Shown here: positions 1-27,723 of the stretch, one piece after another | How the letters are laid out: each line of letters opens with the position of its first letter | Numbering within the stretch: the first letter of the stretch is position 1 | Virus record (IMG/VR): IMGVR_UViG_3300040801_002175 | Span: 1-27,723 of that record | Strand: one strand, 5' to 3' | DNA: 27,723 bases | Source: a virus | The notes under the pieces: generated by a model | Seen by the model: only the letters and a program-made list of their open reading frames with translations | Databases searched by the model: none | Told to the model about the DNA's origin: nothing | Position numbers and translations under genes: made by a program

Positions 1-133
1 ACCTTTCAGCTATTAAGTTGCCGAACAGGTACAGTCGGGTTGTCTTGCCCTCCCTCTCTATCCTAGTGTTGTCGTTCTTTCCGGACCTATCAGAATAAAA
101 AGTATCCCGAGTCCACTCGTCTATCTTTCTCAT
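1..133 (-). CDS. Partial small phage protein, runs off left edge
   Basis: The ATG at 133 overlaps the stop of the upstream gene (ATGA, 4 nt). 44 codons are visible before the window ends, with no stop. The visible N-terminus is charged and hydrophilic and begins MRKIDEWTRDTFYSDRSGK; I recognise no family. The 4-nt coupled overlap and the absence of stops support it as a real gene of the same minus-strand operon. Its full length and function cannot be judged here. Confidence 0.6.
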   Translation of the reverse strand, partial: MRKIDEWTRDTFYSDRSGKNDNTRIEREGKTTRLYLFGNLIAER

Positions 134-441
134 AATTCGTTTTTATAGTTTAAGATAGCTTCTATGAAAACCTCTTCGGGCACTTCGATACCCCTGTTTC
201 CGTACCACACTTCATTCCACTCATTAAAGTAAACAAGGCCAGATGATCTTATCTCGCCTCTTCTAATGTCTCTTCTTAATACGGGTGACCCCACCATGTC
301 GCTTTTTTGCATGGCTTGTATAAATCTATCCTCGTTTGTTATTTTGGTACGAACGTTGTTTGCTGGAAAGGGCTTTAGGATTATGTCTTTTTCCTCCAGC
401 TCACTTACCCGAATTACTTTGTTTTCTCTTATGACTATCAT
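130..441 (-). CDS. Small protein, 'R-x-N-K-V-I' paralogue 1
   Basis: A 103-aa protein of unknown function. Its N-terminus (MIVIRENKVIRVSELEEKD) aligns with those of three other genes in this operon (at 1483, 1818 and 2787), and its end (EVFIEAILNYKNEL) resembles their C-terminal helix. This suggests a paralogous family with a beta-strand start and a helical tail. No catalytic motif is visible. It is followed by a 4-nt overlap with the next gene. About 47 nt of non-coding sequence separate it from the upstream 52-aa gene, so it may have its own ribosome entry site. Confidence 0.7.
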   Translation of the reverse strand: MIVIRENKVIRVSELEEKDIILKPFPANNVRTKITNEDRFIQAMQKSDMVGSPVLRRDIRRGEIRSSGLVYFNEWNEVWYGNRGIEVPEEVFIEAILNYKNEL

Positions 442-488
442 GCTATTAATAGTTTAACTGTTATTTTTAGGCCGTCGCTATCAAAGTA

Positions 489-647
489 CTAATGATTGTC
501 CGCTATTGCTTGGCAGGTTATATGCAAGCTGTACTCTGATAGTTCAGGGAGCTGGTCATGCACTATATGCACAATATCCCCATGAGGAGCTGCGAAAACC
601 CAGTTTCCTCTGCCACTAATGCTGATTAAAAATACTCCTTTATGCAT
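489..647 (-). CDS. Small hypothetical protein (52 aa)
   Basis: Read by hand. The ATG at 647 overlaps the stop of the phosphoesterase gene by 8 nt (ATGCATAA) and the frame stays open for 52 codons to a TAG. The product begins MHKGVFLISISGRGNWVFA, giving one short hydrophobic strand and no recognised domain. Its start resembles two other small operon products (MKALVFLYGGGWKD at 3310 and MDYIGIICLSGKGF at 1501), which may be a loose family. Translational coupling to the phosphoesterase is the main support. Confidence 0.5.
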   Translation of the reverse strand: MHKGVFLISISGRGNWVFAAPHGDIVHIVHDQLPELSEYSLHITCQAIADNH

Positions 648-1353
648 ATAAATCTTTTGTTAAATCGCTTTGCCAATATTCCCCACTATCCACATCGTAG
701 GCGGTGAGTCTACCTGCCCAACCTGCTCCGGTGTCTACATTCACCAGATTGAAAACGTGTATAGGCTGATCCGTACCCTCACCCATAGTGCTTGTGTGAC
801 CGATAAAAACTTTTTTGTAGGGGGCTAGCCTACCAAAGCTACGATCTCCGCTCTTATACGCTGTGAGAGCGTCATAGAATAAAGAACGGTCCCAATGGTA
901 GCGGAAGTAATCGTCCCTGCCTAAGTTATAATACCCGCCGTGAACAAATACGATGTTATCTTCGGTTATCCAATAGGGGTGTAAAGAATTAAAGAAATCC
1001 CTGTACTTTTTTTCACCCACAACAGGGAAGAGAGATTCTATTGTGGCTAAACCTCCCTGCTCTCTCCACTCCTGCCTACCAAGCCCGTAGTTAATCCACT
1101 CCCGGCACCACACATCGTGGTTTCCCTCAATACACACGGTATTGGGAAGAGACAAGATAATATCTATCACCTCCTTACTCTCAGGCCACCCATCCACATA
1201 GTCACCTATGAAGAACAGTTGGTCCTCCTTATTCACGTTTTGCAGCACTTGTTCCAAAGCTTTGGCTGCTCCGTGTATATCTCCGATAACTATACGTCTA
1301 CCACTCAAGCACGTATCCGTTTGCGGGGATAAAATGGCATTTGTATCTGTCAT
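640..1353 (-). CDS. Calcineurin-like metallophosphoesterase
   Basis: A 237-aa protein with the full metallophosphoesterase signature. GDIHG at residues 24-28 and GDYVDG at 50-55 supply Asp and His metal ligands, GNHD at 77-80 the Asn/His pair, VHGG near 137 and IGHT near 185 the remaining histidines. It most resembles the PP1/diadenosine-tetraphosphatase (ApaH/PrpE-like) branch, so it probably hydrolyses a phosphomonoester or dinucleoside polyphosphate in the cytoplasm with two metal ions; the substrate is not readable. The ATG at 1353 overlaps the upstream gene by 56 nt. A TTG just before LSGRRIVIGDIHG would cut the overlap to 11 nt and is a serious alternative start. Such phosphatases are common in phage accessory clusters. 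Confidence 0.9.
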   Translation of the reverse strand: MTDTNAILSPQTDTCLSGRRIVIGDIHGAAKALEQVLQNVNKEDQLFFIGDYVDGWPESKEVIDIILSLPNTVCIEGNHDVWCREWINYGLGRQEWREQGGLATIESLFPVVGEKKYRDFFNSLHPYWITEDNIVFVHGGYYNLGRDDYFRYHWDRSLFYDALTAYKSGDRSFGRLAPYKKVFIGHTSTMGEGTDQPIHVFNLVNVDTGAGWAGRLTAYDVDSGEYWQSDLTKDLYA

Positions 1354-1501
1354 TGTCGTAATATTTTGGGTCTATGTTTAGCAAGGAATTCCCCGCTTTC
1401 ATTTTTAGACCGTCGTTTGATTTGTAGCAGGGCATCCACTTATCTCTATACTCTTCTAGAAAACCCTTACCTGACAGGCAGATTATTCCGATGTAATCCA
1501 T
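1298..1501 (-). CDS. Small hypothetical protein (67 aa)
   Basis: A 67-aa product beginning MDYIGIICLSGKGFLEEYRD, of unrecognised function. It starts 19 nt inside the upstream gene and ends inside the annotated start of the phosphoesterase. No membrane segment is clear and no motif is visible beyond a hydrophobic N-terminal strand. It is called because it keeps the dense overlapping arrangement of the operon. Confidence 0.55.
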   Translation of the reverse strand: MDYIGIICLSGKGFLEEYRDKWMPCYKSNDGLKMKAGNSLLNIDPKYYDNDRYKCHFIPANGYVLEW

Positions 1502-1824
1502 GAGAATATTTGTTCTTTTGTTGCCTTAAAAATGATATAATTATTTGTGACGGAGGTTTCCCAACGAAATCCACGACCGTGTTCCGCATACATAATGTAA
1601 TTGCCTGAACATTTCAGGGCAGTTATGGGTTCTCCAAGTTCCTTTAGCTTTTCTAAATCCCCTATATAATCGTCTGTCCTAAATCCAATCCCGTCTTTAT
1701 GGGAAGGGAAAAGAACTTCAGCTACCCCACTCCAAGGCTTTTGGTTGACGATATACCTATCAGTTTCTGATATGTACTTGGAGGAGGTCACGACAATTAC
1801 CTCCCCATTTTTCTTTACTACCAC
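1483..1824 (-). CDS. Small protein, 'K-x-N-x-x-V-I' paralogue 2
   Basis: A 113-aa protein from a GTG start at 1824 that overlaps the upstream stop by 7 nt; an ATT a few codons upstream cannot be excluded. The N-terminus (IVVVKKNGEVIVVTS, reading two codons further upstream) and the end (TKEQIFSWITSE) match the paralogues at 130, 1818 and 2787, where the end is for example TKEVFKSWTT. The middle is divergent. Function unknown. Confidence 0.65.
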   Translation of the reverse strand: MVVKKNGEVIVVTSSKYISETDRYIVNQKPWSGVAEVLFPSHKDGIGFRTDDYIGDLEKLKELGEPITALKCSGNYIMYAEHGRGFRWETSVTNNYIIFKATKEQIFSWITSE

Positions 1825-2150
1825 AATGATTTATTTGTATTGTCTGATTTAATTTTTTGAGCAAGCGCCCTCATGTATGACAAAAAAGTCTCCCCATCTA
1901 CCATTGGTTTTTGCTCAGTACTACATAGTATACGCCCCGAAATGGCCAAGAAAGGGTACCCTCCATCGTCGGTCCCATCCCGAGTACCCCTCATTACAAG
2001 TATACTTACTGAGTCTGCTATCTTAATAGCCTCCTCTCTAACGGACATATCGGTATGTACGCGTATTTTCCGTTGGACCGCCAAAACTTTATCTCCAGAT
2101 ATAAGCTCTCTGCTCTGGATGACTTTATTGTTTCTTATGACTGTTAACAT
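1818..2150 (-). CDS. Small protein, 'R-x-N-K-V-I' paralogue 3
   Basis: A 110-aa protein starting MLTVIRNNKVIQSRELISGD, clearly alignable with the starts of the genes at 130 and 2787. The DNA across its start codon (ACATACGCATG, preceded by TTTATAGAAA) is repeated almost exactly at the start of the next upstream gene. That suggests junction duplication or a shared translation signal. No catalytic motif. It overlaps the upstream gene by 7 nt and the downstream one by 7 nt. Confidence 0.7.
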   Translation of the reverse strand: MLTVIRNNKVIQSRELISGDKVLAVQRKIRVHTDMSVREEAIKIADSVSILVMRGTRDGTDDGGYPFLAISGRILCSTEQKPMVDGETFLSYMRALAQKIKSDNTNKSLW

Positions 2151-2524
2151 GCGTATGTATTTTCTATAAAAGCATCATCGTCACGCCCCAAGTATTCAAA
2201 GTCCACGGCTTCCGAATAGTACCCGTTACTTTCTCCTAACCAACGGATGTCTACATACCCCCTAACTGTGGCAAACTTATAGAACGTCCAAGTCCTTGAG
2301 GTATAGTCTTCATACTCACTATTCGTAGTCTCCTCAGCTTTCATTATAGGTGTCCCTATCAAATCAGAAAGTTCCCCTACAATATCCTCTATATAAACGT
2401 ACTCGCAGCACTCCTGCTGGTGATACATTTTGTATCTATCACCGTTGGAGCAGGTGAATATCAATGTCTCATCGGTTCTTTCGATATGAGTTATTGTCTT
2501 GCCTATTAATACGGATATATTCAT
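2144..2524 (-). CDS. Conserved phage protein, DUF7448-like
   Basis: A 126-aa protein. It has a pattern I associate with the conserved phage domain DUF7448: IGKTITHIER at the start, then CSNGDRYKMYHQQECCEYV, IEDIVGELSDLIGTPIMKAEE, and WTFYKFATVRGYVDIRWLG followed by ESNGYYSEAVDFE. The Cys-Cys pair and the Gly/Tyr-rich C-terminal strands are typical of that group; its biochemical role is not known. The family name is from memory and unverified. It overlaps neighbours by 4 and 7 nt. Its last codons (IENTYAC) nearly repeat those of the upstream gene (IETTYA). Confidence 0.75.
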   Translation of the reverse strand: MNISVLIGKTITHIERTDETLIFTCSNGDRYKMYHQQECCEYVYIEDIVGELSDLIGTPIMKAEETTNSEYEDYTSRTWTFYKFATVRGYVDIRWLGESNGYYSEAVDFEYLGRDDDAFIENTYAC

Positions 2525-2763
2525 GCGTATGTGGTTTCTATAAAGTGATCTTCCTTATTTTCCTCTCCAATACTTTCACGTATCTCCTGAGCATCGTTCC
2601 AGCCTAGGAGGTTTCCATGACAGTCCGTTAGGCTGACCTCCAAAGCTTCCATGACCTCATCGTCATAGTATTCAGCGCCAGCACACCAACCGCTATCTTC
2701 AAACTCCTCAATAGCGTCTGCTAACTCTTCCGGGTCGTCGTAGTACACGCGGTACTCCCGCAT
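2521..2763 (-). CDS. Acidic small protein with strong SD
   Basis: An 80-aa acidic protein beginning MREYRVYYDDPEELADAIEE, unknown function. I chose the ATG at 2763 because AGGAGG lies 8 nt upstream, one of the few good Shine-Dalgarno sites in the window. The frame stays open to an ATG at 2799, which would add 12 residues (MDYIIIKEEVVV) translated from that same SD sequence. Its C-terminus DHFIETTYA is shared with the downstream gene through a repeated junction sequence. Confidence 0.65.
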   Translation of the reverse strand: MREYRVYYDDPEELADAIEEFEDSGWCAGAEYYDDEVMEALEVSLTDCHGNLLGWNDAQEIRESIGEENKEDHFIETTYA

Positions 2764-2786
2764 AACCACAACCTCCTCTTTTATTA

Positions 2787-3119
2787 TTATGTAGTCCATG
2801 ATTTGAATACTTCTTTTGTGGTTTTTAGTCCGGTTTTTTTCAGTTGGGGGTGTGCTAAACAGGGACCGTCAGGCCCCCAAGCAGCAACACACTCAGATAC
2901 GGGGAGTCGGGAGTGTTCCGTACCCCCTCTTTTAAATACTACCGTATCCTCACCCCCTAGAAGGGAGATAAGTTCATCATCAAGCTCACACCAAACCCCC
3001 CTCACAGGCTTACCTTGAATTAGCAAGCAATCTCTAGCAGGGATGCTGTCGTTAATGAGACCGTCGAAATCAGTGAAACTGACGACCTGAATTACTTTGT
3101 TTTTTCTAAGTGCTATCAT
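2787..3119 (-). CDS. Small protein, 'R-x-N-K-V-I' paralogue 4
   Basis: A 110-aa protein from the ATG at 3119 (MIALRKNKVIQVVSFTDFD). That ATG forms an ATGA overlap with the stop of the preceding gene; the open frame extends further upstream but only inside that gene. N-terminus and C-terminus (TTKEVFKSWTT) match the paralogues at 130, 1483 and 1818. It is the family member closest to the ubiquitin-like conjugation genes. Function unknown. Confidence 0.7.
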   Translation of the reverse strand: MIALRKNKVIQVVSFTDFDGLINDSIPARDCLLIQGKPVRGVWCELDDELISLLGGEDTVVFKRGGTEHSRLPVSECVAAWGPDGPCLAHPQLKKTGLKTTKEVFKSWTT

Positions 3120-3310
3120 TGTAAAAATATTATATGTCCTCCCCATCGACCTTCGGTTATGTACTTGTCGCCGTGCTTTTTGGGCAAGCACCACCCCCCA
3201 TCATCTGGGATCAGCTCAGTTAAGAACCATGAATTGTTAGGGGGCAGCGGACAGTCAAAAACCCGTGAATCTTTCCAGCCGCCCCCATACAAAAATACTA
3301 ATGCTTTCAT
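3116..3310 (-). CDS. Small hypothetical protein (64 aa) after JAMM gene
   Basis: A 64-aa protein starting MKALVFLYGGGWKDSRVFD at an ATG that overlaps the JAMM isopeptidase stop (ATGA). It has a hydrophobic N-terminal strand, then a Pro/Trp/Gly-rich body ending GRWGGHIIFLQ. No family is recognised. Tight coupling to the JAMM gene makes it the first candidate for an accessory partner of the ubiquitin-like system, but nothing in the sequence proves this. Confidence 0.6.
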   Translation of the reverse strand: MKALVFLYGGGWKDSRVFDCPLPPNNSWFLTELIPDDGGWCLPKKHGDKYITEGRWGGHIIFLQ

Positions 3311-4041
3311 TTCCAAATTGCGTTGCAATAGTTGCACCAGCCCTCCTTAGTCAGCTCCCTTTTCTTACCTTGAGCTTCGCAACCCGGGCAGAGGTCGTTG
3401 TCATCCTCTAAGCTGTCCCAATATGCCTTGGAGAAGTCTTTGCCGTAGCTCTTGCCGTAGCTCTTGCCGTAGCTCTTGCCGTAGCTCTTGCCTGCATAGC
3501 TTGTGTACACTTTCTTAGTCACGTTCTCATCCAGCATATCAAAGAACTCATCGGGCAAATCGGGCGTCTCAATCTCAAAGGGGATGTTAAGATACTTCAG
3601 CCCGGTATCGGGTAGCCAAACATCTACTTTCATCACTCCCTTTTTGTTGGAGATAACCCGGAAGAAAAACCCGTCATCGTTCTGCGCGTGGATGTGGCTG
3701 TCCCACATGGTATCGTCCTGAGCGCTCGGCTCGACTCCCATATTAACATGAGAATGCCAATGTAGGCGCAGGTCCTGAGCCTCCTCACCCAACTCAGCGT
3801 ACAAATCCAGTGTACCTTCAGGGGAGATTTCGGTAGTCGTAGAATGTACCTCCTGTTTAGGGAAGTACATATCCTTGAGCAGAAATTCCCTATTACTCAG
3901 GCGTTCGACCGTACCAAAAGCCCCTACCTCTGTGTCGAAGTAGTCAGTAGCGGCGGTGATCTTGCGCAAGGCTAACGGGGTGATAATTAATTTGGGGGTG
4001 AAGGTCATCACTAGCTTCACCGTTTCACTTGTTCTCCTCAT
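3307..4041 (-). CDS. JAMM/JAB isopeptidase with C-terminal zinc ribbon
   Basis: A 244-aa protein with a complete JAMM zinc-metalloprotease motif: Glu38 (TEVGAFG), then His96-Ser97-His98, seven residues, Ser106, two residues, Asp109. This family removes or matures ubiquitin-like proteins (Rpn11, Csn5, bacterial BilC and Cap3), so the expected role is Ubl processing or deconjugation in the cytoplasm. After the catalytic domain comes a low-complexity linker of four SYGK repeats (residues 186-201), encoded by four perfect 12-bp repeats. It is followed by a zinc-ribbon-like module with CxxC at 218/221 and 236/239. The ATG overlaps the E2-like gene stop by 4 nt, arguing for co-translation. The zinc ribbon may be a substrate or E2 adaptor (inference). 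Confidence 0.92.
   Translation of the reverse strand: MRRTSETVKLVMTFTPKLIITPLALRKITAATDYFDTEVGAFGTVERLSNREFLLKDMYFPKQEVHSTTTEISPEGTLDLYAELGEEAQDLRLHWHSHVNMGVEPSAQDDTMWDSHIHAQNDDGFFFRVISNKKGVMKVDVWLPDTGLKYLNIPFEIETPDLPDEFFDMLDENVTKKVYTSYAGKSYGKSYGKSYGKSYGKDFSKAYWDSLEDDNDLCPGCEAQGKKRELTKEGWCNYCNAIWK
3443..3490 (-). repeat. Four perfect 12-bp tandem repeats (SYGK linker)
   Basis: The 12-bp unit CCGTAGCTCTTG (plus-strand reading) occurs four times without mismatch. It encodes SYGK x 4 in the linker of the JAMM protein. Being in-frame and perfect, the array is likely to change copy number without breaking the gene. Confidence 0.95.
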
Positions 4042-5201
4042 GCTTCAGGCCATCTGTCGTAAGTCGCTCCTGCCGGATCGGAGGGATTTACGGATTCGAG
4101 AAATAGGATGCAAACATCTACTGCGGTTGCCCAATCCGACATAGCGCGGGCCTCCTCAATAGCAAGTTCAAAGTCACCAAAGCAGGCTTTACCGTTGCCT
4201 TGGACGTGCGGGTGATGGTCCTCATTCCAATATCCCTCCACTCTGCGGGTGCGGTTGTTAAACCGCACATAGAGCTGGCGATCCAAAGGGATGGAGATGT
4301 CCATATCCCCGAGTAGGTATTCGTCGCCCGTGTCGGGGTTTGTGAACGTCATGTCAGGGCAGTGCGCCACGATGTTGGAACCCAAAAGGAATACTTCGGA
4401 AACCTTTGGAAAGGCCCGAATCTTGTCAAGCTGACTTTGCACCAACTCTAGCGGGTTGAGCGTGTCAAGATGTTTGGATAGCCCGCTCAGCTCAAAGACT
4501 GTTTGCTCCCGGGTTTTGACTGACTCCTGAAAAGCTCGGCGGCGGTCCTCAATTTGCTGAGCGAGCTGAGTTGCCTGAGCTTTGAGGTTATCCACCTTGT
4601 CTTTGTAGCCCCGGATAATAAACTCAGATGCTGCTTTTTGCGGGTCGATCTTGTCTTCCCGTTCTGCTATGTCCAGCACCTCGGACAAAGCGTCTACACT
4701 CGCAGTGTAGATGTGCAGACGGATGACATTGCCTTTTTTGGACACCACAGGCCAACCCTCCCGGCAATAAAAGACTTCGCCGTCTTTAGGGGGAGAAAAT
4801 TTATAGTCTCCGCTAATCCCATTGATGGAATAGGGAGGCGGGTATCCGTTCTCAATTTTGGGCATGTATACCACCGCGTCGAAGCCCTCTTCGGGTTCTT
4901 TTGTGGTGGCCAATACAAACTCGCCGAGTTCGCGCAGCTTAGAGGCTATCCCAGTTTGGGGCCAGTCCATGAAGGTAACTGGCTTGCGGGGTAGCTCTCC
5001 GGTCGGTGAGAAAATGGTGATGTTCGGCAATGAGTCGTGTTGTTGGCCGAAGCCATCCGGGTATTTATCCATGATTTCTTTAGGATAAAAATACCCAAAC
5101 AGCCCGTCAACCTCAACGGGGTTGCCATTATCGGGGGCGAACTCTTCGATCACCCCTTCCAGTTTCTCACCCGGTATGAATACCAAGTGTTCGTGTGACA
5201 T
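4038..5201 (-). CDS. E2-like conjugating enzyme with coiled-coil middle
   Basis: A 387-aa protein whose last ~75 residues carry the prokaryotic E2-like (UBC-fold) signature. HPH at 330-332 is followed by VQGNGKAC with the candidate catalytic Cys340, then FGDFELAIEE, a hydrophobic helix, and ESVNPSDPAGA near 369-379. The family transfers an activated ubiquitin-like protein from E1 to a target through a Cys thioester. Residues ~205-255 are rich in K/E/Q with an apparent coiled coil. The N-terminal ~190 residues are Pro/Gly-rich and unrecognised, and could select the target. It lies between the E1-like gene (11 nt upstream) and the JAMM gene (4-nt overlap). It is longer than a minimal E2 (~150 aa). 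No RING-type E3 gene is visible nearby. Confidence 0.85.
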   Translation of the reverse strand: MSHEHLVFIPGEKLEGVIEEFAPDNGNPVEVDGLFGYFYPKEIMDKYPDGFGQQHDSLPNITIFSPTGELPRKPVTFMDWPQTGIASKLRELGEFVLATTKEPEEGFDAVVYMPKIENGYPPPYSINGISGDYKFSPPKDGEVFYCREGWPVVSKKGNVIRLHIYTASVDALSEVLDIAEREDKIDPQKAASEFIIRGYKDKVDNLKAQATQLAQQIEDRRRAFQESVKTREQTVFELSGLSKHLDTLNPLELVQSQLDKIRAFPKVSEVFLLGSNIVAHCPDMTFTNPDTGDEYLLGDMDISIPLDRQLYVRFNNRTRRVEGYWNEDHHPHVQGNGKACFGDFELAIEEARAMSDWATAVDVCILFLESVNPSDPAGATYDRWPEA

Positions 5202-5212
5202 TAATTAATAAT

Positions 5213-5857
5213 TTATAAGTTAACAATTTGTTCCAGTCCAATCCACTTTTCGACAAAACCCTCACCGGGTTCCATCATTTCCCACACAGCAAGGCTTGCA
5301 ATGAGGCTTGCCGTTGGGCCTACGGTGGGATAGAAACCGCAGGCCGATACTACCGTGTCTTCATTGGGATACCACGCGGCCTCCCACTTTTTACATTCTG
5401 CGGGAGAGAAGGGATTGTAGGCGTAAATACGGCCCCCCTTCACGGCCAGACGGGTCTCAATTACCCGCTTTACCTTTTTGTTCATCCGCAGACACTTCTG
5501 ATGGATTTCCATACGAGTGTCCATATCGTCAACTAGTAGGAAGACGAACCCCGCAAATTCATTGCGCTGATCTTTTACCCACTCGTTGCGGGCTTTTACT
5601 TTATAGTCAGTGAGGCGTTCAATCTCCTCACTCAGGCAATGTACTTTGGGCAAGCCGATGTGGCAGTTACCATAGGCTTGGTTAGCCACGTTGTGGGCCT
5701 CTATATTGTCAGCATCCCACACAGTTATGTTAGAGATACCCAACTTAGCCACCTCAACGGCTACTTTGCTGCCCGTGGCCCCGGCCCCGATAATGTGGAC
5801 GGGGTGTTTAAAGTCGTCAGGGTTGAAGACTTCCCGGTGTTTGTGTGCGTCAATCAT
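5213..5857 (-). CDS. E1/ThiF-like Ubl-activating enzyme
   Basis: A 214-aa ThiF/MoeB/E1-fold protein. The nucleotide-binding loop GAGATGS is at 24-30, the acidic strand WDADNIEAHN at 47-56 leads into NVANQ, Lys71 sits in GLPK, and VDDMDTR lies at 109-115. Cys173 in SACGFYPTVG is the best candidate for the Ubl-thioester cysteine. The family adenylates the C-terminus of a ubiquitin-like protein using ATP. It lacks the CxxC zinc pairs of many ThiF proteins, and the usual Arg of the NxxRQ motif is Asn59. The size fits a minimal E1-like protein as found in PRTRC-type and phage operons. It heads the E1-E2-JAMM run and is separated from the Ubl gene by a structured element and ~180 nt. Confidence 0.92.
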   Translation of the reverse strand: MIDAHKHREVFNPDDFKHPVHIIGAGATGSKVAVEVAKLGISNITVWDADNIEAHNVANQAYGNCHIGLPKVHCLSEEIERLTDYKVKARNEWVKDQRNEFAGFVFLLVDDMDTRMEIHQKCLRMNKKVKRVIETRLAVKGGRIYAYNPFSPAECKKWEAAWYPNEDTVVSACGFYPTVGPTASLIASLAVWEMMEPGEGFVEKWIGLEQIVNL

Positions 5858-5993
5858 AATTTGTATATAGTTTTTTGAATTGTTTTAGTGGTATGCAAAA
5901 CCTAATGTGGTTAGAGGAAGCATTAAAGGTATTGTCAGAGTCGATGAATAGAAACGGGTATCTTTTTCTAATACTACCATAGTTTTTTTTTTG

Positions 5994-6042
5994 AAGGCAG
6001 GCGGGGGATCGAACCCCGCCCAACTCCCGTCGAGTCTGCCTT
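5994..6042 (-). ncRNA. tRNA-like three-way-junction element A
   Basis: Read on the minus strand: a 7-bp outer stem AAGGCAG/CTGCCTT, an inner hairpin ACTC-GACGG-GAGT, and a second inner hairpin GCGGGG-TTCGATC-CCCCGC with a 7-nt T-loop-like sequence. This is the shape of a tRNA acceptor, D and T arm without an anticodon arm. The first two bases of the outer stem are the last two of the Ubl stop codon. No CCA and no U-tract follow (a run of A follows instead), so it is neither a complete tRNA nor a standard terminator. Three further elements (8790, 9469, 10032) share the layout and the GACGG core. Folding is by eye. Confidence 0.6.
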
Positions 6043-6247
6043 AGTTGGCCTTGGTCTGCTCAGCTACGAGAATAACGTCACCGTCATTCACATTAGCGGA
6101 AAAATCCGTGGTTGCCACGCCGTTGATCCGCACCGTTACACCAGAGGTCGGAAACCCGGCTTGGGTGATGGCTTGGTCGATCGTGGTGTCATCGGAAATA
6201 AAGACCGTTTCGGTGCGGCCTGGCACCTTAGTGATTTGAACTTTCAT
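6041..6247 (-). CDS. Ubiquitin-like beta-grasp protein (Ubl)
   Basis: A 68-aa protein from the ATG at 6247, with a ThiS/MoaD/ubiquitin-like beta-grasp pattern. A beta hairpin (KVQITKVPGRTETVFISD) comes first, then one helix (TTIDQAITQAGF), then strands VTVRINGV and NVNDGDVILVAEQ, the last close to the 'DGDxV' ending of ThiS/MoaD and PRTRC protein C. It is the expected substrate of the neighbouring E1, E2 and JAMM enzymes. Oddly it ends TKAN, without the terminal Gly-Gly that adenylation normally uses. The open frame extends upstream, but that stretch crosses a terminator and is not protein-like. Its leader resembles that of the preceding 101-aa gene. Confidence 0.85.
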   Translation of the reverse strand: MKVQITKVPGRTETVFISDDTTIDQAITQAGFPTSGVTVRINGVATTDFSANVNDGDVILVAEQTKAN

Positions 6248-6283
6248 GCTGAAATAAAATTGGAAGGTTGAGAAAAAAGGATG

Positions 6284-6309
6284 AAAAAGGCGGGGGAATT
6301 TCACCCCCG
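6284..6309 (-). terminator. Intrinsic terminator before the Ubl gene
   Basis: On the minus strand a 6-bp stem CGGGGG/CCCCCG with a 7-nt loop is followed by CC and TTTTT. It lies a few nt after the stop of the 101-aa helical gene and upstream of the Ubl start, so the two genes may be partly insulated despite their proximity. Confidence 0.75.
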
Positions 6310-6315
6310 GAAATC

Positions 6316-6621
6316 TTAGAACCACTCGGTCAGCAGGGCCTTGAGGTCGTCAACATCCCGCTGGGCCACAGCTACGACCTTCTGGGCCGCCTTGACCCCC
6401 TTAATCTGGTATAGTACGGCCCCGGCGTTGAAGGGCTCTTGGCGGACAGCCCCGATAATGTCGGCTTCGGCGTCGATCACGTCGCCCTTGGCGCGGTTTA
6501 CCCTGCCTTCGGCGTCGCTGATCTCAGCTTCCAACAGGAGGCGGGCCTTTTCGGCGCGGGCCTTGAGCTGTTCGGCGGTCAGGGTGTCTTTGTCCTGAGA
6601 AATTACTTCGAGAAACTTCAT
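6316..6621 (-). CDS. All-helical protein upstream of Ubl
   Basis: A 101-aa protein, almost entirely Ala/Glu/Lys/Arg/Leu-rich with heptad-like spacing (EQLKARAEKARLLLEAEISD). It probably forms one or two long helices or a coiled coil; no family is recognised. It sits just upstream of the Ubl gene, separated by an intrinsic terminator. Its leader (TAACCTTTCAAT...ATTTCA before ATG) is nearly the same as that of the Ubl gene (CAACCTTCCAAT...ATTTCA), so the two are probably controlled alike. It is a candidate partner or target of the Ubl (inference). Confidence 0.75.
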   Translation of the reverse strand: MKFLEVISQDKDTLTAEQLKARAEKARLLLEAEISDAEGRVNRAKGDVIDAEADIIGAVRQEPFNAGAVLYQIKGVKAAQKVVAVAQRDVDDLKALLTEWF

Positions 6622-6713
6622 AATGAAATGATTGAAAGGTTAAAAAATGATGATGTAAGGGTACAAATAATTTTTTGGTATTGCAAGGGAAATAAGTTTT
6701 TTTACCCTATCTC

Positions 6714-7043
6714 CTATGTTTTTTCCCAAGCCATTGGCTTATATAGCTTGGTTAGTTGTGTGCTATACCATGTTTGCCCTACCTGAATGTTGTCCGGACA
6801 AACAAAGTTTAATCGGGCTATACTCACACTATCGGGGCGTACAATAACGTACCTTCCCCCGGCTTTAGGTTCTTTAATTTCGTCGGGTAGTTGGGTGTAT
6901 ATGGTAACATTCCCTAAGTGGGTGGCACATTTAACGGAATGTTCTTCCCACCAATACACCCTTTGGGCAGTTTTGTACCCTACCTTAACCCCGGCGGGAA
7001 TATCCAAGGGTGAATTACCGGGGAAATAGAATATTATTTTCAT
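6714..7043 (-). CDS. Hypothetical protein (109 aa)
   Basis: A 109-aa protein starting MKIIFYFPGNSPLDIPAGVK, beta-rich and of unrecognised function. Its ATG forms a 4-nt overlap with the upstream gene stop. It is the last gene of a tight cluster running leftwards from 8758. About 90 AT-rich nt then separate it from the 101-aa helical gene. Confidence 0.7.
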   Translation of the reverse strand: MKIIFYFPGNSPLDIPAGVKVGYKTAQRVYWWEEHSVKCATHLGNVTIYTQLPDEIKEPKAGGRYVIVRPDSVSIARLNFVCPDNIQVGQTWYSTQLTKLYKPMAWEKT

Positions 7044-7261
7044 AGTAGTTTAGCTATTATCTTAACTCCAAACATACCAAACCAACTCAGGTCTTCCTCA
7101 CAGGTGTTGCACCAATAGTCTACCCCGGCTAACTTAAAAATTGGGGGGCCGCTGTAAGAATGCCCAACTTCAATTACCATAACCCTGCAAAAGCCTTCCC
7201 CAAAATCCCTTTTAGGGTACGATCCTACGGGCTGTATCAACAATTCGTCTCCCTCTTTCAA
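7040..7261 (-). CDS. Small protein, 'GDxLLIxPxG' paralogue
   Basis: A 73-aa protein. I place the start at the TTG at 7261, which overlaps the upstream stop as TTGA and makes the N-terminus KEGDELLIQPVG match that of the next paralogue upstream (YKGDKLLILPIG, at 7745). The frame is open to an ATG at 7336, but that lies deep in the neighbouring gene. The C-terminus WFGMFGVKIIAKLL also matches the paralogue's WYESFGIKIISMV. It contains CNTC. Function unknown. Confidence 0.65.
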   Translation of the reverse strand: MKEGDELLIQPVGSYPKRDFGEGFCRVMVIEVGHSYSGPPIFKLAGVDYWCNTCEEDLSWFGMFGVKIIAKLL

Positions 7262-7488
7262 AATGGTATGAATTTTAGTCTTTCTCGGTAGTCTTCCCCT
7301 ACTATTAAGGAACGCAAATATGGCCTTACTTTCCAACGCCCGTTACGATTCATTAAATACTTGCCATTCCATTCGGCTACAAGGAAAAACTTTCCCTCAA
7401 CTTCCGAAACCCAACCTTGGTTAGGTATGAAATATACCATCCCTACTTTACGGGCTTCTACCTCAGTTTCGTATACGTTTATTTTCAT
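7258..7488 (-). CDS. Hypothetical protein (76 aa)
   Basis: A 76-aa protein starting MKINVYETEVEARKVGMVYF at the ATG at 7488, which overlaps the previous stop as ATGA. An upstream in-frame start would lie inside the preceding gene. The product is basic and beta-rich, with no recognised domain. It sits between the two 'GDxLLIxPxG' paralogues. Confidence 0.65.
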   Translation of the reverse strand: MKINVYETEVEARKVGMVYFIPNQGWVSEVEGKFFLVAEWNGKYLMNRNGRWKVRPYLRSLIVGEDYRERLKFIPF

Positions 7489-7745
7489 ACCATAGATATT
7501 ATTTTTATACCGAAACTTTCGTACCATTCCCTGTACGCCTCCCCGCATATTTCAGGGTCTGCCGTGTTTATGGCATACTGGGCCTCTTCTATTTCAAAGT
7601 TGTAATACGGGTTCCGGGCCTCCTCTGGATGAATAGGCCTCCCGATTTCCTTTGCGGTTACAACCCGAAATCCCTTTCCAAGGTAGGGTATTTGCTTAGC
7701 ACCTATGGGAAGTATTAGGAGCTTATCTCCTTTGTATATTACCAT
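7485..7745 (-). CDS. Small protein, 'GDxLLIxPxG' paralogue (86 aa)
   Basis: An 86-aa protein starting MVIYKGDKLLILPIGAKQIP. It shares strand pattern, a central GKGFRVVTAKEIGR segment and its C-terminus with the gene at 7040-7261, so they look like duplicates. A predicted small beta-barrel start is followed by an acidic helix. Its ATG lies within the stop of the 48-aa gene upstream. Function unknown. Confidence 0.7.
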   Translation of the reverse strand: MVIYKGDKLLILPIGAKQIPYLGKGFRVVTAKEIGRPIHPEEARNPYYNFEIEEAQYAINTADPEICGEAYREWYESFGIKIISMV

Positions 7746-7885
7746 GTTATTTTGTTTGGGGATACTATGAGCGATGTGGATATTAAGCGGGGCTGGCCAA
7801 CTTCTTTAGTCAGCCACTTAATTATATCCTTTTCCCAACTGAGGTTGGGTGTGTGAAATTCCAAAAATTCTTTTGTGTGATTCAT
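7739..7885 (-). CDS. Small hypothetical protein (48 aa)
   Basis: Read by hand. The ATG at 7885 overlaps the upstream stop (ATGA) and the frame ends at TAA within ATGGTAA, which also holds the next gene's start. The 48-aa product begins MNHTKEFLEFHTPNLSWEKD; no motif is recognised. The TKEFLEF start recalls the TKEVFKSW tails elsewhere in the operon, perhaps by chance. Perfect overlaps at both ends are the evidence. Confidence 0.6.
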   Translation of the reverse strand: MNHTKEFLEFHTPNLSWEKDIIKWLTKEVGQPRLISTSLIVSPNKITW

Positions 7886-8100
7886 ACTTTATCTTGTTTT
7901 CCTTTTAAGTAGGCCTCCTCTAGCATTTCATCTAGTAGGTCGATATATTCGATTAAAGCATAGGGCAGATAGTTAGCAAAAGGTTGCCAAACAATTACCC
8001 CTTTTGGTACAACGTCCTCAGCTTTTTCGAGCTGTTTAAGAGCCTCCCCTATGTTATCGTTGCATAGAATAAAGCCCGCCGCTTTTTCTCTAAAGTTCAT
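7882..8100 (-). CDS. Hypothetical helical protein (72 aa)
   Basis: A 72-aa protein starting MNFREKAAGFILCNDNIGEA, two predicted helices with an acidic second half ending KGKQDKV. It has no recognised family. It starts 7 nt after the upstream gene's stop and overlaps the 48-aa gene by 4 nt. Confidence 0.65.
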   Translation of the reverse strand: MNFREKAAGFILCNDNIGEALKQLEKAEDVVPKGVIVWQPFANYLPYALIEYIDLLDEMLEEAYLKGKQDKV

Positions 8101-8107
8101 ATCTTGT

Positions 8108-8323
8108 TTATTTACCGTGTTCGATTTGGGCGTAGATGCCTGATTTGAATGCGCGGAGGTAGATTAAAATCTCTTTCCTAGAGACAAACCCAAATGAGAC
8201 GTCTAACGTGCCGTGTTCAACTTTCCGCACGAGTTTATACCCACCATAGGCAGCATCAATACCGAAAAGATCGCTACCAATGGCGTAGTTAATTTGGTTG
8301 ATCAGCTCTCTTATTTCTTTCAT
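8108..8323 (-). CDS. Hypothetical protein (71 aa)
   Basis: A 71-aa alpha/beta protein starting MKEIRELINQINYAIGSDLF. Nothing diagnostic is visible. Its ATG overlaps the upstream stop by 4 nt, and it is followed by the 72-aa gene in the same transcription unit. Confidence 0.7.
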   Translation of the reverse strand: MKEIRELINQINYAIGSDLFGIDAAYGGYKLVRKVEHGTLDVSFGFVSRKEILIYLRAFKSGIYAQIEHGK

Positions 8324-8613
8324 ACTTTAAGTGTTTGTGCATTGTCTTCTGTCCAATAACCGAAGTCGCTTCCGTCTCCCGGGTGCGCCCCGAAATAATA
8401 CCCCTCCGGCGCGTACCAGTCCAGCACCTCAAACAACTCCTCCAAGATGTAGGGAGCTTCATTGTCCCACCAATCGGCCTCCTCATCTTCCCAAACATGA
8501 GCCGGAATGTTTTGCATAAGTTGGATGTATTCCGGGCGATCTTTGATTTCCTTTAAGAATGCAGGAATTAAATCCTGCGGGCGAAGGGTTCCGCTAATTA
8601 TCGTCATAGTCAA
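8320..8613 (-). CDS. Hypothetical acidic protein (97 aa)
   Basis: A 97-aa protein rich in Trp, Glu and Asp. Its C-terminal segment APEGYYFGAHPGDGSDFGYW looks strongly conserved in character; I have the impression of similar sequences in Bacteroidota phages and mobile elements, but no function is known to me. It overlaps the membrane-protein gene upstream by 20 nt from the ATG at 8613; a second ATG at 8607 is possible. Confidence 0.75.
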   Translation of the reverse strand: MTMTIISGTLRPQDLIPAFLKEIKDRPEYIQLMQNIPAHVWEDEEADWWDNEAPYILEELFEVLDWYAPEGYYFGAHPGDGSDFGYWTEDNAQTLKV

Positions 8614-8758
8614 ATTCTTTTGTGGCCATTAGTTGTATTAACACCGCTACCAAAGATAGCAGTACCAACACAATGTTAAACAGGCTAAAGTCGCCCGTAA
8701 AACATACGCAATATACAAACGTGAAATACATCAGAAACCAAATACATACGAAAAACAT
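8594..8758 (-). CDS. Small membrane protein (54 aa)
   Basis: Read by hand. The ATG at 8758 comes directly after the conserved leader ...TTTTGGGATATG and opens a 54-codon frame ending in TAG. Two hydrophobic segments (residues ~2-20, beginning MFFVCIWFLMYFTF, and ~26-43) are separated by a short TGDFS turn, with an acidic tail EFDYDDN. A small two-span inner-membrane protein is likely; a holin-like or superinfection role is only a guess. It is the first gene of the unit that follows element B. Confidence 0.7.
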   Translation of the reverse strand: MFFVCIWFLMYFTFVYCVCFTGDFSLFNIVLVLLSLVAVLIQLMATKEFDYDDN

Positions 8759-8789
8759 ATCCCAAAATTTATAGAGATTGATAAAATAG
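8759..8789 (-). promoter_or_regulatory. Conserved leader B (TTTGGGATATG type)
   Basis: The minus-strand sequence TTTTATCAATCTCTA followed by an AT-rich stretch and TTTTGGGATATG links element B to the 54-aa membrane-protein gene. It is the same leader as at 9433 and 9995 and, more loosely, in front of the capsid gene. A phage promoter or translation enhancer; the sequence does not decide which. Confidence 0.55.
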
Positions 8790-8839
8790 AACCCGCGATG
8801 GCTTCGACGCCTACCGTCTTATTCCAACGGTCGCGGGTT
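8790..8839 (-). ncRNA. Three-way-junction element B
   Basis: On the minus strand: a 9-bp outer stem AACCCGCGA/TCGCGGGTT, an inner hairpin CCGT...ACGG (GACGG core), and a small second hairpin GGC-GTCGAA-GCC. It begins 6 nt after the stop of the 61-aa gene and runs into the leader of the next unit. Compared with element C, the second hairpin shows compensatory changes (GGC/GCC versus TGC/GTA). A termination or RNA-processing role is inferred from position. Confidence 0.65.
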
Positions 8840-8845
8840 AGGATG

Positions 8846-9031
8846 CTACGCTACATTTACCGGGCGCTTGTCCAGATGCTGCCCGTTATCGAAATGGTAA
8901 CGGGTTCCCCCAAAGGGAAGGGGGGATTCTTTGATCGGCTCCAAAGACTTTACGCGGCTGGAAAGATACTCCTCCGCTTTCTTCTGAGACGAAAAATAGG
9001 CGGCGTTATTTACTGAATAAACCCAATTCAT
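8846..9031 (-). CDS. Hypothetical protein (61 aa)
   Basis: A 61-aa protein starting MNWVYSVNNAAYFSSQKKAE, with a basic helical middle and no recognised motif. It lies 12 nt after the preceding gene and is the last gene before element B. Confidence 0.6.
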   Translation of the reverse strand: MNWVYSVNNAAYFSSQKKAEEYLSSRVKSLEPIKESPLPFGGTRYHFDNGQHLDKRPVNVA

Positions 9032-9043
9032 AATAGAGTTATT

Positions 9044-9247
9044 TTAAATGATTTGATAATGTTCCCAATTTAAAATGGCATCAACCCTATCGGATACCTT
9101 CTCTTGCATATCCGATAAGGCCAAGATTTCGATAAGGAGGAGACGGGCGTTAACCCGTTCTTCTCCGGAGTAAAGCCCTTCGCTTTCAAGGCGTTCAGCC
9201 TCCTCAAGGTGTTGGGCCACCCGGTTAAACAGTTGTTTTGCTACCAT
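9044..9247 (-). CDS. Hypothetical helical protein (67 aa)
   Basis: A 67-aa largely helical protein (VAKQLFNRVAQHLEEAERLE). No family is recognised. Its ATG overlaps the upstream stop by 7 nt. Confidence 0.65.
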   Translation of the reverse strand: MVAKQLFNRVAQHLEEAERLESEGLYSGEERVNARLLLIEILALSDMQEKVSDRVDAILNWEHYQII

Positions 9248-9432
9248 TTGAAAGCAATTAGCGCTTCCTCATATTCATGAGGAGACAGGTGGAAAGATAT
9301 GTTTAAACTCCATTCTCCCCCGATACGGGATTGCCGGAGTTTTTTGTTGCGGGAGATACACGCCCGCATAGCTTCGGGGAAACCTCCCTGAATTTTCACT
9401 ATTCTTCCGGTTATTTTCTCAATAATTTCCAT
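9241..9432 (-). CDS. Hypothetical protein (63 aa), first gene after element C
   Basis: A 63-aa protein starting MEIIEKITGRIVKIQGGFPE, basic, with no recognised domain. The start is placed by the conserved leader (TTATTTGGGATATG) ending exactly at this ATG, as for the genes at 8758 and 9994. Confidence 0.7.
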   Translation of the reverse strand: MEIIEKITGRIVKIQGGFPEAMRACISRNKKLRQSRIGGEWSLNISFHLSPHEYEEALIAFKW

Positions 9433-9468
9433 ATCCCAAATAATTTTAGAGATTGATAAAAAAAATAG
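9433..9468 (-). promoter_or_regulatory. Conserved leader C (TTTGGGATATG type)
   Basis: The minus strand reads TTTTATCAATCTCTA then AAATTATTTGGGATATG. It is almost base-identical to leader D at 9995 although the genes behind them are unrelated, so the conservation concerns the DNA or RNA signal itself. Confidence 0.65.
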
Positions 9469-9515
9469 AACCCGCAGTTACATCGAAGCATACCGTCATT
9501 ATACGGCTGCGGGTT
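9469..9515 (-). ncRNA. Three-way-junction element C
   Basis: On the minus strand: a 9-bp outer stem AACCCGCAG/CTGCGGGTT, an inner hairpin CCGT-ATAATG-ACGG, and a short second arm TGC-TTCGAT-GTA. It starts 6 nt after the stop of the basic-protein gene. It is followed by CTATTTTTTTTATC, a T-run that would suit transcription termination, and then leader C. Confidence 0.7.
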
Positions 9516-9521
9516 TAGGCG

Positions 9522-9815
9522 CTATTCGTAGTTGTAGCCGTGATATATGGGTAAACCGTCTATCACTTCCACATCGAAGCGCTTTCGATGGGAATTATAA
9601 GGTTTTGCCGCGTCATTGTGCGCAAGCTGGTGTGCAAAATCACTGTATTTGCATTTTGTCTTACTCCGCGCCCGCGCCCCGTTCCCCCGGCGGTGATTGC
9701 GGACAGTCTTGAGGGAGTTGACATCCCCTATTTCCGTCCGGCGGTCGTGTTCTTTTGCAGCCCGCCGCGCCTTTTTGGCTTTGCGGAGAGCCGTTATTTT
9801 TTTGTTGCGTCCCAT
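9522..9815 (-). CDS. Highly basic protein (97 aa)
   Basis: A 97-aa protein. The first ~65 residues are dominated by Arg/Lys (MGRNKKITALRKAKKARRAA), followed by a KCKYSDFAHQLAHNDAA segment and an acidic/aromatic tail. This fits nucleic-acid binding, but no fold is recognised. Its ATG overlaps the upstream TAA by one base (TAATG). Element C follows directly. Confidence 0.75.
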   Translation of the reverse strand: MGRNKKITALRKAKKARRAAKEHDRRTEIGDVNSLKTVRNHRRGNGARARSKTKCKYSDFAHQLAHNDAAKPYNSHRKRFDVEVIDGLPIYHGYNYE

Positions 9816-9994
9816 TATTTCGGCGTTTTAACCACCCTTACCTGCCCGGGAAATTTCTTTTCCAGTCGGTTCAGGGTAAACTTTTTGGAAAATCTTATCT
9901 CCCCTTCCGGGGTGTTAACTACAAACTTATCACGGTCGTGCTCTCGGCACGCTTCCGTGCTCATCTTACTGAAAATTGCACTCTTTTTTTTCAT
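9815..9994 (-). CDS. Small basic protein (59 aa)
   Basis: Read by hand. The ATG at 9994 ends the conserved leader D; the 59-codon frame closes with TAA overlapping the next ATG (TAATG). The product begins MKKKSAIFSKMSTEACREHD, has FVVNTPEGEIRFSKKFTLNR in the middle, and is strongly basic. A small nucleic-acid-binding or ribosome-associated protein is possible; there is no recognised family. Confidence 0.7.
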   Translation of the reverse strand: MKKKSAIFSKMSTEACREHDRDKFVVNTPEGEIRFSKKFTLNRLEKKFPGQVRVVKTPK

Positions 9995-10031
9995 ATCCCA
10001 AATAATTTTAGAGATTAATAAAATAATTCAG
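9995..10031 (-). promoter_or_regulatory. Conserved leader D (TTTGGGATATG type)
   Basis: The minus strand reads TTTTATTAATCTCTA then AAATTATTTGGGATATG, matching leader C except for one base and its 5' flank. It links element D to the 59-aa gene. Confidence 0.65.
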
Positions 10032-10079
10032 TACCCTAGCCCGGTCGTGAACCGTCGCGCCCTGTGACGAGCTAGGGTA
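10032..10079 (-). ncRNA. Three-way-junction element D
   Basis: On the minus strand: a 9-bp outer stem TACCCTAGC/GCTAGGGTA enclosing about 30 nt that can form two hairpins around a GACGG core, including CGGT-TCACG-ACCG. Unlike A-C no gene precedes it. It marks the end of the 1.2-kb gene-free region and may be the 3' end of that transcript. Confidence 0.6.
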
Positions 10080-11240
10080 TATTCTTCTATTCCTGTCTTA
10101 AAGTTCTTTTCAGGTAGGCGCGTCGCTATAACAGGTTGCCTATTATCCCTTATTCATTCCCCGTAGCGGTCGGGGCATTTACAAAACAGCTAACCGATTT
10201 AGTACAGGTATATCGGTGGCAACCCCTAACCCCTACGCTAACCGTAGGCCATAACCCTCCCTCAGGTTGTGGAGTTGTTTCGCTGATCGACATCCTAAGC
10301 CAAACCGTTCTAAACTCCCCAATTATATATAACATAGGCCGTATATACAAAAGAGGAATTTGTTTAGTAAGACAAAATAAATGTCTGCAATTTTTGATAT
10401 GTATTAAGGGCTAAAGCCCGGCGTTCCCCTGCACTTGTAAGGCAATACAGCTATATTGCTATTCAGGTAGGCCCAACGGTCAAAAATAAGCCGAAAAAAC
10501 CGCACAAAGTACGCATAATACACGCAAAAAGCCGTCTGTGACTTTTAGCAGGTATTTTACACACTCTGCTTACTGTTTACAGGCAATAGGTATTCATTTC
10601 CCCGCCTACGGGAGTTAATGCGCTACGGACGCAAAATCCTATATTGTTAGACTAATCCCACTCACCCCGATGAACCAACGGGCGTTGTTGTCGTTGGGGT
10701 ATTCATACGCGCAGCGCTCTCGCAATACACACGTATCTTGCAGTTCATAGTCGTTAGAGCTTGCGCCCAAACACACTATTAAATAGTCTATCCTGCAAAC
10801 CAAACTTGTAATGTACAGCCCCAAGTCATATCTAAGGTGGCACTCCGTCACAGGTTGCGCACGCCTCACAACCCGCTACCTTGCTAAGAGGTACTAAATT
10901 CCCGTCGATAGGTACAGACCTCGCAGCGGACTTTCGCCCGTCCATTCGGATACCGACCCCCATTTTAAAACTGCCTAATACAGTCTATTTTAGAGAGCTG
11001 CCCCGGCACTGCTCAGCGACGCCGTCCTCCCCAAGCCCCAAAATTTAGGTAGTGCTTGGATCATAGGCCGTCCTGACTAAACAGACTCCTAGCTTTCCCC
11101 ACAGAAGTGGGTACACCAGACTTGTTTGCATACTAAGCGCTAACTTAGCACACCCTATACTAGATACGTTGTGAACGCACCTAGTTTAGACTTTTGCGGG
11201 TAGCTACCGAAGACCGGAATACTATTTTTCCCGCTTTGTA
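10032..11240 (-). ncRNA. Candidate large structured non-coding RNA
   Basis: About 1.2 kb with no protein-like frame on either strand, in a genome otherwise packed with overlapping genes. It is dense in short perfect hairpins: CCTACG-CTAAC-CGTAGG (10231), GGGCT-AA-AGCCC (10408), GCAATA-CAGCTA-TATTGC (10442), CCGAT...ATCGG (10193), GGTAGCTACC (11199). A promoter at 11245-11276 points into it on the minus strand and element D closes it. This resembles the size and setting of large ornate phage RNAs such as GOLLD or ROOL, but I cannot assign it to a known class and some hairpins would form on either strand. Alternatives are a decayed region or a replication/packaging site. Confidence 0.4.
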
Positions 11241-11244
11241 TTCA

Positions 11245-11276
11245 CAAAGGTAAAAAACATTTCGCACAATTCCAAA
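11245..11276 (-). promoter_or_regulatory. Bacteroidota-type promoter P1
   Basis: On the minus strand TTTG, 20 nt, then TACCTTTG, matching the Bacteroidota primary-sigma consensus (TTTG at -33, TAnnTTTG at -7). The expected start is near 11238, driving the gene-free 1.2-kb region. Promoter P2 has identical boxes and spacing. Confidence 0.75.
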
Positions 11277-11477
11277 AAATTATTGGTATTGTTTGGAAAA
11301 AAAATCCTTTAGCTATCATTGCAACCCTACCGCGAGCAGGGTATATTAAGGCGCTCCGGTCAAAGGAGCACGCCACAACTACACACCTAGGAAAGCTAAG
11401 AACCTAAATTCAGAGCAATTCCCCAAACATGCCAATTATCAAAGGAATGATGCAAAGGTTCTTTAACCGTTGCTGTG
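11277..11477 (-). ncRNA. Possible short RNA between promoters P2 and P1
   Basis: The transcript from P2 would begin near 11471 and cross this gene-free stretch. Two clear hairpins are present on the minus strand: GGCGTGCTCC/GGAGCGCC (11350-11374) and ACCCT-GCTCGCGGT-AGGGT (11324-11342). A TTTTTTTT run follows about 20 nt later, too far for a textbook terminator. It could be a ~180-nt small RNA or simply the 5' leader of the larger RNA. Confidence 0.3.
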
Positions 11478-11509
11478 CAAAGGTAAGAAACGTTTCCCAA
11501 ACATCCAAA
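11478..11509 (-). promoter_or_regulatory. Bacteroidota-type promoter P2
   Basis: On the minus strand TTTG, 20 nt, then TACCTTTG, the same -7 box and spacing as P1 233 bp away. The spacer sequences also share TTTGG...GAAA-type words, hinting at duplication of a promoter cassette. Confidence 0.75.
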
Positions 11510-11643
11510 CAATCCCGAAAGATTATTTGTATTGCGAGAGAATAGTTTTCTCACCTGCCTGCCGCAAATATGCAAACAATAACCGAACAATGCAAACACT
11601 AGGCAAGTAATAAGACAGAGAGAGTAATAAGGTACTGATTAAC

Positions 11644-11808
11644 AGGTAGTTAGAATAAAAAAAAGTTTAGGAGTGCGATATTAAGAATGGAGTGATATGA
11701 AGGATATTTAGGGAAAGGTAGGGGTGATTGAAAATTGTTTAGGATAGTAGGGGAATTATTGGGTATATTTGGGCGGGAGTGTTGTATTGTTGAAATTTTT
11801 ATAGGTTA
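11644..11808 (+). other. C-depleted, G-tract-rich intergenic stretch
   Basis: In these 165 nt the plus strand has only two C (11675 and 11774) but many G, with G-tracts at 11711, 11721, 11750, 11761, 11771 and 11775 able to form a G-quadruplex. No gene is present. It lies between the divergent promoters, so a replication, R-loop or transcription-boundary role is possible; none is proven. Confidence 0.6.
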
Positions 11809-12310
11809 CTACAAATAGTTTAAGAAATAGGATGGTACAAACATTGTGGGAATGCCCGGGAATAAAGGTCTTCCGAGCGATTGAGCGCCTTAATACGCTG
11901 TTCCCCAGACCGTTACAAAAGCAATTCATACTTACTATTTCTATTTAACATAATACAAATTATATGCTGTTTTGGGCTAAATGGCTGATCCTCAAAGGGT
12001 TGTCTTTAGGGGAAATGTTTTATATTACCCTCCGCCGCTTTTTTCCTCACAAATCCAACGGGGGGAGGGTGTTTCCCCAACGGCAAAAGGGACGGGGCAG
12101 TTATTAACGGTCCTCAGCACACACACAATCCTCACACCACTTTCCCCACATCACACGGGTGAATCCCCACAAACACTCTTAGAGGCCCTTAGAGACGCTG
12201 TATGACGCCTAGGGGGTGTATTTTGGTGAGTATACAAAGGGGGGGGGCTATTTATAGGAGACTTAAAACCAAGGGGGCGCTCTTGAAACAAATTTTTTTA
12301 AAAAATCCCG
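11809..12310. other. Gene-free divergent control region
   Basis: No credible gene. It holds GAGCGCCTTAATA at 11883-11895, an exact inverted copy of 11344-11356. It also holds a G/C-rich hairpin CCCTCC/GGAGGG (12028-12069) and a C/A-rich stretch of CACAC and CCCCACA words (12118-12175). Two frames of 64-74 codons here look non-protein-like. An origin could sit here, but I see no iterons or convincing DnaA boxes. Confidence 0.4.
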
Positions 12311-12371
12311 AAAAAGTAGCGTTAGCTCTCAAAAAAAGTGCCGCAGGCTTCAGAAAAGTAGCGTTAGCTCT
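12311..12371 (+). repeat. Phased ~21-bp repeats upstream of plus-strand promoter
   Basis: AAAAGTAGCGTTAGCTCT occurs exactly at 12312-12329 and 12354-12371, 42 bp apart. Between them, at 21-bp phase, lies a diverged copy with AAAAAAAGTGCCGCAGGCTT. Each unit is an A-tract plus a mini-palindrome (AGC-GTTA-GCT, GCC-GCA-GGC). The spacing is two helical turns per unit, typical of regulator sites on one DNA face. Confidence 0.75.
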
Positions 12372-12401
12372 TGACATTGTCAAAAAAAGCTTGTAACTTC
12401 G
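12371..12401 (+). promoter_or_regulatory. Putative promoter of the plus-strand operon
   Basis: TTGACA at 12371 and TAACTTCG at 12394-12401, with 20 nt between TTG and TA, the same spacing as P1 and P2. TAACTTCG differs from the Bacteroidota TAnnTTTG box at one base. It abuts the phased repeats and faces the gene at 12567 and the packaging module. Confidence 0.55.
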
Positions 12402-12518
12402 CCTAATCATAACAGGCAGTAGTGATTATCACGGTGCTTAACTTTATGATAGTTTTACAAATCCTTAATAAAGCCCAACATTATTTTACATTATTGCTCT
12501 TATACAGAATGCCAGTAA

Positions 12519-12538
12519 GTAAAATCCCGGGATTTTAC
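12519..12538 (+). promoter_or_regulatory. Perfect 20-bp palindrome (candidate operator)
   Basis: GTAAAATCCCGGGATTTTAC is a perfect inverted repeat centred 38 bp upstream of the first plus-strand ATG. Its half-site core TTTTAC also appears at 12452 and 12484. A dimeric repressor or activator site is the natural reading; the regulator is not in this window. Confidence 0.65.
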
Positions 12539-12566
12539 AGTACACCACCAAATTTTATTCTCAATC

Positions 12567-12860
12567 ATGTTAGAGAAAGTATATAATCCAGAGGAGTCTG
12601 TAGAGGAAAGAGTTAGTGAAGTCACCCCACTCCCTCTACTACTCGAGAACTTCTACAAGGTACGGGAGACCTACGCAGAGCTGAGCCACAGATTAAATCA
12701 TCTCCTCTATAGACTTACCGGGAATGCGATCCAAATAAGTGCAGTGCTCTACGACAAGAGTGAGGTACGGCTCCAAGATTTAGAGGGACAGATAAATTGC
12801 CTTTACGAACAAGCTGATTATTTCCGTGAAATTATTAACTCACTAGACGAAGCAATATGA
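12567..12860 (+). CDS. Hypothetical helical protein (97 aa)
   Basis: The first gene of the plus-strand operon. A 97-aa, mostly helical protein starting MLEKVYNPEESVEERVSEVT, with a central amphipathic stretch YAELSHRLNHLLYRLTGN and an acidic C-terminus. No family is recognised. The fold pattern (helix, short linker, two helices) suggests a small coiled-coil oligomer. It ends in an ATGA overlap with the MazG-like gene. Confidence 0.75.
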   Translation: MLEKVYNPEESVEERVSEVTPLPLLLENFYKVRETYAELSHRLNHLLYRLTGNAIQISAVLYDKSEVRLQDLEGQINCLYEQADYFREIINSLDEAI

Positions 12861-13144
12861 CACCAGAAGAATTTTTCATCAAGTACACTGGAGTAAAGCC
12901 CCAAGAGGGTGCCAAGTACGACTATGAGTTTCTCATGGACTTCGCTGCTTGCTATGAGGACTTTGGTACTGACGTAGAGTTGGTAGCCTTAGTTCAAGAT
13001 GATCTATCCGAACGGGCCGCTCTTGGTAAAGAGAAGTACGGCACTACTATGGACCGGGAAGACCTTACCGTAGAGGAGTGGTTACAGCATGCTTATGAGG
13101 AGGTATTGGATTTATCTTTGTATCTTAAAAAGTTGTTATCCTGA
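12857..13144 (+). CDS. MazG-like (all-alpha NTP-pyrophosphatase-like) small protein
   Basis: A 95-aa protein. The C-terminal half RAALGKEKYGTTMDREDLTV followed by EEWLQHAYEEVLDLSLYLKK matches a recurrent phage motif related to MazG/all-alpha NTP pyrophosphohydrolases. There an E-E-x-x-D helix holds Mg2+ and the enzyme hydrolyses (d)NTPs to monophosphates. Here only one such helix (HAYEEVLD) is evident and the usual ExxE partner helix is weak, so activity is uncertain. The neighbour encoding a HAD phosphatase would fit nucleotide-pool handling. The ATG overlaps the previous gene by 4 nt. Confidence 0.65.
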   Translation: MTPEEFFIKYTGVKPQEGAKYDYEFLMDFAACYEDFGTDVELVALVQDDLSERAALGKEKYGTTMDREDLTVEEWLQHAYEEVLDLSLYLKKLLS

Positions 13145-13191
13145 TGGATTTTTAGTATCTTTAGTCATCTTACCGAGAACAAATAAATCAT

Positions 13192-13668
13192 TTGTATTTG
13201 AGATACGCACTGGATGTTGATGGGGTTTTGTTGAATTGGTACAAGCACACTATGAGACTACTTGGTTATCCTTACAGACGCCATTTACCAGAGTGGAAAG
13301 TGCCAGAGGTTGGGAAGCACTGGAAGAGGATCGAGGGCGATAAGCGGTTTTGGGAGAATATAGACGCCCTCTCCTCTCCAGACTCCCTCCCTCCAGTTAC
13401 TTGCTATATTACAGCCCTCCCCAAACAGTGGAAGAAACAACGTGAAGAGAACCTCAAACAATTAGGCTTCCCAGAAGCTCCCGTCATAGTTTCAAGAGAT
13501 AAACTGAAAGCTTGCCAAGACTACAAGATCACCCACTACGTTGATGACGCACCCAAGAACATCCTACCTTTCCTCTCTACAGACATTAAAGTGTTTCAAT
13601 TCTACCCACACTATGCCGCTTGGGAAAAAGTAGGGCCCATTATAACCAACTTAAAACAATTTCGCTAA
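13192..13668 (+). CDS. HAD-superfamily phosphatase
   Basis: A 158-aa protein with the four HAD motifs: ALDVDGVL (nucleophile Asp8, acid Asp10), ITAL (Thr74), SRDKLK (Lys104 or Lys106) and YVDDAPKN (Asp118/Asp119). It resembles 5'(3')-deoxyribonucleotidase-like phage HADs, so a nucleotide or small phosphoester is the likely substrate. The start must be TTG at 13192 (or TTG at 13198), because no ATG precedes the catalytic Asp and the next ATG would remove motif I. It lies 47 nt after the MazG-like gene. Confidence 0.85.
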   Translation: MYLRYALDVDGVLLNWYKHTMRLLGYPYRRHLPEWKVPEVGKHWKRIEGDKRFWENIDALSSPDSLPPVTCYITALPKQWKKQREENLKQLGFPEAPVIVSRDKLKACQDYKITHYVDDAPKNILPFLSTDIKVFQFYPHYAAWEKVGPIITNLKQFR

Positions 13669-13725
13669 TTAGGAACATTTTGTTTTAAACTAATGTTATT
13701 AACACTGTACAAAAATTCAATCTAA

Positions 13726-14034
13726 ATGGAACTTAAGGATTTTCTGCTAGGAGTAGCCGTGGCTTTGAGCCTCAGTGCTACTATTATTTCAGGGCTTAAC
13801 GCCACCCGTATCGCCTCTGCCAATGCTGATGCACTCACTGCGGTAGAGTTTGTGCGTAAAGCGGACCCAGTTTTGAAAAACGTTGTCAGTCAGCTCAACA
13901 ACACCACAAAGCAGACGTCAATGATTGGCGACCTTTTTGTAGGGTATGCCAGCAAAGACAACAAAGCACTTCTGGACCAAATGATTCAGGAATCTCGAAA
14001 AGCTGCAAATAATGCAGAAAATGACGGACAGTAG
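13726..14034 (+). CDS. Membrane-anchored small protein
   Basis: A 102-aa protein. MELKDFLLGVAVALSLSATI forms an N-terminal membrane anchor (residues ~6-24); a polar helical domain rich in Asn/Ala/Gln follows. This is the topology of a single-span protein with its bulk on one side. A lysis role (spanin or holin type) is possible but no lysin is next to it. It is preceded by a 57-nt AT-rich gap containing TGTACAAAAATTCAA, similar to a word upstream of the scaffold gene. Confidence 0.7.
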   Translation: MELKDFLLGVAVALSLSATIISGLNATRIASANADALTAVEFVRKADPVLKNVVSQLNNTTKQTSMIGDLFVGYASKDNKALLDQMIQESRKAANNAENDGQ

Positions 14035-14449
14035 AGTAGCCCGATACGGGGCTAAAGAAGGATACTTCATACCTTACGCTTCTTCTGAGTACCTTACTAT
14101 TCCTGCCGGGTACTCGGAGGAAGTTTTTCTGTACAATACAATGGTCCGGATCAAGGGCTTTGCCGAAGGGGTCTCTAAGAAGGAGCAATACTTCGACAAT
14201 AATGTAATCCAGAATCGCAGAGTGGACATCCCTACGTGGGATTACGACACTTGGTTTCTCTTGGAGGACATTTGTCCCTGTTCTATCCGGTTCAATGAGA
14301 TTGTGGAGGGGTATGAAGTGTATTCTTTGACTAACAATAGCTTTTCGCTCTCCTTTAAGTCACGTGAGTTGGCCAAGGAGTTTCACGGAAAGCTTATGAA
14401 TATTTGCGGCGTTGAGTTTCCGGTCCACCCACAAGAAGAGGTATCTTAA
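14012..14449 (+). CDS. Hypothetical protein (145 aa)
   Basis: A 145-aa alpha/beta protein of unrecognised family, with YGAKEGYFIPYASSEYLTIP near the N-terminus and a C-terminal SFSLSFKSRELAKEFHGKLM region. An alternative start three codons in (14021) reduces the 23-nt overlap with the upstream gene. No catalytic motif is evident. Confidence 0.7.
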   Translation: MQKMTDSRVARYGAKEGYFIPYASSEYLTIPAGYSEEVFLYNTMVRIKGFAEGVSKKEQYFDNNVIQNRRVDIPTWDYDTWFLLEDICPCSIRFNEIVEGYEVYSLTNNSFSLSFKSRELAKEFHGKLMNICGVEFPVHPQEEVS

Positions 14450-14708
14450 GCACTTCTACCCCGGCTTCGGGGATCAGGAGAGAATCTTTTGTGAGGTTTG
14501 TGGAAGATACGCTTCGGACATACACCACATAGAGGAGCTTAAAATGGGAGGCTCTGATTTACTGGATACTCCCGACAATCTCATGGCCCTGTGCCGTAAG
14601 TGTCATAAAGACTATCACGACTATGGTAAGTATACAAAAGATTTTTTGAAACAAGTCCACGATGGATTCGTGCGGTACCATGAAAGCAAAAAGGGTAACA
14701 TTCGATAA
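14412..14708 (+). CDS. HNH endonuclease
   Basis: A 98-aa protein with a textbook HNH domain: CEVC (zinc knuckle), DIHHIEELKMGG (the His pair), then DTPDNLMALCRKCHKDYHDY (Asn, second Cys pair, His). HNH nucleases nick or cut DNA using one metal; those near phage terminases assist packaging in several phages, others are free-standing homing enzymes. The only usable start is a TTG at 14412 inside the previous gene (38-nt overlap), unless initiation is at another near-cognate codon. No mutation of key residues is seen. Confidence 0.85.
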   Translation: MSFRSTHKKRYLKHFYPGFGDQERIFCEVCGRYASDIHHIEELKMGGSDLLDTPDNLMALCRKCHKDYHDYGKYTKDFLKQVHDGFVRYHESKKGNIR

Positions 14709-15048
14709 TAAAATAGACTACATCAAAGCTCATATTAGCCTGACTAATGAGTTACTTCCAGTTAGGCTTACAGGTAGAGAGGTAGAGTTTTTGGCTCACT
14801 TTCTGTCTTTGGAAGGGGATTTGGTGGAGAATGATCGTTTTTGTACCGCAGCCCGTAAGTTGGTCAGAGATCGGATGGATATATCAAACCAGCAGATGTC
14901 CAACCTCCTTAAGCAAGTTACCGACAAGGGGTTTGTTCGTGAAAGAGATGGAGGTAAGTACATTCTGCCACTAATCAGTCCTAATGGAAAAGTACAGAGA
15001 TATAGTATCGAGTTTGCCTATGAGCCCGGTAACGGAGTTTCGGTTTGA
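14680..15048 (+). CDS. Winged-helix DNA-binding protein
   Basis: A 122-aa protein starting MKAKRVTFDNKIDYIKAHIS. The middle ISNQQMSNLLKQVTDKGFVR and the following GGKYILPLIS have the helix-turn-helix plus wing pattern of winged-helix proteins. It could be a regulator or a small-terminase-type DNA binder, given its place upstream of the large terminase. The frame opens six codons earlier (14662); I prefer 14680 because the added residues lie deep in the HNH gene. Confidence 0.6.
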   Translation: MKAKRVTFDNKIDYIKAHISLTNELLPVRLTGREVEFLAHFLSLEGDLVENDRFCTAARKLVRDRMDISNQQMSNLLKQVTDKGFVRERDGGKYILPLISPNGKVQRYSIEFAYEPGNGVSV

Positions 15049-15319
15049 GGATGAGGATGATGAGCTGGTAGAGAAGGTGATAAGACAATATTACGGTGCT
15101 ATAGCCGATAAGATGCGCGATAATGAAGATTTTCAAACCATTTCTTTTCTGTACGTAGGTAGTTTTAGGCCGCACATACACCGGGCAAAGCTAAAACTGG
15201 AGAGAGCAACCGACGAAGATAGGATCAAAACACTGAAAAATGTCCTCAAATTCCCAAACAAGTTCAAAGGCTACAAATCTACACTCTACGCTCGTGATAA
15301 TGATGGAGGCGATGAATAA
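15020..15319 (+). CDS. Hypothetical protein (99 aa)
   Basis: A 99-aa acidic-to-basic protein (MSPVTEFRFEDEDDELVEKV...) with helical character. No family is recognised. A longer start at 14984 would overlap the previous gene by 65 nt instead of 29. It ends GDE-stop overlapping the next start. Confidence 0.65.
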   Translation: MSPVTEFRFEDEDDELVEKVIRQYYGAIADKMRDNEDFQTISFLYVGSFRPHIHRAKLKLERATDEDRIKTLKNVLKFPNKFKGYKSTLYARDNDGGDE

Positions 15320-15605
15320 CTCTATCATCTGGTCCAAGTACACCAAATCGGGTGCTCGGGCTGACTGGTATGAGGATGTGGCGGATTTGCTATTTGACCA
15401 TATTAACAATTTGATAGCTATAGCTCATGGAGTAGAGCCCCACAGGGTTAGCCTTAACGGGGCCCGTCTTGGTTTTTATAAGTACCGGGAAGGGTATTAT
15501 AGGGATTTGGCGGATAGCTTATATATAGACGGTGCTCACGGAGCCATTCAGGAAGAGCTGGCTAAGGTTCGTCGGGACTTGTACTTTATAAATGGTAAAC
15601 TATGA
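15312..15605 (+). CDS. Hypothetical protein (97 aa)
   Basis: A 97-aa protein starting MNNSIIWSKYTKSGARADWY. The start is chosen because GGAGG lies three bases upstream and the overlap with the previous stop is only 8 nt; the frame is open earlier. Rich in aromatic residues and helical, no domain recognised. It ends ATGA-coupled to the next gene. Confidence 0.65.
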   Translation: MNNSIIWSKYTKSGARADWYEDVADLLFDHINNLIAIAHGVEPHRVSLNGARLGFYKYREGYYRDLADSLYIDGAHGAIQEELAKVRRDLYFINGKL

Positions 15606-15970
15606 ACTGGAAACTAATTTGGTGGAAGATCAGGTACGAAGGTATTGAACTTACCACTGTTAAATACTTTGTGCAGGGGCACTTCTGGGCTAAGTTTAAA
15701 AGAATCCACAAATCCCTCTTTCCCTATAGACACAAAGAGGTTGAGGTGCGGCTGTCTTCTATTCCAGAAGACTGTAAGCCAGAGTGCCAACATTGTGGCT
15801 GCCCCGCCCCGGCACTGCAATATAGCTCTAAACCCTGTGAGGGAGGGTGTTACCCAAAGATCAATAAAAAAGATTTTCGCAAACGTTTAAAAGGTGAAAC
15901 AGTAGATGGATACTATATCGTTGACGGGAAGTATTACCCAGCTGAGCGCGAAGGCGAACCAGAACAATGA
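15602..15970 (+). CDS. Cys-rich zinc-finger-like protein (122 aa)
   Basis: A 122-aa protein. The basic, Trp-rich N-terminal third (MNWKLIWWKIRYEG) is followed by a cysteine cluster CKPECQHCGCPAPALQYSSK and then PCEGGC, seven Cys within ~27 residues, compatible with one or two zinc sites. The C-terminus contains GYYIVDGKYYPA. No known family. The cluster could bind nucleic acid or act as a structural zinc knuckle. Confidence 0.65.
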   Translation: MNWKLIWWKIRYEGIELTTVKYFVQGHFWAKFKRIHKSLFPYRHKEVEVRLSSIPEDCKPECQHCGCPAPALQYSSKPCEGGCYPKINKKDFRKRLKGETVDGYYIVDGKYYPAEREGEPEQ

Positions 15971-16160
15971 ATATCGCTTTGATCTGGGATTTGAGCCTGA
16001 CAAGGTGAACGGCTCCTGCGGTTGTATAGCCTCCAGAGTGAACGGAAGCCTAGTGGATGTTATCTTCCGTGCCAAGAATCCGGGAACGAGCCGTAAGAAG
16101 CTGTATGCTTATAAGAATGGAGAGAAAGAGACTTACGAACTAGTATTTGACATCACATGA
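15906..16160 (+). CDS. Hypothetical beta-rich protein (84 aa)
   Basis: An 84-aa protein, beta-rich: GSITQLSAKANQNNEYRFDL, then a short CGC element and strands ending YELVFDIT. Resembles a small structural or decoration domain in character only. The ATG overlaps the upstream gene by 65 nt; a TTG at 15921 is an alternative. It ends ATGA-coupled to the next gene. Confidence 0.55.
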   Translation: MDTISLTGSITQLSAKANQNNEYRFDLGFEPDKVNGSCGCIASRVNGSLVDVIFRAKNPGTSRKKLYAYKNGEKETYELVFDIT

Positions 16161-16672
16161 CTTGTTTTGTAATAGAAGGAACAAAGGTAGTACCCACGGC
16201 GGAAGCTTTACTTATCCCTGAAATGGCCAAAGTCTGGTCTCAGAAAGATAAGGATAAGGCACTAAAGGAACTAGCTTACGCTGTATTTTCTCATGACCCC
16301 CGCAAGGAGAATATTTATTTCGGCCAAGGGGAAGAGGTCTTGAGGAATGACTTTTTGGATGGTAAGGCACCTAACAGGAATGTGAAGAAGGCGCAGGAGG
16401 CTTGGAAAAGGCACATTGAGAATATGTCACCAACCTTTGTGTTTCTGAACTCCTCCCTGAAAGGTGCTCACCGTATGGCTGACTACTTTAATAACGTTGA
16501 TTTCGATGAGCGTGACGATAATGGTAAGCCTGTTTACAAGCCCAACGATCTGTCCATTGCCTTAACACGGGTGGATAGTATTGTGGAAAACATTAATTCA
16601 CTCTTGGATAAGACTCGCAAGGAGATTAGCGATTCTTCTTCAAACAAAGAAATCAATCCTTATGAACAGTGA
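16157..16672 (+). CDS. Conserved phage protein before terminase (171 aa)
   Basis: A 171-aa mainly helical protein. A central segment SPTFVFLNSSLKGAHRMADY is followed by NGKPVYKPNDLSIALTRVDS. It reads like a conserved protein often found just before the large terminase in Bacteroidota phages and may act in packaging (small-terminase position), but no helix-turn-helix is plain. The start overlaps the previous stop (ATGA). Confidence 0.65.
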   Translation: MTCFVIEGTKVVPTAEALLIPEMAKVWSQKDKDKALKELAYAVFSHDPRKENIYFGQGEEVLRNDFLDGKAPNRNVKKAQEAWKRHIENMSPTFVFLNSSLKGAHRMADYFNNVDFDERDDNGKPVYKPNDLSIALTRVDSIVENINSLLDKTRKEISDSSSNKEINPYEQ

Positions 16673-16988
16673 GCAGTTTTCATTACTACAGGCTGAGAAT
16701 ATCCGACTACGCTCGGAGAATGCCCTACTTGCTTCTGAGAATCGCAAGCTTCGGATTGATCTGAACAAGCTCTTGGATGCGCTCAAGTCAGTCTGGGAGT
16801 CGCTGCCGTTTGTTCTACAGTTAGTGTCGCTATTTAAGGGGAAGTTTACGTGGCTTAAAGTTCTAGGAAACTTGGGCAAGATAGCCGCGTTACTGAATGC
16901 AATTATAGGAAAGTTCAAAGATGGTAAGGAACTCGCAGGGGATTTGGCTCAACTCTCAAGTATTCCGGGAACCAGCGATACACTTTGA
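16665..16988 (+). CDS. Coiled-coil protein next to terminase (107 aa)
   Basis: A 107-aa protein from the ATG at 16665, overlapping the previous stop by 8 nt. Residues 5-45 form a clear heptad coiled coil (LLQAENIRLRSENALLASEN). A hydrophobic region LPFVLQLVSLFKGKFTWLKV follows, with a helical segment LGKIAALLNAIIGKFK. It overlaps the terminase start by 68 nt. Candidates are a small terminase or an oligomeric membrane-associated protein. Confidence 0.7.
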   Translation, partial: NSEQFSLLQAENIRLRSENALLASENRKLRIDLNKLLDALKSVWESLPFVLQLVSLFKGKFTWLKVLGNLGKIAALLNAIIGKFKDGKELAGDLAQLSSIPGTSDTL

Positions 16989-19944
16989 GAAATACGGTTA
17001 CTACACCGATGCCCCGAAAGGGACAATTTCTTGGAGAAAATACTGGGATGAGGAGTTAAGGAGATGTATTGAGGGACACGAAGTAAGTGGTGCTCGTATT
17101 ACGGGTGACCACTATTTCTATTTGAACTACTACCGCATCATGAAAAAGGAGGGCAATCGCAAAGTTGAGGGCTTTCCTGACTTCTGGGATGGGGACTATA
17201 ACTACTTTCACGCCGTAGACATTGCCCGATTCGGCATCTCCAAAGAAGAACTTAAAAAGCTGCACTTGGAGTGGGAGCCCCTTTGGATAGACGGGGGACA
17301 TCACATCATGGTGGCTAAGGCCCGTAGAAAGGGGTTTGCACAGCCCAACACAGAGCCAGTTCTGACCCCGTCCGGTTGGAAGCTTATGGGAGATATTAAA
17401 GTTGGGGACTTAGTAATGACCCCGTCTGGTAAGCCTACAAAAGTTTTGGAAGTATACCCCCAAGGGGAGCGGGAGGTTTTTGAAGTCGTATTACATGATA
17501 ATAGACGTACTCGGTGTTCTGAGGACCACCTGTGGAGGATAAAGACAAGCCGTGGAGACAGAGTAGTACCCACATCTTTTTTCTTAAATAAAAAATTAAT
17601 ACGTAACGCTGGCAAGGAAAATAGCTACTATGCCTACCATTTACCGGAAATAGAGCCCCTTGATTTTGAAGAAAAGGAGCTTCCAGTAGACCCGTATGTG
17701 CTGGGTGTTTTGTTAGGTGATGGATGCTTAACGGGTAGTAACACTGCCATATCTACGGGGGATTACGAAATAGTAGAGGAGCTACAAAATAGGCTTCCCT
17801 CCGCTAACATTAGGAAACAGAAGAATGATTTTGGTTACTCCATAGCTTATGGTCTTCCAAAAAACCCACTGAAAGAAAAGCTGCGAGAATTAGGAGTTTG
17901 TACGTATAGTTACAGCAAGTTCGTACCAAAAGATTATTTGTATAGCTCAATTAGTCAGAGACTTGAGCTTTTGAGAGGCCTCATGGATACCGATGGTACC
18001 TCCAGCCCCTGCGGGACGGTAAGGTTTAATACTTCCTCACCACAACTCAGGGACGATGTGTTATTTTTATTCAGGAGCTTGGGCTGTAGAGCACGGTGGT
18101 ACCAGCCCAAACCAGCAGGGTGGGCCAAAAGGCCTCATTATGTAGTCAGTGCTGTATGTGATTTGGATGTATTTAAACTGGACCGTAAGCTTAAAAACAT
18201 CAAGAAGGGTAGAAAGTATGGCTATAAGAAAATAGGCATCAGGGAGGTTAGGTCTTTGGGATATACTGAGGAACAGACCTGTATCTTGGTAGAAGACCCG
18301 GAGCATTTATACATCACAAAGGATTTTATACCCACTCACAATAGTTACAAAAACTCCGCCAAGGCCGTAAACACCTACAACACGGTCAGAAAGTCGCTTA
18401 TCCTATTCACTGCTTACGAAAAGAAGTACCTTTTTCCAAACGGTATCATGACTATGGCTCTCAATGGGCTTTCTTTTTTGTCTGAGCATACCGCTTGGGG
18501 CAAGAAAAGGGAATACGTAGATCGGCAGGACCACGTCAGGGCTTCTTACCGGGGAAAGAATAACGGCATAGAATTCGAGAAGGGATATAAGTCAGAGATG
18601 ATGGCCCTCTCCTTTAAAGACAGACCCGGTGCGGCCAGAGGTAAGGACCCGTACTTAGTAATCATGGAGGAGGCCGGGGAGTGGGATGGGTTTCTATCTT
18701 CCTTAAAAGCGACCGAGCCCTCTACCAGAGATGGTTCTACCATGACCGGGCAGATTTTGGCTTTTGGTACTGGCGGAGACATGACCTCTGCCTCAGTTGA
18801 CTTTGCTGATGTGTTCTACAACCCAGAGCTGCATAATTTTCTACCATTCGACAATGTCTGGGATGAGGGAGCTTCCGGAAACTCCTGCGCCTTTTTCTTT
18901 CCAGTCAACCTCAATAACCCAGACTATACAGATGATCAGGGTAATTCTGATTTAGAGGCGGCCAAAAAAGCTGAAATGGAGGAAAGACAACGCATCGTAG
19001 AGCGTTCAAAAGGTGCAGTCAGTATGGCCAAGCACCTATCGGAGTACGCTCTTTCCCCCCAAGAGGCCTTCTTGGTGGATAACATAAACGCTTTCCCCGT
19101 TGATTTATTGCAAAGACGCCTCAATCAGCTCATGGCTGACGATAAGGCCAAGATTGGGAAGCCCTACATCCTGCAAAAGGAAGACGGTAAGGTATTGGGC
19201 ATGCCTGATCTTCAAGGTACCCTAAAGCCCATCATACATTATAGGGCTGAAGAGTTAGACCAAAGTGGGGCAGTAGTGGTCTATGAAGAGCCCATTCCTA
19301 ACCCACCACCCGGCACTTACGTAATTGGCTATGACCCCTATCGCCACAATACCTCACAGACGGATTCATTAGGAGCTGCGTTTGTGTACAAAAACCCCAC
19401 TAACCTGAGCCCGAACTCTGATATTATTGTAGCCGAATACGTAGGCAGGCCCAGAACTACGGATGAGTATGAGCGTAGGCTGGCCCTATTGGCTGAGTAC
19501 TACAACGCTACTATCCTGTATGAGAATGAAGTGAATAACACCGAAAAGAATTTTGAATACTGGAATAAACTCCATCTTTTAAACCGCCAGCCCGACTCTC
19601 TAATTAAGGCCCACGTCAAAAAAAGTAAGGTCAAAAGAGAGTTCGGTATGCACATGACCAGTAGTTTTATTGAGGCAGGAGATAAATATATAACTAATTG
19701 GTTACTCACTGAAAGAGAGAAAACTAAGGATGGTGAACCTATTTACAACTTAGATTTGTTATACTCTATAGGGTTGATTGAAGAAATGATCAAGTACAAC
19801 CCCAAGGGGAACTTTGACCGCCTCATGGCATTTAGGCTCGTCATGTTCGCCAGAGAAGAAGAAAAGCTAAATAACAAGGCTGGCCAGAGCCGGGAACGAA
19901 AGGTAATTAATCAACTTCTTGAGATGAAAAAATACTCCCGATGA
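16921..19944 (+). CDS. terL: Terminase large subunit, interrupted by an intein
   Basis: A 1007-aa precursor; after removal of a 335-aa intein (residues 140-474) the extein is 672 aa, normal for crAss-like TerL. The N-terminus has GYYTDAPKG and RITGDHYFYLNYYRI. The ATP-binding loop is ARRKGF at 134-139, joined by splicing to SYKNS. The Walker B strand YLVIMEEAGEWD has Glu583/584. The RNase H-like nuclease begins with VIGYDPYRHNTSQTDS (Asp805). It translocates and cuts DNA into proheads through the portal. Because the intein splits the ATP-binding motif, the enzyme should be inactive until splicing. The stop overlaps the portal ATG (ATGA). Confidence 0.95.
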   Translation: MVRNSQGIWLNSQVFREPAIHFEKYGYYTDAPKGTISWRKYWDEELRRCIEGHEVSGARITGDHYFYLNYYRIMKKEGNRKVEGFPDFWDGDYNYFHAVDIARFGISKEELKKLHLEWEPLWIDGGHHIMVAKARRKGFAQPNTEPVLTPSGWKLMGDIKVGDLVMTPSGKPTKVLEVYPQGEREVFEVVLHDNRRTRCSEDHLWRIKTSRGDRVVPTSFFLNKKLIRNAGKENSYYAYHLPEIEPLDFEEKELPVDPYVLGVLLGDGCLTGSNTAISTGDYEIVEELQNRLPSANIRKQKNDFGYSIAYGLPKNPLKEKLRELGVCTYSYSKFVPKDYLYSSISQRLELLRGLMDTDGTSSPCGTVRFNTSSPQLRDDVLFLFRSLGCRARWYQPKPAGWAKRPHYVVSAVCDLDVFKLDRKLKNIKKGRKYGYKKIGIREVRSLGYTEEQTCILVEDPEHLYITKDFIPTHNSYKNSAKAVNTYNTVRKSLILFTAYEKKYLFPNGIMTMALNGLSFLSEHTAWGKKREYVDRQDHVRASYRGKNNGIEFEKGYKSEMMALSFKDRPGAARGKDPYLVIMEEAGEWDGFLSSLKATEPSTRDGSTMTGQILAFGTGGDMTSASVDFADVFYNPELHNFLPFDNVWDEGASGNSCAFFFPVNLNNPDYTDDQGNSDLEAAKKAEMEERQRIVERSKGAVSMAKHLSEYALSPQEAFLVDNINAFPVDLLQRRLNQLMADDKAKIGKPYILQKEDGKVLGMPDLQGTLKPIIHYRAEELDQSGAVVVYEEPIPNPPPGTYVIGYDPYRHNTSQTDSLGAAFVYKNPTNLSPNSDIIVAEYVGRPRTTDEYERRLALLAEYYNATILYENEVNNTEKNFEYWNKLHLLNRQPDSLIKAHVKKSKVKREFGMHMTSSFIEAGDKYITNWLLTEREKTKDGEPIYNLDLLYSIGLIEEMIKYNPKGNFDRLMAFRLVMFAREEEKLNNKAGQSRERKVINQLLEMKKYSR
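17338..18342 (+). other. Class 3-like intein with LAGLIDADG endonuclease, in terL
   Basis: 335 codons inserted between KGF and SYK of the terminase ATP-binding motif. It starts AQPNTEPVLTPSGWKLMGDI, so position 1 is Ala, not Cys/Ser. Block B CSEDHLW has His64 and Trp66, block F TCILVEDPEHLY has Cys315, and the end IPTHN has Thr333 and Asn335, followed by Ser+1. Trp-Cys-Thr at these places is the hallmark of class 3 inteins, where the internal Cys replaces the N-terminal nucleophile. The homing endonuclease shows both LAGLIDADG helices: YVLGVLLGDG at precursor residue 259 and LLRGLMDTDG at 350. It looks intact, so splicing and homing are probably both active. Confidence 0.9.
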
Positions 19945-22220
19945 TAAACCAGCGCCTACCACAGTCCAAAAAGGATGAGAAGTGGTATCAGGAGAATGTG
20001 GACTCCTTGGATAAGAGGTCTTTCTCCTCTTATGTAGGATCGTACACATCGCAGTGGTACAAGAATAAAATAAATTATGACCTCTACAACAACATTATCC
20101 ATGTAGAGGATTTTGAGTATGTCTGCCGCCCTTGGGGGGACGCTGTGGGGGAATTGCCCGCACAAATGACTAACCGGGACATTAGCTCGGGTAAGATCAA
20201 CGCAATTTTAGGCATTGAGGCCCGTAGACCTTTTCCCTATAGACTAACCGCAGTCAACTCAGAAGCCACCACTCGCAGAGAGCAGGCTGAATTTGGTATG
20301 CTCAAGGACTACGTGATCCAAAAGATCATGGCTCCCATCCAACAACAAGCCATGCAGGAAGCCCAACAGGCTATGATGCAGGCACAGCAGACCGGGCAGC
20401 AACCACAGATAGAACCTCCCAAGACTCCCCAAGAAGTTAAACGCTACATGGCTCGGGAGTATCAGGACCCGGCAGAAGTGCTGGGCAATCAAATTTTAAA
20501 CTACCTCAATAAGGAAGAAAATATAGAGGCCAAGTTCCTAAAAGGAGCAAAACACGCGGCTATTTCCGGTATTGAGGTGTACTACATAGGTGAAATAAGC
20601 GGTAAGCCTACTATCCGTCCCATCAACCCTCTTTACTTTGACTACGATAAGTCTCCCGATGAGGACTACATAGAAGACGGTCAGTGGGCTGTGGCTGAAT
20701 ACCGGATGACCCCCGCAGATATTGTGGCTCAATTCTCACATGAGTTAACGGATGAGGAGATCGACACCATCTATGAACGGTGGAACGACATGGCCAACCT
20801 CCACTTTGAGGCTATCTCATTTGGACAGACAGACTCTACCGATACGGCCTTTTCAAACGGTGAGGTGCGCGTTATCCATGCGGTGTGGAAGTCTCTAAGG
20901 AAGATAGGTATTTTAAAAACCCAAGGCCCCCAAGGGATAATCGAAGAGGTTGTCTCCGAAGACTATAAAAAAGGACCAAATGATATAGAGGTCAACTGGT
21001 ATTGGGTGCCGGAAGTTCATCAGTGCTGGAGGATTGGCAAGGACATCTACAAAGGATACGGTCCCCTACCAAACCAGCACAAGGATATTGACAAGTTGTA
21101 TGAGTGTAAGCTCCCTTATGTTGGAGCTGCCTACGACAATACAAACTCGGCCATTACCTCCCTCATGGATCGTATCCGGCCCTTTCAGTATCTGTACAAC
21201 ATCTTTTTTTATCGTATGGAGCTTTTGGCCGCACAGGACAAGGGTAAGAAGTTCGCCACCAACATGAACGCCATCCCGGTAGACTCAGGCATGGACCTAG
21301 CTAAATGGCAATATCATGCCGATGCGGATTCCGTGATTTATCTGGACCCGTCTCAGGAAGGTAACAAACACGCCTCCCAGAACATTGGTGAATACATCAA
21401 GGAGGTGGATATGTCGCTTACCTCTGATCTGGCCAAGTACCAGCAGATACTGGCGTACATTGAGCAGATGGCCGGAGAGGCCGTGGGTGTGCCCAAGCAA
21501 TTAGAGGGTATGATCCAAGAGCGCGAGGCCGTGCAGAACGTGGACAAGGTGCTGACCTTGACCTCAAACAAACTGGAGCCTTTCTTTAAGATGCACGACA
21601 TTGTTAAGAGAAACGCACTACAGGCCTTGGTGGAGTCTGCAAAGGTAATCTACTCTCAGGAGCGCCCGGCTAAGCTGGACTATATCTTAGACGATCTATC
21701 TCGGGAGTATTTTGAGATTGATCCCATGCTACTGTCAAACTCTACGTACGGTATTTATATTGCCGATGCCTCCACTGCTGCGGAAGCCCGACAGACCGTA
21801 CAGGAAATGGCACGGTTCGGTCTACAGAATCAGCTCGTGAGTATGTCTACGGTTATCAAGGCGCTTAACACGGACACTGCCGCAGAGGCAGAGGAGTTAT
21901 TGAAGGCTGCTGAGGAAGAGATGCGTGAGAAGCAGCAAGAAATGCAAAAGGCTCAACAACAGCACGAGCAGCAAATGTCTCAGATGGAGTTCCAGAACGA
22001 AATGCAGAAGCTGGCGTACGAACGGGAGACCAAGCTCTTGCTGGAGCAGGAGGAAAGAAAGACCCGTATCATGCAGCAGGCTGTATTCTCCTCAGGCTTT
22101 GCTGAAGACAAGGATATGAACGATAATAACCAACTGGATAGCTTGGATATTGCCGAACATTTCCTAGAAAAAGAGAAAGTAGAATTGGAGAAAGAGAAAC
22201 AAATTGTTGAAAGTTCATAA
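19941..22220 (+). CDS. Portal protein
   Basis: A 759-aa protein in the canonical position after TerL, with portal-like length and features. Residues ~110-160 are Gln/Met-rich helices. The central alpha/beta region includes YNIFFYRMELLAAQDKGKKF and the segment IEQMAGEAVGVPKQLEGMIQ. A long coiled-coil C-terminus (EEEMREKQQEMQKAQQQHEQ) corresponds to the barrel or crown region. Twelve copies would form the DNA gate at one capsid vertex and dock TerL. The start overlaps the terL stop. No defect is visible. Confidence 0.88.
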   Translation: MINQRLPQSKKDEKWYQENVDSLDKRSFSSYVGSYTSQWYKNKINYDLYNNIIHVEDFEYVCRPWGDAVGELPAQMTNRDISSGKINAILGIEARRPFPYRLTAVNSEATTRREQAEFGMLKDYVIQKIMAPIQQQAMQEAQQAMMQAQQTGQQPQIEPPKTPQEVKRYMAREYQDPAEVLGNQILNYLNKEENIEAKFLKGAKHAAISGIEVYYIGEISGKPTIRPINPLYFDYDKSPDEDYIEDGQWAVAEYRMTPADIVAQFSHELTDEEIDTIYERWNDMANLHFEAISFGQTDSTDTAFSNGEVRVIHAVWKSLRKIGILKTQGPQGIIEEVVSEDYKKGPNDIEVNWYWVPEVHQCWRIGKDIYKGYGPLPNQHKDIDKLYECKLPYVGAAYDNTNSAITSLMDRIRPFQYLYNIFFYRMELLAAQDKGKKFATNMNAIPVDSGMDLAKWQYHADADSVIYLDPSQEGNKHASQNIGEYIKEVDMSLTSDLAKYQQILAYIEQMAGEAVGVPKQLEGMIQEREAVQNVDKVLTLTSNKLEPFFKMHDIVKRNALQALVESAKVIYSQERPAKLDYILDDLSREYFEIDPMLLSNSTYGIYIADASTAAEARQTVQEMARFGLQNQLVSMSTVIKALNTDTAAEAEELLKAAEEEMREKQQEMQKAQQQHEQQMSQMEFQNEMQKLAYERETKLLLEQEERKTRIMQQAVFSSGFAEDKDMNDNNQLDSLDIAEHFLEKEKVELEKEKQIVESS

Positions 22221-22221
22221 A

Positions 22222-22265
22222 AAAAGTGTACAAAATTAAACTTTTTTTGTTTAAAAGTCGTTATT
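22222..22265 (+). promoter_or_regulatory. AT-rich intergenic hairpin before scaffold gene
   Basis: AAAAAAAGT...ACTTTTTTT forms a 9-bp A/T hairpin (about 22222-22250) followed by GTTTAAAAG. It contains GTGTACAAAATTAAA, similar to CTGTACAAAAATTCAA before the gene at 13726. It may be a weak terminator, promoter or translation leader between portal and scaffold. Confidence 0.35.
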
Positions 22266-23309
22266 ATGAGTGAGAAACAAACCGCAGAGGAACTGCTGGA
22301 TGGGTGGAATTGGGAAGAGGCGGTAGCCCCTGAAGAGGACAATGCCGAGGAAACCCCTTTTCCAGAGCCGGATGACCCCGGACCTGAAACCCCCGACAAT
22401 CCCGACCCTGATGAGGTCGAGGAACAAACAGACGCCCCCCCAGAAGTGGAGGAGCCTGAGGAAGATGAAGAAGATAACCCTTTCCTACGGACAGCCAAGA
22501 CGTTGGCCGATCAGGGGCTTTTCGACATCTCCGAAGATGATGAAATAGACGATGTTTATTTGGTTGAGAAATGGGACAACTCAGTCAGGGAAGCCACTGA
22601 GAGCATGTTCATGCAACTCCGTGACTCTCTTGACCCGCACGACTATCGTGTGGTGAAGCACATTCTTGATGGGGGGAGTTACAGTGACTTTAATACTGTG
22701 ACCCCCTCCACCAGTTTTGATGTAGAGTCTGAGCAAGGGCAGAAAGCTTTCTTGAAGTACTACTACCAAGAAGTCAAAGGAAACACGGCCCGTGAAGCAG
22801 ATCGACTGATCAAAGCTATTGATGAGGATGAGCTGTCTGAGGAGGCTACCCAAGCCTATAAGCAATACCGCAGGGTGGAGCAGGCTGAAGTGGACCGCAT
22901 TGCCCGAGAGAAGGAACAACAGGCGCTAAAGCAGGCAGAGGACCAGCGTAAGCGCACCCAGACACTTCTCGACAAACTGGAAGACATCGAAGAATATAAG
23001 GACATTTCCTTTTCCTCTAGAGACCGACGTAAGTTGAACCAATACTTCACTAGAAAGTCTGTTAGAGAAGGACGAAACTACATCACCCCGTTTGTACGGG
23101 ACATGATGAATCTCGCCCGAGGAACTGATCCAGAAAAGACATTGGCTGTTGCCAAACTTCTTATGAGCGATTTCGACCTAGGAGATTTAAAACAAAAAGG
23201 TGGAAACGAGAAGGTAAAGGAGGTGGAGAAAAAGCTTCAACGCAAGACCCCCAATCCTAAAAATGCCAGTAATAAGGAGCCTAACAGAGCTATTTGGGAA
23301 AGTTTTTAA
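22266..23309 (+). CDS. Acidic scaffold-like head protein
   Basis: A 347-aa protein between portal and major capsid genes. The first ~75 residues are extremely acidic and Pro-rich (PEPDDPGPETPDNPDPDEVE), the middle is helical with a coiled coil (EVDRIAREKEQQALKQAEDQ), and the end is basic (VEKKLQRKTPNPKN). Acidic/helical/basic composition and position are typical of phage scaffolding proteins that guide capsid assembly. No protease motif is seen. Alternatively it is an internal head protein. Confidence 0.75.
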   Translation: MSEKQTAEELLDGWNWEEAVAPEEDNAEETPFPEPDDPGPETPDNPDPDEVEEQTDAPPEVEEPEEDEEDNPFLRTAKTLADQGLFDISEDDEIDDVYLVEKWDNSVREATESMFMQLRDSLDPHDYRVVKHILDGGSYSDFNTVTPSTSFDVESEQGQKAFLKYYYQEVKGNTAREADRLIKAIDEDELSEEATQAYKQYRRVEQAEVDRIAREKEQQALKQAEDQRKRTQTLLDKLEDIEEYKDISFSSRDRRKLNQYFTRKSVREGRNYITPFVRDMMNLARGTDPEKTLAVAKLLMSDFDLGDLKQKGGNEKVKEVEKKLQRKTPNPKNASNKEPNRAIWESF

Positions 23310-23333
23310 TTTTATAATCAAATTTTTTGGGAT
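23310..23333 (+). promoter_or_regulatory. Capsid-gene leader (TTTGGGATATG type)
   Basis: TTTTATAATCAAATTTTTTGGGATATG precedes the capsid gene (split here as TTTTATAATC and AAATTTTTTGGGATATG). It matches the leaders at 8759, 9433 and 9995 on the opposite strand in its first part and in TTTGGGATATG. There is no Shine-Dalgarno sequence, so this may be a phage-specific strong expression signal. Confidence 0.55.
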
Positions 23334-24791
23334 ATGAATGTCAACAATAGCATGGTTATTCAACGCATGCCTTGGCATTCCACGATGACGGAGATGAACC
23401 ATCTGGGTCGCGCTCTTCTGGCTAAGCCGGAGGTTTTCGCTGACAAGATGATGAAGATTTTCTCGTCTTATCGCTATTCGGATAACCCCCTGACTTCCAT
23501 GTTGGGCGGTACTGGCCGTGAAATGGTCATCAATTCGAGTGAGTGGGAGTGGAAGCTACAGGGTGCGTCCACGCGACCGGGAGTCATTGTAGAAAATGTA
23601 CTGCCTGCCGCAAACACCACGCCGGGTTACGGCAACGTACCGTTTAAGATCAAGCTTGATTTTGATTGGTACCGCCCCGGCGACGTTATCCATCCGGGTA
23701 CGATGGACAAAAAGTACCAGTGCCGCATTCAGAGAGGCCCCATCCCGCAAGGTGGTGGCTTTATCTATGAGGTACAACTCGTCGATGCAGAAGTCGATGA
23801 TTTCCTGCCTGTTCAGTACCTTGCCCCCAACACCAAGTGGGGTAAGCTTTTTGCACAGTACGAGGAAGGTTCCGTAGAGAGTGGTTCCACCCACTACGCA
23901 CTGCCTCAGCACCTGCACTCTCGCCTCAGCCGCTATCGTAAGAAGTACGATGTGACTGGCGATGTAGCCCGTCAGGTTCTCGCTGTCAAAATCCCTGATG
24001 AAAAAGGTAATTTCCACAGCGCTTGGATCAAGTACGCTGAAGCCGAATATTGGGCTCAGTGGTACCGTGAGATCGAGCGTGGTCTGTGGTACAGCCGTGA
24101 GTCTAACACGGTAGCTGGTTCTACCGGACGCCCGATCCTGTCTGGCCCCGGTGTTCAGCAACTTCTGGAAAAAGGCCCCAACAACTATGAGTACACCGAT
24201 TTCACGGCGGACCTGCTTGAGCAGTTCCTCTTGGACATCTACTACTCTACTGTTTCTCCGGGCAGCCAGCGTAACATCAAGGTGTTTACTGGTGAGATCG
24301 GAATGATGGAGTTCCACAAAGCTGTCATGGATAAAGCTTCTACGAGCGGATTCCTGCAAGTTGTGGATGACATCAACATCCAGAAGCAGAGTACGCCTTA
24401 CCACTCTAACGGCCTGAGCTACGGTGCTCAGTTTGTTAAGTACAAAGGCGCTAACGGTATCGAAGTAGAGGTTGTACACAACCCGATCTACGACGACACC
24501 GAGATCAACTTCGACATTGATCCGCGCACAGGTTTCCCCTACGAGTCTCGTCGCTTTACGTTCCTTGATCTCTCCGGCGAAGGCATGGAGTCTAACATCA
24601 AGTACGTACGCAAGGCCGACGCTATGAAGGTAGCTTACGTTCCGGGTATCCAGAGCCCCTACGGTTTTGGTGACCAGAAATTTGCTGCTCACGAGGGTGA
24701 CTTCTACACCATGACTTGTCATGATCAGTGCGGAACGCACATCACCGATACTTCTCGGTGTGGTGAGTTGAAGCCGCGTAAAGTTGGATAA
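23334..24791 (+). CDS. Major capsid protein
   Basis: A 485-aa protein of the length and position of crAss-like major capsid proteins (HK97 fold expected). It has an N-terminal helical start (MPWHSTMTEMNHLGRALLAK), mixed strands and large loops, and ends with a CRKADAMKV-free, Gly/Cys-containing tail (CHDQCGTHITDTSRCGELKP). Arginine codons are mostly CGT/CGC, unlike the AGA/AGG-rich terminase, as expected for a highly expressed gene. It is preceded by the conserved leader and followed by a terminator-like hairpin. Identification rests on context and length, not on a catalytic motif. Confidence 0.82.
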   Translation: MNVNNSMVIQRMPWHSTMTEMNHLGRALLAKPEVFADKMMKIFSSYRYSDNPLTSMLGGTGREMVINSSEWEWKLQGASTRPGVIVENVLPAANTTPGYGNVPFKIKLDFDWYRPGDVIHPGTMDKKYQCRIQRGPIPQGGGFIYEVQLVDAEVDDFLPVQYLAPNTKWGKLFAQYEEGSVESGSTHYALPQHLHSRLSRYRKKYDVTGDVARQVLAVKIPDEKGNFHSAWIKYAEAEYWAQWYREIERGLWYSRESNTVAGSTGRPILSGPGVQQLLEKGPNNYEYTDFTADLLEQFLLDIYYSTVSPGSQRNIKVFTGEIGMMEFHKAVMDKASTSGFLQVVDDINIQKQSTPYHSNGLSYGAQFVKYKGANGIEVEVVHNPIYDDTEINFDIDPRTGFPYESRRFTFLDLSGEGMESNIKYVRKADAMKVAYVPGIQSPYGFGDQKFAAHEGDFYTMTCHDQCGTHITDTSRCGELKPRKVG

Positions 24792-24802
24792 ACACTAGGA
24801 TG

Positions 24803-24829
24803 GAGGGGGTAACACCCCTCCTCCTTATA
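24803..24829 (+). terminator. Terminator-like hairpin after capsid gene
   Basis: GGAGGGG-GTAACA-CCCCTCC is a perfect 7-bp G/C stem soon after the capsid stop, followed by TCCTTATAAATTT. The T-run is poor, so it is probably a partial terminator or an mRNA-stabilising 3' hairpin that keeps capsid mRNA in excess. Confidence 0.6.
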
Positions 24830-24840
24830 AATTTGGAACT

Positions 24841-25632
24841 ATGAAGGTAATTGTGAAACCTGTGCCTACTACAGAAAAGCGGTGGGCTCAGGAGAACGGT
24901 AAGGGCAAGTATACGCTTGAACCTGCCTATGACTATAAGACTGGGCGTTATCGTATCGGTCTTACAGATGAGGAGCTAACCGAGATGGAAAAGTACCTCG
25001 GTTACAACATGAGCCCTTATCGAAGCAACGACGGTGATGATTCCTTTTGGAAAAGCCGTCAGTCAAAAATCATGCTCCCCATGCACTCGATTGTCTGGGA
25101 TACGGGCACTCCGCTGGACCGTATTTACTACGAACTGGCCAAGCTCGACCCGGTTATCGCAAATTCTTGGAAGGAGTACAAGCAAGGCCTTTGGCCCGAA
25201 GCCCGCTACTACATGACATCTGATGAGATGGAGAGTGAGCAGGAGGCTGGACGCGCCGTTACCCTGCGAAAGGCAGCGGTACTTATTGATGCGATGTCTG
25301 ATAAGAAGAAGTCCGATGTTATTGCTGCCATCTCTGGTGAGATTACCCATGACCGCAACTCTAACTACATCGACGCTCGAATTGGTGATTTGATTGAGCA
25401 AGACCCGGCAATGGTGGTCAAGTGGGCCAGTGAGGACCTTGAGCGCCTTGATCTGGTAGCTCTGGTCAAGAAGGGCCTGAAGAAGAACGTTCTTCGCAAC
25501 GACAACCAAGGCATCTACTTTGGCGATACCCACATTGGATACGACGAAGAGGGTGCTGTAGAGTTCTTTAGAAATGTAGACCATCAAGCGATGAAGTTGC
25601 AGATCAAAGACCTCATAAACAAAGCTATGTAA
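24841..25632 (+). CDS. Putative virion structural protein (263 aa)
   Basis: A 263-aa protein after the capsid gene. The N-terminus (MKVIVKPVPTTEKRWAQENG) leads into a mixed alpha/beta body with KIMLPMHSIVWDTGTPLDRI and a helical C-terminus ending LINKAM. No family is identified beyond its place between the major capsid and head-completion genes, where crAss-like phages have conserved structural proteins. It overlaps the next gene by one base (TAATG). Confidence 0.7.
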   Translation: MKVIVKPVPTTEKRWAQENGKGKYTLEPAYDYKTGRYRIGLTDEELTEMEKYLGYNMSPYRSNDGDDSFWKSRQSKIMLPMHSIVWDTGTPLDRIYYELAKLDPVIANSWKEYKQGLWPEARYYMTSDEMESEQEAGRAVTLRKAAVLIDAMSDKKKSDVIAAISGEITHDRNSNYIDARIGDLIEQDPAMVVKWASEDLERLDLVALVKKGLKKNVLRNDNQGIYFGDTHIGYDEEGAVEFFRNVDHQAMKLQIKDLINKAM

Positions 25633-26291
25633 TGACTATTCAGGAGATGCACTACGAGATTGACTTGCGCCTTGACGTGGTAGACACCGAACAGTACGCG
25701 CAGCTCATTGTCCCTGAGAAGGATCGGTATTTGAACCGGGCTCAGGACATCGTACTTGGCCGCATAATGGCGCTTACGGGCGCTGAGCGCGATCAGTACG
25801 TGATCGAAGTGGTGAGAAACCTGATTGTCAACAATAGTGAGATTACTACTATACAGGACTTCGGCACAGACTCCGTGACCATACCTCTCCCTACAGACTA
25901 CAGATACCATCTGCGGTCCTATGTAGAGGCTAAGCGCGAAACCTGCACCGCCGTTCTGGACACATACGTAAGCCAGCATGACGACCGTATAAATTCCGTG
26001 TTATATGGGTCCTCATTTGAGTGGAAAGAAGCACTCATAAGGTTTATCGGAGAGCAGAGGGTTAGGATATACAAGGGTGATTTTAATGTTACCTCTTTCC
26101 TACTTGACTACGTCCGTGCGCCTAAGTATATGCACTATGCTGAAGCTTTCGGGGGATATTCCCTACCAAACGGAACTGCGCTAACTGGCTTTCAAAATTG
26201 CGAGTTAGCCGACGTCTTCCAGTTGCATGAGGAAATCGTGCAGTTGGCAGTCGATTTAGTCAAAAAGGATTTATTAATTAAAAATAACTAA
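25632..26291 (+). CDS. Head-completion / connector protein (219 aa)
   Basis: A 219-aa protein starting MTIQEMHYEIDLRLDVVDTE, followed by VPEKDRYLNRAQDIVLGRIM and a beta-rich middle, ending in a helix EEIVQLAVDLVKKDLL. The helix-rich start with an 'LNRAQ...' element and the final helix resemble head-to-tail adaptor proteins (P22 gp4-like ring proteins) that bind beneath the portal. The call rests mainly on location and size. Confidence 0.6.
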   Translation: MTIQEMHYEIDLRLDVVDTEQYAQLIVPEKDRYLNRAQDIVLGRIMALTGAERDQYVIEVVRNLIVNNSEITTIQDFGTDSVTIPLPTDYRYHLRSYVEAKRETCTAVLDTYVSQHDDRINSVLYGSSFEWKEALIRFIGEQRVRIYKGDFNVTSFLLDYVRAPKYMHYAEAFGGYSLPNGTALTGFQNCELADVFQLHEEIVQLAVDLVKKDLLIKNN

Positions 26292-26293
26292 AC

Positions 26294-27723
26294 ATGAACC
26301 CTGTTGTGAATAAGACGCTGGTTACCACTGGTGATCAGGCTATCGTAACTGCGGGAACAGGTTTGTCTGGCCTTAGCGTTGGTCAAATCGGTGTATTCTC
26401 CAGTGCGACCAACTTGGCGATTGACGGTTCTGACCTCACGCTTGCTCGTGAGTTCTATCTGGCTGTAGGTGTAGACACTTCTGGTGGCTCTACAGTAGAT
26501 AAGATCGTTAAAAGCCCCGTGTTTAAGCGTCGTGACGTTACGGCTTACAACTCTCGTTGTTACACGCCTGCTGTTGATGGCATCTATGATGTATCTCTGG
26601 CAGACTGTTCTAGCTGTGCTGATGTCTTTACGCTGAACATGACCTTCACTGCTCCCAGTGAATTTTTCAATTACGGCTTTAATCGCCAAGCTGTCACCTA
26701 TACCGTGGATGCTACGTGCTGCACGGGCTGTGACGGCTGTGATGACGCCAATGAGACCTGCGCAGATGTCGTAAAGAAGCTGCGTAATGAGATTAACGAT
26801 GATGCTAGACTTGCTGGTATTGTAACGGCCTATGCTGTTGCTCCGGGCAAGGATGTTTCTATCTACGCCCCGGCCCTCACGGACAATGAGATCGACGATC
26901 TGTCTGTGTCTGCCCAAGCTGGTTTTGGCCAGATCAACGTTAACGACTACGCAAGTATCACGGCTCTTGCCGAGATCACTTTGGCTTCCACTACTCTTGT
27001 GGAAGGTACCGATTGGGATGCTGCTACCGATAATGCCACCACTGCTGCAAGCATTGCTTCTGCACTGGACGGTGTTTCCGGATATAGCGCTACCTCCAGT
27101 GGTGCTCTGGTGACGGTTGTGGCCGACACTCCCGCTGCTGCCAACAACGCTGTTGTCTTCACCATTGATGATGCTTCCGGCCTGTATATCTCAGGTTCCG
27201 GTACGCTGGTAGGTGGTAGTGATGCTGCTACGGATCAGTGCCCCACGCTTCGCGTTACCCTGAGCCAAGAGGCTTACAACAGCTACTGCAAGATCAACCG
27301 CCTGTACAGCTACCCGCGCAACTTTAGCGCTACGCTCGTACCTCTGGATGGTCTGGAATGCTGCGGCACCTTCACCGAACGTCAAGCCTCTGTAACCGAA
27401 GAAGGTTCTGGCTATGACATCGGCTGGCAGGAATACCACTCTGAGGCATACGAAGGTTCTCCTTTCCGTATCACCGAGTCCGGTATCCCCCTGCGTGGTG
27501 AGTATCGCACTTCTACCAATGCTGCTACTTATGATCAGTTGTTTATTACGGCTGAAAATGAGAATCGCACTGGTTGGGGCGACTACACCCACCTTGTCGG
27601 TGCTACTGTAGCTATCCCGTGTGGTGGTTCTACCACCACTTCGGAGCTTACTGCGGTTCTGGATAACATCCTGACCGATTTTGATGCACAAGCAAACGAT
27701 ACTGCTGCTTGCGGATGTGACCT
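26294..27723 (+). CDS. Cys-rich putative virion protein, runs off right edge
   Basis: The ATG at 26294, 2 nt after the previous stop, opens a frame with no stop to the window end (476 complete codons). The product (MNPVVNKTLVTTGDQAIVTA...) is rich in Thr/Ser/Ala/Asp and strand-like, as in tail or head-fibre/decoration proteins. It carries unusual cysteine clusters: CSSCADV, CCTGCDGCDDANETC, CCGTF and CGCD near the visible end. An Ala/Thr-rich repeat-like middle lies around residues 215-310. A tail-tube or capsid-stabilising role is possible; the family is unrecognised. Confidence 0.7.
   Translation, partial: MNPVVNKTLVTTGDQAIVTAGTGLSGLSVGQIGVFSSATNLAIDGSDLTLAREFYLAVGVDTSGGSTVDKIVKSPVFKRRDVTAYNSRCYTPAVDGIYDVSLADCSSCADVFTLNMTFTAPSEFFNYGFNRQAVTYTVDATCCTGCDGCDDANETCADVVKKLRNEINDDARLAGIVTAYAVAPGKDVSIYAPALTDNEIDDLSVSAQAGFGQINVNDYASITALAEITLASTTLVEGTDWDAATDNATTAASIASALDGVSGYSATSSGALVTVVADTPAAANNAVVFTIDDASGLYISGSGTLVGGSDAATDQCPTLRVTLSQEAYNSYCKINRLYSYPRNFSATLVPLDGLECCGTFTERQASVTEEGSGYDIGWQEYHSEAYEGSPFRITESGIPLRGEYRTSTNAATYDQLFITAENENRTGWGDYTHLVGATVAIPCGGSTTTSELTAVLDNILTDFDAQANDTAACGCD

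Follow-up and report, generated by a model that had tools for sequence, protein, structure and literature searches.

The window, that is the whole stretch of 27,723 nucleotides analysed here, comes from a phage record, as genes encoding TerL, portal and major capsid protein were found in it. Four genes on its minus strand encode a ubiquitin-like (Ubl) modifier of 68 aa with a single beta-grasp domain and the C-terminus ...GDVILVAEQTKAN (6041..6247), a single-domain E1-like ThiF-fold adenylyltransferase of 214 aa (5213..5857), an E2-like protein of 387 aa (4038..5201) and a JAMM/JAB metalloprotease of 244 aa (3307..4041), the gene of which overlaps the E2 gene by 4 nt. A preliminary description of the sequence had read these genes as a complete Ubl-E1-E2-JAMM cassette. 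Their coordinates and strand were confirmed, as were all the residues it had named (GAGATGS and Cys173 in the E1; HPH330-332, Cys340 and NPSDPAG in the E2; Glu38, HSH96-98, Ser106 and Asp109 in the JAMM), and all four frames are open with intact catalytic residues. A gene for a small helical protein of 101 aa (6316..6621, minus) lies adjacent, upstream and co-directional to the Ubl gene. Its membership of the cassette is uncertain; a terminator-like hairpin (6291-6309) separates it from the Ubl gene, and its product had no family match in Pfam, NCBIfam, PHROG and PADLOC searches. The cassette is surrounded in the window by small genes of unknown function, with no replication genes adjacent. 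The Bacteroidetes promoter pattern TANNTTTG occurred at chance level, and the Rfam search gave zero matches.

The AF2 model of the Ubl (pLDDT 86.8) runs strand/strand/helix/strand/strand/strand, and its structural matches in the PDB include MoaD (6jbz, Z 10.1), SAMP1 (3po0, Z 9.8) and ThiS (1zud, Z 8.8), which bears out the beta-grasp fold proposed for this protein. The window Ubl had no significant match of its own in Pfam, NCBIfam or PHROG and none in PADLOC; its family profile, searched against solved structures, matched SAMP2 (5lda, 1.2e-6). Based on the family alignment, the tail comparison and the HMMER alignment to SAMP2, the C-terminal Lys-Ala-Asn (6044..6052, minus) aligns with Lys-Gly-Asn in the relatives and with Lys-Gly-Gly in Haloferax SAMP2; the window Ubl has no C-terminal glycine. 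Ends of Lys-Gly-Asn (Lys-Ala-Asn in the window) rather than Gly-Gly are a new feature of these Ubls. Some relatives encode precursors in which this junction recurs, either as head-to-tail poly-Ubls, one of them a triple Ubl, or as Ubl fusions, and other intact cassettes carry non-Gly tails, such as KADNA (Clostridia type) and KSAA/KSAS (L163).

The E1 matched Pfam ThiF at 6.1e-20, above the curated cut-off, and scored 50-54 bits against NCBIfam ThiF models with cut-offs of 159-275 bits, well short of what an equivalog assignment to ThiF or MoeB would need. Counts of active-site conservation were made over 95-107 non-identical relatives. The GxGxxG motif, D48, D50, N56, Q60, K71, D110 and C173 are kept in 94-95 of the 95 family E1s. 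The candidate catalytic Cys173 (codon 5339..5341, minus) is Cys in 95/95 of the family E1s and also in 7/7 E1s of alignment A1, crAss-like and jumbo phages included. The window E1 has Asn at position 59, which would correspond to the Arg in the RQ motif of MoeB/ThiF-type enzymes.

In the AF2 model, the E2-like protein consists of a low-confidence N-terminal part of ~165 residues, a central helical or coiled-coil segment (residues ~164-262, 4416..4712, minus; helices 164-181, 187-247 and 250-262) and a C-terminal E2/UBC domain (residues 247-387, 4041..4463, minus), modelled with a pLDDT of 92-98 over residues 250-387. Foldseek returned E2 enzymes throughout ranks 1-28, and VIA-align gave Z values of 7.0-8.0 over 115-120 residues (~118) to UBE2S, UBE2K, UbcH5b and others. 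Thus, the UBC fold expected at the C-terminus of the 387-aa protein was recovered. BilB, Cap2 and other bacterial E2s are not among the structural matches listed, which carries no evidential weight. The active-site motif HPHVQGNGKAC (H330-P-H332-x7-C340; 4182..4214, minus) has the same spacing as the eukaryotic HPN-x7-C, and among 105 relatives H332 is kept in 100 and C340 in 103. Although the E2-family HMM matched the window E2 at 3.6e-36, the protein had no significant match of its own in Pfam, NCBIfam or PHROG, and a Pfam scan of 43 E2 domains found no Prok-E2 or UQ_con, with one stray DUF6143. When the full-length E2 profile was searched against the PDB, coiled coils swamped the output; the domain-only profile gave no sequence match, and the identification as E2 therefore rests on fold and motif.

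The JAMM protein matched Pfam Prok-JAB at 3.3e-6, above the curated cut-off, an assignment that agrees with the family alignment. Its catalytic motif H96-S-H98-x7-S106-x2-D109 (3715..3756, minus), with Glu38 upstream, is well conserved: E38 is present in 106/107 relatives, and S106 and D109 in 107/107. The invariance of HSHVNM is partly built in, since HSHVNM served as the search pattern.

Given the likeness of the E1 to ThiF and of the Ubl to ThiS/MoaD/SAMP, and the annotation of relatives as "thiamine biosynthesis protein ThiF", the genes might instead serve a sulfur-carrier or cofactor pathway with no conjugation. We regard this as highly improbable: a UBC-fold E2 and a JAMM accompany the E1 and the Ubl, the Ubl tail KAN differs from the Gly-Gly of the ThiS-ThiF and MoaD-MoeB systems, the E1 lies far under the equivalog cut-offs of their enzymes, and the conserved neighbours of the relatives' cassettes included no recognisable gene for thiamine or molybdopterin.

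Single-sequence scans of viral contigs with the window E2, E1 and JAMM found zero relatives, which were recovered only via a two-sequence JAMM alignment. Within 70 of the 80 viral contigs of this JAMM-fetched set, the full four-part cassette lies within 4.5 kb, and 31 genome contigs, mostly Clostridia MAGs, behaved in the same way. Roughly 100 further phage sequences, some of them from cultured crAss-like phages of the gut, contain a cassette of this kind. Leave-one-out profiles, built from relatives with the window sequences excluded, picked precisely the window Ubl (1.7e-13) and E2 (8.6e-32), while the four family profiles gave 0 matches in 1,693 ORFs of cassette-free loci. By computation, the cassette genes thus combine a ubiquitin-like fold, a UBC fold and intact active sites, and the four parts are co-conserved across unrelated phages. 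The claim of a complete cassette is supported by folds, profiles and active sites, and extends to many phages.

The order Ubl-E1-E2-JAMM was found in the window and at no other locus. The preliminary description had set this order against that of Bil; the window order does differ, but the commonest order among the relatives, Ubl-E2-JAMM-E1, is that of Bil, so gene order does not separate the family from Bil. Most near-complete relatives of the window phage are without the cassette (the E1 profile matched 1/6, the E2 profile 1/8 larger contigs), which indicates that it is not essential to this group of phages. Since the order is unique, these relatives mostly lack the cassette, and the conserved Lys-Gly-Asn tail has changed Gly to Ala, the cassette might be decaying, being inactive in the window genome through the aberrant KAN end of its Ubl. 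We consider this very unlikely, because the frames and catalytic residues of 4/4 genes are intact and other intact cassettes also have non-Gly tails.

The cassette was compared with known systems. In Bil, BilA has two Ubl domains, BilB has a CEHH active site (C, E at +6, H at +8, H at +13), and BilD combines two adenylation domains, one inactive and one active, and has a further, separate domain for its Cys (PMC11354881). Like Bil, the window encodes a Ubl, E2, JAMM and E1 in one operon. Its Ubl, however, is a single domain of 68 aa rather than a tandem, its E2 carries a His before the Cys, with Leu, Ile and Met at +6, +8 and +13 after C340, and its E1 of 214 aa has one ThiF domain instead of two adenylation domains. 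Furthermore, Bil guards the bacterium, while the window cassette sits in a phage.

The type 6d operon described by Iyer in 2006 comprises JAB, E1, E2, Ubl and a helical protein; in its E2 no His precedes the Cys, the His that follows is absolutely conserved, and its Ubl ends in a conserved Gly (PMC1779556). As in the window, Ubl, E1, E2 and JAB are each encoded by a gene of their own in the 6d/PRTRC operons, several of which lie on mobile elements (PMC1779556), but in the window E2 and in 100/105 relatives a His precedes the Cys. PRTRC_ThiF is among the weak NCBIfam matches of the window E1, at 33.3 bits against a cut-off of 144.75, and the JAMM, E2 and Ubl had no PRTRC match, so the profile check did not place the cassette with PRTRC. 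As for type II CBASS, with the E2-E1 fusion Cap2 and the JAB protein Cap3, the window E1 matched PADLOC E1-E2 models (5.7e-12, E1 part only) and solved Cap2, and the JAMM weakly resembles PADLOC JAB models; yet the window genes are separate, without an E2-E1 fusion or a CD-NTase, and the activated partner is a dedicated Ubl rather than a CD-NTase. By the features tested, the cassette is not Bil, CBASS Cap2/3 or PRTRC.

The archaeal SAMP2/UbaA system has a single-domain E1 and a small Ubl as the window does, and SAMP2 is the closest solved sequence relative of the window Ubl. SAMP conjugation is not known to use a canonical E2, whereas the window has a UBC-fold E2 and a tail other than Gly-Gly.

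A divergent cassette lies between primase and uracil-DNA glycosylase (UDG) in the crAss-like phages crAss001 (gp79-gp76) and DAC15 (gp048-gp051); in Flavobacterium phage FpV4 (gp53-gp50) it is located close to primase. The records annotate its genes as thiamine biosynthesis, metalloprotease or hypothetical, and neither these records nor the literature searched name the Steigviridae/FpV4 cassette as a Ubl system. It likewise consists of a Ubl precursor, an HxH...C E2-like protein, a JAMM and a ThiF E1, with homologous E2 and E1. The crAss-like E2, which has JAMM, E1 and Ubl-like genes as neighbours, aligned with the window-family E2 across HPH...C (hhalign E 3.6e-7, probability 93). These cassettes differ from that of the window in their order (Ubl-E2-JAMM-E1), in an N-terminal E2 domain, in a long tail of the Ubl precursor after Ser-Gly and in adjoining DNA primase. 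The window phage is crAss-related, yet the E1 that it encodes falls outside the crAss type: an AU test rejected one clade of the window E1 and the crAss-like E1s (p=6e-5), which shows that cassettes move between lineages. The same test, together with the absence from most near-complete relatives, led us to reject the idea that the window phage inherited its cassette as part of a crAss-like legacy. Nor is it universal in Steigviridae, as cr108_1 and phi14:2 are without E1 and E2. In two crAss relatives without the cassette, an ATP-grasp/amidoligase cluster fills the same slot, an apparent functional swap.

Cassettes of the relatives tend to be found among genes of DNA replication or recombination (primase, UDG, PolA, Sak4-type ATPase and SNF2 helicase), with PolA at 16 loci, AAA_24/Sak4-type at 13 and SNF2 at 11 in raw counts that pool related phages. 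It is conceivable that the phages use a Bil-like system against competitors, tagging superinfecting phages on their virions or on other proteins, since the four functional parts are those of Bil, the Bil order prevails among relatives, and the cassettes are patchy and lineage-mobile like cargo defence genes. Considering that the two-domain Ubl, CEHH E2 and large two-domain E1 of Bil are absent and that the crAss-like cassette occupies a fixed site amid replication genes instead of an accessory locus, we think this unlikely. Counter-defence appears distinctly unlikely as well. The cassette could disable an immune protein of the host by tagging it, or its JAMM could strip host Ubl tags, e.g. those of Bil, off the phage; JAMM and conjugation parts could indeed target host proteins, and phages of hosts with Ubl-based defences, such as Bil and Cap3, would gain. 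Stripping, however, would need the JAMM alone, yet four parts are co-conserved, and no defence or anti-defence gene was recognised among the conserved neighbours. Virion modification and the countering of host Ubl defence, the roles first suggested for this cassette, find no support here, and the context of the relatives points to the early or replication phase.

The four genes very probably form a functional Ubl-conjugation pathway, with a chemistry that we infer. What role it plays is a more tentative matter: the candidate we put first, and a quite possible one, is that proteins of the phage or the host are tagged reversibly during the early or replication phase, since the relatives' cassettes lie in replication modules and the crAss-like slot is filled by an amidoligase/ATP-grasp cluster in sister genera. 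Taken as a whole, a self-contained, phage-encoded pathway of Ubl conjugation and deconjugation, with such tagging as its likeliest role, is the best explanation and a rather probable one. Against it stand the missing C-terminal glycine of the window Ubl, the low-confidence N-terminal part of the E2-like protein, Asn59 of the E1, the lack of adjoining replication genes in the window and the rarity of the cassette among near-complete relatives. In this pathway, the JAMM would trim Ubl precursors and poly-Ubls at the Lys-Gly/Ala-Asn junction, and a homodimeric ThiF-type E1 would adenylate the Ubl C-terminus and may hold the Ubl as a thioester on Cys173. Cys340 in the E2 domain would then receive the Ubl, the E2-like protein may aid substrate choice through its coiled coil with no separate E3, and the JAMM could remove the tag.

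The cassettes may further represent a large class of Ubl-conjugation systems in phages, so far without a name, with Lys-Gly-Asn/Lys-Ala-Asn ends; such a cassette would move between lineages in one piece and, at one crAss-like site, could be exchanged for an amide-ligase cluster unrelated to it. We put this forward tentatively. With such ends, the activated end in this class would be either Asn or a small residue exposed by the JAMM. If the interchange is real, protein tagging through amide or isopeptide bonds would be a recurrent need of phage replication.

Bacterial ubiquitin-like conjugation is known mainly as anti-phage defence. Here the pathway is owned by phages of many lineages, including cultured Bacteroides crAss-like and Flavobacterium psychrophilum phages, and because cultivable phages carry it, the benefit of Ubl tagging to phages is directly testable. 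The E2 domains have no match to a Pfam family, and HPH-x7-C and poly-Ubl precursors are strikingly eukaryote-like, which bears on the origin of ubiquitin signalling. In the open-access literature searched, neither a complete cassette encoded by a phage nor the crAss-like one was found described, which does not by itself establish priority.

The JAMM protein of the window additionally carries SYGK repeats and, at its C-terminus, a zinc-ribbon-like CPGC...CNYC (C218/C221/C236/C239; 3325..3390, minus), whose role as a zinc ribbon is putative.

The window is an IMG/VR virus record of 27,723 nt. The preliminary description proposed that the phage carries a complete Ubl-E1-E2-JAMM conjugation cassette, and the four genes were confirmed in the sequence at the positions it had assigned, all on the minus strand: Ubl (6041-6247), E1 (5213-5857), an E2-like protein (4038-5201) and JAMM (3307-4041). 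The E2 gene shares its last 4 nt with the JAMM gene, and gaps of 11 nt and 183 nt separate E1 from E2 and Ubl from E1, respectively. The terminase large subunit, portal and major capsid protein of the window all matched phage families, and since the portal is 40% identical to those of FpV4 and other Flavobacterium psychrophilum phages, the phage is considered crAss-related. The terminase gene (16921-19944, 1007 aa) has an apparent intein-like insert at about residues 129-480, which matches profiles from further phage genes that bear inserts (primase, helicase loader, terminase). Three small minus-strand genes near the cassette (130-441, 1818-2150 and 2787-3194) have similar starts (MI.IR.NKVI...) and look like paralogues. 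A strong two-armed hairpin (5985-6040, minus strand; -23.9 kcal/mol, z -2.4), resembling a tRNA T-arm, lies 3' of the Ubl stop codon and matched no Rfam family.

The window E1 consists of one ThiF domain (Pfam, 6.1e-20), and the JAMM protein belongs to Prok-JAB (Pfam, 3.3e-6). Neither the Ubl nor the E2-like protein significantly matched a family in Pfam, NCBIfam or PHROGs, and both were therefore assessed by other tests. The Ubl model, built from a 31-sequence alignment, has a mean pLDDT of 86.8, with mycobacterial MoaD (Z 10.1), SAMP1 (9.8) and ThiS (8.8) as its best structural matches, and the Ubl family profile matched archaeal SAMP2 over the whole length at 1.2e-6. The E2-like model is poor to residue ~165, continues in long helices and ends in a C-terminal domain with pLDDT 92-98. 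The top 28 Foldseek matches were all E2 enzymes, with E-values of 0.02 and above, and nearly all the VIA-align rows listed were E2 enzymes as well, at Z 7-8 across 115-120 residues. Such Z values are middling by themselves, but the match list is almost purely E2. The putative active site, HPH-VQGNGKA-C, keeps the spacing of the eukaryotic HPN-x7-C type, exemplified by HPNINSNGSIC of UbcH5b, with His replacing Asn.

A tblastn search of phage records with the window E1 matched MT835544, Xanthomonas phage PhiXhv-12, FpV4, the crAss-like Bacteroides phages DAC15 and DAC17, and others. An alignment of the JAMM sequences of the window and MT835544 recovered 194 relatives from viral contigs, 80 of which were kept, and a further 31 from genomes of bacteria and archaea, predominantly Clostridia MAGs. 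Iterated profiles of the four proteins located all four parts within 4.5 kb of JAMM in 70 of the 80 viral contigs. The gene orders included Ubl-E2-JAMM-E1 (28), E2-JAMM-E1-Ubl (17) and Ubl-E1-JAMM-E2 (15); the window order, Ubl-E1-E2-JAMM, occurred in no other locus among the relatives. Profiles built without the window recovered its Ubl (1.7e-13) and E2 (8.6e-32) and matched no other window ORF, and the four profiles gave no match among 1,693 ORFs of cassette-free loci.

The expected catalytic residues are conserved among non-identical relatives: D48, D50, K71, D110 and C173 of E1 in 95/95, E38 of JAMM in 106/107 and S106 and D109 in 107/107, and H332 and C340 of E2 in 100/105 and 103/105. 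Selecting relatives through JAMM builds in the invariance of HSHVNM and leaves the other residues unaffected. In some E2 proteins of the family (L083 3207-4232, L100 714-2096, L103 3643-4968) the E2 domain is followed by a cysteine-rich, RING- or zinc-ribbon-like tail, possibly an E3-like part. The jumbo phage PhiXhv-12 (L004 2751-6627) encodes an E1, a Ubl-like protein ending in Ser-Gly-Gly and a protein of 892 aa that has cysteine-rich ends and the E2-like motif HPHM...CLG; no JAMM was seen in the vicinity.

The window Ubl ends in Lys-Ala-Asn, the phage relatives usually in Lys-Gly-Asn, and the Clostridia-type Ubls in Lys-Ala-Asp-Asn-Ala or similar. The tail Asn aligns with the position of the C-terminal Gly of Haloferax SAMP2. 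Poly-Ubl genes occur with three units (locus L080) or two (L084, L108, L122, L144), with the same tail at the end of every unit, and in L128, L142 and L146 a further protein is fused directly after KADNAA or KTENAA. Judged from these sequences, the junction looks like a JAMM processing site, and the mature end would be either this Asn or the small residue that precedes it.

The cassette resembles Bil, PRTRC, CBASS Cap2/Cap3 and the type 6d operon in outline of working, but identity with each was rejected on the features tested. Bil is defined by a two-domain Ubl, a CEHH E2 and a large E1 (PMC11354881), none of which is found in the window, and was rejected on these features. Matches to PRTRC models fell far below cut-off, and the cassette has neither the fusion nor the CD-NTase of CBASS. 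The 2006 type 6d operon is characterized by an E2 with His after Cys (PMC1779556), and in the window His precedes Cys. Iyer and colleagues noted in 2006 that bacteria have E1/E2/JAB/Ubl operons and that phage tail clusters contain Ubl and JAB genes (PMC1779556). We found no published account of complete cassettes in phages, in a search that covered mainly open-access papers.

A crAss-like version, comprising a Ubl-like precursor, E2-like protein, JAMM and E1, lies between DNA primase and uracil-DNA glycosylase (UDG) in crAss001 (gp79-gp76), DAC15, DAC17, cr126_1, cr85_1, cr106_1, cr128_1, cr111_1, 'frurule' and bajarodcaudo virus 1; the corresponding region of Dulem virus 41 and of FpV4 also contains all four parts. 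These genes are annotated as thiamine biosynthesis protein, metalloprotease domain or hypothetical protein. The E2-like motif is HSH...C[LT]G, and the N-terminal Ubl-like domain ends at a conserved Lys-x-x-Ser-Gly; in cr106_1 (L073 3461-3976) an HNH endonuclease gene splits the precursor gene just after this domain. By hhalign, the crAss and window-family E2s are homologous (E 3.6e-7, probability 93, spanning HPH...C), and the Ubls are weakly linked (E 1.7e-4, probability 49).

Unrelated phages share the cassette, since about half of 40 carriers tested have a recognisable terminase and 0 of 24 the window-type capsid protein. The AU test rejected a single clade of the window E1 and the crAss-like E1s (p 6e-5), ruling out membership of the former in that clade; its closest E1 by identity (44%) is on L117, a 208-kb viral contig. 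Of six near-complete contigs whose capsid gene is related to the window's, one had an E1: G002 (86 kb, capsid protein 46% identical to the window's). G002 was also the only one of eight larger contigs with a crAss-type E2; it carries Ubl(...TKLG)-E2-JAMM-E1 and, in addition, another E2 and another E1. E1 and E2 were absent from two Steigviridae, cr108_1 and Cellulophaga phage phi14:2, and from the Intestiviridae and Suoliviridae phages tested. Given the position of the window E1 outside the crAss-like clade and this patchy presence, the cassette is one that phages gain, lose and exchange.

Recurrent neighbours in the relatives' loci were genes of replication: DNA polymerase A (16), AAA_24 ATPase (13) and SNF2 helicase (11). 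In cr108_1 (L200 13279-20335) and phi14:2 (L201 12026-17670), which lack the Ubl cassette, the primase-to-UDG slot holds an amidoligase cluster of ATP-grasp ligase, COOH-NH2 ligase, glutamine amidotransferases and amidoligase, with gamma-glutamyl cyclotransferase also in phi14:2. Most telling is that two unrelated amide-bond-forming enzyme sets alternate at this site; thus the best available hint, circumstantial and drawn from the loci of relatives, is that the cassette modifies early or replication-phase proteins. Alternatively, it may act against competitors or in counter-defence. A reverse transcriptase (RVT_1) lies directly downstream of E1 in cassettes of the Clostridia type, which make up 40 of the 111 loci with this arrangement counted, for example L142 (6351-7505) and L002 (6888-8225).

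Follow-up and report, generated by a model that had tools for sequence, protein, structure and literature searches.

Structured elements between the small minus-strand genes of a crAss-like phage fragment: a duplicated three-way-junction hairpin and a candidate role at transcript 3' ends

The 27.7 kb fragment analysed here, referred to throughout as the window, comes from a crAss-like (Crassvirales-type) phage. It is recognised as such by its major capsid gene, ORF 23334-24791, which has a match to the Pfam crAss capsid family with E=1.9e-123; the best named relatives are Flavobacterium phages, whose capsid is 50% identical. Small minus-strand genes occupy 1-10 kb and are followed by a noncoding stretch, and the plus-strand packaging and structural genes start at ~12.6 kb. 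Near the start of the plus-strand arm lies a perfect 18-nt direct repeat (12312-12329 and 12354-12371, plus strand) with a spacing of 42 nt, and the terminase large subunit gene (16921-19944, plus strand) carries an apparent intein insert with a LAGLIDADG endonuclease domain. The minus-strand arm includes a cassette at 3307-6247; alongside a ThiF/E1-like enzyme and a JAB-domain protein, it encodes a possible ubiquitin-like protein, for which the match is weak. A search for relatives of the proteins P0004 and P0003 in viral_contigs found none.

Four elements in the minus-strand arm, A to D, had been grouped by the first-pass annotation as one family of RNA three-way junctions. Both the positions and the outer stems that it gave for them are correct in the sequence. 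The elements are as follows.

5994-6042, minus strand: element A, a stable hairpin with a T-arm-like loop, after ORF 6041-6247 (folding, Rfam)
8790-8839, minus strand: element B, a three-way-junction hairpin 6 nt past the stop codon of ORF 8846-9031 (folding, covariation)
9469-9515, minus strand: element C, a copy of B, 6 nt past the stop codon of ORF 9522-9815 (folding, covariation)
10032-10079, minus strand: element D, a long hairpin whose outer stem shows covariation, located where the noncoding stretch ends (folding, covariance model)

On the minus strand, B and C both fold as three-way junctions, with z scores of -3.9 and -2.8, respectively. Their alignment shows a mean column identity of 85% over 50 columns, with one 3-nt gap. 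All of the pairs (16/16) are retained despite 12 differences; three pairs differ at both positions and one at a single position. In a simulation of random substitution, all pairs were kept in ~2 of 10,000 trials (0.02%), and this is stronger evidence for covariation than a shuffle control, which is weak with two sequences and in which 60 of 500 shuffles did as well. The two elements also have their flank and leader in common. B and C are genuine copies of one three-way-junction hairpin of 47-50 nt. The sequence right after the hairpin is TTCTATTTTATC in B and TTCTATTTTTTTTATC in C, so that both tails are T-rich. The ORF immediately before C (9522-9815, minus strand) encodes a small protein with a very basic N-terminal start, for which a family search gave no match.

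Element D departs from this fold. The minimum-energy structure of its minus strand is one extended single hairpin; in a hand-drawn three-way version, the inner pairs have a probability of ~0.01 or less and the two inner hairpins compete for one base. The three-way junction proposed for all four elements thus applies to A, B and C and is not supported for D. The outer stem of D nevertheless retains its pairing through four double changes relative to B and five relative to C, and its leader is nearly identical to that of C. On its own strand, D is preceded by noncoding DNA and not by a stop codon. With a covariance model built from B and C (R1), D is reached at an E value of 0.77 and A is absent from the matches at E<=10, which argues against one family of four. 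The motif GACGG does occur in all four elements, as had been noted, but on the 3' side of hairpin 1 in B and C, within the long hairpin in D and in a loop in A; it was therefore rejected as a family mark. Covariation of the outer stems is seen among B, C and D.

Element A folds as a three-way junction on the minus strand with a z score of -2.1. It starts 0 nt after the stop codon of ORF 6041-6247, so that A, B and C do lie within the claimed 0-6 nt of a stop codon. Element A lies between ORF 6041-6247, the possible ubiquitin-like gene with the weak match, and a ThiF-type gene at 5213-5857. The loop TTCGATC resembles a tRNA T-arm, and with its outer stem and small hairpin A recalls the tRNA-like mascRNA/menRNA (RF01684). 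However, the full-length match to mascRNA reaches 20 bits against a cut-off of 42.5, there is no CCA end, and shuffling yields a comparable tRNA-like shape in 14 of 100 windows, which is chance level. ARAGORN with default settings returns 0 tRNA genes. A PreQ1 riboswitch at A was rejected (19.9 bits versus 39, with too short a loop), as was a tRNA remnant or att site, with no convincing tRNA match among the matches listed. A search with A in the phylum of G023 gave matches at E<=1 in 175 of 395 genomes; among the matches listed, these span 15-35 nt and some lie over the T-arm. No homology of A to B, C or D was found. A is best read as an ordinary stable hairpin after a gene, unrelated to the other three.

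Four copies of the leader were located in the window.

8756-8789, minus strand: leader of B, ending in TTTGGGATATG at the start codon (string search)
9430-9468, minus strand: leader of C, ending in TTTGGGATATG (string search)
9992-10031, minus strand: leader of D, ending in TTTGGGATATG (string search)
23310-23336, plus strand: fourth leader copy, before the major capsid gene and without an element (string search)

The string TTTGGGATATG is found exactly four times in the window. Each copy coincides with a start codon: those at 8758, 9432 and 9994 belong to minus-strand genes, and the one at 23334 belongs to the capsid gene on the plus strand. The description of three elements as standing directly before a conserved leader is thus borne out for B, C and D, A being the exception. 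Looser matches at 6664-6683 and 11272-11291 (minus strand) do not lie directly before gene starts in the ORF list. Elsewhere, the 18-base leader pattern was found in 23 viral stretches, 0 of which have the GGGAT start context of the window. As the leader stands without an element before the capsid gene, the two are separable. The leader presumably acts as a phage-type promoter or start signal.

The best reading is a role at the 3' ends of transcripts, which is among the functions that the first-pass annotation offered (termination signals or RNase-resistant 3' ends). It is favoured by the positions past stop codons, by stems that keep pairing through changes on both sides, and by the T-rich tails that B and C have. 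All four elements contain stable GC-rich stems by folding, and A to C would be met just past the stop codons of the presumed minus-strand transcripts. Of the five minus-arm gaps of at least 60 nt in the ORF list, four have a stem just past the stop codon. Of these gap stems, only those of B (z -3.4) and C (z -2.3) are notable in folding energy; A reaches -1.9 and a plain hairpin -1.2. We then scored the elements as terminators, together with two simple hairpins.

6291-6309, minus strand: simple terminator-like hairpin with a T-tract after ORF 6316-6621 (terminator scan)
24802-24824, plus strand: simple terminator-like hairpin after the major capsid gene (terminator scan)

With what we take to be the terminator score formula, the values are +1.9 for B, -2.2 for C, -27.0 for D and -15.0 for A, which places B and C at the borderline and is poor for the other two, neither of which has a good T-tract. 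A positive score was obtained for only 2 of 201 scanned minus-strand stems, B among them. Of the two simple hairpins, which are on a par with the elements or above them, the one after the capsid gene scores +6.9 to +13.4, depending on the ends chosen, and the one after ORF 6316-6621 scores +1.5. The claim is graded accordingly, with a 3'-end structure likely and an efficient terminator unproven. The elements share with intrinsic (Rho-independent) terminators the GC-rich stem just past a stop codon and, in B and C, the T-rich tail; they differ in the fork inside B and C, in the poor tail of D and A and in the borderline or negative scores.

The reading that we favour, at about an even chance, is that B, C and D are 3'-end structures, either weak terminators or stabilisers, of transcripts that end just upstream of phage promoters. 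Each of the three would close one minus-strand transcription unit, with the promoter-like leader (TTTGGGATATG) of the next unit adjoining. The GC-rich outer stem and the T-rich stretch may slow or stop the polymerase, or may provide an exonuclease-resistant end. The fork inside B and C would be a variant that was already there at duplication; it is probably dispensable, because a plain stem fills a like place both in D and after the capsid gene. On this reading, RNA would start at TTTGGGAT and have its 3' ends no more than 20 nt past B, C and D. The positions, the predicted folds, the covariation and the separability of element and leader are observed, and from these we infer the direction of transcription, the promoters, and termination or protection. 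For phage P23-45, seven termination sites specific to the phage polymerase and with a 26-nt motif are described in a paper that also compares the P23-45 polymerases with that of the crAss-like phage phi14:2 (PMC10770324). The likeness is that a virus equipped with RNA polymerases of its own can use stop signals of a non-standard kind; the motif is a different one, as is the virus. Among the examined proteins of the window, none was identified as a polymerase.

D, for its part, would mark the end of a ~1.2 kb noncoding transcript. The relevant features are listed below.

10080-11240, minus strand: noncoding stretch of ~1.2 kb, partly strongly folded, ending at D (folding windows, 5-mer counts)
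11245-11276, minus strand: Bacteroidota-type promoter match TTTG-N20-TACCTTTG (assumed consensus)
11478-11509, minus strand: second Bacteroidota-type promoter match (assumed consensus)

Taking TTTG-N(19-21)-TANNTTTG to be the Bacteroidota promoter consensus, we read its two exact matches on the minus strand as putative host-type promoters; 3 of 100 shuffles also reach two. The stretch reads away from these matches, and D lies at its low end near the arm junction. Between the promoter matches and D, the ORF list contains no ORF of at least 100 codons, the longest having 92. Folding is strong near the promoter matches (z -3.8 and -4.1 for 200-nt windows; z -3.9 for 285 nt), and the 200-nt windows beside D give z scores of 0 to -1.6, except those containing D. 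GACGG occurs six times in the stretch against 1.1 expected, a count reached by 0 of 1000 shuffles; some other 5-mers are more frequent still. Rfam gave no match up to E=10 for 10000-11300, and no homologue of the stretch was found in phages, plasmids or the collected loci. A tRNA array was rejected here, relaxed ARAGORN settings giving only implausible scatter. It is a very long shot that the stretch (11240 to 10032, minus strand) specifies an undescribed ornate-type noncoding RNA, that its transcription starts from the pair of host-type promoters close to the arm junction, the place at which some relatives produce GOLLD, and that a phage factor, the basic protein P0007 encoded just before C being a candidate, recognises GACGG stems in this RNA and in the ends B, C and D as one control circuit.

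In 22 records of crAss-like relatives, a homologous element was found in none (0 of 22), so the comparison is confined to one window, and this result also counts against the proposed family. A strict shape scan of 11 relatives, which allows only a rough comparison given its crude gene calls, gave one hit in all (G010); this aligns to G011 and G012, appears by eye to be a small ORF on the opposite strand and was rejected. The exact core pattern occurs in six viral stretches and at least 118 genome stretches. The collected loci hold 134 pattern matches, the window and four overlapping loci accounting for ten of them. When R1 was run on 86 pattern loci, the best E value was 0.027 (L191), covering model positions 7-44 only and omitting the outermost six pairs. 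The longest outer stem outside the window has 7 bp (L215), compared with 9 bp in B and C. L191, L215 and the other public pattern matches look like chance.

GOLLD RNA is present in four of the 22 relatives and the Pistol ribozyme in two.

L256-L259 (G011, G010, G012 and G005, respectively), L260 and L261: loci of the GOLLD and Pistol observations (Rfam)

In G010, G011 and G012, a hairpin stands at the GOLLD 3' end and an ATG follows shortly after. The window resembles these three relatives, with their 3'-end hairpin before a small ORF, and has a noncoding stretch near the arm junction; it differs in having no match to GOLLD (RF02032) at E<=1, besides the Rfam result for 10000-11300. GOLLD and ROOL occur in phages and prophages according to a cryo-EM paper, in the available part of which the word crAss is absent (PMC12286853). 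Among the papers listed by the literature searches, none describes such elements for crAss-like phages, judged by titles and abstract openings. Two further structures were seen among the collected loci: a noncoding Rfam tmRNA match in Flavobacterium phage FpV4 (L121:31947-32361, minus strand; 58.2 bits, cut-off 47) that ARAGORN missed, and a run of consecutive near-perfect hairpins at L100:3380-3780 (plus strand), partly apparently inside an ORF, with a folding z score of -13.8.

Several other explanations were weighed against a 3'-end role. B, C and D stop 31-37 nt ahead of start codons, and B and C were duplicated as a unit of element and leader; they might therefore be 5' leader elements of the downstream genes, controlled by a protein or ligand and duplicated with the leader. 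This is rather unlikely, since the capsid leader has no element, the fold of D differs although its leader is nearly the same as that of C, and Rfam holds no family match for B (E<=3) or for C and D (E<=5). Repetition of element and leader as a unit around small genes, and the ability of both strands to fold, would suit a function as DNA, either within the phage promoter, of which the hairpin would be a part, or as a site at which small gene cassettes recombine. We regard this as very unlikely: the capsid leader lacks the hairpin, the end boxes that we assume for integron attC sites misfit B, C and D by eye, and no further copies were recognised in the collections searched.

The resemblance could also be due to chance, in which case only B and C would be a true pair, arisen by duplication, whereas D and A would be unrelated stable stems. 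R1, which omits A and gives D its poor E value, points this way, as does the looser fork shape, which is common in the window (76 of 295 outer-stem structures on both strands hold at least two hairpins). A strict shape scan of the 3,728 nt of noncoding DNA in the window, on both strands, gave six strand hits at three loci (A, B and D), C being lost to the rule for inner stems. Twenty shuffles averaged 0.45 hits, with a maximum of 2, so the element structures exceed chance. Against a chance resemblance, D has the leader and position in common with B and C, and its outer-stem pairing survives four or five double changes; we regard this explanation as distinctly unlikely. Highly unlikely is a role as tRNA-like or ribozyme-like RNA processing sites. 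The T-arm shape of A and its weak mascRNA match would fit, as would the Pistol ribozymes, one of them near GOLLD in G012; but the frequency of A-like shapes in shuffled windows, the missing encoded CCA end and the ARAGORN result weigh against it, B, C and D have no T-arm, and neither the window at the cut-off nor the element stretches at relaxed limits gave a match to any ribozyme family. In summary, the four elements are not one family: B and C are true copies and A is unrelated, and for B, C and D we retain the 3'-end reading.

To our knowledge, little is known of where the transcripts of crAss-like phages start and stop. The window offers testable pieces for this question: three small-gene units carry the same phage-type leader as the capsid gene, matches to a host-type promoter lie at the arm junction, and structured ends separate the units. 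With GOLLD in four of 22 relatives, it also points to large structured noncoding RNAs in crAss-like phages.

Follow-up and report, generated by a model that had tools for sequence, protein, structure and literature searches.

The locus raises the question of what a phage keeps in 1.2 kb of seemingly gene-free DNA (positions 10032-11240, minus strand) at the point where its leftward and rightward genes diverge. The whole stretch of DNA analysed, hereafter the window, comprises 27,723 nt (27.7 kb) and is the record of a crAss-like phage, of which it represents a fragment. Leftward genes, small and numerous, occupy most of the initial 10 kb, while the rightward block encodes the large terminase subunit (phrog_6681, E 7e-139), the portal and the major head protein, the last sharing 50% identity with its counterpart in Flavobacterium phages (Fpv group). 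The terminase gene (16921-19944, plus strand) specifies 1007 aa and contains an intein-like insert with a LAGLIDADG domain (residues 346-418); the terminases of relatives mostly comprise 677-750 aa. Seventeen terminases aligned with that of the window shared just 41-49% identity, so that no near relative was at hand for comparison. Relatives were retrieved by terminase alignments; as lone query, the terminase recovered none in viral_contigs. Phages of this kind reach high abundance in gut viromes (PMC8375218), though our literature search yielded no paper on their noncoding RNA and no title dealing with either noncoding RNA or dif sites in this group.

A preliminary description of the stretch had reported that it contains no protein-like frame, and this was borne out by codon usage. 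In a codon model with 20 training genes, all 21 ORFs of at least 30 aa within 10020-12560 scored between -0.23 and +0.03 nats/codon, the range of spurious frames. As controls, 23 spurious antisense ORFs gave a mean of -0.096 nats/codon (sd 0.063), and the training genes, scored by leave-one-out, ranged from -0.04 to +0.20 nats/codon, with 18 of the 20 being positive. The longest stop-free run in 10032-11240 (98 codons) was equalled by 92 of 300 shuffles, as expected by chance, and stops were spread at random density across all six frames. Because every ORF of this size scored as spurious, the noncoding zone extends over 2.5 kb (10020-12560) between the leftward and the rightward gene blocks. 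The zone is real, and 10032-11240 constitutes its left half; the 1.2 kb described earlier is indeed gene-free but was drawn too narrowly, as the zone continues to about 12560. A perfect 18-nt direct repeat (12312-12329 and 12354-12371, plus strand) immediately precedes a sequence resembling a promoter (12371) for the rightward genes.

Two explanations would nevertheless retain a coding origin. A run of very small genes (<80 aa) might be invisible to the coding score, and two of the 20 training genes did score slightly below zero. As all 21 ORFs fell into the spurious range and none of the six zone ORFs scanned by hmmscan hit a profile with an E value below 0.14, we regard such genes as improbable. 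Even less probable, in our judgement, are decayed genes, i.e. earlier small leftward genes whose frames were lost. In favor of this explanation, the adjacent leftward genes are numerous and small, and 41 nt (10078-10118) were 88% similar to a coding segment of a Bacteroidota gene. This similarity (10078-10118 and L248:1501-1539; E 8.8e-5), which was found in one of 395 genomes and thus amounts to about 0.03 when corrected, probably arose by chance. The hmmscan result, the random stop density in all frames and the fact that ORF-poor DNA is kept at this place in relatives argue against decay as well.

At the 5′ end of the stretch, the consensus promoter P1 reported previously (11245-11275, minus strand) was confirmed as the sequence TTG-N20-TACCTTTG. 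Its duplicate P2, which had been missed, lies 233 nt upstream (11478-11508, minus strand), reads likewise TTG-N20-TACCTTTG and harbors the palindrome GAAACGTTTC within its spacer. With a spacer of 20 nt each, both sites agree with the housekeeping promoter consensus of Bacteroidota (TTG, 19-21 nt, TANNTTTG). P1 and P2 are identical at 29 of 36 positions across a 36-nt stretch, the maximum in 40 shuffles being 24, and by this measure their duplication is beyond chance. In the region 10000-12560, two TTG-N18-22-TANNTTTG sites were observed against 0.16 expected. They are the sole matches in the whole window, for which 1.25 are expected; at this scale the count of two is at chance level and weighs against the interpretation favored below. 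No further promoter of this form was detected ahead of the leftward gene at 9994. Two relatives (L034 and L183) possess a leftward promoter close to this junction as well, and in each it is directly followed by a perfect hairpin, CATAGTTTTACTATG, which is identical in both.

To what extent the minus strand folds was judged at several scales. Over its whole length it reached a fold z of -4.7 versus -1.9 for the complement, and z values of -4.2 versus -1.6 when shuffling was confined to 60-nt blocks. Coding stretches of the same window gave -4.9 and -5.0; thus, the whole-length value is not decisive and was rejected as proof of structure. Elsewhere in the window, 4000-5200 and 8800-9990 were far more stable than their shuffles whichever strand was folded, ORFs included, as were L142:200-1400 and L185:3500-4700 in relatives. 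In 120-nt segments (step 60), the interval 10032-11240 stayed at the coding background. Using 110-nt segments (step 25; 2210 segments on both strands), the three most over-stable ones, which by rank were 11126, 11451 and 11076, all lay on the minus strand at P1/P2. The first and the third span the initial 165 nt of the putative P1 transcript. Most of the second (11451-11560) falls upstream of the putative P2 start (near 11471), so that the transcript proposed below does not account for it. The remaining segments were mostly of ordinary stability, comparable to coding DNA.

The 5′ domain predicted from this fold (11085-11195, minus strand) comprises the hairpins 11190-11154 and 11153-11128, with no spacer between them, and 11120-11088. 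Its helix probabilities were 0.93-1.00 and its z was -5.8, a value for limits set after viewing the fold. Further downstream a long hairpin of 27 pairs is predicted (10504-10569, minus strand; mean pair probability 0.96; z -2.7 for 10440-10580). Only one short-range inverted repeat of at least 12 nt is present in 10032-11240, namely 10032-10079. Of the many perfect hairpins noted at the outset, those in the first 150 nt and the 27-pair hairpin (10569-10504) held up, while the stretch generally folds like coding DNA. Repeated CAACCTG-type words, once suggested to be structural motifs, are attributable to chance, since seven-mers occurring at least three times numbered 2 versus 1.97 expected.

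At the opposite end, the stem-loop 10032-10079 (minus strand; -24.8 kcal/mol; z -3.1 to -3.7) resembles a terminator. It possesses the G+C-rich stem of an intrinsic terminator and no adjacent T-run, and no minus-strand terminator was called at 10079-10032. The first leftward gene (59 aa; 9818-9994, minus strand; ATG 9994) begins 38 nt beyond this hairpin. Directly ahead of its start codon we found element D (9997-10016, minus strand), in agreement with its reported position at the 3′ end, albeit just beyond the end of the stretch; a second copy (9435-9454) precedes ATG 9432. Neither the 59-aa gene nor the neighbouring protein (9522-9815) has a relative in viral_contigs. Given the missing T-run and the nearby ATG, a long leader is no less likely than a separate RNA, and it fits the stretch no worse than would a giant RNA standing alone.

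We tentatively favor, with somewhat less than even confidence, the interpretation that the stretch, as the left half of a noncoding control region between the two gene blocks, is a long untranslated, 5′-structured leader of the leftward operon, driven by tandem promoters. P2 and P1, as tandem promoters of the Bacteroidota type, would fire leftward, and the RNA would remain untranslated for about 1.2 kb (candidate transcript 10032-11241, minus strand, both ends of which we infer). Its initial 150 nt would form a compact cluster of two directly adjacent hairpins followed by a third one, the remainder being loosely structured. The RNA may either continue into the leftward operon, whose first ATG is at 9994, or partly end at the hairpin 10079-10032; continuation as a leader is favored. 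The 5′ cluster may act in cis, either on the polymerase in the manner of a put-like antiterminator or on the stability of the RNA. This interpretation gains from the position and strand of P1 and P2, their duplication, the over-stable segments beside them, the strand asymmetry of the whole fold, the absence of a further such promoter ahead of 9994, the promoters with adjoining hairpin in L034 and L183 and the ORF-free stretches of relatives described below. A leader of 1.2 kb is very long given the compact phage genome, which counts against it. The minus-strand noncoding transcript from P1 envisaged in the preliminary description is plausible, given that no coding signal was seen, the promoter is duplicated and the local fold with the greatest over-stability in the window lies just downstream of it, whereas the kinship with GOLLD and ROOL raised there was not supported.

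The rival to a leader at the RNA level is a large structured RNA that acts on its own in trans, similar in its working to GOLLD or ROOL, extends from P1 to the hairpin 10079-10032 and is perhaps the fast-evolving occupant of a slot used for RNAs by many crAss-like phages. Its own promoters, the strong 3′ stem-loop and the strand asymmetry of the fold speak for such an RNA; a 3′ hairpin without T-run and the confinement of exceptional folding to the 5′ 150 nt speak against it, as do the searches for known families. A gathering scan of the window against Rfam gave no match, and at E<=10 the region 9980-11980 yielded only rli30 (17.7 bits, E 4). No tRNA was detected in the 27723 bases of this fragmentary record, which agrees with the initial remark that none is adjacent. 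Homologues of the stretch were found neither by blastn against phages and plasmids nor in 25 related virus records, 193 loci or, apart from the 41-nt match, 395 Bacteroidota genomes; the 18-nt pattern of the first hairpin had no homologue in viral_contigs. Lacking a match to the Rfam covariance models, a nearby tRNA and a DNA homologue, the stretch cannot be assigned to GOLLD or ROOL, a kinship that had been raised with caution as to class. On balance, we consider a stand-alone RNA unlikely.

Relatives offered a further view of the same place. ORF-free stretches (no ORF of at least 80 aa) were scored 1.5-7 kb upstream of the terminase after removal of eight redundant loci. Stretches of at least 500 nt were present in 36 of the 48 non-redundant loci, window included, a count in which genes <80 aa may hide and in which the stretch touches the contig end in some loci. 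The longest, with 2152 nt, was that of the window, and by the same criterion there was none in the relatives' late genes (0/34). We also compared the strands of 18 gene-free stretches, a selection of those seen in relatives and in phages containing motif 1 (see below), using eight shuffles each and truncating long stretches to 1200 nt. In 16 of them, z was lower on the strand that carries the leftward genes, in keeping with a stand-alone RNA; L161 showed the opposite and L121 equal values as printed. Block shuffles of the gene-free stretches of L142 and L140 gave z values of -9.2 and -8.4. However, ORF-bearing leftward segments were equally over-stable (L142 200-1400, z -12.0; L185 3500-4700, z -13.0; -11.5 and -11.3 after block shuffles), while late genes of relatives ranged from +1.4 to -2.1. 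Hence the fold statistic is not specific, and this finding, too, disfavors an RNA acting on its own. Over-stability appears to mark the leftward half of some genomes generally. It is conceivable, though rather improbable, that the ORF-poor DNA where the two blocks diverge serves crAss-like phages as a standing RNA slot, in which each lineage maintains a large structured noncoding RNA or leader that changes quickly, the transcript described here being an orphan class with no relative in the collections searched. If so, such a common site of structured, untranslated RNA would provide a handle on expression switching in crAss-like phages.

Some phages of this group do contain a conserved RNA candidate in such stretches. 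Four loci (L005, L010, L047 and L071) have a short noncoding block in common, termed motif 1, which is located in noncoding stretches at L005:1669-1800, L047:1358-1526 and L010:4825-4990 (minus strand) as well as L122:1989-2190 (plus strand) and in further loci. An exact 17-mer of the motif occurred in 33 viral contigs, blastn matched 18 phage records, in which no annotated gene covers the matched part, and both halves were found in 43 loci, 35 of them distinct. In an alignment of 21 of the 35 distinct loci, mostly those with short inserts, the structure comprised 17 pairs including a pseudoknot, with 99.4% of cells paired and 46 double-change cells versus 14.7 in shuffles. Any locus retrieved through the 17-mer is necessarily constant within it, so that invariance there is partly due to selection; the covarying pairs (helices 2 and 4) fall outside the 17-mer. 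In the four motif-bearing loci that were tested, Rfam matched nothing at the motif. Model R1 matched 4/36 and 1/38 related loci, 1/26 whole records and 0/296 Bacteroidota genomes. As judged from covariation, motif 1 is an unannotated pseudoknotted RNA in many crAss-like phages from gut and other sources, and its occupation of such stretches argues for a stand-alone RNA. The window itself, searched with filters off, gave nothing credible (best 13.8 bits, E 0.44, outside the stretch), and the stretch was rejected as a member of motif 1. Another short conserved noncoding block (L047:1084-1139, L071:2167-2210, L068:4279-4335, L065:1480-1535) lies at variable distance to motif 1. In phage cr118_1, a Group I intron (L005:19049-19346, plus strand) lies between two segments that both carry the annotation major head protein.

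Finally, the region may function as DNA, i.e. as the replication origin of a plasmid-like phage and/or as its locus for dimer resolution and partition, any RNA being incidental. In the right half of the noncoding zone we identified a 28-mer (11943-11970, minus strand) whose XerD arm, TTATGTTAAAT, agreed at 11 of 11 positions with a list of published dif sites (PMC2731167). The 23-letter dif pattern was present in 40 bacterial contigs, mainly of Proteobacteria (many Betaproteobacteria) and including one Bacteroidales genome and Dawidia soli; in all six genomes searched there was exactly one copy, as for chromosomal dif. By its arm and the single copy per chromosome, the 28-mer is identified as a XerCD dif site. 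The 18-letter core was absent from every fetched terminase relative except L148, in which dif lies at the corresponding place (L148:58-78). Its location in the zone suggests that dimers of a circular form are resolved there or that the phage integrates at the host dif. The GC skew changes sign at ~11.25-11.5 kb, 11250-12000 is AT-rich, and three perfect 13-nt inverted repeats surround the zone (9653-9665/10366-10378, 10717-10729/11528-11540 and 11344-11356/11883-11895; P=0.002 versus shuffles). The first of these would also allow RNA pairing with the message of gene 9522-9815. While these features point to a function of the DNA, the skew also tracks gene direction, the dif site is situated outside 10032-11240, no iteron array was seen, and neither the promoters nor the strand-specific fold would be explained. 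We therefore rank a DNA-level control locus, like the stand-alone RNA, after the leader and hold each of the two to be unlikely. Both motif 1 and the dif site are directly testable in cultured members or in RNA-seq data.

Several known systems invite comparison. GOLLD and ROOL are large, phage-borne, noncoding candidates driven by promoters, as is the RNA proposed here; they often lie near tRNA genes and have extensive structure supported by covariation. One ROOL has 659 nt and many GOLLD RNAs exceed 800 nt (PMC12286853), whereas our candidate, at ~1.2 kb, is longer, its body does not fold exceptionally and no tRNA is nearby. With control regions of phage-plasmids that carry XerCD sites, the locus shares a dif site in a noncoding region at a skew change; it differs in that the window is a fragment and the plasmid-like life putative. 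Like motif 1, which resides beside the leftward genes in several relatives, it is a noncoding stretch in the same phage order. The PUT RNA of phage HK022 consists of two adjacent hairpins near the start of the transcript and lets RNA polymerase pass terminators. The leader favored here belongs to another host group, has another sequence and would begin its hairpins ~50 nt after the start, and antitermination is proposed by analogy; it nevertheless resembles PUT in the two adjacent hairpins predicted near the start of the transcript (11190-11154 and 11153-11128).
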